A stretch of DNA of 47,394 nt. Origin: Candidatus Saccharimonadota bacterium. GTDB lineage: Bacteria > Patescibacteriota > Saccharimonadia > Saccharimonadales > Saccharimonadaceae. The notes under the pieces were generated by a model. It had not been told where the DNA came from. It did not search any database and saw nothing but the letters and a program-made list of their open reading frames with translations. How positions within the stretch are numbered: the first letter of the stretch is position 1; each line of letters begins with the position of its first letter. Location: positions 1 through 47,394 of the forward strand of contig JAFUCJ010000002.1 of assembly GCA_017459705.1 (NCBI GenBank). The letters run 5' to 3'. A program made the translations under genes and the position numbers. Of the stretch, positions 1 through 47,394 are shown piece after piece.

Positions 1-57
1 CTCTTTTATCGCTTCACCACGTTGCTTTTCTATTGATTTACCTTTACAATATGACAT
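1..57 (-). CDS. 5' end of an outward-reading gene of unknown function (partial)
   Basis: An ATG at 57 on the minus strand opens a frame that runs off the left end. The 19 visible residues are MSYCKGKSIEKQRGEAIKE, identical to the partial gene at the right end as far as both can be read. An SD sequence (AAAGGAG) lies 9 bases upstream of the ATG. The start is hydrophilic and basic with no signal peptide. Too little is visible to name a family. The two copies show that the genome carries at least two genes with this start and leader. Confidence 0.6.
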   Translation of the reverse strand, partial: MSYCKGKSIEKQRGEAIKE

Positions 58-141
58 AGGTAGGTTCTCCTTTATATTAGTTGTTGCTATTACTAGTGTA
101 AACGACCTACCTTTTTGTCGCAAAGGTATTGGACCTTAACG
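58..141 (-). promoter_or_regulatory. Leader of the outward gene with self-complementary start region
   Basis: Reading outward, AGGTAGGT (104-111) is perfectly complementary to ACCTACCT (58-65), which fills the space between the SD (AAAGGAG) and the ATG. Pairing would bury the start codon region. AGGTAGGT also sits in the loop of a small CGAC/GTCG hairpin, and a short AAGGT/ACCTT hairpin lies further upstream, so alternative folds are possible. Possible promoters are TTGCGA-17-TACACT or TTTACA-17-TAATAT. Regulation of initiation is inference; the complementarity is seen directly. Confidence 0.45.
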
Positions 142-147
142 CTACTA

Positions 148-176
148 TTGACTTTCATGCCAATATATGCTATAAT
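148..176 (+). promoter_or_regulatory. Consensus promoter of the left inward gene pair
   Basis: TTGACT (148-153), a 17 base spacer ending in TGC, and TATAAT (171-176). The same arrangement (TTGACT-17-TATAAT with a TGC extension) stands before the inward gene at the right end. The leader that follows has a small hairpin (CAGG-TT-CCC/GGG-CCTG) before the strong SD AGGAGGGG. Confidence 0.85.
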
Positions 177-223
177 GGAATTACAGGTTCCCACTGGGCC
201 TGATATTTTTAGGAGGGGTAAAA

Positions 224-901
224 ATGTACGTTAATTATTTGAGAGAGCACGAGGTCACCTTGGGTCAGGCGATGGACACCGCCACGATTTGCCGGCGTTT
301 CAACGTCGATCCGCGGGAGGCCGTCGAGGGTGATAGGCTGAGGCTGACCATGGATGGTGTAATTACCGCCCGCTCCGGTTATCAAAACCGAGAGAATCGG
401 GGCTCCATCCGTATCATCCTGCCGGTCCGGCGTCTGTACGTGGATGGCCATATCTGGCAGCCCTTCGCGGGGCTGATTACCAAAGGTTGGTCTGGCAGGA
501 GCTTCTGCATGGAGGCCCACAATGTCGCGACTCATGCGGCTGGCCTGCTGATGGTGACGGCGAACTACGGCATCGTCCCGGTGGCTGTCACGTTTGGCGG
601 CGTGCCGACGCTGGCGGTAACCGAGGACATGGACGCCGTGACGCATCTGGCGTTTTACGCAAACTGTGTCACGACTGGTTTTGCCGGCTTGCACAATTTC
701 GACCACGTCAAAATCGGCGACATCGAGATTGTGCTGATGCCATTAATGTGGGCGCTGGAGCTGATTGAGGCTCCTCGGCGCTCTGTCGTTGTCAATGGGC
801 GGACGATGGTGCTGCCTGTGTGGCACTCCGGGGACGACCGCAACAGCGATGGCAGCGATGACAACGATGGCAACCGCGTCTCCTCCGAGGATGACACCTG
901 A
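224..901 (+). CDS. Protein of unknown function with acidic Asp/Ser tail
   Basis: 225 residues. The start is fixed by a very strong SD (AGGAGGGG) 5 bases before the ATG and by a consensus promoter at 148-176. No signal peptide is evident; the body mixes beta-prone segments with a moderately hydrophobic middle (about residues 95-180), and the last 25 residues are rich in Asp, Ser and Asn. I do not recognise the family. Its TGA overlaps the ATG of the next gene (TGATG), so the two are translationally coupled and probably act together; the partner is a one-pass membrane protein. Base composition is visibly more GC-rich than the housekeeping genes, which fits an accessory origin. Confidence 0.75.
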   Translation: MYVNYLREHEVTLGQAMDTATICRRFNVDPREAVEGDRLRLTMDGVITARSGYQNRENRGSIRIILPVRRLYVDGHIWQPFAGLITKGWSGRSFCMEAHNVATHAAGLLMVTANYGIVPVAVTFGGVPTLAVTEDMDAVTHLAFYANCVTTGFAGLHNFDHVKIGDIEIVLMPLMWALELIEAPRRSVVVNGRTMVLPVWHSGDDRNSDGSDDNDGNRVSSEDDT

Positions 902-1221
902 TGGAGCACCTTAGTCAAACAGCTGGCCGAATCGTCGGCCGCATCATCGTCTGGGTCCGCAAGAGGGCCCGAGCCATCAAGCGTTGGTTCGTCCACCATG
1001 GACGGATTGGCGTCCTGGTGACGGTTGCCGCTTGCGTGCTTATGGCCGCCATCGTGACGGAGCTGCTTGTCGTCGGTATCACGGCGATCATCTCCGCTGG
1101 CGTTCCGTCCGACGACGAAATCTCCTTGGAGATTCAGCCGCCGCGCGAGGACGGCAAATGGGATCTCCGGCAGTATCCGGTTGAAAAGCCGGAAAAATAT
1201 GCCTGGAATCACCAGACGTAG
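901..1221 (+). CDS. Small single-pass membrane protein of unknown function
   Basis: 106 residues. It starts at the ATG overlapping the stop of the upstream gene by one base. The first 34 residues are strongly basic and amphipathic, followed by one hydrophobic segment (about 36-64) and a short polar, acidic tail. The many N-terminal Arg and Lys residues suggest that end stays inside and the tail is outside. No family is recognised. It is the last gene of a two-gene operon ended by the terminator at 1229-1253. Confidence 0.7.
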   Translation: MEHLSQTAGRIVGRIIVWVRKRARAIKRWFVHHGRIGVLVTVAACVLMAAIVTELLVVGITAIISAGVPSDDEISLEIQPPREDGKWDLRQYPVEKPEKYAWNHQT

Positions 1222-1228
1222 TACCTTC

Positions 1229-1256
1229 AAAACCCCAGCATCGCTGGGGTTTTCCT
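1229..1256 (+). terminator. Rho-independent terminator of the left operon
   Basis: An 11 bp perfect stem (1229-1239 with 1243-1253, core CCCCAGC/GCTGGGG) with a 3 base loop, ending in TTTT. Confidence 0.9.
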
Positions 1257-1288
1257 ATTATTGCGCCTCATGTTTTTTGCACGGTACC

Positions 1289-1335
1289 CCAAAGTTTGCT
1301 CAATGTTTTGCATAGCGCTCCAAAGTTTGCTCAAT
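1289..1335. repeat. Two copies of a 16 bp direct repeat
   Basis: CCAAAGTTTGCTCAAT occurs at 1289-1304 and again at 1320-1335, a 31 base period, between two convergent terminators. There are only two copies and no spacer series, so it is not a CRISPR array. Purpose unknown; it could be a duplication scar or a paired protein-binding site. Confidence 0.7.
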
Positions 1336-1340
1336 TCCAT

Positions 1341-1371
1341 AAAAAATACCCCCCGACTGGCTGCCGGGGGG
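1341..1371 (-). terminator. Terminator of the sigma4/alpha-CTD gene
   Basis: On the minus strand CCCCCCG pairs with CGGGGGG (1349-1355 with 1365-1371), followed by TATTTTTT. It lies 63 bases after the stop of the 1434-2429 gene and faces the terminator at 1229-1256. Confidence 0.88.
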
Positions 1372-1433
1372 AGTATATCTAGGTTAAAAGTGTTAATGTT
1401 TACATTGGTTTCACCCCTTATGATTGATGTTTC

Positions 1434-2429
1434 TCAGGCTGCTCTGAGCGAGAGACCGAGTCCTTCGAGTTCGATCTTCATGAGCTTGATATAGCTCTTA
1501 CCGAACCTCAACTTCCTGAGACCAGATTCGGTAAGAGCGACCAGCTCCCCGATGGTTTCGATGTGTGCCCTTCTCAGGGCATTCAGTACCCCGAGATCCT
1601 CGAAGATTTCGTCAACCTTGCGGCTGAGGATTTCTTCGCTAGCCTTTGCGACCTCACTTTCCGTCTTCTGGACCACGCCAACGGCGTTCAGCACGGAGTT
1701 CCACCTGGACTGCAGTTCCGCACACGCATTGTTTGCGCGGGTACAGGCAAGCTCGCTCTCGTGGAGTTTAACCTCGGCATCAGTCAACCGCTTACGTAAT
1801 GCAGTCGACTCATACTCGGCCCTGGCGAGTTCTTCCCTGAGACTCGCGATGGTCTCGTCGCGCTCTGTGATTGTTGCCTCACGCTGCATGATACCCTTCC
1901 GGTAGCCCTCGATCGCGCGCTCGATCTTCTTGGCGTCGGGCTTTTCCAGAGAGCGCAGCTTGGCTTCGAGGGCAGCGTTCTGCTTTTTCAGCTTGCCGTT
2001 CTCGACCAGCATCCTGCCGTTCCCCTCAATGACGTTGCGCATCTGAATCCCCATCGTATTGATAGTTGCTTTCATTGCGTAGACATCTTCTTTCGCGACA
2101 GCGAGATCGCTCAGCCGCCTTGCGGGGGACCTACCCCTGAGGAGTTCAATGCATTTCGCAATGATCCTAGAAGTCTGCCCCTCCCTCAGCTTAAAGCGTT
2201 TCGCGACGTCGCGCTGTGATTCGCGCACTCTGCCGCCGAGGCCATAACAGGAGAGGAAAATCTCCCTCATCGTCTCGTCAGGCAGGGTATCGTATACGAT
2301 TTTTACCACCTCGGGTTCAAGGTCCGGACTGATGCTAGCGCACCGGCCAGCGAGATCGTTCTCAAAGACCTTGTTAAAAACGTTCTCGCTGGGAGTGTTT
2401 TTGACAGAACCGCAATAGTTGGTTGTCAT
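1434..2429 (-). CDS. Putative transcription factor: sigma-region-4-like HTH, coiled coil, alpha-CTD-like domain
   Basis: 331 residues from the ATG at 2429, chosen because AGGAAGGAG stands 9 bases upstream; an in-frame ATG at 2486 has a poor SD. Residues about 48-98 read like sigma-70 region 4 (LPDETMREIFLSCYGLGG, then a helix-turn-helix ending ECIELLR-like as KCIELLR). Residues 140-265 are highly charged with heptad character, a long coiled coil. Residues 270-329 closely follow the RNA polymerase alpha C-terminal domain (VDEIFEDLGVLNALRR, IETIGELVALTE, LGLSLR). In the alignment the alpha-CTD DNA-contact Arg265 is Gly280, Asn268 is kept as Asn283, and Lys298-Ser299 are Ser312-Tyr313. The protein therefore joins two pieces of the transcription machinery, but its DNA contacts have changed. 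Regulation of transcription is inferred. It has a divergent promoter with palindromic sites on each side. Confidence 0.75.
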   Translation of the reverse strand: MTTNYCGSVKNTPSENVFNKVFENDLAGRCASISPDLEPEVVKIVYDTLPDETMREIFLSCYGLGGRVRESQRDVAKRFKLREGQTSRIIAKCIELLRGRSPARRLSDLAVAKEDVYAMKATINTMGIQMRNVIEGNGRMLVENGKLKKQNAALEAKLRSLEKPDAKKIERAIEGYRKGIMQREATITERDETIASLREELARAEYESTALRKRLTDAEVKLHESELACTRANNACAELQSRWNSVLNAVGVVQKTESEVAKASEEILSRKVDEIFEDLGVLNALRRAHIETIGELVALTESGLRKLRFGKSYIKLMKIELEGLGLSLRAA

Positions 2430-2556
2430 GCTCGGAAACTCCTTCCTATTCTCATTGTTTTTTGAGCGGATTTTCGCTAAATGCATGTTTCGGCTTTCTT
2501 CAAGAGTTTCACTTGGTCATCAGTATCACTTCCTTCCTAGATATTTCAAAATACGA

Positions 2557-2639
2557 GAGCGTACGCTCCATTTCTCTATTATAGCACATAATACTTGAAA
2601 AGTCAATGTAAAAATGCTATAATTGTAAAGGCTAAGCCT
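2557..2639. promoter_or_regulatory. Overlapping divergent promoters with two palindromic operators
   Basis: Minus strand: TTGACT (2601-2606), 17 bases, TATAAT (2578-2583). Plus strand: TTGAAA (2595-2600), 17 bases, TATAAT (2618-2623). The two -35 boxes abut in a TTGAAAAGTCAA block. Just downstream of each predicted start lies a palindrome: GAGCGTACGCTC (2557-2568) on the minus side and AGGCTAAGCCT (2629-2639) on the plus side. The layout suggests mutual or autogenous control; which protein binds is unknown. Further down the minus leader, a good SD (GGAAGGAAG) precedes a three-codon reading frame, ATG ACC AAG TGA, that could be a tiny upstream ORF. Confidence 0.75.
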
Positions 2640-2668
2640 AATCTTGTACTTTAAAGGAGTTGAAAAAT

Positions 2669-3106
2669 GTGAAAAAGCAAAAAGTCACTCGTCAGCCTAG
2701 CGCCGCTAAAAATAGCCGCTTTGCCAAGCGCAGCGCTCCGACGAGTAAGAACCATGATCCGGACATCAGGCAACAGATCAGTATATTACATAAGGCTAGC
2801 GCCAAATGGCGCGACCCAGAGAGTATCACTATGGAAGATGCTCCGCTGTATCTTTCGGTCGCCAATATGCAGTTGTGCTCACTGGTGAATTTTGCAACCA
2901 TTTACGAGCAGGCGGCAAAGACGGAAGATTTACCGCAGGAGATCGCGGAGATTTTCCGCAATTTCTCCGACTCGATGCACTCGATCGCCTTCTGCCTTGA
3001 CGATGCTCTATCGCATGTAGCGTGCGCATACAGGCTCGGTTGGTGGCCGGTCTACACGTACGAGGATGAACTGACTACTGCGCTAGATGAAAAAGATCAC
3101 GCCTGA
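2669..3106 (+). CDS. Small helical protein of unknown function with basic N-terminus
   Basis: 145 residues if it starts at the GTG at 2669, which has AAAGGAG 9 bases upstream; the TTG at 2660 touches the SD and is unlikely. The first 30 residues are Lys/Arg/Ser-rich and look disordered or nucleic-acid binding; the rest is predicted mostly helical, with a hydrophobic stretch around residues 60-125. No family is recognised. It is transcribed divergently from the sigma4/alpha-CTD gene through overlapping promoters, so it may be its regulatory target or partner. Confidence 0.7.
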   Translation: MKKQKVTRQPSAAKNSRFAKRSAPTSKNHDPDIRQQISILHKASAKWRDPESITMEDAPLYLSVANMQLCSLVNFATIYEQAAKTEDLPQEIAEIFRNFSDSMHSIAFCLDDALSHVACAYRLGWWPVYTYEDELTTALDEKDHA

Positions 3107-3169
3107 GTTGCAGTTGTAAAGCGACTTAGGCTTCGCATCCGGAACATGATGCGTGCTTTTCTCCAACCC

Positions 3170-3197
3170 AAATCCCCCGATTGCTCGGGGGATTTTT
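3170..3197 (+). terminator. Terminator after the 2669 gene
   Basis: AAATCCCCCGA (3170-3180) pairs with TCGGGGGATTT (3185-3195) around a TTGC loop, followed by TTTTT. It also lies 20 bases past the fusA stop on the other strand, where it has fewer trailing Ts and would work less well. Confidence 0.9.
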
Positions 3198-3216
3198 GTA
3201 GAGTGTCTTAGACGGC

Positions 3217-5316
3217 TTACTTCGCGTTGCGCTTTTCGATAATCTCGGCGGCTACGTTCGGTGGTACTTCCTCGTATCCGAAGAGTTCCATTGACGAAGC
3301 TGCACGACCCTGGGTCATACCGCGAAGGTCGCCGGTGTAACCGAACAGGTTTGCGAGCGGGCAGAACGCCTTGATTAGCTTGGCGCCACCGTTCAAATCT
3401 TCCATCTCATCGATGCGACCTCGGCGAGAGTTGATGTCGCCGATAACGTCACCCATGAACTCCTCCGGAGTGGTGATTTCCATTTTCATCACCGGCTCGA
3501 GTAGTACTGGGTTGGCTTTCTTGATACCCTCGCGAGTAGCCAGCGCACCTGCGAGCGTAAAGGCAAGCTCGGACGAGTCGACGTCGTGGTATGAACCATC
3601 ATAGAGCGTGGCTTTGACGTCGACTACCGGATATCCGGCAATCACGCCACCAGCCAAAGTGTCTTCGATACCTTTCTGGACTGGTTTGCGGTACTCTTGT
3701 GGCACTACGCCGCCCTTGATCATGTCAATAAACTCAAAGCCCTTCCCCGGCTCATTCGGCTCAAACTTCACCCATACGTCACCATACTGACCGCGACCAC
3801 CAGACTGCTTGATATGCTTACCTTGCGCTTCGGCGGTGCCACGGATAGTCTCGCGATACGCTACTTGTGGGGCGCCAGTATTCGCCTCGACGTTGTGCTC
3901 GCGCTTCAAGCGGTCGATAATGATTTCAAGATGCAACTCGCCCATACCAGAAATAATAGTCTGACCAGTTTCTTCGTCGGTGTGAACGCGGAAAGTCGGG
4001 TCCTCTTCGGCGAGCTTGGCTAGACCGAGGCCCATTTTCTCTTGGTCGGCCTTTGTCTTTGGCTCCACCGCAATCGATACTGGTGGATCTGGGAACTCGA
4101 TTGATTCGAGCAAAATCGGATGTGCTGGGCTACAAAGTGTCGTACCAGTAGTGACATTTTTGAGACCAACCACCGCGGCGATATCGCCGGCGCCGATTTC
4201 TGCGATGTCCTTGCGGTCGTTGGCGTGCATCCGGACCAAGCGGCCGATGCGTTCCTTGTCACCCGTTGACGCGTTGAGTACGGTGTCGCCAGATTTGAGT
4301 TTGCCGGCATACACGCGGATAAAGATTAGCTTACCGACGAATGGATCCGTCGCAATCTTGAATGCTAGCGCTGTGAGTGGCTCAGAATCGTCTGCCTTGC
4401 GGACAATCTGGTCGCCAGTCTTCGGATCGGTGCCCACGGTTTGTCCCTGGTCACGGTCGAGCGGGGATGGTAGATAGTCAGTCATGAGGTCGAGAACTTT
4501 CTCAACAATCACGCCACGGCCGTCGCCGCCAGTCACCAAGAAGAAATCACCGTCAAGCACGCGCTTTCTGAGAGCGGCTTTCAGCTCAATCTCGGTGATA
4601 GCTTCCTCGCCTTGCGAGAAATACTTGTCCATCAGGGCCTCGTCAGCCTGGACGGCTTCCTCTATCAGCATTGAACGAGCGTTCTTGGCTTTTTCAAGCA
4701 TGTCAGCTGGAATCTCGCCGACGGTCAATTCGTGGTCAGCGTAATCCTTGTAGGTGTAAGCCTTCATATCGACGAGGTCGACCACGCCGCAGATGTCCTT
4801 CTCGAAGCCAATCGGCAAATGAATCGCCACGGCGTTCTTGGAGAGTCGTTTGTGAATCGAGTCAAGCGACTTGTAGAAATCGCCACCGATTTGATTGATT
4901 TTGTTGACGAAACAAATGCGCGGGATACCGTACTTGGTAGCCTGACGCCACACGGTCTCAGACTGCGCCTCGACGCCCATTTTGCCGTCGAATACCACTA
5001 CGGCGCCATCAAGCACGCGAAGCGAACGCTCGACCTCAGCGGTGAAATCGATGTGACCCGGGGTATCGATAATGTTAATTTGATGATGTTTCCAGTACAC
5101 AGTCACGGCCGCGGAAGTAATAGTGATGCCGCGTTCCTTTTCCTGCTCCATCCAGTCAGTGTCAGCGCCACCGGTGCCGCCTTTCACGAGGTCAATTTTA
5201 TGTTTCAACCCAGTGCGGTACAGAATCGCCTCAGAGGTCGTGGTCTTGCCGGCATCGATATGCGCGATGATACCAATATTGCGCATCTTTGCCAAGTCAT
5301 TGATTTCAGTAGCCAT
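3217..5316 (-). CDS. fusA: Elongation factor G
   Basis: 699 residues, normal length. EF-G is the GTPase that moves tRNA and mRNA through the ribosome. Visible motifs are the P-loop AHIDAGKT (18-25), the switch region with RGITITSAA, DTPGH (84-88), and domains II-V ending in the usual FGYEEVP region. The guanine-specificity motif is odd: residues 138-141 read NKIN where EF-G normally has NKxD; the codon is AAT. The ATG at 5316 has the SD AAGGAG. The gene stands alone, not beside rpsL-rpsG (42.8-43.7 kb) as in the classical str operon. Confidence 0.97.
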   Translation of the reverse strand: MATEINDLAKMRNIGIIAHIDAGKTTTSEAILYRTGLKHKIDLVKGGTGGADTDWMEQEKERGITITSAAVTVYWKHHQINIIDTPGHIDFTAEVERSLRVLDGAVVVFDGKMGVEAQSETVWRQATKYGIPRICFVNKINQIGGDFYKSLDSIHKRLSKNAVAIHLPIGFEKDICGVVDLVDMKAYTYKDYADHELTVGEIPADMLEKAKNARSMLIEEAVQADEALMDKYFSQGEEAITEIELKAALRKRVLDGDFFLVTGGDGRGVIVEKVLDLMTDYLPSPLDRDQGQTVGTDPKTGDQIVRKADDSEPLTALAFKIATDPFVGKLIFIRVYAGKLKSGDTVLNASTGDKERIGRLVRMHANDRKDIAEIGAGDIAAVVGLKNVTTGTTLCSPAHPILLESIEFPDPPVSIAVEPKTKADQEKMGLGLAKLAEEDPTFRVHTDEETGQTIISGMGELHLEIIIDRLKREHNVEANTGAPQVAYRETIRGTAEAQGKHIKQSGGRGQYGDVWVKFEPNEPGKGFEFIDMIKGGVVPQEYRKPVQKGIEDTLAGGVIAGYPVVDVKATLYDGSYHDVDSSELAFTLAGALATREGIKKANPVLLEPVMKMEITTPEEFMGDVIGDINSRRGRIDEMEDLNGGAKLIKAFCPLANLFGYTGDLRGMTQGRAASSMELFGYEEVPPNVAAEIIEKRNAK

Positions 5317-5407
5317 ATGCTCCTTCTTTACTTATTATTTCTGATTTTCGAGCTCCACACTCAAAAACAAGTCAGATTTTCTCCTATTGTATCATAAAAA
5401 AATACAA

Positions 5408-5468
5408 AAATAAAGCCCCTTTCGAGGCTTTATTTCTCCATTATAGCATATTTTATGCGAAATGTCAA
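5408..5468 (-). promoter_or_regulatory. fusA upstream promoter followed directly by a terminator-like hairpin
   Basis: On the minus strand TTGACA (5463-5468), 17 bases, TATAAT (5440-5445): a perfect consensus. Transcription should begin near 5433, inside a 10 bp hairpin AAATAAAGCC/GGCTTTATTT (5408-5435) followed by TTGTATTTTTTT. So this transcript starts with a terminator-like stem-loop. A second, weaker promoter (TGATACAAT, about 5388-5396) follows before fusA. The hairpin may instead serve the gatB operon, whose stop is at 5478. An attenuator or a stabilising 5' stem are both possible. Confidence 0.7.
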
Positions 5469-5477
5469 GCGGCGCTG

Positions 5478-6896
5478 CTATTTTAGCTTCTCTCGTAGAA
5501 TCTTTTGAACGGCACTCGGGTTGGCTTTGCCTTTTGATTCTTTCATGACTTGTCCGACGAGGAATCCGAGCACCTTTTCCTCTCCGTTTCGGAAATCCGC
5601 CTGCGCTTTGGCTGTTTCAGGCTTTGCCAGTACGGCGTCCACAATCGCTTCGAGTGCTCCGAGGTCGTTCTCTTGGATTAGTCCCAATTCCTTGGCGATT
5701 TGCCCCGCCCCGCGACCTCTCATCTGTGGGTCAAATAGGTGCAGGAATACTTCCTTGGTTGCCGTAGATGACAACTCGCCGCCGGCGTTCATCTTGGCAA
5801 GTTCTGCTAAATCCTTGCCGCTCGGCAAATCGTTCAGATATTCCGCACTCTTCTCCTCGGCCAGTAGCACCGAAGTAAACAGATTGGCGATAAGTTTAAT
5901 GGCTTTTTTGTCAGCTGAAAGCTCGGATAGTTTAGTCATCAGTTCCGGATAGTCCAGCAGGATTTCAAGTGTATCATGCGGAATAATCTCGCCGAACTTC
6001 GTCCGGTAATCAGCAGGCATCAGCGGCAATTTCGCGGACTCCGCGGCAATAAACTCATCAGACAGATGAATCGGTGGCAAATCTGGCTCCGGCATATAAC
6101 GATAATCCGCCGCCACTTCCTTTGAACGTTGCGGACTAGTCTCACCTGTCGCGTCACTCCACCCGAGAGTTTGTTGCACGACTTTGTCGCCAGCATCTAG
6201 CAAACGCGTCTGTCGTTTGATTTCGTACTCGACGGCGCGTTCCACGCTCCTAAAAGAGTTGAGGTTTTTTACCTCGGTCCTAGTGCCGAGTTTGTCCGAG
6301 CCTTCCGGCGCCAGCGAGGTGTTAATGTCAAAACGCATATTGCCATTGTATAGGTCGCCGTACGTCACACCTGCAAATCGCATCAATCTCCATAGCTCGC
6401 GGCAATAATCATGCGCATCTCGCGCCGAGTGAATGTCTGGCATTGAGACAATCTCGATGAGCGGCGTGTCGACTCGGTTCAGATCCACCAGCGAATATGT
6501 GTCAAAGTGTGTTAACTTTCCAGCGTCGCCTTCAAGGTGAGCATGTTCGATTCGGACTTTCGTACCACTCGGTAGTTCCACATAACCCGCCCCGATGATT
6601 GGGTGGTAAAATTGCGTGATTTGGTAGCCCTTCGGCGAATCTGGGTAGAAATAATGCTTGCGATCGAAACGCGAGTAGGCGTTTATCTCGCAATTCATCG
6701 CCCGACCAGCGAGAATCGCCATTTTTATAGCCTCGCCGTTAAGTCTAGGCAACATCCCCGGCAAAGCATAATCAACCGGTGATACGCAAGAATTCGGTTC
6801 TTTGCCCCGAGCGTCATTGTCGACCTCGGAGAATAGTTTGGTCTTGGTTTTTAGTTGCACATGGCACTCAATGCCGATAGTTGGGATGTATTTCAT
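5478..6896 (-). CDS. gatB: Asp/Glu-tRNA amidotransferase subunit B
   Basis: 472 residues, normal length. GatB binds and activates misacylated Glu-tRNA(Gln) or Asp-tRNA(Asn) within the GatCAB complex. The N-terminus IGIECHVQLKTKTKLFSEV, the SRFDRKHYFYPDSPKGYQITQ block and the YRYMPEPDLPP block are diagnostic; the C-terminal YqeY-like tail ends with the usual NPSAVQKILREKL. Its ATG overlaps the stop of the upstream gene (TAATG), so translation is coupled. It is the last gene of the gatC-gatA-x-gatB operon. Confidence 0.97.
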   Translation of the reverse strand: MKYIPTIGIECHVQLKTKTKLFSEVDNDARGKEPNSCVSPVDYALPGMLPRLNGEAIKMAILAGRAMNCEINAYSRFDRKHYFYPDSPKGYQITQFYHPIIGAGYVELPSGTKVRIEHAHLEGDAGKLTHFDTYSLVDLNRVDTPLIEIVSMPDIHSARDAHDYCRELWRLMRFAGVTYGDLYNGNMRFDINTSLAPEGSDKLGTRTEVKNLNSFRSVERAVEYEIKRQTRLLDAGDKVVQQTLGWSDATGETSPQRSKEVAADYRYMPEPDLPPIHLSDEFIAAESAKLPLMPADYRTKFGEIIPHDTLEILLDYPELMTKLSELSADKKAIKLIANLFTSVLLAEEKSAEYLNDLPSGKDLAELAKMNAGGELSSTATKEVFLHLFDPQMRGRGAGQIAKELGLIQENDLGALEAIVDAVLAKPETAKAQADFRNGEEKVLGFLVGQVMKESKGKANPSAVQKILREKLK

Positions 6897-7315
6897 TAGA
6901 TGGCTCCTAAATCTTTTAATGCCTGTTTATAAATCGAAAGAGCGTTTGACGCCTGCTTGTACGACAATTCTAGGTCGTCTTCGTGTGCGATGACGTTACG
7001 CAACTTGTGCGCTCGCCACACCGCGTTCTTGTCAGAGAACCTGTCGTCACATTTTTTCAATCTGTCGCCCATGGTTTTGCCAGGTACGCCCATCTCAATC
7101 AAGGCGCGGTCGAGCAGTTTATCGCCATTGATTAGCGTCATCGACCAAGTCGCTGGGTTGCTTTGGCTCAAATGATTCTCGATTTTGAGAAACCGTGTCT
7201 GATATTCCTCGACGTTGAACTTATGCGTGCGCTTCTTGGTTAGCATCATAGCGACGATCATCAGCGCTGCAATAATGATTACCGCGATGATGAAAGTGAT
7301 TACGCCGCCGTCCAT
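6896..7315 (-). CDS. Membrane-anchored HEPN-like protein in the gat operon
   Basis: 139 residues. One N-terminal membrane segment (about 5-25) is followed by a basic stretch and a helical cytoplasmic domain. Residues 106-111 read RNVIAH, the Rx4H motif with an Asn after the Arg that marks many HEPN-domain ribonucleases and nucleotide-binding proteins; the preceding WRAHKL and following E fit as well. The gene lies between gatA and gatB in one operon, with SD GGAGG, and overlaps gatB by one base. Assignment to HEPN is from the motif only; RNase activity and any link to tRNA amidation are inference. Confidence 0.65.
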   Translation of the reverse strand: MDGGVITFIIAVIIIAALMIVAMMLTKKRTHKFNVEEYQTRFLKIENHLSQSNPATWSMTLINGDKLLDRALIEMGVPGKTMGDRLKKCDDRFSDKNAVWRAHKLRNVIAHEDDLELSYKQASNALSIYKQALKDLGAI

Positions 7316-7327
7316 ATCGCCTCCGTA

Positions 7328-7356
7328 TTGACAAAATCGCCAATATATGATATAAT
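7328..7356 (+). promoter_or_regulatory. Perfect consensus promoter pointing antisense into gatA
   Basis: TTGACA (7328-7333), 17 bases, TATAAT (7351-7356), with TGA before the -10 box. It sits in the 45 base gap between gatA and the HEPN-like gene but faces the other way, so a transcript would start near 7363 and run antisense through the 3' end of gatA. No plus-strand gene follows. Confidence 0.6.
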
Positions 7357-7360
7357 AGAG

Positions 7361-8752
7361 TTATAGATCATTTTCATCCTGCAATTCCTTTGCAAATTCA
7401 ATTAAACTCTTGTCACTCCGTCTAGGCCCCACCAGTTGTAATCCGAGACTCCGCCCGTCGCGGGTCTTGCCAGCCGGCACAGCGAGTCCTGGCACGCCAG
7501 CGAGATTGAGCGATACGCTCATCAAATCTTCCAGATACATTGCCACTGGGTCATTGACTTTTTCTCCGAGCTTGAAAGCGGGGTTTGGCGACACTGGTGT
7601 CAGGATGAAGTCGCATTTCTGGAATGCCTCCGCGTACTCCTGCACGATTAGCGTACGCGCCTTTGCTGCTTTGAGGAAATATGCATCATAAAAACCACTT
7701 GATAGTACGAAATTACCGATCATGATGCGGCGCTTATTTTCCGGCATGAAGCCCTCACCGCGAGTGTTATTATAAAGCCCCTCCAAATCTTGCGCTCGCT
7801 CCGAGCGAAAGCCGTACCTCACTCCGTCGTAGCGCGAAAGGTTGGAGGCGACCTCTGCGGGCTGGATGATATAGTATGCGGCTAGGGCATATTTTAGTGC
7901 CGGCATATCTAGTTCGACTATCTCGTACCCCTTCGATTTAAGCAGTTCGCATTTTCGCGACAGAGCCTCGCGAATCTCTGCATCCACCGCATCGTTGTCG
8001 AAATCTTTGATGACACCAATCCTAGTGACAGTCCGGGTGGGTGGCGCCGCTATGTTGTAAAAATCCGGCAACGTCGTCATATCTTTCGGGTCTTGTCCGG
8101 CCGTAATCGACATCAAAAGGTCCATATCGTCGGGCGTCTTGGTGGAAAATCCGATACAATCAAGCGACGAAGCCATCGCCACTACGCCGTAACGCGAATT
8201 GGCGCCATAAGTAGGCTTCAATCCATAGACGCCGTTGAATGATGCCGGTTGCCGAATCGACCCGCCCGTATCGGTGCCGGTCGCAAATTCTACGATATCA
8301 AGTGCTACGGCTACTGCCGACCCGCCACTCGATCCGCCTGCTACGCGCTCAAAATCGTGAGCGTTGTGGGTTGGCCCGAAATATGAGTTCTCTGTCGATG
8401 ACCCATGGGCGAAAGCGTCGAGATTCGTCCGACCGATCATGATTGCCCCCTCGCTTTCCAGCTTTTCTACTACGGTCGCCGTTACTGGTGAAACGTATCC
8501 TTCGAGGATGTGTGCCGAAGCGGTCGTCTGCCCCTCGGGGCTTAGAAAGTTATCTTTCAGAGCGTAAGGCACGCCGGCGAGCTTCCCCACCTCTTCGCCG
8601 CGCGCAATGCGTGCGTCTATTTCCGCGGCTTTTTTCAGTGCTCCTTCCTCGTTTAGAAAAGTGAATATATTATACTCAGCAAAATGCTTCGCTTTCTGCA
8701 AGGCATCTTTTACGAGCATTGTGGCGGTTACGGTTTTGTTGGCTGTTTTCAT
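7361..8752 (-). CDS. gatA: Asp/Glu-tRNA amidotransferase subunit A
   Basis: 463 residues. GatA is the amidase that releases ammonia from glutamine for tRNA-dependent amidation. It carries the amidase signature with the Lys-Ser-Ser triad at Lys66 (PYALKDNF), Ser141 (AGGSSGGS) and Ser165 (TGGSIRQP). The ATG follows the gatC stop without a gap. The stop codon lies beside a perfect antisense promoter. Confidence 0.97.
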
Positions 8753-9040
8753 CTATAATACCCTCGGCACTTTTATTTGGTTGTCTTTTTCATTCTGTGT
8801 GAGTTTTAGTAAATCCTCGCGCGTCGCATCCTGGCTCACGATTTCATCCGGCCGCCAGACGTTTTCCATCTCAAAAACTTGATAGGTCGGCTCCACGCCA
8901 TCCGTATCTAGCTCGTCCAACTCTGAAATATACTTGATGATATTCTTCAAATCCCCACCGAGTGACTCAATTTCCTTCTCCGACAAAGCAAAATCAGACA
9001 ATTCCGCCAGGTGTCGAATATTCTCGCTGTTTATCTCCAT
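8753..9040 (-). CDS. gatC: Asp/Glu-tRNA amidotransferase subunit C
   Basis: 95 residues, the usual size. GatC wraps around GatA and GatB and stabilises the complex. The pattern IRHLAELSDFALSEKE, LDTDGVEPTYQ and RPDE is typical. It is the first gene of the operon. The TATAAT box (9048-9053) ends 7 bases before the ATG, so its mRNA is probably leaderless; the promoter lies at the 3' end of murJ. Confidence 0.93.
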   Translation of the reverse strand: MEINSENIRHLAELSDFALSEKEIESLGGDLKNIIKYISELDELDTDGVEPTYQVFEMENVWRPDEIVSQDATREDLLKLTQNEKDNQIKVPRVL

Positions 9041-9056
9041 GAAGATAATTATATCA

Positions 9057-10697
9057 TTATTTTAAGTTTCTAAACAGGACTTTCTTCAAATATCTAAATA
9101 TCGGCTTGGCTTCCTCTATGTCTAGGAAATAACTCGCTACGAGATATGCTATGCCGGACACGGCAGAGATTAAAAAGAACTTCGGGATGGTAATCACGAG
9201 CGAAGAGTCAGTCGCCATCAGCGGTACGAACTTCGTCATCGAGAAAGCCACACAACCAGTAATCAAAGTTGCAAATGACATTCTAAGGATTGAGCGCGCT
9301 AACTCACGGTTGAGTAATGCTCCGCGTGAGCGTCGCTGTAAAATAAATAATAATATCGCAATTTCCAGTAAAGCTCCAATGGATTGCGCTACACCTAGCC
9401 CATCTACGCCCCATCCGAGCACTGTGAATAGCACCGATAATCCGATAGTGGCTCCGATTGCGATGATGGACACCCGAAACGGCGTCCGCGTATCCTGATA
9501 CGCATAGAATCCCCTCGAAGCGATGTGAAATATACTCCGTGCGAATATCGCAATACAGAGCGTCCCAAGTACCGAAGCGATCGTGCCGTTGCTGTCGTTG
9601 TTGCCGATATTGGACACGAAACTCGTCACATACCCCCGTGCAAAGAACGCAATTGTCGCCACCGGTAGTGATATCCAAGTAATCATCCTTAGGGCCTTTC
9701 GGAAGGTCTTATAAAACTCGTTTTTGTCGCCGTCGCCTAAATCTTCGGTCAGTTTTGGGAAAAAAGCCGTCGAAATCGCCACGCCAATCAGTGTAACTGG
9801 CATTGATTGCAAAGAAGTCGCTTGATCGAAAGACCTCACCGCCCCCGCCCCCATACGTGATGATAAGTTTGTACTCACGATGGAGTTAACATAGTCAATC
9901 CCCTGATCGAGCGAGCGCGGCGGCAGTAGTTTGAGAATCGTCCGAAAGCCCTGATTTCTCCAACTGATTTTGAAACTATAATCGAAGCCTAGCCCGAATA
10001 GTCCGATTAGCGACACGATGAGCTGTAATACCGCCCCCAGAATCACGCCAAGTGCTACACCCATGATGCCACCTTCAAATATCGTAATGCCGAAAAGATT
10101 GATTCCACTCGTGAAGCAAGTGATGCCGATAATGATGCCTATATTATATATAGTGGGCGCAAAAGCGTAAAAAACGAACCGGTGGACCGCTTGCTGAATC
10201 GACGTCAGTACGGTTGCAATCGAAAATAAAAACGGATTTATCGCAATCACCCGGGTCATGTTAATTGCTAAAATCATCCCAGACTCGTCGAGGCCAGGAC
10301 TCACTACATAACGAATCAGCGGGTCCGCAAAAATCATAATCAGGATGCTTGCCACCAAAGTAACCAGGGCCAACAGATTAAGTAGCGAAGAAGACATTTC
10401 CCAGGCAGATTTCTTGTTGCCGCTGACTAAACGCTGATTGAAAACTGGTATGAATGACACCGCGAGCGCCCCGCTTGTCAGGACGAAAAACATAAAATCC
10501 GGTATCGTAAAAGCTGCCGTGTAGGCATCGATGCCGGTCGGGTAGGTGCCGAGATAATATGAGTTGAGCAAACGGTCGCGAAATAACCCAAGTAGTGCCG
10601 AGAGCAATGTCGAGCTTGCCAGCACGATGGCCGCCGATTTTACCGACAACTTCGTATTTGCGAGCGCCACCACCGAACGAAACTTGAATCTCTTCAT
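9057..10697 (-). CDS. murJ: Lipid II flippase MurJ
   Basis: 546 residues with about 14 membrane segments of the MOP/MviN type. MurJ moves lipid II across the membrane for peptidoglycan synthesis. Recognised from the N-terminal block (SAAIVLASSTLLSALLGLFRDRLL), SGALAVSFIPVF, and the RSFDQATSLQSMPVTLIGVAISTAFFP region typical of the family. It is divergent from the class A PBP, sharing a 92 base intergenic region, so wall synthesis genes are paired here. A TGA-TATAAT box ends 9 bases before the ATG, again implying almost no leader. Confidence 0.95.
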   Translation of the reverse strand: MKRFKFRSVVALANTKLSVKSAAIVLASSTLLSALLGLFRDRLLNSYYLGTYPTGIDAYTAAFTIPDFMFFVLTSGALAVSFIPVFNQRLVSGNKKSAWEMSSSLLNLLALVTLVASILIMIFADPLIRYVVSPGLDESGMILAINMTRVIAINPFLFSIATVLTSIQQAVHRFVFYAFAPTIYNIGIIIGITCFTSGINLFGITIFEGGIMGVALGVILGAVLQLIVSLIGLFGLGFDYSFKISWRNQGFRTILKLLPPRSLDQGIDYVNSIVSTNLSSRMGAGAVRSFDQATSLQSMPVTLIGVAISTAFFPKLTEDLGDGDKNEFYKTFRKALRMITWISLPVATIAFFARGYVTSFVSNIGNNDSNGTIASVLGTLCIAIFARSIFHIASRGFYAYQDTRTPFRVSIIAIGATIGLSVLFTVLGWGVDGLGVAQSIGALLEIAILLFILQRRSRGALLNRELARSILRMSFATLITGCVAFSMTKFVPLMATDSSLVITIPKFFLISAVSGIAYLVASYFLDIEEAKPIFRYLKKVLFRNLK

Positions 10698-10789
10698 ATA
10701 ATACCCATTATATCACGCGTGTTGCTGGTTTTTACGACAAAATCATAAAGTTTTTGGCGAAATTGACTGATAGTGTTATAATATACTAT
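10698..10789. promoter_or_regulatory. Divergent leaderless promoters of murJ and the class A PBP
   Basis: Minus strand: TATAAT (10707-10712, preceded by TGA) ends 9 bases before the murJ ATG. Plus strand: TATAAT (10777-10782) ends 7 bases before the PBP ATG at 10790. Neither leader has an SD. The -35 boxes are weak. Confidence 0.7.
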
Positions 10790-13459
10790 ATGAAGAAAGA
10801 AAAACCTGATTCTGGGAAGAAAATGAATCTATACACCAATCTCGCCTACAAGCGCAAGGCCAAGAAAGAGGCTAACGCTAGACGTCGCGCTGAGGAATTG
10901 GCAAAACTCCCCAAGCAACCAGTCAAGCGGTTTCTTGCTAGGCTTCATCCGAAGCGTGTTTTTAAGTGGTGGTTCTCGTGGCGCGGTCAGAAGACCATCT
11001 TGAAAGTTCTCGGCGTGATGGTGATTGTTAGTATTATCGCTATCGGCGGACTGTTCTTGTATTACAAGAAGGACCTCGACGAGATTCGTCTCGACGAGAT
11101 GTCGATTTCCGAAACGGTAAACACTTACCTCGATCGCAACGGCGTTGTACTATGGAAAGATACCGGTAGCGAGAACTATCGTCTAGTGGTGAACGGTGAT
11201 GATATTCCTGAATATATGCGCCAGGCGACCATTGCAATTGAGGACCGTAATTTCTACAACCATATCGGTATCGACCCTATCGGTCTTGTGCGTGCGATTA
11301 TTTCTACCGTTTCTGGTAAACAGGTTCAGGGTGGCTCTACGCTCACTCAGCAGCTCATTAAGCAGGTGTATTTTGCTGACGAGGCGGCTAGTGCGAACCG
11401 TGGTGGGCTAGCCCGCAAAGTTAAAGAATTGATTTTGGCTATCGAACTAGAACGTATGTATTCTAAGGACGAGATTATGGCGATGTATCTCAACCAGTCG
11501 CCGTACGGCGGTCGGCGTAATGGCATTGAGTCCGCCGCGCAAACCTACTTTGGTAAATCCGCTAAGGACCTCACCCTCGCCGAGTGTGCTTTGCTTGCTT
11601 CCATTCCTAATAATCCGGCGGTATTTAATCCATACAATACCTACGGTCACGAACAACTTCTCTGGCGCCAACATTACACTTTGGATGTCATGGCGGAAAT
11701 GGGTTTCATTACTAAGGCTGAGGCCGAGGAAGCCAAGCAAGTCGCTATTCTCGATACGATCAAGCCCGAGTCTAGCCAGTATGCAAGTGCCCTCGCGCCA
11801 CATTTTGTGCTCGAAGTCAAGAGCCAACTCGAAGAAAAATACGGCATCCAGACCATGCGCGCTGGTGGTTGGACAATCAAGACCTCGCTCGACTATCGTG
11901 CGCAGAAGATCGCCGAAGAGGCTGTCGCTACTGGCATGGGCTATTCTTACATGAATGGTACCGACAATATGGCGCTCGTCTCGGTTGACGTTGAAACCTC
12001 TCAGGTGATTGCCATGGTTGGGTCATCAGATTTCTCAAATCCAACTTATGGTGAGCTCAACGTCACCACCGATTCGCTCATCGAGCCAGGTTCGTCGATC
12101 AAGCCGATTCTCGATTATTCGCCGCTCTTTATGCAACGTGAGGGTATTAATTATGGCCCGGGTTCTATTCTCCGCGACGAAAATATCGACTCGATTTATT
12201 GCGCTGGTTACTCTGGCGGTTGTACCTTGCAAAACGCCTCTGGTCAGGGCTATCATGGCAACGTCACGATTCGCTATTCGCTCGGTCACTCGCTCAATAT
12301 CGCCGCCGTGAAAGCACTCTACATCAACGGCATCGACAATTCCCTCGAAATCGCGCATGCCTTAGGCGATTCATCATATTGCGAGAACCGCAGTGGTTAT
12401 GGCCTCTCGATTGCTATTGGGTCTGGTTGTGGTGTCCGCATGGTCGAACATGCCAACGCTTATGCCTCAATTGCTCGCGGTGGCTCCTACAAGGACCTCG
12501 CCTACGTTCTCGAAGTCAAAAATTCCACCGGCGACGTCATCGAGTCGTGGTCTGACGCTCCCGGTACTCGTGTCGTTGACGACCAAGTTGCTTATATGAT
12601 TGCGAGTATCCTTGGTGACACTACCGCTCGCTATGACAACGGTGTCGGCTTTGTCGTCCCTGGTGTCTGGACTGCCACCAAGACCGGTACTACCACCACG
12701 GCAAACGCTTCCGTTGTTAAGGACTCACTCATCGAGAGCTTTTCTACTGCCGTTTCTACTTTCGTCTGGAACGGCGTCCATGACGGTTCTGGCTTCTCTG
12801 CGCCTATGGGCGAGCCAGTTCGCTACGCAGTAGGTACTTATATGGAGCGTGTACACAAGGAAGTTTACGAACCAGATGGTCGTTGGCACTCTGGCGATCA
12901 ACCGATAAAACCGGCTGGCATCCAGACCCTCACCGTTAATGGCAAAACCGACATTTGGCCGAGCTGGTTCAATGTCGACAAGAACTCTGGTATCGCCAAG
13001 GAAACTCTCACATTTAACCGCTACACTCACCTCTTGGCCGCATCCTGTACGCCGGAATCTCAAAAAATCCAGGTCGAAGTCACCAAAGTTACCGATCCGA
13101 TGACCGGCAAGGAAACATACTCTGTGCCAGAGCCGTACGACAGAGAAAAAACCGACACCTGTGATTACACTCCACCGCAAGTTTCTCTCTCGACGAGTGG
13201 CACCGGTGCTAATACTAAAATCATCGTCATCGTGAAAAAAGGCTCTTACGACATCGCAAGCACCGAGCTATATATTGACGGCGAATTAAAATCAGGTGCC
13301 CGCATTGGCAGTAACGGCGTAGTGACCGGATATACCTTCGACGGCACTGAATCAGCCATCAAAATCCTAGTTACCGACTCGGCAGGCTACACTGCTGCCG
13401 CCGAAACTTCTGTCACTCCCACGAAGTCCAAGACCGCAGACAAGAAAACTGACACCTAA
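10790..13459 (+). CDS. Class A penicillin-binding protein (transglycosylase/transpeptidase)
   Basis: 889 residues from the ATG at 10790; an in-frame TTG at 10754 lies upstream of the -10 box and cannot be used. A basic cytoplasmic tail (1-68) leads to one membrane segment (about 70-91). The GT51 glycosyltransferase has EDRNFYNHIGID with catalytic Glu151, and GGSTLTQQ (181-188). The transpeptidase has SSIK (nucleophile Ser435), an SLN motif (near 502-504) and KTGT (631-634). The last ~190 residues form a Ser/Thr-rich extracellular region. All catalytic motifs are intact. It polymerises and cross-links peptidoglycan outside the membrane. Confidence 0.95.
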   Translation: MKKEKPDSGKKMNLYTNLAYKRKAKKEANARRRAEELAKLPKQPVKRFLARLHPKRVFKWWFSWRGQKTILKVLGVMVIVSIIAIGGLFLYYKKDLDEIRLDEMSISETVNTYLDRNGVVLWKDTGSENYRLVVNGDDIPEYMRQATIAIEDRNFYNHIGIDPIGLVRAIISTVSGKQVQGGSTLTQQLIKQVYFADEAASANRGGLARKVKELILAIELERMYSKDEIMAMYLNQSPYGGRRNGIESAAQTYFGKSAKDLTLAECALLASIPNNPAVFNPYNTYGHEQLLWRQHYTLDVMAEMGFITKAEAEEAKQVAILDTIKPESSQYASALAPHFVLEVKSQLEEKYGIQTMRAGGWTIKTSLDYRAQKIAEEAVATGMGYSYMNGTDNMALVSVDVETSQVIAMVGSSDFSNPTYGELNVTTDSLIEPGSSIKPILDYSPLFMQREGINYGPGSILRDENIDSIYCAGYSGGCTLQNASGQGYHGNVTIRYSLGHSLNIAAVKALYINGIDNSLEIAHALGDSSYCENRSGYGLSIAIGSGCGVRMVEHANAYASIARGGSYKDLAYVLEVKNSTGDVIESWSDAPGTRVVDDQVAYMIASILGDTTARYDNGVGFVVPGVWTATKTGTTTTANASVVKDSLIESFSTAVSTFVWNGVHDGSGFSAPMGEPVRYAVGTYMERVHKEVYEPDGRWHSGDQPIKPAGIQTLTVNGKTDIWPSWFNVDKNSGIAKETLTFNRYTHLLAASCTPESQKIQVEVTKVTDPMTGKETYSVPEPYDREKTDTCDYTPPQVSLSTSGTGANTKIIVIVKKGSYDIASTELYIDGELKSGARIGSNGVVTGYTFDGTESAIKILVTDSAGYTAAAETSVTPTKSKTADKKTDT

Positions 13460-13497
13460 ACCGGCTAATGAAACAGCCGGTCGGGGGGGGTCTTTTT
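13460..13497 (+). terminator. Terminator of the PBP gene
   Basis: ACCGGCT pairs with AGCCGGT around an 8 base loop just after the stop, followed by a run of eight Gs and then TCTTTTT. The U-tract is separated from the stem by the G-run, so the fit is imperfect. Confidence 0.65.
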
Positions 13498-13502
13498 CTA
13501 AA

Positions 13503-14219
13503 CTAGCGTTCTTTGGATTTGGATGGGCTTTTGGCTGGACCTTTGGACAGTCTAGCAAAAACCATTTTGCCAGCCGGAGTCTCATAGAACTTCATTATCT
13601 CTACATAAACTTCGTGCCCGACTTTACCTGCGGCATTATCCACGACTATCATCGTGCCGTCGTTCAGATGCCCGACACCTTGACCTTTATTGGAACCCTT
13701 TTCGAGAATCCGAATCTTGACTTTCTCGCCTGGCGTATATTCACTCCGCGTGGCGATGGCGAGGTCGTTGATATTGAGTGTTGGGATTTTTTCGGCCTCG
13801 GCGACCTTGATGAGGTTGTAGTCGATGGTTAGAATTGTTCCTCGATTTTCTTTGGCAAGACGCAGTAGCTCCTCGTCAACCTTTTTCAGTCCGCCAGTAT
13901 TATCTACTACTTCGGTGTTTACTTCGAGGACACGTTCTAGCTCCGCCACAGTGTCTAATCCAGCGCGAGCGCGGTTTCGTTTCTCGGCATCCTTGCCGTC
14001 CGCGAGGAGTTGCAATTCGAGTAGTACCGTCTTCGGGATAATTAAATCACCGTCAATGAATCCGCTTCTAGCGACCCCAAGAATCCGCCCGTCGATTAGT
14101 GCGGATGTGTCAACGTATATTTTGCGCCTTCCGCTCGTGGCAGGCTTCAATTTCCTCGCAAGCAGGATGCTTGTCTCGCTGAATATCGCGAGACAGGTTA
14201 TCAAAATAAATAATTCCAT
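13503..14219 (-). CDS. Membrane-associated PIN-TRAM domain protein (YacL-like)
   Basis: 238 residues. A hydrophobic N-terminus (1-22) precedes a PIN nuclease-like domain with the expected acidic residues (Asp37 and Asp43 in YVDTSALIDGRI, Glu68, Asp133 in TIDYNL) and a C-terminal TRAM domain (about 165-225). Relatives such as YacL usually have four membrane segments; here only one remains. The PIN acidic set looks complete, so RNase activity is possible. The -10 box TATAAT (14227-14232) ends 7 bases before the ATG, with TTGATT 17 bases upstream. Confidence 0.85.
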   Translation of the reverse strand: MELFILITCLAIFSETSILLARKLKPATSGRRKIYVDTSALIDGRILGVARSGFIDGDLIIPKTVLLELQLLADGKDAEKRNRARAGLDTVAELERVLEVNTEVVDNTGGLKKVDEELLRLAKENRGTILTIDYNLIKVAEAEKIPTLNINDLAIATRSEYTPGEKVKIRILEKGSNKGQGVGHLNDGTMIVVDNAAGKVGHEVYVEIMKFYETPAGKMVFARLSKGPAKSPSKSKER

Positions 14220-14243
14220 AAGTATTATTATACTATAAAATGA

Positions 14244-15416
14244 TTATTTAATCAAATCCTCACCGTATTGCACGGCGTAATCGTGGTTTTCTTTGAGAAC
14301 GTGTTGATATTTCTCGACCAACTTGTCACGCCCGACAGCTTTTGCTACGTCGATTGCCAAATCAAAACGCGAGCAAGCGTTGCGGCGCAACATTTCAAAT
14401 GGAGTAGTGGTCGAACCTTCCTCGTAAAATCCGTGCACTCGAAGTCTGCGCGCGTCAGCATAATTTTCCAAAATCGTTTCAAGTGTTGCCGGATAGCCAT
14501 GGAAATTAGCTACAATAGGACGATTCGTCGTAAACAAATCGTTAAACTTCTCCTTGCTAAGTTTATTGTCGGTCGTTCCAATCGCGCGGTAAGACAGAGC
14601 ATTGATGCCTACAAAACGCAATTTTAGCGCAGGCAAATCATGTCGCAGAATCTTGATGGCTTCGATTGCTTCCCTTGTTGGAATATCGCCCGCTGCTGTA
14701 AAGATGAAATCTGGATCATCATCCGAAGCAAACTGGTACAGCGAGGCTCCCCCATTTTCAAAGAGAAATTTCGCATGATTCGAGTCGATATATCGTGGTA
14801 TTTCATTTTTATTGAATGTTGTAAGATTTACAATATTCCGAGATGCCAGCATATAGTTGAATGCTTCCTCGGCTGCCACGTCATCAACCGGAAAAATACA
14901 GTTGACAAGATTTGACGGCACGCTAAGTAGCGTCGAAATCAGCGCCGGCGATTGGTGAGTGAAGCCATTATGATCCTGCCGCCAGCAAGTCGAAGTTGAT
15001 AGTAGATTTACTGCCGGCAAATCCTCGCGCCATTTGATGGCTTTAGCTTGTTTGATGAACTTGATTTGCTGCAATAACTGCGACGTGATAATCGGGAAAA
15101 ACGCTTCATAACTGCCCATCATCGCTTGCTCGCCATTCGTGAGGTGCCCGGTCATAACGGAAAAAAGTACGTTTTCGGACAGCATCTCGACAATGCGCCC
15201 ACCATCGGCTTCGGGCAAATCATCCGCATCGACTTCCAAATCTCCCCATGCGCGCTTTTCGACGTCAAATACGGCGTCGAATTTATTGGAAGTCGTCTCG
15301 TCTGGCGAAAAGAAATAAAACTTCGGGTCCTTTTGAAGCTGCTCTTTTAATAGTTCTCCCATCCGTCGTGCTGGCGAATAATACTCCATGCCAGGGATTT
15401 CAACTTTTTCAATCAT
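14244..15416 (-). CDS. xfp: Phosphoketolase, C-terminal subunit (split Xfp)
   Basis: 390 residues that match the second half of xylulose-5-P/fructose-6-P phosphoketolase (middle and C-terminal domains). The catalytic Glu region DETTSNK (Glu40), the RQDHNGFTHQ block (146-155) with both conserved His, and HGFYEEGSTTTPFEMLRRN near the end are all present. Its ATG overlaps the stop of the N-terminal gene by 4 bases (ATGA), which couples translation. The break lies in the linker between domains; about 40 linker residues found in one-chain enzymes are missing. Together the halves should make acetyl-phosphate plus glyceraldehyde-3-P or erythrose-4-P. Confidence 0.92.
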   Translation of the reverse strand: MIEKVEIPGMEYYSPARRMGELLKEQLQKDPKFYFFSPDETTSNKFDAVFDVEKRAWGDLEVDADDLPEADGGRIVEMLSENVLFSVMTGHLTNGEQAMMGSYEAFFPIITSQLLQQIKFIKQAKAIKWREDLPAVNLLSTSTCWRQDHNGFTHQSPALISTLLSVPSNLVNCIFPVDDVAAEEAFNYMLASRNIVNLTTFNKNEIPRYIDSNHAKFLFENGGASLYQFASDDDPDFIFTAAGDIPTREAIEAIKILRHDLPALKLRFVGINALSYRAIGTTDNKLSKEKFNDLFTTNRPIVANFHGYPATLETILENYADARRLRVHGFYEEGSTTTPFEMLRRNACSRFDLAIDVAKAVGRDKLVEKYQHVLKENHDYAVQYGEDLIK

Positions 15417-16345
15417 GCCACGAATCCTTTCTCTTCGTCAAATAGTTCATCGAAGTTGTATGATTTTAACCACTCCTCCAACTGTTTTAGCTCGTCGTGA
15501 TTATAAGCGGGCCTTTTTAGTGGAATCTGATGTGCAAAATGTCCGTGGTTCGGCCCAGTGGCGCCTTTTTCGGTTTTTAGGATATAGAATGGAGCTTCGC
15601 ATGGTTCTGCGAGTGCTAGCTGGAAAGTTTCCGGCTTGTCGCCGTCGATTATGACCGGTGTGTAACCGAACCCGCGAATCATCTCGTTGAGCTCGCGGTC
15701 GGACCTGCGCGCGTAGATGGATGGCGCGGAGATTTTGTAGCCGTTCAGGTGTAAAATTGGCAACACTCGCCCGTTTTTTGCTCCGGCAAGCAAACTTCTC
15801 AGGTTGAGTGAATCTAGCGCCGTCGCAGTTTCGAGCTCGCCGTCGCCAATGAGCACGGCAATAGTTTTTTCGGGATGGCCAAGCGCTACTCCGTACGAGT
15901 TTGCAAGGGCGTAACCCAGCTCCCCGCCCTCAGTGATCACCGTGGGCGTCATCGGGCTAGCATGCGACGGAAAACCGTCCGGCCACGAGAACTCCTTGCA
16001 AATATAGGCTAGCCCCGCGGCGTCACGGCTCGCCCGAGCATCTATCCTTTCTAGCACTCCGTCATAAAACAAATTTGCTTGCAACGCCGGAAAACCATGC
16101 CCAGGGCCTAGGACGAAGCTAAAATCTGGATCGTCACCAAAAAACGCTTTCAAGTTCGCATAGGCTACATTGATGCCATGACAAGTTCCCCAATGTCCAA
16201 GCAGACGCGCTTTAATATCATCAAATTCAAGCGGCCTTTTTAATAAAAAATTATCCCTGAGATATAGCTGCGCGACGGTCAGATAATCGCATGCACGCAC
16301 CCTTCTCTCAATCTGGTTCAAATCGGCAATGCCCACACTACTCAT
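15413..16345 (-). CDS. xfp: Phosphoketolase, N-terminal thiamine-diphosphate-binding subunit (split Xfp)
   Basis: 310 residues matching the first half of phosphoketolase. Visible are LLGHWGTCHG (His51), GPGHG (His83), PSH (His128), the thiamine diphosphate motif GDGE (167-170) to Asn201 (LHLNGYKISAPS), and HQIPL (His272). The chain ends at WLKSYNFDELFDEEKGFVA, exactly where the family has its interdomain linker. Since every catalytic residue is kept in both halves and the overlap is ATGA, this is a true two-gene enzyme rather than a broken one. Its TATAAT ends 6 bases before the ATG (leaderless). Confidence 0.92.
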   Translation of the reverse strand: MSSVGIADLNQIERRVRACDYLTVAQLYLRDNFLLKRPLEFDDIKARLLGHWGTCHGINVAYANLKAFFGDDPDFSFVLGPGHGFPALQANLFYDGVLERIDARASRDAAGLAYICKEFSWPDGFPSHASPMTPTVITEGGELGYALANSYGVALGHPEKTIAVLIGDGELETATALDSLNLRSLLAGAKNGRVLPILHLNGYKISAPSIYARRSDRELNEMIRGFGYTPVIIDGDKPETFQLALAEPCEAPFYILKTEKGATGPNHGHFAHQIPLKRPAYNHDELKQLEEWLKSYNFDELFDEEKGFVA

Positions 16346-16418
16346 GCTTAAATTATATCACAACTTTTTTGTGAAATCTACCACTTTTCCCCACTGCGTG
16401 CTACAATAGATAATAGAT

Positions 16419-17501
16419 ATGAAAAAAACATTTCGCGAGATTACTCCGGACGAATTCGCTAAGTTTACCAATCATTGTTCAGCAAAAAACTACATGCAGA
16501 GTGTGCCAATGTATCGGCGATACCAGACTATTTCTCGTGAAGCGTATTTGCTTGGGGCTTTTGAAGGCGATACGCTAGTGGTGGCGGGCCTCGCTAGCAA
16601 AATCTATGAGCGCTTCGGTCGGAAGGTTTTTACATTCAGCCGCGGTCCACTCGCTGACTATGTAGACCACGAAGCGACTTTTTTCTATTTCCTAGACCAG
16701 GCCAAGATTTTCTTGAAATCCCATGCTGGGATGGTATTGCAGATTTCGCCCAGTCTTATCTCACCCGACGCCCCGAGTGATTTTGCCAGCAAACTTAAAG
16801 GCCACGGCTTCAAAAATCTCGGTGAGTATGAGCAAGTCAAATGGACATACGCAATCAACTTCGCTAGGCATGATTCATTGCCACCCAAAAATATCGCGAC
16901 CAAGCGTTCCGCGGTACTCAATCCACCCCTGTCTGCGGAAGAAACACAGGCGCTTATTTCGAGCTTTCGTCGCGATCATCGTTATACGATTCGCTACGCT
17001 ACGGAGCGCTACGGCCTCAAACTTCGCGAATTGCCAGTTTCCGAGTATCAGGTGTTACTTGACCTTATCAAGGAGTCTGGCAAGGTTCATGGTTTCGTTC
17101 CGCGCGACCTAGACTTTTTCCGTCAAATCAAAGAAGCGTTTGGAGATGATGCGGTGGCCGTTGTTGCGGAGAATCCGGACGGCGTGCCAGTTGCCGCCGC
17201 CTTTTTCCTACTTTATGGTGACGAAGTCATTTATTTATCGAGCGGTTTTCGTCGCGATTATAAAAAACTCGGTGGCCCACATCTCATCCAGTGGGCGATG
17301 ATTCGCTTCGCTTACGCCAACGGCTACCGCCAATACAATTTCTGGGGTACAAATCCAGACCCGGACAATGGCGTCCACAAGTTCAAGCAAGGTTTTCACG
17401 GCGAACTCGAAGATTTCATTGGTACTTTCGCCGCGCCGCTCACGCTCACAGGTCAGCTTTATGTCGCCAAACTAAAATATCAAGAACAGAGGGATTTATG
17501 A
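16419..17501 (+). CDS. FemABX-family peptidoglycan aminoacyltransferase 1
   Basis: 360 residues. FemABX enzymes add amino acids from aminoacyl-tRNA to the side chain of lipid II to form the interpeptide bridge. The fold is recognised from YMQSVPMYRRY near the start, RRDHRYTIRYATERYGLKL in the middle, and the C-terminal GNAT block (VAAAFFLLYGDEVIYLSSGFRRDYKKLGGPHLIQWAMIRFA, YNFWG, FKQGFHG). A TGC-TACAAT box ends 11 bases before the ATG. The next gene is a paralogue overlapping by 4 bases. Substrate amino acid cannot be told from sequence. Confidence 0.92.
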   Translation: MKKTFREITPDEFAKFTNHCSAKNYMQSVPMYRRYQTISREAYLLGAFEGDTLVVAGLASKIYERFGRKVFTFSRGPLADYVDHEATFFYFLDQAKIFLKSHAGMVLQISPSLISPDAPSDFASKLKGHGFKNLGEYEQVKWTYAINFARHDSLPPKNIATKRSAVLNPPLSAEETQALISSFRRDHRYTIRYATERYGLKLRELPVSEYQVLLDLIKESGKVHGFVPRDLDFFRQIKEAFGDDAVAVVAENPDGVPVAAAFFLLYGDEVIYLSSGFRRDYKKLGGPHLIQWAMIRFAYANGYRQYNFWGTNPDPDNGVHKFKQGFHGELEDFIGTFAAPLTLTGQLYVAKLKYQEQRDL

Positions 17502-18535
17502 TTTTTACAGAATTAACTCACGCGGAGTTTACTAAGTTTGAGCGCCGCGCCAAGCTCGGTAATTTCTTTCAATCCGTTCCGCGGGCCTTGCTCCGTGAGC
17601 GAATGGGCTTTACTACTTATCTAGTTGGCGTCAAGGACGACCACAAGGTCCTTGCTGCCGCGCTGATCGTGGAGCGTTCTGACCACGAGGCTTGGATTCA
17701 GCTAGGTCCTATTATGGATTACGACGACTCTGCCCTGCTCGATTTCTTTCTCGTTGAAGTCAAAAAATACGCCGCTGCACACCATTTTGTATCGCTCGAA
17801 ATCTTCCCGCCGCTCGTCCTGAGGACCCACCGCGCCGACGGCAGCGTGATAGATGAGTATGATCGTGCAGTCATCTTTGATGCATTTCAGCGGCACGGAT
17901 TTGTCCACGAAGGCTTTACTACCGAGGTTGAAAACAAAGCTAACCGCTGGATGTTTGTCAAGGATTTGTCAGAAATCCATACCCTCCGTGATGCCGAACT
18001 CACCATGAACGCGAGTACGCGTAAGAAATTGCACAAGACGGCGCGCGAACTCGACATTCATGTTTTGCAAGACAAGTCGGAGCTAGCCGAGTGGCGTACG
18101 GCGCTTCTTGATAGCAATAATCGCAACGGTATCCCCACACGAGATGTTAAGTATTTCGAGGATCTATGGGATGCGTTCGGCGACGAAGTGGTCTTCGTGG
18201 AGGCACGAATGAAGGATAGTGGCGAGCTTGTATCTAGCGAAGTTGATATTTTTCATCCCAACGAAATGGTGGCTTTTGTGGCTGGCACGGTCGAGAAAAA
18301 CAAACATTGCAACGGCTCCACTGCTATTAAGGGCTGGAATATCGAAGAGTGTCTCCGTCGCGGTCAGACCCGGATGAATCTATACGGCATGAAAGGCGAC
18401 TTTTCCCCGCAAAATCCACTCCTTTATTTCAAATCTGGGCTCGGCGGTTTTACCGAAGAATATATCGGTGGTTTTCGAATCGTCCTGAACCGTATTGCGT
18501 TTTTGAAGAACAAAATCAAGCGACGATTTCTTTGA
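17498..18535 (+). CDS. FemABX-family peptidoglycan aminoacyltransferase 2
   Basis: 345 residues from the ATG at 17498, which overlaps the stop of the first Fem gene (ATGA). It is a diverged paralogue of that gene: [15 protein letters not shown] at the start, [19 protein letters not shown] in the middle, and LYGMKGDF with [16 protein letters not shown] at the end. Paired Fem enzymes often add successive residues of one bridge, so the two probably act in series. The last 20 bases overlap the convergent 3' end of uvrB. Confidence 0.92.
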
Positions 18536-20528
18536 TTTTGGCAATTTCGTCGCGCAGTGCCGCGGCTTTTTCAAACTCCAAGTTGGCCGCCGCTAGTTGC
18601 ATCTCGGACCGTAATGACTTGATGAGTCCTGGCAGTTCATCCTTTGGCACTTTGCGAATATCCAGCTTATCTTCGATTTCCTTTTCGGGAATAATCGCGC
18701 GAAGCCCCAGTGAGATTTCCTTTTTTACTGATGTCGGTGTGATATTGTGCTCAAAATTATATTGCTGCTGAATCTCGCGTCGGCGGTTGGTTTCGCGAAT
18801 GGCTTTCTCCATGCTTTCGGTGATGAAGTTTGCGTACATGATGACTTTGCCTTCCACATGACGTGCCGCCCGTCCGATCGTTTGAATGAGTGCCGATTCG
18901 GAACGTAAGAACCCCTCCTTGTCCGCATCCAGAATCGCCACGAGCGATACCTCTGGCAAATCCAAACCCTCGCGTAGCAGATTTATACCGACGAGTACGT
19001 CATACACCCCGGCACGCAGGTCACGCAAAATATCGCCACGTTCCAGCGTATCTACGTCGGAGTGGATGTAGGCCGTCTTGACGCCGCGCTCTTTCAAGTG
19101 GTCAGTTAAATCTTCCGCCATGCGTTTAGTCAGCGTAGTGATTAGTGTACGTTGGCCTTTCGCGATACGCTTGTCGATTTCTTCCATCAAATCGTCTATC
19201 TGCCCGTCAGACGAACGCACTTCGATCTCGGGGTCGAGTAATCCGGTTGGGCGAATCACCTGCTCGGCTGGCTCCGGCGAATGTTCTAGTTCGTACTCGC
19301 CCGGCGTCGCCGACACGTAGATCGCTTGATTGATTTTCGCCTGAAACTCGCCGTAAGTTAGCGGCCGATTATCGAGCGCGCTTGGCAACCTAAACCCATA
19401 ATCTACTAAGTTCAGTTTCCGTGCATGGTCACCATTGTACATGCCGCGCACCTGAGGCAAAGTCATGTGCGATTCATCGACGATTAGTAGAAAATCTTTC
19501 GGGAAAAAGTCAAGAAGCGTAGCTGGTGGTTCACCCGCCTTACGTCCGTCCAAATGACGTGAATAGTTCTCGATTCCCTTGACAAACCCGGTACTTTCAA
19601 GCATTTCGAGGTCGTATTTCGTGCGTTGTGATAACCTTTGCGCTTCCAGGAACTTTTCGTGTTTGTTGAAATAAGCGAGTCGCATATCAAACTCTGCACG
19701 AATTGTTTCGAGCGCTTTTTCTAGTTGATCGCGCGGCGTAGCATAGTGTGTATTCGGGAAAATATGAACGTGGTCCGGCTTTTCGCGAATATCAAAGGTT
19801 AAGGGGTCGACAATCTTGACCTCTTCTAGCGTATCGAATCCGAACTCAAACCGATAAGCATACTCACCATTTGCCGGAAACAGATCAATAGTATCCCCCA
19901 TCACGCGGAAGTTGCCCCGCTCAAAGGCCAAATCATTCCGATGGTACTGCATGGAGACAAGAGATTTAATGAAATCAAGTTGGTTAATTGGGCGTGCGTC
20001 CGAGACGGCAGTGGTCCAGCCTCCGGTCGCCCGAGTGAGCGGCAATGACATCTCGGCGTAATGCTCTGGCGACCCGATACCATAGATACACGACACTGAT
20101 GATACTACGATTACGTCATCCCTGGTCAGTAGCGCCTCGGTCGCACCGTGACGCAGCCTATCAATTTCGTCGTTGATAGCGGAATCCTTTTCAATGTAGG
20201 TGTCGGTTGACGCGATGTATGCTTCCGGCTGATAGTAATCGAAATACGACACGAAATAGTGTACTTCATTGTCTGGGAAAAAATCACGAAACTCCGAGTA
20301 AAGTTGTGCTGCCAAAGTTTTATTGTGTGCCAAAATCAGCGTCGGCTTTTGTACGTTCTGGATGATGTTCGCCATGGTAAAAGTTTTACCTGAGCCAGTC
20401 ACACCGAGCAGTGTCTGTTCCTTTTCGCCGGCATTGATACCATCTACGAGCTGTTTTATTGCGCTCGGCTGGTCCCCCATTGGCTGATATTTTGATACTA
20501 GATTAAACTTTGGCACGTCAGCCCCCAC
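18516..20528 (-). CDS. uvrB: Excinuclease ABC subunit B
   Basis: 670 residues, full length. UvrB is the damage-verifying helicase of nucleotide excision repair. Motifs: Walker A GVTGSGKT near residue 40, the beta-hairpin region [36 protein letters not shown], and a C-terminal UVR domain ([24 protein letters not shown]) that meets UvrC. The frame opens at a GTG (20528), 1 base after the lysS stop; a second GTG at 20516 has GGGTGGGGG 5 bases upstream and may be the real start. Confidence 0.97.
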
Positions 20529-20529
20529 C

Positions 20530-21975
20530 CTACAATTGCTTCATCAATGGGAACGGCACTGCCTCGCGACCCGGCACCCCTTCAAGCAACCAGAAATTGC
20601 GCTCCGAGTTGCCCCAACCGCAGGCCGGTGGCATACCGTACTCCAGCATTTCGACAAAATCCATATCGAGCATCTGGGCTTCGTCGTCGCCCGCATCACG
20701 CGCCGCTTGCTGTTCTTCAAAACGCGCCAACTGGTCGAGCGGGTCATTTAATTCCGAAAACCCATTGCCCATCTCCGTACCGGCGATTACTGGATGGAAG
20801 CGCTCAGTTACGAGTGGATTGCTGGCGGACTTCTTCGCGAGCGGAGATAATGATAGGGGTTCCTCGATTACCCAGTACGGACCCGCCGAAGTCTTGCGGA
20901 TTAGTTTCCAGACGTGGTCAATGAGGTGCGGCGTGGTAGCGTCAAAGTTCGTCTCCACTCCGTTTTCTTTTAGTATGCGAATAATTTGTTCGCGATCCGG
21001 GTTAAATACGTCCACGTCATACCTGTCGCGAAGCAGATCGGCATATTTGAGCCGTGGCCACTCGCAATCGAGGTCAATATCGAATCCGCCTACATGGAAT
21101 TGCAACGTGCCCCATGTTTCGCGCGCGACATATTTAATCATCTCCTCATATAGCTTCATGCCATCTTCGTAATTCTCGTACGCGGCGTATGATTCGAACG
21201 CAATATGCTCGGGCAAATGCTCGTCGTCCACGCCCTCATTGCGAAACCTCGGTCCGATATCATAAACTTTTTCGAAACCGCCGCCGAGTAATCTTTTCAG
21301 GGGCAACTCGTGTGAAATTCGTAGGTAATAATCCTCGTCAAGTGCATTCATGTGTGTCACGAAAGGTGTCGCATCTGCACCGCCGGTAGTATGTTCAAGC
21401 ACTGGGATATTAATCTCGATAAAACCATGCGCGTTCATGAAATCGCGCGTCGCTTGCCAAAACTTCGAGCGTCGCACGAGCCGCTCGCGGACTTCGGGGT
21501 TGACGTTCATGTCGACATAGCGGCGGCGATAGCGTTCTTCCTTGTTGGTGAACTTTTCTGGCAAAGGCCGCAAAGATTTTGTGAGCAGACGTACATAATT
21601 AGCAAATACTGAAATCTCACCAGTTTGCGACTTATCTACGTGGCCCGTAGCCTCTACAAAATCACCTATATCTAGTAGTTTAGTTTCTTTGGCACCGAGA
21701 AAACTCTCCGGAGCCTCCTCGCCGGTAGCCTTCATAAAAATCTGCACTTCACCAGTATAATCCCGTAGTTTCAGAAAAACCAACTTCCCGAACGACCGAA
21801 TCGCCACAATTCGCCCCGCGACTGTAACTTCCTGTCCTTGCTTCTCGTCAAAATGATTTATTACATCGTGAATCTTTGTGTTGCGCTTCGACTCGGACGG
21901 ATACGGATCAATTCCGCGCTCGCGCAGAGCTTCTAGTTTCTTTAACCTTTCGTTTCGATAATCTTCTAACAGCAT
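20530..21975 (-). CDS. lysS: Lysyl-tRNA synthetase, class II
   Basis: 481 residues. An N-terminal OB-fold anticodon-binding domain (about 50-150) precedes the class II catalytic core: [26 protein letters not shown] (motif 1), [15 protein letters not shown] (motif 2) and [15 protein letters not shown] (motif 3, slightly unusual but with the Arg kept). It charges tRNA-Lys. TATAAT ends 6 bases before the ATG, implying a leaderless mRNA. uvrB follows in the same direction with a 1 base gap. Confidence 0.95.
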
Positions 21976-22038
21976 AAAAACATTATACCATAAAATCCCA
22001 CCTCTTGCTAGACATTGACGCGAGGATAGGACTATGGA

Positions 22039-22485
22039 CTATTTAATCTCAATAATCTTGACTTTTTTGCCGTTAAACTCTACGGTTTCGCCAGATTTGT
22101 ATCCAGAAATCGCTTTGCCGATGGGCGATTCATTGGAGATTTTGCCTTCAAGTGGATTTGCTTCGGTCGGACCTACGAGAGAATACTCGACCTTTTTGCC
22201 ACCCATGTCAAGCGTAACCGTACAACCTAGCGTCACCGAGTCGCGTTTACCACCACGGATGATCTTGGCGTTCTTCAAAATCTCCTGGATTTCCATGATG
22301 CGACTTTCGGCGAGCTTCTGCTCATTGCGTGCCGAACTATACTCTTCATTTTCCGACAAATCTCCGAACTCGCGTGCCGTCGCAATCTTTTCGGCGATTG
22401 CTGAACGGTTAGCGATTAGTTCGTTTAGTTCGTTCTCTAATTCTTTCTTACCCTCAGCAGTTAAGCTGATATTCTTCTTAATCAT
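22039..22485 (-). CDS. greA: Transcription elongation factor GreA
   Basis: 148 residues from the ATG at 22485, which has GGAG 6 bases upstream; the longer open frame to 22542 overlaps the promoter. GreA enters the RNA polymerase secondary channel and stimulates transcript cleavage. The coiled-coil tip EFGDLSENEEY holds the acidic residues needed for this, and the C-terminal FKBP-like domain ends ESPIGKAISGYKSGETVEF. The promoter is TTGACT (22537-22542), 17 bases, TATACT (22514-22519). Confidence 0.95.
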   Translation of the reverse strand: MIKKNISLTAEGKKELENELNELIANRSAIAEKIATAREFGDLSENEEYSSARNEQKLAESRIMEIQEILKNAKIIRGGKRDSVTLGCTVTLDMGGKKVEYSLVGPTEANPLEGKISNESPIGKAISGYKSGETVEFNGKKVKIIEIK

Positions 22486-22534
22486 AATAGACTCCACTAT
22501 AATATCAAGTAAAAGTATACCGAATTTGCAACCG

Positions 22535-23758
22535 TTAGTCAATAGTAAAATCAGTCAATTTTACCATCTTGCTCTCGCCAGTCGCCCGCGATACCACCTC
22601 GACCGAATCATCTGCCAGAGTCTTATCTGATACGATAACTCGATACGGGATACCCATAAGCTCTGCGTCGGCGAATTTTTCGCCTGGTCTTACGTTGCGA
22701 TCGTCATACAGAATCGCGTCCTCATGTGCGGCGTATAATTCCTCAGCATAGTGTGTCCCCTTTTCGCCAATCCCGACCAGGTAATACTTGTACGGCGCCA
22801 CCGCTTCTGGCCAGTTAAGGCCTTTATCATCTGCATATTTCTCAGCGATCACGCCCATCACTCGCGATACGCCGATTCCATAGCAACCCATATACACCGT
22901 CCGCAGTTGATTGTTCTCATCACCGAATTGTAAACCTAGAGGTTCAGAGTATTTGAATTTGAGTTTGAAGATATTTCCCACTTCGGCGGCGGTCGTTGTT
23001 GACAAATCGTCGCGTTTCACGCCGAGATCAGACAGCACATCGTCCTGCAAAACCTCCTCGTTTAGTACGACGGAGCGATCGCTGTTATAATATACTGTAT
23101 CTTCACCGACCGGCAAGAAAGTTTGGTACTCGTGCGAGTATTTCGAGAAAATCCCTCCGCTAGCAAAGCATTCGTAAGTCTCGGTCAGCCCGAGTCGCTC
23201 ATAGATTCGTGCGTAGGCGGCCTCCACTTTTTCGTAGTATGCGTCCAAATCTGCTTCTGTCGCATGAAAAGAATACATGTCCTTCATAATGAACTCGCGT
23301 CCGCGCAAAATGCCAGATTTCGCCCGCTTTTCGTTGCGAAACTTCGTTTGAATCTGATATACCGACAGCGGCAAATCTTTATAACTAGAAATATAAGTCC
23401 GCATGAGATTCGTGATGGGCTCCTCATGCGTAGGCGCTAGCCCCAGTACCCCCCCGCCAGTCACTTCGGTCTTGAACCAGATATCCACTTGCGCATCAGA
23501 AAACCGCCCTGTCTTCTCCCACAATTCCGGATTTTGCAATGACGATAAGAGTACTTCCTGAGAGCCGATTTTATTTAGTTCTTCTCGTATGATGGCTTTA
23601 ATTTTCTCTAATACCCGAAGCCCGAGCGGCAAATAATCGTAAACCCCCGCCAACTCCTTATGGACGTAGCCAGCGCGCACTAAGTAGGCGCCGTTGCGAG
23701 CAGTCTCGTCCTTTGGCGCGGCGCGGAGCGTCTTAATAAAACTCTGTGATAATCTCAT
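22535..23758 (-). CDS. proS: Prolyl-tRNA synthetase, compact form without editing insertion
   Basis: 407 residues against about 570 for common bacterial ProS. Motif 2 (FRNEKRAKSGILRGREFIMKDMYSFH region), the GCYGIGVSR motif 3 and the anticodon-binding domain are present, while the ~180 residue INS domain between motifs 2 and 3 that hydrolyses Ala-tRNA(Pro) is absent. Such short forms are known in other lineages. Charging of tRNA-Pro should be normal, but proofreading must come from another protein or be lacking. TATAAT ends 7 bases before the ATG. Confidence 0.95.
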   Translation of the reverse strand: MRLSQSFIKTLRAAPKDETARNGAYLVRAGYVHKELAGVYDYLPLGLRVLEKIKAIIREELNKIGSQEVLLSSLQNPELWEKTGRFSDAQVDIWFKTEVTGGGVLGLAPTHEEPITNLMRTYISSYKDLPLSVYQIQTKFRNEKRAKSGILRGREFIMKDMYSFHATEADLDAYYEKVEAAYARIYERLGLTETYECFASGGIFSKYSHEYQTFLPVGEDTVYYNSDRSVVLNEEVLQDDVLSDLGVKRDDLSTTTAAEVGNIFKLKFKYSEPLGLQFGDENNQLRTVYMGCYGIGVSRVMGVIAEKYADDKGLNWPEAVAPYKYYLVGIGEKGTHYAEELYAAHEDAILYDDRNVRPGEKFADAELMGIPYRVIVSDKTLADDSVEVVSRATGESKMVKLTDFTID

Positions 23759-23771
23759 ACTGTATATTATA

Positions 23772-24590
23772 TCACATCCCTAGTACATATAGCAGATAGA
23801 AAGCCACCCCATTTTTAATCATATGTGTCAAAATCCCTGCGTAAATCGTTCCTGTAATCTCGCGCAGCACGCACAGTACCACCGATAACGCAAATACATT
23901 CACTCCTACGTTCCATTGAAAATGCATCACGGCAAATAGGAGCGAGGTAAGGATTATAGAAAGCGGCATATTGATGCGCGCGCGCAACTTGCCATACAGC
24001 CATCCCCGGAAGATAATTTCCTCTATGGCTGGCGCAAGCACTACGAGCACGACGAAGGCTATAACCTTTTCCCCTCCCGACATGTATGCCGTAAAACCAG
24101 TTTCCTGTAATTGCTCTGGATTGAACCACGGAAACAGGCTAAAGAGCAACATGAGCAGTGCCGCGAATAGTGTGCCGACGATATAGGCGATTGGTGCCAG
24201 TCCGATATCGGTCCAAGTGGGCGTACCAGACAGCCCAATTTGTTCACGCGTAATTGGGGCCGACGCCTTGCTGCCGGAGGTTTTTACTTGACGACCTTTT
24301 TTGGTGTAGGTGAGTTTCCATTTAGCATTGACTCTGGGCGGCACAAAGATAATTAGCACGAGCGCCAATGCGTATGATAGTACGGAATATACGCCATTCC
24401 AGACCGGTTGCGTTATCGTTTCTCCCCCTAGTATCCAGAGCATCAGGTATCCCAGCAGAAGTTGTGAAGCCACCACCGAACAGAAAACCCAAATCATCAT
24501 CAGTGCTACTATCAAGAAAGTCCTTTTCGGGCTAGTCTTGGCCGACGGCTTCACCTCTGTTTGCGGAACTTTGCTAGGCGCTTCTTTCAT
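23772..24590 (-). CDS. CPBP-family intramembrane metalloprotease
   Basis: 272 residues with about seven membrane segments. The CPBP (Rce1/Abi-like) motifs are visible: APAIEEIIFRGWLY (Glu-Glu plus Arg, about 187-200), FAVMHF, and LTHMIKNG near the end, which supply the catalytic Glu and metal-binding His residues. The first 25 residues are cytoplasmic and basic. The ATG follows the rseP stop directly, so two intramembrane proteases share an operon. Substrates are unknown. Confidence 0.88.
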   Translation of the reverse strand: MKEAPSKVPQTEVKPSAKTSPKRTFLIVALMMIWVFCSVVASQLLLGYLMLWILGGETITQPVWNGVYSVLSYALALVLIIFVPPRVNAKWKLTYTKKGRQVKTSGSKASAPITREQIGLSGTPTWTDIGLAPIAYIVGTLFAALLMLLFSLFPWFNPEQLQETGFTAYMSGGEKVIAFVVLVVLAPAIEEIIFRGWLYGKLRARINMPLSIILTSLLFAVMHFQWNVGVNVFALSVVLCVLREITGTIYAGILTHMIKNGVAFYLLYVLGM

Positions 24591-25892
24591 TTAGAAAAAC
24601 CTCGTGATATCCAGTATTGTTACGACAACCATCAGAGCAAGCAATGCATACATCGAACGCGCCACGATTTTCTGCTCGATTTCTTTGGTCAGCTTTTTCC
24701 TGCGTAACTTGTAAATCGCGATTAGAAGCCATCGTCCACCATCAAGCGCCGGGATTGGCAATACATTCATGCAAGCAAGCGAGATGGAGATGATCGCCGC
24801 GAGGAATGCTAGATTGGTAGGCCCCGCTGCAGTAAATGATGGAAACAGCACTCCGATAATACCAACCGGCCCCGACACCGAGTCGCCGACCGTCGAGATT
24901 GCTTCCTGTCCACTCTCGCGAACGCTCGAATCAAAACTAAATAATCTCCCTACGCCACTCACTAGGTTCCATATCAGGTCGCCCACCCCCTTGAATGTCT
25001 CTCCCGTGACCTGCAAAGTCAGTCCGGCGCCGACTATTGGTGCACTCCACGTCGAGTAGGACAAAGTTTGTGTAGACTGCATGGCGATACCTAGATAATA
25101 CTCACTATCATCCGGATTAAGTGTAGCTGTCAATGTTTCCGTCGTGTCGCCACGCAACACAGTATACTCGGCCTCTTTGCCAGCATGCTCCTTATTGTAA
25201 CTATTGACAGCACTACCGGATGATACCTCATTATCGCCAGCTTTGATGATTTTGTCGCCAGTGAGGAATCCGGCCTTTGCGGCGGGCGACCCCTCCACGA
25301 CCTCGACCACCTCTACCGGCGCGGCATCGACCCTCGTGTCGCTCGCCACCGTAAACTGGTTGTCGAGAAAAGTCGGCATCCCAGTCCAGGCTAGAACTGT
25401 CAAGATGACAAAAGCCGCCAGCCAGTTCATCGCTACCCCCGCAAAAAGGATTTTGGTCTTCTTTGGAAAACTCGCCTTTCCGAAAGTTCCTCGTCGCGTA
25501 TCCGCCGCCGACTCTCCGTCCATCTGGCAGAACCCGCCGATTGGCAGCCAGTTAATGCTAAAAATCAATCCGTCTGCGATTAGCTTCTCTTTGGTTGGTG
25601 TCTTGTCGGACGAAGCAAGCGCCTGTGTTTTTTCCGCAATTTCAGCTGCATTTTCGTCAGACAGGACGGTTTTTGTGACGCCGCCCTTCGACCATTCGGA
25701 TTTTTTAAGCTTGCGCCACTTATGGGTCGTAGGGTCTTTGATCCAAGCTACCGCTCGTGGCGGGAATCCGATTCCGAATTCCAAAACTCGTACGCCACTA
25801 CGCCTCGCCGCAATAAAATGCCCGGCCTCATGCAATACCACTAGCAGCATCAATACTATTAAGCCAACAATTACGCCTACCACTATGTTCAT
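24591..25892 (-). CDS. rseP: Site-2 (RseP-type) zinc metalloprotease
   Basis: 433 residues. The first membrane helix contains the zinc motif HEAGH (21-25), and near the end NVLPIPALDGGRW provides the third ligand Asp. A PDZ domain lies between (VVEGSPAAKAGFLTGDKIIKAG). RseP-type proteases cut membrane-bound anti-sigma factors or signal peptide remnants. An insertion of about 70 residues after the first helix (WIKDPTTHKWRKLKKSEW onward) is larger than in E. coli. TATAAT ends 7 bases before the ATG. Confidence 0.95.
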   Translation of the reverse strand: MNIVVGVIVGLIVLMLLVVLHEAGHFIAARRSGVRVLEFGIGFPPRAVAWIKDPTTHKWRKLKKSEWSKGGVTKTVLSDENAAEIAEKTQALASSDKTPTKEKLIADGLIFSINWLPIGGFCQMDGESAADTRRGTFGKASFPKKTKILFAGVAMNWLAAFVILTVLAWTGMPTFLDNQFTVASDTRVDAAPVEVVEVVEGSPAAKAGFLTGDKIIKAGDNEVSSGSAVNSYNKEHAGKEAEYTVLRGDTTETLTATLNPDDSEYYLGIAMQSTQTLSYSTWSAPIVGAGLTLQVTGETFKGVGDLIWNLVSGVGRLFSFDSSVRESGQEAISTVGDSVSGPVGIIGVLFPSFTAAGPTNLAFLAAIISISLACMNVLPIPALDGGRWLLIAIYKLRRKKLTKEIEQKIVARSMYALLALMVVVTILDITRFF

Positions 25893-25905
25893 ATATATTA
25901 TTATA

Positions 25906-26577
25906 TCACTTCCCGAATCTGCGGTTACGATTTTCGTATTCTTTTAAGATTATTTTTATGTCCTCGCCGCTCATTTCTGGAAAATATTTTTCCATGAAGT
26001 AGAACTCTGCATAGCTTGCCCTCCACAGCATAAACCCAGAAAATCGTTGCTCGCCTGACGTCCGCACTACCATATCAACATCTGGTACTTCTGGATGATA
26101 TAAATGTCGACGGATTGTTTCTTGGGTGATTATTCCTTCGCTCGCCGCGATTGTTGCCGCATCTGCAATTTCTTGCTCGCCACCATAATTGAAGCACATG
26201 CTAACCACAATTCCAGTACAGTCAGCCGTTAGCTTCTCGGCTTTTTCGATAGTTCCTGCGAGTTGCGGTGAGATTTTGTTTTTTGATCCGAGCACTAAGA
26301 GTTTTGCGTTGTTCTCTTTTAGCTCTTCGGCGTATTTCAGGATGCGAGTCTCGGCCAGTTTCATGATATAGCCTACCTCATCTGCACTTCTGCCCCAGTT
26401 CTCGGTCGAAAAAACATAGAAAGTGATATATTCTATACCAGATTTCGCCGCGGCGGCCACCAGCTCCTTGATGGTTGACAGGCCCCTTTTGTGTCCTTCG
26501 ATAGTTGGCAGACCTTGTGCCTTCGCCCATCGTCGGTTGCCGTCAGCGATAATTCCCAAATGTCGCAATTCTGTCAT
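25906..26577 (-). CDS. uppS: Undecaprenyl diphosphate synthase
   Basis: 223 residues. UppS makes the C55 lipid carrier for peptidoglycan by cis-prenyl additions. Diagnostic are ADGNRRWAK with catalytic Asp12, STENWGRS, and RTSGEQRFSGFMLWRASYAE. It begins 2 bases after frr, a pairing (frr-uppS-rseP) that is common in bacteria. Confidence 0.96.
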   Translation of the reverse strand: MTELRHLGIIADGNRRWAKAQGLPTIEGHKRGLSTIKELVAAAAKSGIEYITFYVFSTENWGRSADEVGYIMKLAETRILKYAEELKENNAKLLVLGSKNKISPQLAGTIEKAEKLTADCTGIVVSMCFNYGGEQEIADAATIAASEGIITQETIRRHLYHPEVPDVDMVVRTSGEQRFSGFMLWRASYAEFYFMEKYFPEMSGEDIKIILKEYENRNRRFGK

Positions 26578-26579
26578 GG

Positions 26580-27125
26580 CTAAATCTTCATTATTTCGTC
26601 AGACTTTGCCTTGAACGCGGCGTCTATCTTGTCAGTATATTCCTTCGTGAGATCGTCAATCTCCTTCTCAGCGCGCTTTTTGATATCTTCACCAAGATCC
26701 TCGGCGGATTTTAGTTCTTTGCGTGCATCTTCGCGTACGTTGCGTAGTGCGACCTTGGCTTGCTCGACTTTCTGCGAGGCGGTTTTTACGATTTCCTTGC
26801 GCCGTTCCTCAGTCAGTGGCGGAATCGGCACCCGAATCACGCGTCCATCGTCGGCCGGGTTGAGCCCTAGTGCCTGGTCAGCACGAATCGCCGAAGCGAT
26901 ATTTTGAATCGTGCTAGGGTCAAATGGGGTAATCATGAGCAATGTCCCGTCCGCAGCTGTTACATTTGCCACTTGATTAAGCGGCATGAATTGCCCGTAT
27001 GCTTCCACCTTGATACTCGCTAGCATATCTGGATGTGCCCGCCCCGTCCGCACCTTTTTCATTTCATCATTGAAACGCGTCAACACTTCCTCCATCGCCG
27101 CGCGCTCGTTTTTGGTGTCAAACAT
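26580..27125 (-). CDS. frr: Ribosome recycling factor
   Basis: 181 residues, normal. RRF works with EF-G to split post-termination ribosomes. Recognised from RTGRAHPDMLASIKVEAYG, PLNQVANVTAADGTLLMITPFD and the C-terminal RNVREDARKELK helix. SD AAGGAG lies 7 bases upstream; a TGA-TATAAT box (about 27150-27155) lies 25 bases before the ATG. Confidence 0.97.
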   Translation of the reverse strand: MFDTKNERAAMEEVLTRFNDEMKKVRTGRAHPDMLASIKVEAYGQFMPLNQVANVTAADGTLLMITPFDPSTIQNIASAIRADQALGLNPADDGRVIRVPIPPLTEERRKEIVKTASQKVEQAKVALRNVREDARKELKSAEDLGEDIKKRAEKEIDDLTKEYTDKIDAAFKAKSDEIMKI

Positions 27126-27244
27126 AATAACTCCTTGTTTATACCACGATTATATCACGCCCCGCGCCCATTTACAAATACTGTGCATATATCCGGGTGT
27201 ATTCGTTCCGTTGACTGCGCACCGCCCGCCGCGTCGCCGACTAG

Positions 27245-27424
27245 CCAGCCCAAAGGTACTTTTTCGAAGCATTTCTAGATTTGTTTGCCGTAATTATTAC
27301 AACTCAGCAATGAAAAAATGTCCCCCAGCCCGACAGGGCGAATAAGGACATTTTTTCTTGCCCTGCGTTGTAATAATTACATAGGCAAACAAGTCCAGCT
27401 GAGAAAAAGTGCCTTTGGGCTGAC
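27245..27424. ncRNA. Long imperfect palindrome between frr and tsf (candidate structured RNA)
   Basis: Three nested stems give an almost continuous hairpin. Outer: 27246-27265 with 27403-27422, 20 bp with one G-U. Middle: 27281-27303 with 27367-27392, 9 + 14 bp with a 3 base bulge. Inner: 27312-27323 with 27346-27357, 12 bp, capped by a GCCC/GGGC hairpin. The innermost stem carries A-tracts and T-tracts on both sides and can act as a bidirectional terminator. The outer arms are inverted copies of a motif AAAAAGTRCCTTTGGGYTGR that recurs at 38477-38496. No coding potential is evident. Strand and function are unknown. Confidence 0.6.
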
Positions 27425-27450
27425 GGGGCATCGAGCCATCCATTCCACAA

Positions 27451-27483
27451 GACCCTAACGGGCATCTTTCGCCCATTAGGGTC
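27451..27483 (-). terminator. Stem-loop after tsf
   Basis: GACCCTAA (27451-27458) pairs with TTAGGGTC (27476-27483), with an inner GGGC/GCCC stem. It lies 21 bases after the tsf stop. The trailing bases are TTGTGG rather than a U-tract, so it may be an mRNA-end structure more than a true terminator; the inner stem of the neighbouring palindrome would finish the job. Confidence 0.45.
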
Positions 27484-27503
27484 AGTAGCCCCACTGTGCT
27501 AGA

Positions 27504-28094
27504 TTATTCGGTTACCCCCAACTCAATTCTCTTGAATTGGCGTACGGTAATATTCTCGCCAGTTTTCGCAATCGCTTCCTTGATAAATTGCTCGACGGTT
27601 TTTGAATCATCCAGGATATATGGTTGGTTCATCAGTACCTTGTCGGCAAAGGCCTTCTTCACCTGCCCGGCGAGGATTTGTTCTTTCATATTCTCTGGGC
27701 CTTTGAAATTGGTTTCAAGCTCGGCAATTTTCGCGGCGCGTACGTCCTCCGGAATATCGTCCTCGGACACATAGAGTGGTGCCATCGAAGCGACCTGCAT
27801 TGCAATCTGATGGGCGAGAGTCTTGAATTCGTCGGTTTTAGCGACGAATGAGGTTTCACAGTTGACTTCCACGATTGCGCCGAGACGTCCATCGTGAATG
27901 TAAGCGTCCACTAGGCCCTCACGAGTCTCGCGATCGCCGCGCTTCTCTGCCTTAGTTAGGCCTTTCTTGCGCATCGCTTCGAGCGCCTTGTCAAAATCAC
28001 CATCAGCCTCGACGAGTGCCTTTTTCGCGTCGGTCAACCCAGCGCCAGAAAGCTCTTTGAGTTTTTTGATTTGTTCTACTGAGATTTCAGCCAT
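27504..28094 (-). CDS. tsf: Elongation factor Ts (short form)
   Basis: 196 residues, the compact ~200 residue form. EF-Ts exchanges GDP on EF-Tu. The N-terminal module LKELSGAGLTDAKKALVEADGDFDKALEAMRKKG and the core VEVNCETSFVAKTDEF (with the TDF-like TDEF contact) are diagnostic. It follows rpsB by 63 bases; that gap contains a 7 bp stem (CGTGAAT/ATTCACG) and the SD AAGGAGG. Confidence 0.96.
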   Translation of the reverse strand: MAEISVEQIKKLKELSGAGLTDAKKALVEADGDFDKALEAMRKKGLTKAEKRGDRETREGLVDAYIHDGRLGAIVEVNCETSFVAKTDEFKTLAHQIAMQVASMAPLYVSEDDIPEDVRAAKIAELETNFKGPENMKEQILAGQVKKAFADKVLMNQPYILDDSKTVEQFIKEAIAKTGENITVRQFKRIELGVTE

Positions 28095-28157
28095 TTTTGC
28101 CTCCTTATTTTATATACGGTTCGCGTGAATTTGCGCCACAGATGATAGCTATTCACG

Positions 28158-28844
28158 TTATTTTTTGCCTTCTTTGATTGCCTCGACGAAATAATCGAGC
28201 ATCAGCTTCGTCGCCTTGATCGAGTCGTCGTTGCACGGAATGACGTAGTCGATATTGGTCGGGTCGACATTGGTGTCGGTAAGCGCGATTACTGGGATGT
28301 CGAGGGTCTTTGCCTCGCGAATCGCGTTCATATCCTCGTCGGCATCCACCACTATTACTAGCGCAGGTTGTTCGGTCATTTCCTTGATGCCACCGTAGCG
28401 TTCATTGAGCAGGTCGATTTCTTCCTGATAGCGTTGGACTTCGAGCTTAGAATAACGGCTTTCAAGTTCGCCGGAAGCCATGCGGCGTTCCAAATCTTTC
28501 AGCTTCTTGATTTGGCGATTCACAGTATCGACATTAGTGAGCGTACCACCAACCCAACGCACGGTAACGTACGGCATCTCGACCGATTCGGCCGCCTCGC
28601 GCACGATATCCTTCATCTGTTTCTTGGTGCCTACGAAAAGTACCTTCTTGCCCATCTTGGCTACCTCGGTGATTTTAGGTAGAGCAAGTTCTAGACCTTC
28701 GACGGTCTTTTCTAGGTTGATAATGTGTGCGTCTTGACGCTTAGAATGAATATAAGGCGCCATCTTCGGGTGCCAGCGGCTCGTTTTGTGCCCAAAATGA
28801 GCACCAGCTTCGAGCAGAGCTTTCATATCGACATCAACTGCCAT
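28158..28844 (-). CDS. rpsB: 30S ribosomal protein S2
   Basis: 228 residues. uS2 binds the head-body junction of the small subunit. Visible are LLEAGAHFGHKTSRWHPKMAPYI, FVGTKKQMKDIV, RWVGGTLTN and PVIALTDTNVDPTNIDYVIPCNDD. It leads the rpsB-tsf operon, has SD AAGGAA, and has a structured leader. Confidence 0.97.
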   Translation of the reverse strand: MAVDVDMKALLEAGAHFGHKTSRWHPKMAPYIHSKRQDAHIINLEKTVEGLELALPKITEVAKMGKKVLFVGTKKQMKDIVREAAESVEMPYVTVRWVGGTLTNVDTVNRQIKKLKDLERRMASGELESRYSKLEVQRYQEEIDLLNERYGGIKEMTEQPALVIVVDADEDMNAIREAKTLDIPVIALTDTNVDPTNIDYVIPCNDDSIKATKLMLDYFVEAIKEGKK

Positions 28845-28955
28845 ATATGATTTCCTTTCTCTTGCGCCTGGGAACCTCGCATCAGGAAATCTTCCCAGGT
28901 TGTTTCGTTAAATAGTATATGATTCCATTATATCATACCTTTACTTTTTGGTCAA
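28845..28955 (-). promoter_or_regulatory. rpsB promoter and structured leader (candidate S2 autoregulatory element)
   Basis: Promoter TTGACC (28950-28955), 17 bases, TATAAT (28927-28932). The leader of about 80 bases holds a perfect 8 bp stem, CCTGGGAA with TTCCCAGG (28867-28874 and 28892-28899), around a 17 base loop, ending 15 bases before the SD. S2 leaders that repress their own operon are known in other bacteria; whether this is one is inference. Confidence 0.65.
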
Positions 28956-28978
28956 GGTGTGCTAAAATATAACTAATT

Positions 28979-29326
28979 ATGAGTAAAACAGAATTACATC
29001 CCAAAGATTATCGTGATGTCGTGTTTATGGACGAAGCTGCGAATTTCTCATTCCTCACCAAATCCACGGCAGTTTCCACGGAGACCATCAAGTGGGAAGA
29101 TGGCAATGAATATCCACTAGTCAAGGTACAGATTTCTTCTGCCTCGCACCCATTCTTCACCGGTGAAGAGAAGATTATCGATACCGAGGGTCGCGTCGAC
29201 CGCTTCAAGGCTCGTGCCGCCAAGGCCGAATCTCTGAAAGAGGCCCTTGAAAACAAGGCCAAAAAGGCCGCCAAGGAAGCCGAGAAAAAGGCCAAAGCCG
29301 AGGAAGCCAAATCCTCCGAGAAGTAA
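28979..29326 (+). CDS. rpmE2: 50S ribosomal protein L31 type B with Lys/Ala-rich tail
   Basis: 115 residues. The first ~75 match bL31 of the type without zinc cysteines ([47 protein letters not shown]). The last ~40 residues are an unusual Lys/Ala/Glu-rich extension likely to form a charged helix. TAAAAT (28963-28968) ends 10 bases before the ATG, with TTTACT 17 bases further up; this promoter overlaps the divergent rpsB promoter. Confidence 0.92.
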
Positions 29327-29341
29327 CCATCTCGACATAGC

Positions 29342-29375
29342 AAAACGAACCGGTCAACATCCGGTTCGTTTTTTT
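29342..29375 (+). terminator. Terminator of rpmE2
   Basis: AAAACGAACCGG pairs with CCGGTTCGTTTT around a 7 base loop and runs into seven Ts. The remaining bases up to 29509 hold a further 9 bp stem (CCTTGCGGC/GCCGCAAGG, 29468-29502) without a U-tract, and nothing else I can name. Confidence 0.92.
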
Positions 29376-29509
29376 GTCCGTTTACTATCCTCGCAGTTTT
29401 TAATAGTAAGCAGAAGGTCAAACAATCAAACTTTCAAACAGTTACCCGTTTACGGTCCCCCTAAGACCTTGCGGCGGACCGCCAATCAGCCAGCCGCAAG
29501 GAGTGAGTT

Positions 29510-30472
29510 TTAGCGTTTCTTCTTATTATTGACGGTAGCTTTACGATTTCGTGCTACTATGCCGAGTGCCACTACGCCGAGTACGAAGAATACGATAAGC
29601 CCAGTAATCAGGTAGTCTTCTTTTGAAATGTTGAGGTTCTGGAATAACCCACCGGTATCTGGCGCGCCTGTATCAGGAACTTCCGGACAGGTGGTGGTCA
29701 TGAGATATGGTCTAGAATATAGCAAAGTCTGGGAGTTGTCAGCCTCGATATGGTAGGCGTATAGATATAGTTGTTCCTGGCAACCTACCTGAGATAGGTC
29801 GAGCGGAATCCAGATCTCGCTATCGAGCGCCTGGACCGATAGCGTGCCTACCGAAGTTCCATCTAGGTCAACGTATTTCTCGCCTACGACGGTACCATTA
29901 CCGGTCTTGACGACTAGCAAATCAGCTTCGTCGGATACCTCCGTAACCACGACGTAAGGGTTGCCATTTTCGTCGGCAGTAATCTTACCTACTACTGGAA
30001 CATAATCAAAGGTCAAAACATCAAAGCGTTCATCGCCGTCAATCGAAATTGTTGTCGCTTCGAGCTTATAACTACCATAGCCTGGAGTTGTACCATCGCT
30101 AAAAGTCAAGTTGCTTAAATCGATTCTCTGATCCGGTAGCTCTTTGTAATCATAGTCGGCATTGTCATCCCGATAGACTTCCGCCGTATGGGTATTCCCC
30201 TCTGGATCGGTGTAAGTCAAAGTAATAACTACACTTCTCGCATAATTGTAGCTAATACTATATGTATAGCTCGGATTTGTGATGTCGCTTCCCTCGTCGG
30301 ACGTTAAATGCACGACCGGCTGATCTTCTACGACCTTGACCACTAATGTATCTGTCAAACTAGTGGTCATTGCTGATGCACTAGGGCCAGGCATAATAGC
30401 GGCACACGCAGTCATTCCCGCTACTAATACTAAACCCGAGATGCCAAGAATATTCTTTTGTACTCTTTTCAT
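29510..30472 (-). CDS. Secreted surface protein with PDTG-type sorting signal
   Basis: 320 residues. A signal peptide (about 1-34; both an MTAC lipobox-like site and an ASA cleavage site are possible) precedes an acidic beta-rich exported region. The C-terminus reads PDTGAPDTGG, then a membrane helix (about 287-309) and the basic tail RNRKATVNNKKKR. This is the tripartite layout of sortase substrates, with PDTG in place of LPxTG. It follows the 30545 gene by 72 bases in the same direction, so the two surface proteins are likely co-expressed. No enzymatic domain is recognised. Confidence 0.75.
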   Translation of the reverse strand: MKRVQKNILGISGLVLVAGMTACAAIMPGPSASAMTTSLTDTLVVKVVEDQPVVHLTSDEGSDITNPSYTYSISYNYARSVVITLTYTDPEGNTHTAEVYRDDNADYDYKELPDQRIDLSNLTFSDGTTPGYGSYKLEATTISIDGDERFDVLTFDYVPVVGKITADENGNPYVVVTEVSDEADLLVVKTGNGTVVGEKYVDLDGTSVGTLSVQALDSEIWIPLDLSQVGCQEQLYLYAYHIEADNSQTLLYSRPYLMTTTCPEVPDTGAPDTGGLFQNLNISKEDYLITGLIVFFVLGVVALGIVARNRKATVNNKKKR

Positions 30473-30544
30473 ACTCTTTACTCTACTTTTTATTTTATGT
30501 TTTTATTTTGGCTTTGTAAGGACCCGCTCCACCGGGCTGCCTGT

Positions 30545-31549
30545 CTATATCATGAATCTAGACCGGCGTTCCTTACGCTTCCTAATAAAGATTATAATCC
30601 ATACGATTATTATTGTCAATAGCAAAATGAACGCAACTAATATCGGTAGAGGTAAAATTAAAATTAGCTGTGAAGTCGTCTCTGTGCTCCCTGCGGCTGA
30701 AACTGTCCAAGTTGCTTTAAATAGACCAAAGTATGGCGTATTCTCCCATGTATCCGACACGGAGAGTTCTGTTTCGGGAATCACGGAAACGCGTCCACTC
30801 GTGCCCTCAGTTTCATAATAACTCCGACCGAAGATCCCCTCAACTTTCAATTTGCCCTGCGCCATGAAATCAACGTTACCGGTGTTTTTCACCTTTGCGG
30901 AGGCATTAATCAGAGATTTCTTTTCGCCATCCACCTCGATAGATTGGCTGAGTTTCAGGTCACGAATCTCGGAGCTTGTAATTGTCTCGCCATTTGAGCG
31001 ACCATAGACGACCAGCCCAGGGCTAGCCTCGGTCTTAATACCGGAAGCCGTTGTGCTATTCGACAGTGTGTGCGCAAAAAGTACTGCGTACTGTCCACCA
31101 CCTGGGATGCTGGACGGCGTCGAAATCCTATAAGATACCTCTACGCTGTCACCTGGCTGGGCTTGGTAGCGCGCCTTCTCGACGTAATTTCCGTTCGCGT
31201 CGGCAAAAGTAATCCATCGCGTAATCTGGGTGAAAGTATTTTCGTTGCTGAATCCTAGTTTGTACTCGTCATCATCCTCGGAATAAGAATAGGAATATGG
31301 CGAGGCATAAACTTCAAAATCCATCACGCTGCTACCGTTGTTGGTTACTTTGAAGGTGTCCTCGTAGGTCGTATCCGGCAATAGCTGTAGAATCTTGCTT
31401 ACTGGACTAATGCTAATACTCGTCGCCGCCGCCATAATCTGCTCGGCCTCCGACTCGCCCTCCGCCATCACTGGAACACTAAAAAACATCGCACAAACCA
31501 GGAATAGTCCTAGACAAAGCGATGCTACCTTTGCAATAAAGCCTTTCAT
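30545..31549 (-). CDS. Membrane-anchored surface protein, DUF916/WxL-interacting-like
   Basis: 334 residues. A signal peptide (1-29, PVMAEG) precedes an exported region; SISPVSKILQLLPDTTYEDTFKVTNNG resembles the start of the Ig-like domain in DUF916/WxL-interacting proteins, and PGDSVEVSYRISTPSSIPGGGQYAVLFAH fits the same fold. A C-terminal membrane helix (about 298-323) ends in RKRKERRSRF. The family link is from pattern alone. Such proteins bind other surface proteins or peptidoglycan. The SD AAAGGAGG stands upstream, next to the tandem tRNA-end repeats. Confidence 0.65.
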   Translation of the reverse strand: MKGFIAKVASLCLGLFLVCAMFFSVPVMAEGESEAEQIMAAATSISISPVSKILQLLPDTTYEDTFKVTNNGSSVMDFEVYASPYSYSYSEDDDEYKLGFSNENTFTQITRWITFADANGNYVEKARYQAQPGDSVEVSYRISTPSSIPGGGQYAVLFAHTLSNSTTASGIKTEASPGLVVYGRSNGETITSSEIRDLKLSQSIEVDGEKKSLINASAKVKNTGNVDFMAQGKLKVEGIFGRSYYETEGTSGRVSVIPETELSVSDTWENTPYFGLFKATWTVSAAGSTETTSQLILILPLPILVAFILLLTIIIVWIIIFIRKRKERRSRFMI

Positions 31550-31566
31550 TTACCTCCTTTTATCTC

Positions 31567-31690
31567 TAATGGTGCGCCTGACTAGACTCGCACCGCAGGT
31601 CCGAGTCGCTCGGACCAGTTTTGATATAATGGTGCGCCTGACTAGACTCGCACCGCAGGTCCGAGTCGCTCGGACCAGTTTTGATATAAT
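31567..31690 (-). repeat. Two tandem 60 bp repeats carrying the tRNA-Leu 3' end
   Basis: Lines of exactly 60 bp repeat twice (about 31571-31630 and 31631-31690) directly after the tRNA-Leu gene in its direction of transcription. Each unit has GAGTCTAGTCAGGCGCACCA, the last 20 bases of the tRNA including CCA, plus a hairpin GGTCCGAG-CGA-CTCGGACC. With the tRNA itself the 3' end is present three times. Such copies resemble attachment-site duplications at a tRNA. The units lack the rest of a cloverleaf, so they are not tRNA genes. Confidence 0.9.
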
Positions 31691-31780
31691 GGTGCGCCTG
31701 ACTAGACTCGAACTAGCACAGCCGTGAATCTGGCCACTACCACCTCAAGGTAGCGTGTCTACCAATTCCACCACAGGCGC
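31690..31780 (-). tRNA. tRNA-Leu (anticodon GAG)
   Basis: 91 bases including an encoded CCA. The acceptor GCGCCTG/CAGGCGC is perfect, the anticodon stem CTACC/GGTAG carries loop TTGAGGT with anticodon GAG, the long variable arm marks a class II tRNA, and the T arm has TTCGAGT. The discriminator is A, as expected for Leu. It reads CUC and CUU codons. It is the only tRNA I find in the window. Confidence 0.95.
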
Positions 31781-31788
31781 ATGAAGTC

Positions 31789-31817
31789 ATTATAGCACGC
31801 GGGTTTTACGGTGTCAA
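31789..31817 (-). promoter_or_regulatory. Consensus promoter of tRNA-Leu
   Basis: TTGACA (31812-31817), 17 bases ending in TGC, TATAAT (31789-31794). The -35 box is formed by the last codons of the upstream peptide-binding protein gene. Confidence 0.88.
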
Positions 31818-33542
31818 GTTCTTCGTCCCGCGGGCCGCCGCCCAATTTACCACGTCCACGAACCGGTCTAGTTCGGTCACTAGATGCACATCGGGACTAA
31901 AAGTCCGCACATTCTTATTATATATATACAACATATTGGCTTGATATAGTCCAATCGCTGGCACATCCGCCACCCAATGTTCGAGGAATGACTCATATTT
32001 CCTAGCACGCAGAGTCGGATCGAGCGTCGCGCGTGCCCCGATTAGTAAATCGTCGACGAGCACATTGCGATAATTGGATAGATTCAGCCCGCCTCCTGAC
32101 GCCTGCGAGGAATGGTAGTATGGTAACAAATCCGGGTCGGCGCCAAGGTCAATCTTGTACACCAGTATGTCATATGCGCGTCGCGACAAAACGTTTGCTA
32201 CGAAATCCTGCGTCTCATCGTAAGCTGTCATGTTGCAGTCGAAACCCAAATTTTCGAGCTGAGATTTCAGGTTTGTTGCCACTGCCGGCAAGAATCCAGA
32301 ATTGACCGTCACAATACTAATTGCCGGGCGATTATTACCGCTGATTTCCGCAATTTTGGACTTTGCGGCCGCCTGGTCGTATCCAATTGGTGTCGGATAT
32401 TGTGATAGAGCAATTTGCGAATCAAGCAACGGATAATCCAGTGGTTTTGTCTCTGGCGCCGCAGCTCGAAGTTGCGCGAGATCTAGCCCCTGCTTCACGG
32501 CGCGCCTGAGGGCCGTATCGCGGAACGTCCCGGTCGAAGTATTGAAAAACGCAAAAGCTCCTACATTGATGCTTGCATTGGTCATTTCGAAGCTCCCAGA
32601 GTTAATCTGCCCCGTTTCAATGCTGGCAAGTTCCGCCGTCGCTGTTACGTTACCAGTCCTGAGGGCCGAAACGATCTCGCTCTTGTCAAGGTAAGTATGC
32701 ACGCCAAAACTAGTTAGCATGGGTGTTCCATCATAGTAGTAGGGGTTTCCCGACAGATAGAAAATAGCCTCATCGCTTACTGTGGTCGTCTGTGTGGCGT
32801 TAAAAGAAAACGCCCCGCTCGTTACTGGCGCATTCGAAAAAGAGTCCTCGACCAAAGTTTTAAGCTCGGCGTCGTCAAGTTCGTGCTTCGGTACGATTGG
32901 TATTTCCAGTGCTGAGGCGAAGTCCGCGTATGCAGTCGGCAAGGTAAAAATAATCTCTCCATTCTCGCTCTCGGAGATTTTTACGTTTTCGAGATTTGAG
33001 TCGTAGATTGAGTTGACTGCTGGGCTCTGAATCAAGTCCAGCGTAAACATGATGTCTTCGTTTGTAATTGGACGTCCGTCCGACCATTTTAGGCCGTCGC
33101 GCAATTTCAACGTCCAGACTTTGCCGTCCTCGTTCGATCTGATTGATTGCGCCAATGCTACCCCTGGGTTACCAGAGTAGTCGTTGGCCACTAGCGTCGC
33201 AAACATTAATCGGCTGAGGACTTTTTCGCTTGAAGTGGTAGCAAATAGCGGATTGAGCGAGTTTACTCGCCCGAGCGTAGCTTCAATGTAGCTGCCTCCC
33301 GCCACAAAAGTATTGTCAGCGTACGAGTCGCCGAACCAAAAAGCCTGTGTTACGCTCAGCATAATCAAGGCCAGCACTAGTAGCGACCATTCAAAAATCA
33401 GTAATCGGATATTACGGATGTGCGAAAATCTCTGTAATAGATTTTCTTTGAGGTGTTCCTTGCTCTCCTCACTGACTTTCAAAGAAGTTCGAGAAAACCG
33501 CTTTACAAACTTTTGCCCACGTTTTTTAAGAGTATTTGCCAT
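31806..33542 (-). CDS. Membrane-anchored peptide-binding protein (ABC family 5, OppA-like)
   Basis: 578 residues. A basic cytoplasmic N-terminus and one membrane helix (about 49-70) replace the usual lipoprotein signal. The rest is a family 5 solute-binding domain: GRVNSLNPLFATTSSEKVLSRLMFATLV, WTLKLRDGLKWSDGRPITNEDIMFTLD, then the C-terminal lobe with ILVYKIDLGADPDLLPYYHSS. It should capture oligopeptides outside the cell. The permease and ATPase genes are not in this window. It follows secG by 9 bases with SD TAGGAG. Confidence 0.88.
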   Translation of the reverse strand: MANTLKKRGQKFVKRFSRTSLKVSEESKEHLKENLLQRFSHIRNIRLLIFEWSLLVLALIMLSVTQAFWFGDSYADNTFVAGGSYIEATLGRVNSLNPLFATTSSEKVLSRLMFATLVANDYSGNPGVALAQSIRSNEDGKVWTLKLRDGLKWSDGRPITNEDIMFTLDLIQSPAVNSIYDSNLENVKISESENGEIIFTLPTAYADFASALEIPIVPKHELDDAELKTLVEDSFSNAPVTSGAFSFNATQTTTVSDEAIFYLSGNPYYYDGTPMLTSFGVHTYLDKSEIVSALRTGNVTATAELASIETGQINSGSFEMTNASINVGAFAFFNTSTGTFRDTALRRAVKQGLDLAQLRAAAPETKPLDYPLLDSQIALSQYPTPIGYDQAAAKSKIAEISGNNRPAISIVTVNSGFLPAVATNLKSQLENLGFDCNMTAYDETQDFVANVLSRRAYDILVYKIDLGADPDLLPYYHSSQASGGGLNLSNYRNVLVDDLLIGARATLDPTLRARKYESFLEHWVADVPAIGLYQANMLYIYNKNVRTFSPDVHLVTELDRFVDVVNWAAARGTKNLTP

Positions 33543-33551
33543 TAAAAACTC

Positions 33552-33779
33552 CTACGACGGAATGAGCAATAGTCCCAAAATTGACCCTACGAAGATTACG
33601 GAACACACTATTGTTGTCACAAAAAGTGATTTTTCTAGACCGCGCCTAGTAGTGTACAATTCCCCCGAGCTACCGAACCCCGCACCGAGCGAGGCGCCGC
33701 GTTGCTGTAATAGTATTAGCAAAATCGTGAGAAATGCCGAGATAAAAGTCGCCACTTCCAGAAAACTTCCTAGTTGCAT
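33552..33779 (-). CDS. secG: Preprotein translocase subunit SecG
   Basis: 75 residues with two membrane helices (about 5-22 and 53-72). The loop LLQQRGASLGAGFGSSGELYTTRRG is the diagnostic SecG region. It helps SecYE export proteins. The promoter TTTACT-17-TAAAAT overlaps the uvrC 3' end; the SD is AAGGAG. Confidence 0.92.
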   Translation of the reverse strand: MQLGSFLEVATFISAFLTILLILLQQRGASLGAGFGSSGELYTTRRGLEKSLFVTTIVCSVIFVGSILGLLLIPS

Positions 33780-33797
33780 TTGAACTCCTTCACATGT

Positions 33798-35054
33798 CTA
33801 TTTTAGCATACCTTTACGTTTCAGTAAAGTGTGATAGGTGATTGCGAAACGGTGCGATTCTTCGTCAATCCGCGCAATGAGACGCGCCACGTGCGAACCC
33901 TGCGACAATTCCACGGTCCCCTTATCCGGAACTACCAGGGTTACCGTCGCTGATTTTGAGTGGTCGCCAGATTTGTCGCGCCCGATTACTGGTATATTAT
34001 ATGGCTCCACCAGCGGCAAAATCGCATTGACCTGCCCCAGTCCGCCATCCAACACGATCAAATCCGGATATTCCCACTCCTGATGCTTTAACCTGCGCGC
34101 AATTACCTCGCGCATACTTTTCAAGTCATCATTGGTCGATGAGCGGATTTTGAACTTACGATATTCGCTCCGTGCCGAAGCGCCGTTGATAAAGGCCACC
34201 ATGCTCGCCACAGTATATTCCCCGCTCTGGTGCGAGATGTCGTACCCCTCGATTCGTCGCGGTGGTCGCGTGAGTCCCAACATTTGTTGTAAATCCGCTA
34301 GCGCCTTGTCACTCGAAATGTCCAAAAACTCCTTGTCGGAAAACACGATTTTCTTCTTCAATTCTTTGAGTCCAAAAAGTTGATCGCGAGCCTCCGCGGC
34401 AAGCTCGAAATGCCCTGCCGCCGCCTCGTCGCGCATAGTTTTTTCGAGCTCTTTTAACAACTTCTCGCGGTCGCCTTCGAGATATCTGATTAGTTTACGC
34501 AAATTACGTTTGTAATCCGCCGGTGTTGTCTTGCCGATTTCAATACCCGGCGTCAGCCCTAGGTCAGTATCTAGGGTCTTACGTCCGTCGTATGGCTTAG
34601 TATAATATGGGAAAATCCGCCGCAGCGTACGCACTGATTTCTCGACTACCATTTTGCCATAAAACGGTCCCACATAAGTAGCCTTGTCGTCCACGGGGTT
34701 TCGCGTAAAACTAATATATGGCACCGCGTCCTGCATTGAAATCCGTACATACGATACGGTTTTGTCGTCACGAAGTAGGATATTCCATTTTGGCATGTAA
34801 CGCTTAATCATCTCGGATTCCAGGAAAAGCGCATCCATTTCGGTCTCCACCACTATCCAGTCAGTATCATAGATTTCCGCTACGAGCGCCTCAGTCTTGA
34901 TGTCTTTGTGTGATTTTTGAAAATACTGCCGCACACGATTTTTTAGCACCGCCGCTTTGCCGACGTAGATAATTTCCCCGGCCTTATTTTTATGGAAATA
35001 AACCCCCGGAGCATCCGGGAGTTTAGCTAGTTTTTGTTTTAACCTCTCGTCCAT
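33798..35054 (-). CDS. uvrC: Excinuclease ABC subunit C, shortened
   Basis: 418 residues against about 600. The GIY-YIG nuclease (GVY 17-19, YVG 30-32), the UvrB-binding UVR motif (about 200-235) and the RNase H-like nuclease with its acidic residues and His (YDISHQSG, IVLDGGLGQV, DEESHRFAI) are all present. The C-terminal helix-hairpin-helix pair is missing because the gene ends soon after the second nuclease. The four Cys that hold an iron-sulfur cluster in many UvrC proteins are also absent from the 150-180 region. TATAAT ends 6 bases before the ATG, with TTGACT 17 bases upstream. Confidence 0.95.
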   Translation of the reverse strand: MDERLKQKLAKLPDAPGVYFHKNKAGEIIYVGKAAVLKNRVRQYFQKSHKDIKTEALVAEIYDTDWIVVETEMDALFLESEMIKRYMPKWNILLRDDKTVSYVRISMQDAVPYISFTRNPVDDKATYVGPFYGKMVVEKSVRTLRRIFPYYTKPYDGRKTLDTDLGLTPGIEIGKTTPADYKRNLRKLIRYLEGDREKLLKELEKTMRDEAAAGHFELAAEARDQLFGLKELKKKIVFSDKEFLDISSDKALADLQQMLGLTRPPRRIEGYDISHQSGEYTVASMVAFINGASARSEYRKFKIRSSTNDDLKSMREVIARRLKHQEWEYPDLIVLDGGLGQVNAILPLVEPYNIPVIGRDKSGDHSKSATVTLVVPDKGTVELSQGSHVARLIARIDEESHRFAITYHTLLKRKGMLK

Positions 35055-35094
35055 AATTCCATTATATCATACTTTGACGAAAAAGTCAATAGCA

Positions 35095-36579
35095 CTAGTC
35101 AGACTCTCCGCCAATGCTCTCGATGAAGCCTTCGCCGTAGAACTGAGAAAAGATCTGAGTAAGCACTTCGTTGATGTCTATATAGCGCTCTGGCACGTCG
35201 ACGTTGATGCTTGTCGGGTAGCCAATTGCTGCATCCACCGTCGCCGAGGCCGTATCAGTCTTGACGGTGAAATATAGCCTGGTGAAATTATTGTTGTTGT
35301 CAATCTCGACGTATAGCGACGGAACGCGCGCCGTAATTTCCGCAACCATCGCCGACGTCACTTTGCCGCTAACCGCCGGACTACCAGTACAAGCCAGTAG
35401 CGAGTTCATGAAACCAGAGTTTGGCATCGAGTTAATGAACGCGGCTAATTTTTCATTGTCGAAACCAATCCGATACAGTGTGTTAGCCTTCTTGTTGATG
35501 GCTAGATTTTCCGTCGAGTAAGTCACAAATTGATTGGCCTGGTACTTGCTTCCGAGATTATTGCTAAACTCACCCAGTTCGCCAGCCGCGTCCGCGAGAC
35601 ATGCAATAGCGGTGTTCATATTATATATATCTGTCGCGTTGCTAAACGAATTGTCCGGAATCCTAATCCACTCATTGTCAAACGCCTCAAATACACCTAT
35701 CGAGTCAAGGAGCGTAGGGCTGGCAGAAGTGCTTGTAGTTGGCGCCTTGTAATTATTTAGTACTAAGGTTAGTCCATTCAACCGCATATACAGATCGTTG
35801 CCTTGCGAATGTACTTCCTCCGCATCAAAACTGAACTCTTGGCCGTCCGATAGCGTCGCCGTCACCGCCGCATTGACGAAGTTCTCGGTGCTTTTTAGGT
35901 TGACGCCGGAATCAAAATCGACCACCATAGTTGAAAACTGTGATTCTTCGTCATCTGAAACAACCGTCACGGAACCTTTGAGCGAAACTTTCGAGGCGGC
36001 ATTGCCAGATAGTAATTTGCTCATTGCCGCTGGAACCTTGTCGTCTTTTTTGTCAAAAGGTTTCAGCAGGATGACCGCCACAACGGCCGCGCCGATGCCC
36101 ACTACCAGCAAAATTAGTAGTGCCGCGAGTAGGCCATGTTTCTTTTTCTTGACTGGTTCCACGATGGAATCTTTCGGTGTGGGCATTGGGTCATCGACAA
36201 TTGTTCTAAGTGGCGGTTCTGGAACCGTCTGCACCGGAGGATGCATCGTCTGCACCGAAGATTGATTTGCCGGCGCTGAGGAATGAATCGCCTGCGCTGG
36301 AGCTTGATTCATCCGCGCTGGAGACTGATTCGTATGCGTCATGCGCGGTTGCGACATCGGGCGGATATCCTGCATCGTAATTCGCCGCGTTGGTGTGGGC
36401 TGCGCAAACTGAGCCCTATCGACGCCCGTCGCATCACTGGCTGCAACGTTTGACGCTGTACCCGTCATCCCATCCTCCGACCACGCCATCATTTCTGGCG
36501 TCTCTGGTGTCTCTGGCGGCACTGGTGCCAACGGTGCAGGATTGAGAGGGTTCGGCGTTCCCCCCGGATTGTCATTCAT
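35095..36579 (-). CDS. Single-pass membrane protein with Pro/Gln-rich cytoplasmic tail, unknown function
   Basis: 494 residues. The first ~140 are disordered, rich in Pro, Thr, Gln and Met with short degenerate repeats such as NQSPARMNQAPAQ and TMHPPVQT. A KKKK motif and a membrane helix (about 148-172) follow, then a ~320 residue external domain that looks beta-rich (VSLKGSVTVVSDDEESQF, VDFDSGVNLK, CTGSPAVSGKV) and may belong to the lipoprotein-like LppX/LolA class of folds; that is speculation. It has SD AGGAG and is divergent from eno. Confidence 0.75.
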   Translation of the reverse strand: MNDNPGGTPNPLNPAPLAPVPPETPETPEMMAWSEDGMTGTASNVAASDATGVDRAQFAQPTPTRRITMQDIRPMSQPRMTHTNQSPARMNQAPAQAIHSSAPANQSSVQTMHPPVQTVPEPPLRTIVDDPMPTPKDSIVEPVKKKKHGLLAALLILLVVGIGAAVVAVILLKPFDKKDDKVPAAMSKLLSGNAASKVSLKGSVTVVSDDEESQFSTMVVDFDSGVNLKSTENFVNAAVTATLSDGQEFSFDAEEVHSQGNDLYMRLNGLTLVLNNYKAPTTSTSASPTLLDSIGVFEAFDNEWIRIPDNSFSNATDIYNMNTAIACLADAAGELGEFSNNLGSKYQANQFVTYSTENLAINKKANTLYRIGFDNEKLAAFINSMPNSGFMNSLLACTGSPAVSGKVTSAMVAEITARVPSLYVEIDNNNNFTRLYFTVKTDTASATVDAAIGYPTSINVDVPERYIDINEVLTQIFSQFYGEGFIESIGGESD

Positions 36580-36640
36580 AAATAACTCCTATTTTAATAT
36601 TCTTATGCTTATTTTAACACAAATATGCTAAAATTAGTAT

Positions 36641-37954
36641 ATGGATAAATTTGTAATTTCTAACATTAAAGCAAGACAGGTCCTCGACTCTCGGGGCAAC
36701 CCTACTGTCGAGACAGAAGTTTTTCTTGAAAACGGCGGTTTCGGACGCGCAATTGTGCCATCCGGGGCTTCGACCGGTGCCGGCGAAGCACTCGAACTTC
36801 GTGATGGCGACCCGGATCGCTACGGCGGCAAAGGTGTCCTGAAGGCCGTCTGGAACGTCAACTCTAAAATCCGCGACGTGCTCGTTGGTAACATCTCCGA
36901 CCAGAGCTCTGTTGATCAGATGCTCCTCGACCTAGACGGCACCGCCAACAAATCTGCACTCGGGGCGAATGCGATGCTCTCGGTCTCGCTTGCGGTTGCC
37001 AAGGCAAATGCTCGCGCCCTTCGAGTGCCTTTATATCAACATATTGCCAATCTTGCCGGTACCGAGCGTGAAATGTCGATTCCAATGCCAATGATGAATG
37101 TAATGAACGGTGGCGAACACGCTTCTTGGGCGACCGATTTTCAGGAATATATGATTATCCCCCGCTCGGCCGGTAACATTGCCGATGCTGTACGCATGGG
37201 CGCGGAAGTTTTTCATGCGCTGAAATCTGTCCTGAAAGACCGCGATTATCCGACTACTGTCGGCGATGAAGGCGGTTACGCGCCGCGCGTGCGCGAGGGC
37301 AACAATGAACCTCTCGAATGTATCAAACTTGCCGTCGAACGTGCGGGTTACAAGTTCGGTACCGATATTGCTATCGCTATGGATATCGCCGCGAGCGAGT
37401 TTTATGTGGACACCCCGGCTGACCCACCGTATGACCACGGCCACTACGAACTCAAAACCACCGGCGATTGGAAGACCGCCGACGATATGATCAACTGGTA
37501 CGAATGGATTATTGATAACTATCCTGTTGTTTCTATCGAGGACGGTCTTGCCGAGAACGACTGGAGTAGTTGGCGCATCATGACCGAGCGCCTCGGTTCG
37601 CGCATCCAGCTCGTCGGCGACGATCTCTTCGTCACCAATACGGAGCTACTTGCTCGCGGTATAGATAGTGGTGCCGCCAACGCCATCTTGATTAAACCAA
37701 ACCAAATCGGCACTCTCTCCGAGACTATTGCCGCCGTCATGATGGCAAAAAACGCCGGTTATCGTACCGTAATGTCGCACCGTTCTGGCGAAACCGAAGA
37801 CGTCACCATCACGCATCTCGCCGTCGGTCTCGGTACTGGACAGATTAAGACTGGTTCTCTCTCGCGCTCTGAACGTATTGCGAAGTACAACGAACTCATC
37901 CGTATTGCCGAACTCAATTCTCGCCTCGGTCTCACCGATCCGTTCAGACGCTAG
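36641..37954 (+). CDS. eno: Enolase
   Basis: 437 residues. Converts 2-phosphoglycerate to phosphoenolpyruvate. Motifs: ARQVLDSRGNPTVE, SGASTGAGEALELRD, GDEGGYAP, the metal ligands in IAMDIAASEF and SIEDGL, KPNQIGTLSET, and SHRSGETED. TGC-TAAAAT ends 6 bases before the ATG, so the mRNA is probably leaderless. It is followed by a strong terminator. Confidence 0.97.
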   Translation: MDKFVISNIKARQVLDSRGNPTVETEVFLENGGFGRAIVPSGASTGAGEALELRDGDPDRYGGKGVLKAVWNVNSKIRDVLVGNISDQSSVDQMLLDLDGTANKSALGANAMLSVSLAVAKANARALRVPLYQHIANLAGTEREMSIPMPMMNVMNGGEHASWATDFQEYMIIPRSAGNIADAVRMGAEVFHALKSVLKDRDYPTTVGDEGGYAPRVREGNNEPLECIKLAVERAGYKFGTDIAIAMDIAASEFYVDTPADPPYDHGHYELKTTGDWKTADDMINWYEWIIDNYPVVSIEDGLAENDWSSWRIMTERLGSRIQLVGDDLFVTNTELLARGIDSGAANAILIKPNQIGTLSETIAAVMMAKNAGYRTVMSHRSGETEDVTITHLAVGLGTGQIKTGSLSRSERIAKYNELIRIAELNSRLGLTDPFRR

Positions 37955-37994
37955 TTTATCTAGTGCTGGATGGACCTGTATTGCTCCATGCTAG

Positions 37995-38026
37995 AAAAAG
38001 TGGATTTCTGGGAAATCCACTTTTTG
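37995..38026 (+). terminator. Terminator of eno
   Basis: A 13 bp perfect stem AAAAAGTGGATTT/AAATCCACTTTTT (37995-38007 with 38013-38025) around CTGGG. The A- and T-tracts let it work from both directions. Confidence 0.92.
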
Positions 38027-38151
38027 AACCTGCTTGACGAGGTGGAACCGGAGCGTTCGGGATTTTCTAGTATAGTTCTGTTCGTGTTTTTTATGTAAAA
38101 ACAAAAAAATGGCAACGCCGAGGTTAGTAAATACTAAACTAAGTGAGGTAA

Positions 38152-38202
38152 CATGAAGCCAATATATACAAAGCCAAGAATCTTTCGTCCGCTGCGTCCA
38201 TG
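38152..38202 (+). CDS. Possible 16 residue leader peptide
   Basis: An ATG with GTGAGG 5 bases upstream opens MKPIYTKPRIFRPLRP and stops just before the long hairpin at 38207. It is basic and Pro-rich. The position directly before a strong RNA structure resembles translation-attenuator leaders, but no regulated plus-strand gene follows, so this may be chance. Confidence 0.2.
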
Positions 38203-38206
38203 ACTA

Positions 38207-38441
38207 GCTAACCCCTAAACGCTTTTCAGAACATTAACCAGATTCGGATATTGTAAGTTTTACCAAAATCTCAGTGTGCGAGCGGGACTGCTGTAATCAA
38301 TAAGCAGTCCCGCTTTTCGTGTGCGGCATTATGTAATAAATAGGAATAGATGATGACCGTAGCTAAGGAGCTCACACCTGCCAGATTTTGTAAAACTTAC
38401 AAAGTTCCGAGTCCAGTTCTGAAAAGAGTTTAGGGGTTGGC
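38207..38441. ncRNA. Long hairpin RNA candidate downstream of eno
   Basis: Three collinear stems: 38207-38232 with 38416-38441 (25 pairs of 26), 38241-38248 with 38406-38413 (8 bp, one G-U), and 38251-38271 with 38383-38402 (20 bp, one bulge). Inside is a perfect 12 bp hairpin (38281-38292 with 38303-38314) and a ~65 base less structured part. One mismatch and G-U pairs suggest that folding, not a recent duplication, keeps the match. It has no tmRNA, RNase P or SRP hallmarks that I can see. A motif shared with the palindrome at 27245 follows at 38477-38496. Strand unknown. Confidence 0.6.
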
Positions 38442-38476
38442 CAACATTGAGTCGGCTGATACTGAGTCCGGCCGAG

Positions 38477-38548
38477 AAAAAGTACCTTTGGGTTGACGAT
38501 ATCCGACGCCCTGCAAAAGGCGCCCAGGAATAAAACCTGGGCGCCTTA
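38477..38548. other. Shared 20 base motif and GC-rich hairpin
   Basis: AAAAAGTACCTTTGGGTTGA at 38477-38496 matches 27404-27423 except for two purine or pyrimidine changes, and matches the inverted copy at 27245-27264. It is followed by a perfect 10 bp stem GGCGCCCAGG/CCTGGGCGCC (38519-38545), which on the minus strand ends in TTTT and may terminate transcripts coming from the LOG gene. Confidence 0.6.
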
Positions 38549-38592
38549 CGGAGTCGCTAACCCTGACGGACGACAAGACACCCGAAAGGGTC

Positions 38593-38669
38593 TTGACAGT
38601 TTCGTCTCGTGGGTGGTAGAATTAAGTTATAAGTTATGGCTTCTCAGTCTTTGACTGAGAAGATTTTTT
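38593..38669 (+). ncRNA. Promoter followed at once by a terminator: candidate ~40 base RNA
   Basis: TTGACA (38593-38598), 18 bases, TAGAAT (38617-38622). The predicted start near 38629 is only 11 bases before a perfect 10 bp stem CTTCTCAGTC/GACTGAGAAG (38640-38662) and TTTTTT. No plus-strand gene follows. A very short terminated RNA or a decoy promoter are possible readings. Confidence 0.5.
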
Positions 38670-38717
38670 GATCCGTATTAGACCAAACAGGAAACTTATT
38701 TCGAAGTCTCTCTTCAT
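38634..38717 (-). CDS. Possible 27 residue small protein
   Basis: An ATG at 38717 has AAAGGAGG 3 bases upstream, among the best SD sequences in the window. The frame starts MKRDFEISFLFGLIRIKKSS and ends in a basic tail; its 3' half overlaps the terminator stem at 38640-38662. There is no clear promoter of its own; it lies 151 bases after the LOG gene. Coding status is uncertain. Confidence 0.3.
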   Translation of the reverse strand: MKRDFEISFLFGLIRIKKSSQSKTEKP

Positions 38718-38868
38718 AACCCTCCTTTCTTCTTGCCACTCATGAATTAAAATGCAACCCCGTACTTCTCAGGCTATCACAATCCGTATAATAAATCAAC
38801 CCCCACCTATAAAACGTAGTCACCTGCTATATCTAGGACTAAAAATGAATCGTAGCATCGTTCATATC

Positions 38869-39573
38869 CTACTTCGTCGCATTGGCGGCACGGAAACCAT
38901 CGTAGAAGTTCTCCGAAATCTTCGGGTGTCCAATCTTATTGGCGGCTTTTACGACTTCGGTAATGTCATCAGTAATTCTGAAAATATCCGGATCCTTCGG
39001 ACTGATGACGGCAAGGTCGAGCATTTTTTTGATGACACGGTCAAAACTGCGCCAATAAGATTTACCGATTAAGAATACTGGCATTTTGGGCATTTTGTCT
39101 TCCTGCATCAAACATAGGATCTCCGACAACTCGTCCATGGTGCCGAACCCCCCTGGGAAAAACACGAAGACCTTGGCGGCCATCGCGAGGGAGACCTTAC
39201 GCGCGAAGAAATATTCAAATGTCAGGCAGTCGGTGAGATATGGATTTGGGAATTGCTCGTGTTTCAAAGTAATATTGAGACCGATTGTCCGCCCGCCGAT
39301 TTCGTATGCTCCGTGCGACGCGGCTTCCATGATGCCCGGACCGCCGCCAGTCACGACGGCGTGGCCGTTTTTGGCAAGTAACCCGCCTAGTGCGTAGGCC
39401 ATTTTGCAATATTTGTGGTCTTGCGGTAATCTCGCTGAACCAAAAATCGTCACACCCTGCGGGAATGATCGTACGATTTGTAGCCCTGCTCCGAGGTCCT
39501 TTGCGTATAAGTTCGCCCGTTCGAGATCGGCGATGGATAGTTTTTTAAGTATTTCTTCTTCGCTTTTGAGCAT
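38869..39573 (-). CDS. LOG-family nucleotide 5'-monophosphate phosphoribohydrolase
   Basis: 234 residues. The LOG/YgdH motifs GGGPGIMEA and PGGFGTMDELSE are intact. Members cut the N-glycosidic bond of nucleoside monophosphates, giving a free base and ribose-5-P. It ends the gap-rpiB-rpe-pfkB-LOG operon, 12 bases after pfkB with SD AAAGGAA. That company of pentose-phosphate enzymes supports a role in feeding ribose-5-P into metabolism. The exact nucleotide substrate is unknown. Confidence 0.9.
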   Translation of the reverse strand: MLKSEEEILKKLSIADLERANLYAKDLGAGLQIVRSFPQGVTIFGSARLPQDHKYCKMAYALGGLLAKNGHAVVTGGGPGIMEAASHGAYEIGGRTIGLNITLKHEQFPNPYLTDCLTFEYFFARKVSLAMAAKVFVFFPGGFGTMDELSEILCLMQEDKMPKMPVFLIGKSYWRSFDRVIKKMLDLAVISPKDPDIFRITDDITEVVKAANKIGHPKISENFYDGFRAANATK

Positions 39574-39585
39574 AATTTCCTTTCA

Positions 39586-40554
39586 CTAGATTTTTTGAAT
39601 TGGCATTGGGTGCAGGTCCACATCGTCATCGAGGGCGCCAGTATTGCCGCCGATACGGGAAACGACCGCGGTAGAGTTGGCCGAGGCAAAAACAAGCGCC
39701 TGCCTAAAACTTTGCCCTGCCGCATACGCCGCGAGAAATCCCGCACCGAAAGCATCGCCGGCACCAGTTGCGTCTTTCACGCGCCGATCTTCGTAGATGC
39801 CGAACCTGTACGATTCGCCAGTTGCGCGATTCGTGGCGGCGCCACCCATTGGACCATCCGTGATGATGGTGATTGGTGCGTAGCCCCCAAGATGGTAAAG
39901 CAGTTCGCTTAGAATGTTTCCCGGCACCAGTTGTGCTGCTTCGGATTTATTGACGAGTACCACGTCGACTTTCGCCAAGATTCTCAGCAGCTCTCTCGGC
40001 GATGACAATTCAAGCGCACCAGGGTTAAACATCACGCGGGTATCCAATTTGTGTGCCGCTTTGATGAAACTCGCAAGCGTCTCCATGTCGCCTCGAAGTG
40101 ACGTAATATAAAGCCAGTCTGGATGGATTCGCGCTAAATCCTCTGCTGACAAATTACTAAAACTATCACTCGCGCCACGATACGTCAGAATCGTCCGTTC
40201 GCCATGTCGTGAATCTAGCAAGATGACCGACGTGCCAGTCGCCTTGTTGGAAATATAATTTACATAACTATTGTCAATCTCTTCTCGGTCAAGCACTCGC
40301 ATCACTGCCTCGCCCGCCGAGTCGTCGGCGATATTTCCCATAAAAATTACTTCGTGTCCGTGTCGTGATAGAGTGACGGCCGCATTGATGCCGCCACCGC
40401 CCACACCGTATTGTAATTTATCGATGTCGATTTTCGACCCGACCAACATCTTGCCGAAGATTGCTTCTCCGCCAATCTGAGTTGGCAACAAATCGTCATG
40501 GTCGATGAGATAAATATCTTGCAGGGCGGCGCCAAGCGTAACGATTCGTGCCAT
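39586..40554 (-). CDS. PfkB-family carbohydrate/nucleoside kinase
   Basis: 322 residues. The PfkB/ribokinase fold is shown by GVGGGGINAAVTLSRHG (substrate Gly-Gly motif), NPGALEL, and DATGAGDAFGAGFLAAY with the catalytic Asp. Members phosphorylate ribose, fructose, adenosine and similar compounds; the sequence does not decide which. The ATG overlaps the rpe stop (TAATG). Beside rpe, rpiB and LOG, a ribokinase-like role making ribose-5-P is the simplest guess. Confidence 0.9.
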   Translation of the reverse strand: MARIVTLGAALQDIYLIDHDDLLPTQIGGEAIFGKMLVGSKIDIDKLQYGVGGGGINAAVTLSRHGHEVIFMGNIADDSAGEAVMRVLDREEIDNSYVNYISNKATGTSVILLDSRHGERTILTYRGASDSFSNLSAEDLARIHPDWLYITSLRGDMETLASFIKAAHKLDTRVMFNPGALELSSPRELLRILAKVDVVLVNKSEAAQLVPGNILSELLYHLGGYAPITIITDGPMGGAATNRATGESYRFGIYEDRRVKDATGAGDAFGAGFLAAYAAGQSFRQALVFASANSTAVVSRIGGNTGALDDDVDLHPMPIQKI

Positions 40555-41210
40555 TACAGTACTACCCCCGTCTTGTCAATCTCTGCCACTAGCGCTTCAT
40601 ACATTTTCATCGGGTTCTCAGCTTTCGATAGCGCCGAACCAACGTTGATTACGTCGAGGTCCGCGTGCGCCAAAGCGCGGATATTGCGGAGATTAGCCCC
40701 GCCATCCCAGCCTATTTCCAGCTCCGGCTTCATGTTGCGCACGAGCGGGATTTTCTCGGTCTGCATCATGTCGGCCGCGCCGCCCTGTTCGCCGAGCTTA
40801 CCAGCAAAAATCAGCACGTGGTCCACCATATCAATATAGGGTTTCACATTGGGCGGATACGTCGATGGCAACAAGGCTAAACCCGTACGAATACCGTGAT
40901 CCTTCAAAGTTTTGAAAATCGGCGTCAAGTCCTCTCTTGCCTCAGCGTGAAAAATACAAAGCGAGGGCATCAGCTTTAACACTGTATCGATATGTTGCGA
41001 CGGTTTTGCGACCATCATATGTAAATCAATGGTCCAACCCTTAGGCCACCAGACATTAGTGATATCCAGAGTTTCGTTCGGTGCGAAAACTCCGTCTGTC
41101 ACATCGACCTGTGCCCGCCGGCTATACAGATTTATCCGCTCAATTTGGGCGCGGTAGTCCATCTTGTTGCTCGTCAAAATCGCGGGGACGATGGTTACTG
41201 ACCTAATCAT
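40554..41210 (-). CDS. rpe: Ribulose-phosphate 3-epimerase-like protein
   Basis: 218 residues, a TIM barrel of the Rpe type. Of the four metal ligands, Asp in QVDVTDG, His in LHMMV and Asp in IGWDGGAN remain, but the first His of the usual HxD pair is Gln, and the flexible NPGFGGQ loop is replaced by FAGKLGEQGG. It should interconvert ribulose-5-P and xylulose-5-P, supplying phosphoketolase, but these changes leave the substrate open. Its start lies 8 bases inside the rpiB gene. Confidence 0.82.
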   Translation of the reverse strand: MIRSVTIVPAILTSNKMDYRAQIERINLYSRRAQVDVTDGVFAPNETLDITNVWWPKGWTIDLHMMVAKPSQHIDTVLKLMPSLCIFHAEAREDLTPIFKTLKDHGIRTGLALLPSTYPPNVKPYIDMVDHVLIFAGKLGEQGGAADMMQTEKIPLVRNMKPELEIGWDGGANLRNIRALAHADLDVINVGSALSKAENPMKMYEALVAEIDKTGVVL

Positions 41211-41691
41211 ATATTTGACCCCCTGTCAACAATGTGTCATAATCAAAAACTTCCTCATCCAGACGATTGATGCGTCGGACGCGTCTTTCTAGTGGTTGAA
41301 AATCAGTTCCAAGAAACGCGCTCGCAATCCGCCTCGCGGCTTCGGTGTCTAAAAAATGCGCCGATAAGCATAATATATTAGCATCATCATGCTCGCGCGC
41401 CAGCACCGCAGACTCCGGCGAGTCACAATGCGTTGCTCGTATGCCGCTAAAACGATTCGCCTGAATGGTCATACCGTGCGCCGAATCGCAAATCAGTATA
41501 CCTCGCGATGTCGGATTGTCGCGCACTGCTCGCGCCACGGCAATCGCCGGGTCGTTATAGTCATCTTTATCGGAAGCGCTATAAGTACCCAAATCTACAA
41601 CTTCGTCCGCATGGTCAAAACCTGCCAAAAACTTAGTCAAATCCTGTTTGAGAGAGAAACCGCGATAATCCGCCCCGATATATACGTTCAT
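41203..41691 (-). CDS. rpiB: RpiB/LacAB-family sugar-phosphate isomerase
   Basis: 162 residues from the ATG at 41691, which overlaps the gap stop (TGATG). RpiB interconverts ribose-5-P and ribulose-5-P. GADYRGF, DLGTYSASDKDDYNDPA, the catalytic Cys (ILICDSAHGM) and ANRFSGIRA mark the family. The anion-hole segment after the Cys, usually GTGxG, is DSAHG here, and the usual Asp-His of the first loop is Asp-Tyr. These shifts could mean altered specificity. Confidence 0.87.
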   Translation of the reverse strand: MNVYIGADYRGFSLKQDLTKFLAGFDHADEVVDLGTYSASDKDDYNDPAIAVARAVRDNPTSRGILICDSAHGMTIQANRFSGIRATHCDSPESAVLAREHDDANILCLSAHFLDTEAARRIASAFLGTDFQPLERRVRRINRLDEEVFDYDTLLTGGQIYD

Positions 41692-42695
41692 CAGTCTTCC
41701 TTCCCGTAATCGACGGCGAGTTCCACTAGGCGATTTGAATACCCCCACTCGTTATCATACCATGCAACTACCTTGATGAGATTGCCATCAACTACGTCGA
41801 GCAGGGGCAAATCTACGACACATGACCTCGGGTCACCGATGAAGTCCGACGATACCAATTCCTCATCAGTCGCGCCGATAATGCCTTCGTAATAGGGGTC
41901 CTTAGCAACCTTCTCAAATAAATCGACTAATTCTTCCTTGGTGGTATTGCGCTTGATGAGTGCAGTAATGTCGGATAGCGACACAACCGGCGTCGGAACG
42001 CGTACTGAGAGGCCATTGAACTTCCCTTTGAGACTCGGGATCGTCTCGGCCGCCGCTTTGGAAGCGCCAGTGGTGGTTGGAACGATGTTTTCTGCGGCAG
42101 AACGCGCCTCGCGTAAGTCCTTTGCTGGTGCATCTAGTAGTCTCTGCGAGCCGGTATATGAGTGAATCGTCGTCATCATGGCCTTCTCAATACCATACTC
42201 GTCTTCGAGTACTTTCATGATGGGGGCGATACAGTTGGTAGTACAGGATGCATTGGAGAGAATCTGGTCGTCCGGCTCGACAATCTCCTCGTTGACACCG
42301 AGCACGATGGTCTTCGCCCCTTCACCCTTGGCAGGCGCCGAGATAATCACGCGTTTCGCTCCTGCGACAATATGTGCTCGCGCCGCTTCCGGTTTGGTAA
42401 AAAATCCTGTCGACTCAATCACTACGTCCACATCCAAATCCCCCCAGGGTAAGTTCATGGGGTCTTTCTCGGCGAAAACCGGTATTTCCTCGCCGTCAAC
42501 TACGAGCGAAGAATCTTTTGCTTCTACTTCTTTTTCGTATGCGCCATAGGAAGAATCGTGGCTTAGTAAATGCGCAAGAGCCTTGGCGTCGGTCACGTCG
42601 TTAATCGCGACAACCTTGGCGTCTTTTCTCTCCCCCAAAATCTTGAATGCATTTCGTCCGATTCTCCCGAAACCATTTATCGCAACCTTTAACAT
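41691..42695 (-). CDS. gap: Glyceraldehyde-3-phosphate dehydrogenase, type I
   Basis: 334 residues from the ATG at 42695 (SD AGGAGG 4 bases upstream); the longer open frame overlaps rpsG and is not used. GAPDH oxidises glyceraldehyde-3-P with NAD. Visible are INGFGRIGRN, the catalytic SNASCTTNC, TVTTIHSYTGSQ-like TTIHSYTGSQRLLDAP, and WYDNEWGYSNRLVEL. It leads the gap-rpiB-rpe-pfkB-LOG operon and would use the glyceraldehyde-3-P made by phosphoketolase. Confidence 0.97.
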   Translation of the reverse strand: MLKVAINGFGRIGRNAFKILGERKDAKVVAINDVTDAKALAHLLSHDSSYGAYEKEVEAKDSSLVVDGEEIPVFAEKDPMNLPWGDLDVDVVIESTGFFTKPEAARAHIVAGAKRVIISAPAKGEGAKTIVLGVNEEIVEPDDQILSNASCTTNCIAPIMKVLEDEYGIEKAMMTTIHSYTGSQRLLDAPAKDLREARSAAENIVPTTTGASKAAAETIPSLKGKFNGLSVRVPTPVVSLSDITALIKRNTTKEELVDLFEKVAKDPYYEGIIGATDEELVSSDFIGDPRSCVVDLPLLDVVDGNLIKVVAWYDNEWGYSNRLVELAVDYGKED

Positions 42696-42719
42696 GATAC
42701 CTCCTAAATACTTATGACT

Positions 42720-42760
42720 ATTATAGCACAAAAAATCCCTTTTTGAAAAGGGATTTTTGT
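42720..42760 (-). promoter_or_regulatory. rpsG terminator fused to the gap promoter
   Basis: On the minus strand the rpsG terminator (AAAAATCCCTTTT/AAAAGGGATTTTT, 42731-42758) runs straight into TGC-TATAAT (42720-42725). The T-tract is part of the promoter spacer. The -35 box (TTTCAA) is weak, so the extended -10 probably carries recognition. SD AGGAGG follows before the gap ATG. Confidence 0.8.
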
Positions 42761-42768
42761 TTGAGAAA

Positions 42769-43245
42769 CTATCTTGCGAAGTGTGCAAATGCGCGGTTCG
42801 CTTCCGCCATGCGGTGACAGTCCTCTTTTTTCTTGAAAGCTGCACCAGTTTCATTGTAGGCGTCAACGATTTCAGATTCTAGCCTCTTAGCGTACGGCAT
42901 ACCTTTGCGAGCGCGAGCCGCTTGGACCATCCAAGTAAATGCAAAGTGCATCTGCCTGTGTCCTGCAATTGGGAACGGAATCTGGTAGTTCGCACCACCT
43001 ACGCGGCGGGATTTCACCTCGAAATCTGGTGAAACGTTTGCGATGGCTTTTTCGAGTACTTCTACTGGATTCTCGCTCTTTAGCTTCTTCGCGGCGCCCT
43101 CAATGGCAGTATATACTGCGCGCTCGGCAACTTGCTTTTTGCCGTCGAGCATGGACTTATTGATGAGGCGCTGTACCATAATCGACTGATATTTGCGATC
43201 TGGATTTACCTTGCGTTCAAGAGATTTGGTAGTTTTGCGTGGCAT
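42769..43245 (-). CDS. rpsG: 30S ribosomal protein S7
   Basis: 158 residues, normal length. uS7 nucleates the 30S head. PDRKYQSIMVQRLINKSMLDGKK, NVSPDFEVKSRRVGGANYQIP and YNETGAAFKKKEDCHRMAEANRAFAHFAR are typical. It starts 2 bases after rpsL. Confidence 0.97.
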   Translation of the reverse strand: MPRKTTKSLERKVNPDRKYQSIMVQRLINKSMLDGKKQVAERAVYTAIEGAAKKLKSENPVEVLEKAIANVSPDFEVKSRRVGGANYQIPFPIAGHRQMHFAFTWMVQAARARKGMPYAKRLESEIVDAYNETGAAFKKKEDCHRMAEANRAFAHFAR

Positions 43246-43247
43246 AA

Positions 43248-43661
43248 TTACTTACCCTCCTTCTTCGCGCCGTACTTAGAACGACCCTGCTTGCGACCCT
43301 GGACGCCTTGCAAATCTAGCGTGCCACGGACGATGTGATAACGCACACCAGGAAGGTCCGGCACACGACCACCGCGTACTAGTACTACGGCGTGCTCCTG
43401 CAAATTGTGGCCTTCACCGCCAATATAAGCCCAGACTTCCTGACCGTTAGTCAGACGGACACGAGCCACCTTACGCATAGCGGAGTTCGGCTTTTTAGGG
43501 GTCTTGGTTGTTACCTTTATGCAGACACCACGCTTCAAAGGCGCAGCTTTCTCGTAGCGCTTAGTTTTCAATGTATTAATAATGGAACCGAGCGCCGGAG
43601 ATTTTGACTTCTTCGCAGCCTTTTTGCGAGGCTTGCGAATCAACTGATTGATAGTTGGCAT
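43248..43661 (-). CDS. rpsL: 30S ribosomal protein S12
   Basis: 137 residues. uS12 lies at the decoding centre. [44 protein letters not shown] and [14 protein letters not shown] are diagnostic; the residues where streptomycin resistance arises (KKPNSA and GGRVPDLP) are unchanged. It heads the rpsL-rpsG operon, which here lacks fusA. Confidence 0.98.
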
Positions 43662-43768
43662 TAATATTCCTCTTATTATCTATTATTTTGCCCCATTTGC
43701 GATACAGCAATAGCAAACAGGATGAAACTCATTACTTTAATTATATCACACTTATTTATTATTTTCAA
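43662..43768 (-). promoter_or_regulatory. rpsL promoter and leader
   Basis: TTGAAA (43763-43768), 17 bases, TATAAT (43740-43745, with TGA). The -35 box lies in the last codons of tig. The leader of about 70 bases has a small GTTTGC/GCAAAT stem and the SD AGAGGAA. Confidence 0.8.
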
Positions 43769-45029
43769 CTAGGAAGTCGAGCGTTTTCTCGATAATCATA
43801 CGATTTTTGATGTCCATTTTGACATTGGGGTCTTTGAGCGATTTGATGGCTTCGGGAGATTTCTTGTACACATCGCGAAGCTCAGCAATTTTCGCGGCCA
43901 CTTCATCGTCGGAAACGTCAATCTTCTCGGCGATTGCGAGATTCTGCAATACTAGTGAACCTTTAACGCGTTGCTCAGCGACTTCGCGAGCCTTCTTTTC
44001 CCAGGACTCCATAGTTTCGCCCGCTCGTTCGATATAATCTTCAAAAGACATACCGGCCGAAGTTGCGTTCCTCGTGATATCGTCACGCATCATTCGTACT
44101 TGGTCATCAATCAAAATCTCCGGAGCCGACACGGTAGATTTCTTGACCAGAGCTTCCACGAGTTCGTTCTTAAACTTCTCGGTATTCTGATGATCGGTCT
44201 GTGCGGTCAAGTTTTGCTTGATGTCCTCTTTCAATGCCGCAAGATTCTCAAACGGACCGGCTTTCTTGGCTAATTCATCATTAATCTCTGGTTTTATCAC
44301 CTCATTAATCTGCTTTAATAGCACTTCAAATACGGTCTTGGCGCCAGCTAAATCTTTTACGCCGTAATCTTTCGGGAAAGTCAACTTCAACTCGAAGCTG
44401 TCGCCTGGTTCGTGCCCTACGATGCCGTCCTCAAACCCAGGTATGAATGTACCAGAACCCAGCACCAATTTGTAATCTTTCGCCGAACCACCGGCAAAAG
44501 CCTTGCCGTCTTTCTTGCCTACAAAATCAATTACCACCTCGTCGGATAATTTTGCCGCACGCTTAGTGACCTTTTTCTCGGCAAACGACGTCGCGAGGTT
44601 CTCTAACACGCCGTCGATTTCTTTGTCGGTAATCTTCGCCTCGGCCTTCTTGACCCCGAGCTTCTTGTAGTCGCCGAGTTTAACCTCTGGGATAATGTCT
44701 GCGGTCGCTGTATATTCTAGCACTTCTCCTGGAACGTATTTTGTAATATTCGCACCGGGTAGCGCTAGTGGCGATTTTTCGTTTTCGGTAAAGGCAGTGA
44801 TAATCGTCGTCCTGACGGCGATGTCTGCGGTCTCGGCGTTCAAATCATTGTCGAGGATGAACTTCTTAGCTACTTCCGTCGGCACCTTGCCTTTGCGGAA
44901 CCCCTCCACGCGGACTTCCTTGGCTAATTTTTCGAGGGCTTTCTGAGTTGGTATCTCCAAATCTTTACTGTCGAGCGTCACGGTAATCTCAATGCGAGAA
45001 TCTGACAACTTCTTTACTTTTGTTTTCAT
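43752..45029 (-). CDS. tig: Trigger factor
   Basis: 425 residues. The ribosome-docking N-domain has EGFRKGKVPTEVAKKF (the GFRxGxxP signature), followed by an FKBP-like PPIase domain (about 150-240: DEVVIDFVGKKDGKAFAGGSAKDY, IPGFEDGIVGHEPGD) and a helical chaperone C-domain. It meets nascent chains at the ribosome exit. SD AGGAG stands before the ATG. Confidence 0.96.
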   Translation of the reverse strand: MKTKVKKLSDSRIEITVTLDSKDLEIPTQKALEKLAKEVRVEGFRKGKVPTEVAKKFILDNDLNAETADIAVRTTIITAFTENEKSPLALPGANITKYVPGEVLEYTATADIIPEVKLGDYKKLGVKKAEAKITDKEIDGVLENLATSFAEKKVTKRAAKLSDEVVIDFVGKKDGKAFAGGSAKDYKLVLGSGTFIPGFEDGIVGHEPGDSFELKLTFPKDYGVKDLAGAKTVFEVLLKQINEVIKPEINDELAKKAGPFENLAALKEDIKQNLTAQTDHQNTEKFKNELVEALVKKSTVSAPEILIDDQVRMMRDDITRNATSAGMSFEDYIERAGETMESWEKKAREVAEQRVKGSLVLQNLAIAEKIDVSDDEVAAKIAELRDVYKKSPEAIKSLKDPNVKMDIKNRMIIEKTLDFLVENNK

Positions 45030-45061
45030 AAAAACTCCTATATTTACTACATTATACCATA

Positions 45062-46645
45062 TTATACGGTAATTTTGGCAGACTCATTGCGGAAATGTCG
45101 TAAAGTGTAGCGCGCATCGGCGCCTAATTTGACGCCAGGATTCATGATTCCATACGGATCAAATGCGGTTTTGATCTGCTCGTATATTTCTCGTGCGTCG
45201 CTGGCAATTTGGTCGTTGGTCACTACCGCCTTGATTCGCCCTTCTGGCGCTCCGCCAGTAAGTGCGCCGCCCTGGCGCTTTATCACGAAACTTCCTGTCC
45301 TGAGAAAAGCCGTCGCTCTCTTGTTGAAGTCCTCCGCCTCGACGTTGAACTTCGGACGCAGGTGGTAATTTTCGGTGGAGTACGACCCGTAAACTGCCAA
45401 ATCCAGCTTCAATCCGTCTCCCACAACGACTAAATCATTGATAAAACTAGACATATTATGCGCCGGCACATAAAAATCCGTCACGATAGCCGGGCGCTCA
45501 CTGGTCCGCGTGTAATTCAAGAAGCTAATCAGCGAATTTTCAAATTCATCAAGCGTCACGGCGGATTTTGGCGAGTCAATGATGAGTTGTGATGATTTTG
45601 GCATTTTCGCACGCATCCCAGCTAGCTTGCGAAGCGCCGCGCTAGGTCGCCTGTTGAACTCGGCATAGACTACGAACCCATTCGTCATCCGTCGTGTAAT
45701 CTCGCTGAGACGTTTGCCGGTTTCTTCGGCCGTCTTGATGATATTGATATCATAAATATCTAGCCTAAGTGGTTTCAGACTCTTGGCGACATCAAGAAAC
45801 TTTTCTGCTTCGTGAAAATCTTCAAAAGTTGCCACCACTCGTCGCGGTGTCTTTTCAATCGGTACGGCACGCAAAATCACCTCCGTCACGATGCCGAGCG
45901 TTCCTTGCGCCCCGAAGAACAGCGGCATGAGGTCCAGAGAGCCCTTAGCATAAGCTCGCGCGATTCTCGGATATCCTGCATTACCGGTCTTCCGCTCTCG
46001 CAAAATCTTAAACATTTCATCTTTGCCGGAGACGATTTCGGATACCTTCTTATAAATCGTACCCTCGAAGGTCTTTTCGTTGGCACGCTTCGTGATGCCG
46101 CGCTCGTTTAATCTGAGGGTCTGCAAAATATCGCCGTTCGGGAGCACTACTTCTATTTTTTCGACGTAATTCATGATGCCACCGTATTTGCCAGCGTAGA
46201 CGTCGACTGGCGCATTGGCTATCAAGCCTCCGATGGTTTCCATCTCGTGCCCACCTACCGGTATGGTCAGTCCATTCACTGAAAGCGCAGTATTGAGCTC
46301 TTTCAGGGTGATTCCGGCCTGTACGCGCACCAATCTCTCGCGGCGGTCTGCTTCAAGTAGGCGATTGAGCTTTTCGGTGGAGAGTATCATGCCATTCCCG
46401 AGGTCAGCACCCGTTTCGTCGAGCCCTGACCCGCGTACGGTGACTGGTATCTTGATGCCTTTGGCGGCCAGCTGATAGCAGAAACGCATCAATCTCCGCA
46501 CGTCGTCCGTTGACTCCGGTAGTGCTACGATGCGTGGTCGGATGCGTAGCACCGAACGATCCGTCGAGTACGCTTCAAGCACATCCGCTGAATCAAAAAC
46601 ATTGCCAATCGTCAACTGATTCAGATACCTCGCAATCTTACCCAT
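45062..46645 (-). CDS. FAD-linked oxidase/dehydrogenase (GlcD-like)
   Basis: 527 residues from the ATG at 46645; an in-frame TTG at 46672 lies upstream of the -10 box. The N-terminal PCMH-type FAD-binding domain shows PVTVRGSGLDETGADLGNG and VQAGITLKELN, VGGHEMETIGGLIAN; the C-terminal cap ends FDPYGIMNPGVKLG, as in glycolate and D-lactate oxidases. The substrate is unknown, perhaps a 2-hydroxy acid. TTGACT-17-TATAAT (-10 at 46655-46660) leaves only 9-10 bases before the ATG, so the mRNA is nearly leaderless. Confidence 0.85.
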   Translation of the reverse strand: MGKIARYLNQLTIGNVFDSADVLEAYSTDRSVLRIRPRIVALPESTDDVRRLMRFCYQLAAKGIKIPVTVRGSGLDETGADLGNGMILSTEKLNRLLEADRRERLVRVQAGITLKELNTALSVNGLTIPVGGHEMETIGGLIANAPVDVYAGKYGGIMNYVEKIEVVLPNGDILQTLRLNERGITKRANEKTFEGTIYKKVSEIVSGKDEMFKILRERKTGNAGYPRIARAYAKGSLDLMPLFFGAQGTLGIVTEVILRAVPIEKTPRRVVATFEDFHEAEKFLDVAKSLKPLRLDIYDINIIKTAEETGKRLSEITRRMTNGFVVYAEFNRRPSAALRKLAGMRAKMPKSSQLIIDSPKSAVTLDEFENSLISFLNYTRTSERPAIVTDFYVPAHNMSSFINDLVVVGDGLKLDLAVYGSYSTENYHLRPKFNVEAEDFNKRATAFLRTGSFVIKRQGGALTGGAPEGRIKAVVTNDQIASDAREIYEQIKTAFDPYGIMNPGVKLGADARYTLRHFRNESAKITV

Positions 46646-46690
46646 CCTACTTATGATTATATGCTGTGCCAACTTTTAAGTCAAGCCTGA

Positions 46691-46720
46691 AATAAAAAAT
46701 CCCCCGTCGTGTGACGGGGG
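46691..46720 (-). terminator. Terminator of the right inward gene
   Basis: CCCCCGTC pairs with GACGGGGG (46701-46708 with 46713-46720) around a 4 base loop, followed on the minus strand by ATTTTTTATT. It lies 7 bases after the stop codon. Confidence 0.92.
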
Positions 46721-46727
46721 GTGGAGA

Positions 46728-47156
46728 TCAGTGCGTTTCTTCAAACATAAAGATTTGGCGTCCGCTGGCTGCTACTTCCCGAAGATGGGCCTCGTAGGCC
46801 TCCATATCGGCAAAACCGTCAGGGCACATATTCATATTCGGTCCGGCAGTGGCAACATCGTTCATTTCGACGTTTGTGCCTATATCCGTGGATTTGACGT
46901 ACATAGGAGCAATTATCGAGGTGATCACCATCAGGCTTCCAATCACCAGACAGATGCCAGCGATGGCGCCGACGTACCGGATATCCCGTCTCCGCTCATA
47001 GCTCGCGGTGTCGAGATTATCCGCAGCTAACTTGCGGCGGACTGCGCAAAGCGCTATGATGACAATTAGCCCCCATCCAACGCAGAGAACGACAAAGCCC
47101 CAATTGTTTAAGGCCGCCAGGTCCAGGCTGTTCAGAAAATTCGCGAAATGTTTCAT
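46728..47156 (-). CDS. Two-pass membrane protein of unknown function
   Basis: 142 residues. Two hydrophobic helices (about 20-40 and 62-85) flank a basic loop (RRKLAADNLDTASYERRRDIR), followed by an acidic, Met-rich tail. No family is recognised. The SD and its surroundings (TTTAGGAGGGGTAAAA) and the promoter nearly match those of the left inward gene, although the proteins are unrelated in sequence, so both ends may belong to one accessory gene family with swapped cargo. Confidence 0.75.
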   Translation of the reverse strand: MKHFANFLNSLDLAALNNWGFVVLCVGWGLIVIIALCAVRRKLAADNLDTASYERRRDIRYVGAIAGICLVIGSLMVITSIIAPMYVKSTDIGTNVEMNDVATAGPNMNMCPDGFADMEAYEAHLREVAASGRQIFMFEETH

Positions 47157-47219
47157 TTTTTACCCCTCCTAAAATTGTTCGCACTATTCTCTGTTAATGT
47201 ACTTCCCTAATATACCATC

Positions 47220-47248
47220 ATTATAGCATACTTTTCATAAAAAGTCAA
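47220..47248 (-). promoter_or_regulatory. Consensus promoter of the right inward gene
   Basis: TTGACT (47243-47248), 17 bases ending in TGC, TATAAT (47220-47225). It mirrors the promoter at 148-176. Confidence 0.85.
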
Positions 47249-47254
47249 TACTGC

Positions 47255-47394
47255 CGTTAAGGTCCAATACCTTTGCGACAAAAAGGTAGGTCGTTTACAC
47301 TAGTAATAGCAACAACTAATATAAAGGAGAACCTACCTATGTCATATTGTAAAGGTAAATCAATAGAAAAGCAACGTGGTGAAGCGATAAAAGA
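47255..47394. repeat. Right copy of the 140 bp inverted repeat
   Basis: Exact reverse complement of 2-141, reaching the end of the window. Here the AGGTAGGT / ACCTACCT pair lies at 47284-47291 and 47331-47338. See the left copy for interpretation. Confidence 0.9.
47339..47394 (+). CDS. 5' end of an outward-reading gene of unknown function (partial, second copy)
   Basis: ATG at 47339 with SD AAAGGAG (47323-47329), reading off the right end. The 18 complete codons give MSYCKGKSIEKQRGEAIK, identical to the left copy. Confidence 0.6.
   Translation, partial: MSYCKGKSIEKQRGEAIK

Follow-up and report, generated by a model that had tools for sequence, protein, structure and literature searches.

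Ultra-small bacteria have few recognisable regulators. Among the closest described systems to the protein considered here, the split sigma factor SigO-RsoA of Bacillus subtilis has sigma region 4 apart from region 2, with a small separate partner (PMC8103513), and in T4 the small proteins AsiA and MotA remodel or replace region 4 at promoters (PMC6755090). The protein analysed here, P0001, is encoded in a stretch of 47,394 nucleotides (the window), contig C6 of a genome of 728 kb in 10 contigs with a listed completeness of 99.87%. As judged from sequence and predicted structure, P0001 carries a sigma-70 region 4 fold in its N-terminal part and an RNA polymerase alpha-CTD fold at its C-terminal end, joined by a long coiled coil.

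The P0001 gene and its surroundings

The reading frame of P0001 is uninterrupted over its 331 codons (Table 1). The start ATG at 2429 is preceded by GGAAGGAG and has an AGGAG ribosome site ahead of it; the upstream ATG at 2486 has no ribosome site. The type of promoter seen for P0001 recurs in five other genomes that carry this gene together with its divergent partner, P0002. The real RpoA is encoded elsewhere in the genome, separately from P0001. Beyond the P0001 gene lie two unannotated plus-strand ORFs (window positions 224-901 and 901-1221), for which a Pfam scan gave nothing above the cut-off; the second has a likely membrane helix.

Table 1. Coordinates of the features at the P0001 locus and of related features in other genomes (window positions unless a locus is named)
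Feature	Position	Strand	Basis or remark
P0001 CDS (331-aa sigma4-coil-alphaCTD protein)	1434..2429	minus	ORF, Pfam, AlphaFold2
Sigma-70 region 4-like domain, residues 46-107	2109..2294	minus	Relatives' profile, AlphaFold2, Foldseek, alignment
Long coiled coil, residues 102-269	1623..2126	minus	AlphaFold2 helices, heptad test
Alpha-CTD-like domain, residues 265-331	1437..1637	minus	Pfam, phmmer, profile, Foldseek, alignment
Intrinsic terminator 3' of the P0001 gene	1349..1371	minus	
Sigma70-type promoter of P0001, TTGACT-17-TATAAT	2578..2606	minus	TG ahead of -10
Palindrome GAGCGTACGCTC	2557..2568		Few bases inside the P0001 transcript
Sigma70-type promoter of P0002, TTGAAA-17-TATAAT	2595..2623	plus	
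Palindrome AGGCTAAGCCT	2629..2639		At the expected P0002 start
P0002, 145-aa helical partner, start GTG	2669..3106	plus	
fusA (elongation factor G), flank of the insertion site	3217..5316	minus	
Convergent genes of ~105 aa	L142:6203-6520, L145:5932-6228, L150:5903-6208, L148:1485-1838	minus	
Leader hairpins	L142:4954-5029, L112:5730-5797, L061:10065-10134, L149:4045-4122 and others		

Domains and predicted fold

The C-terminal domain was recognised directly. Residues 271-329 matched PF03118 at 26.6 bits (cut-off 23.8), rising to 32.0 bits when the C-terminal piece was scanned alone, and phmmer linked P0001 to alpha chains in the PDB with E 2e-5. A C-terminal profile built from 11 relatives (A7) found the alpha-CTD with E 2.5e-9, and Foldseek aligned the predicted domain with 1z3e_B over 66 columns with an rmsd of 1.1 A (TM 0.90 by target length).

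By itself P0001 passes no sigma region 4 model, its region 4 being too diverged for Pfam in a single sequence; the best single-sequence hint of a sigma factor was TIGR02937 with E 0.098. The N-terminal parts of 11 family members, among them P0001, were combined into a profile (A6); its top PDB matches were primary sigma factors (E 2e-4), aligned over region 4 and the C-terminal tail. The domain of P0001 ends in an RpoD-like tail, SPARRLSDL. Cross-controls, in which the N-terminal profile was set against RpoA and the C-terminal profile against RpoD, were both negative, while the correct pairings (N-terminal with RpoD, C-terminal with RpoA) gave 1e-5 and 1e-8. The full-length relative L061 passes PF04545 (27.5 bits against a cut-off of 24.1).

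An AlphaFold2 model of P0001, made from two sequences, had a mean pLDDT of 76, with 79-87 at residues 51-90 and 86-90 at residues 270-330. It placed region 4 helices at residues 38-48, 52-62, 72-78 and 85-100, coil helices at 102-158 and 163-269, about 165 residues in total, and the alpha-CTD at 279-323. RpoS region 4 (6fi7) appeared lower in the Foldseek list, with a TM of 0.54 to P0001. The heptad pattern of residues 163-269 was equalled in strength by 0 of 2000 shuffles. No Sigma70_r2 was found in the Pfam scan and only 37 residues precede the first region 4 helix in the model; nor was the alpha-NTD assembly domain found by Pfam, NCBIfam or in the AlphaFold2 model. The PADLOC and PHROGs matches to P0001 were dismissed, as they fall in the coil (SMC-like or uncharacterised coiled coils), and the VIA-align list was set aside, being filled by unrelated coiled coils.

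A preliminary description of this DNA had read residues 48-98 as sigma-70 region 4 and residues 270-329 as an alpha-CTD, with a coiled coil between them, and had proposed profile searches, structure prediction and a search of other CPR genomes as checks. The relatives' profile and AlphaFold2 bear out the first domain, Pfam and Foldseek the second, and the predicted helices and the heptad test the coil. Both ends were placed in the region 4 and alpha-CTD families, both folds were predicted, and the same domain order was found across Patescibacteria.

Contact residues

P0001 was aligned to the RpoD and RpoA of its genome, with E. coli numbering and the DNA-contact residues of sigma70 and alpha as reference. 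In the recognition helix, the positions of sigma70 Arg584, Glu585, Arg588 and Gln589 are occupied by Glu, Gly, Ser and Arg. In the alpha-CTD, Arg265 is replaced by Gly and Lys298-Ser299 by Ser-Tyr, in agreement with the preliminary description. Position 265 is Arg in 0 of 12 long-coil members, the group to which P0001 belongs, against 8 of 11 other fusions. The positions of Arg588-Gln589 read 'SR' or 'SK' in 6 of the 12 long-coil members, and the recognition-helix residues otherwise differ widely among them, which means that their targets are either few or not the same from member to member. The net charge is +5 over the 30 residues of the HTH helix and tail in P0001, and 0 in its alpha-CTD end.

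The -35 and UP-element contact residues are thus largely lost in the long-coil clade, and these changes suggest that the clade has left ordinary promoter recognition. The earlier proposal that such a protein could act as a sigma/alpha mimic at ordinary promoters becomes less likely for this clade. Some relatives outside it may, from their residues, keep ordinary promoter recognition: the short-coil L048 retains all four region 4 contacts and the alpha-CTD set, and L187, from another Patescibacteria family, mostly retains the canonical contact residues of both domains.

A family of fusions

The same genome encodes a second fusion (L080:5644-6696, on contig C10), with the order HTH_3, region 4, coil and alpha-CTD, in which Pfam matched region 4 at 50 bits and the alpha-CTD at 29.7 bits. 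This gene adjoins prfA and prmC, and its alpha-CTD retains Arg265. In 198 genomes of the family, 26 besides the source genome have more than one alpha-CTD match. Ten ORFs, nine from this set plus L061, were scanned with Pfam, and in them region 4, the alpha-CTD or both exceed the Pfam cut-offs. For region 4, nine reached E 0.001 or better and the remaining one E 0.005; nine also gave an alpha-CTD match, that of L061 lying under the Pfam listing limit and being recognised by the clade profile only.

Whole-genome searching covered Patescibacteria. The phylum-wide profile search was swamped by RpoD and RpoA, and only two-domain matches were kept (G389 and G571, with G663 partial). Fusions occur in at least two other Patescibacteria families besides many other Saccharibacteria; region 4 and the alpha-CTD scored 62.6 and 59.7 bits in L187, and 22.1 (just below the cut-off) and 68.2 bits in L186. 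Within the genus, the profile of the long-coil group found it in 15 of 174 genomes. A named relative from the same genus is RGIG7166, a Saccharibacteria MAG obtained from the abomasum of water buffalo. In a tree, 12 long-coil proteins formed one group against four short-coil fusions (support 96/97), with P0001 as a long branch inside it. The long-coil members have in common an N-terminal motif, CG....TPGQN, ahead of region 4, of which the P0001 version is CGSVKNTPSENV.

Searches of phages, plasmids and viral contigs found no relatives of P0001. With L048 as the query, the same collections gave single-domain matches only, none covering 80% of the query, and two further relatives gave nothing against viral contigs. 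Among the matches to L048, H12 was rejected as an ordinary RpoA and H1 as a phage alpha-CTD protein with no visible region 4.

Several variants were seen in passing. The 403-aa product of L056:286-1494 (minus) resembles a duplicated fusion (sigma4-alphaCTD-sigma4-alphaCTD), and the fusions of L049, L067 and L071 have an N-terminus like a second, diverged alpha-CTD ahead of region 4 (SLNSIDELNMPKNIRTYYKKRVESFGELV type). The short-coil fusion at L007:1450-2169 is interrupted by two in-frame TAA codons, its frame being intact apart from these, and is probably a pseudogene. In L062, two minus-strand ORFs that flank the fusion gene (4703-5119 and 6966-7202) both end in HRTILLGY and are possible repeated cassettes. 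Read by eye, L047:1450-3000 (contig C7 of the source genome) and L048:5940-7490 encode MurA-like enzymes with an N-terminal Cro/C1-type HTH, the latter divergent from a sigma4-alphaCTD fusion.

No model of the whole P0001 protein was found in Pfam, NCBIfam, PHROGs or PADLOC. The preliminary description knew of no standard family with this domain order, which holds for these four collections; the order is nevertheless not confined to P0001, since it recurs in the genome and in Patescibacteria. A full-text literature search found no description of such a fusion, which does not prove that none exists; the parts are known, and their order and recurrence appear new.

The divergent partner and its insertion site

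The starts of P0001 and P0002 are separated by 239 bp, in which the two promoters stand back to back with abutting -35 hexamers (2595-2600 and 2601-2606). Binding within this region would therefore control both genes. In G191 the same pair lies beside fusA, with a P0002 33% identical over 83 residues (E 8e-13). A P0002 profile from three genomes led to three more, in each of which the gene is directly divergent from a P0001-like gene, so that the pair is conserved in 6 genomes. P0002 is predicted to be a bundle of five helices (mean pLDDT 74); its fold search gave no match at E 0.001 or better, and Pfam gave no Sigma70_r2 match. The divergent helical protein noted in the preliminary description is thus upheld, as a conserved partner.

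Four genomes (L112, L140, L141 and L143) show both flanks of the pair, which lies between fusA and tuf; in other members of the genus, e.g. L083, L106 and L109, fusA directly adjoins tuf. Large proteins of surface type whose N-terminal segment is VPDTG-like (L061:1121-6487 and L153:5408-9672) also lie beside fusA in the genus, so that the stretch from fusA to tuf resembles a variable site of insertion. Other long-coil members are found at other sites, often near smpB, with a different convergent neighbour of ~105 residues. These neighbours make up a second small, helical-looking family (start M(G/S).II.F), convergent with long-coil fusions that have no P0002; Pfam matched none of the three that were scanned.

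The palindromes described earlier at each start are both present, but they do not hold up as regulon operators. GAGCGTACGCTC has one perfect copy in the 728-kb genome and AGGCTAAGCCT one in the window; the two differ from each other, and neither is conserved in relatives. A comparable pair arises in 25 of 500 shuffles (5%). Owing to its single perfect copy and this shuffle frequency, GAGCGTACGCTC is not read as the operator of a regulon, and this candidate was rejected. A comparison of upstream regions found no operator common to the window and its relatives. Several relatives have a short 5' hairpin where the window has GAGCGTACGCTC.

A covarying leader hairpin in relatives

The fusion genes of relatives have a long hairpin in their 5' leader. 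In 12 aligned leaders, 17 of 20 base pairs show compensatory changes; 92.8% of cells are paired, against 33-43% when the alignment is slid, and the covariation score was reached by 0 of 500 shuffles. G-U pairs outnumber A-C mispairs by 20 to 4, which favours an RNA of the sense strand over a DNA operator, although the rows are related to one another.

A covariance model of the leader (R1), to which both strands of the hairpin score, matched a single site in each of 13 genomes from the genus, only before a P0001-like gene. The element is thus present in 13 of 15 carriers of such a gene and in 0 of 159 other genomes (Fisher p 8e-18). Since the model was built from 12 of these 13 positives and the remaining one is a near copy, the informative part is the absence elsewhere. 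It was not found in other genera among 394 genomes of the family, and no Rfam family fits the hairpin. G252, missed by R1, has a variant hairpin (z -5.9), and strong structure (z -6.3) was also seen for the leader of a short-coil relative from a different genus. The P0001 leader in the window is not structured (z +0.6 and +1.2), and R1 has no credible match in the window, the top score, 6.5 bits, falling on the strand that does not encode P0001. We regard the covarying hairpin as a candidate new cis-regulatory RNA; in most relatives a structured mRNA leader probably helps to set expression as well.

Proposed function

Two polymerase-derived folds on a rod, an altered recognition helix, a partner and a shared promoter region point to a DNA-binding regulator. 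We therefore favour a reading of P0001 as a DNA-binding transcription regulator of changed specificity, dimerised through its coil and using a degenerate alpha-CTD as a protein-contact module, and give it about an even chance of being right. The HTH, derived from the region 4 of a primary sigma factor, would bind specific DNA that is no longer the -35 box; the coil would dimerise the protein; the alpha-CTD, stripped of its DNA-contact residues, would contact P0002, polymerase or itself; and P0001 would control its own locus and perhaps others. Members of the fusion family are most likely gene regulators.

P0001 could instead bind RNA polymerase rather than an operator, with its region 4-like domain sitting on the beta flap, next to sigma region 4 or as a substitute for it, and its alpha-CTD fold touching region 4 or alpha, as a co-regulator or inhibitor like the phage sigma-appropriation factors. 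The polymerase origin of both end domains fits this, and docking surfaces may persist, given the canonical contact residues in L048 and, mostly, in L187. A protein that is sporadic in the genus (15/174), with a dedicated partner and leader, nevertheless looks like an accessory regulator and not a global polymerase factor, and we consider docking rather unlikely. The restriction of the leader to one site per genome, before the P0001-like gene, and its covariation (17/20 pairs, with the G-U excess of 20 to 4) would also suit a protein that mainly autoregulates its own message, it or its partner binding the leader hairpin RNA or its DNA. This we hold to be improbable: the window copy has no long hairpin, HTH and HhH folds usually bind DNA, and the 13 leader positives include the 12 that built the model and one near copy.

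A predicted coil of about 165 residues would allow a DNA-bridging or nucleoid-type protein, with two DNA-binding ends on a long rod; the alpha-CTD end, however, has neither UP-contact residues nor net charge, and such proteins are not normally patchy within one genus, which makes bridging very unlikely. Patchiness would be natural for a selfish or defence-type pair of a regulator and a small toxin-like protein, mobile between insertion sites, as would the fusA-tuf insertion in four genomes, the sites near smpB or others elsewhere, and the swapping of small partners between long-coil members. We give this little credit, since PADLOC and PHROGs offered coiled-coil or single-domain similarity and no specific match, P0001 has no matches in phages, plasmids or viral contigs, and the fold of P0002 was not recognised.

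A bolder reading, which we advance as speculative and doubtful, is that the fusions are trans-acting promoter-recognition modules with region 4 and the alpha-CTD on a single rod, through which polymerase, by way of partner proteins, uses dedicated promoters and needs no second complete sigma factor. If that were true, sigma-poor Patescibacteria would have gained further regulators by duplicating the ends of polymerase, each under the control of a structured leader RNA of its own. As gene regulators, the fusions would show one way in which ultra-small bacteria build new regulators, from region 4 and the alpha-CTD. They also offer a compact natural construct for studying these two domains away from polymerase, and the covarying leader would be a second, independently testable layer of control.

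Comparison with known systems

P0001 shares with the primary sigma factors (RpoD/SigA) the region 4 HTH fold and the register of the C-terminal HPSR..L-type tail, but it has no region 2 or 3 and its -35 contact residues are replaced. From RpoA it has the whole alpha-CTD fold, with a TM of 0.90 to that of B. subtilis, but not the N-terminal assembly domain, and the equivalents of Arg265, Lys298 and Ser299 are lost. Like SigO-RsoA, it carries region 4 apart from region 2 beside a small partner gene; SigO-RsoA, as described, has no alpha-CTD or long coil, and P0002 has no sigma region 2 match in Pfam. The likeness to T4 AsiA and MotA is one of described role, with no homology claimed, those proteins being phage-encoded and not built of region 4 and an alpha-CTD. 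L189:1755-2387, from Bacillus phage Goe8 (QDP42789.1), is annotated as RNA polymerase subunit alpha, yet its N-terminal part is unrecognised; unlike P0001, it shows no region 4 there, but it carries an alpha-CTD behind another N-terminal part, as the fusions do.
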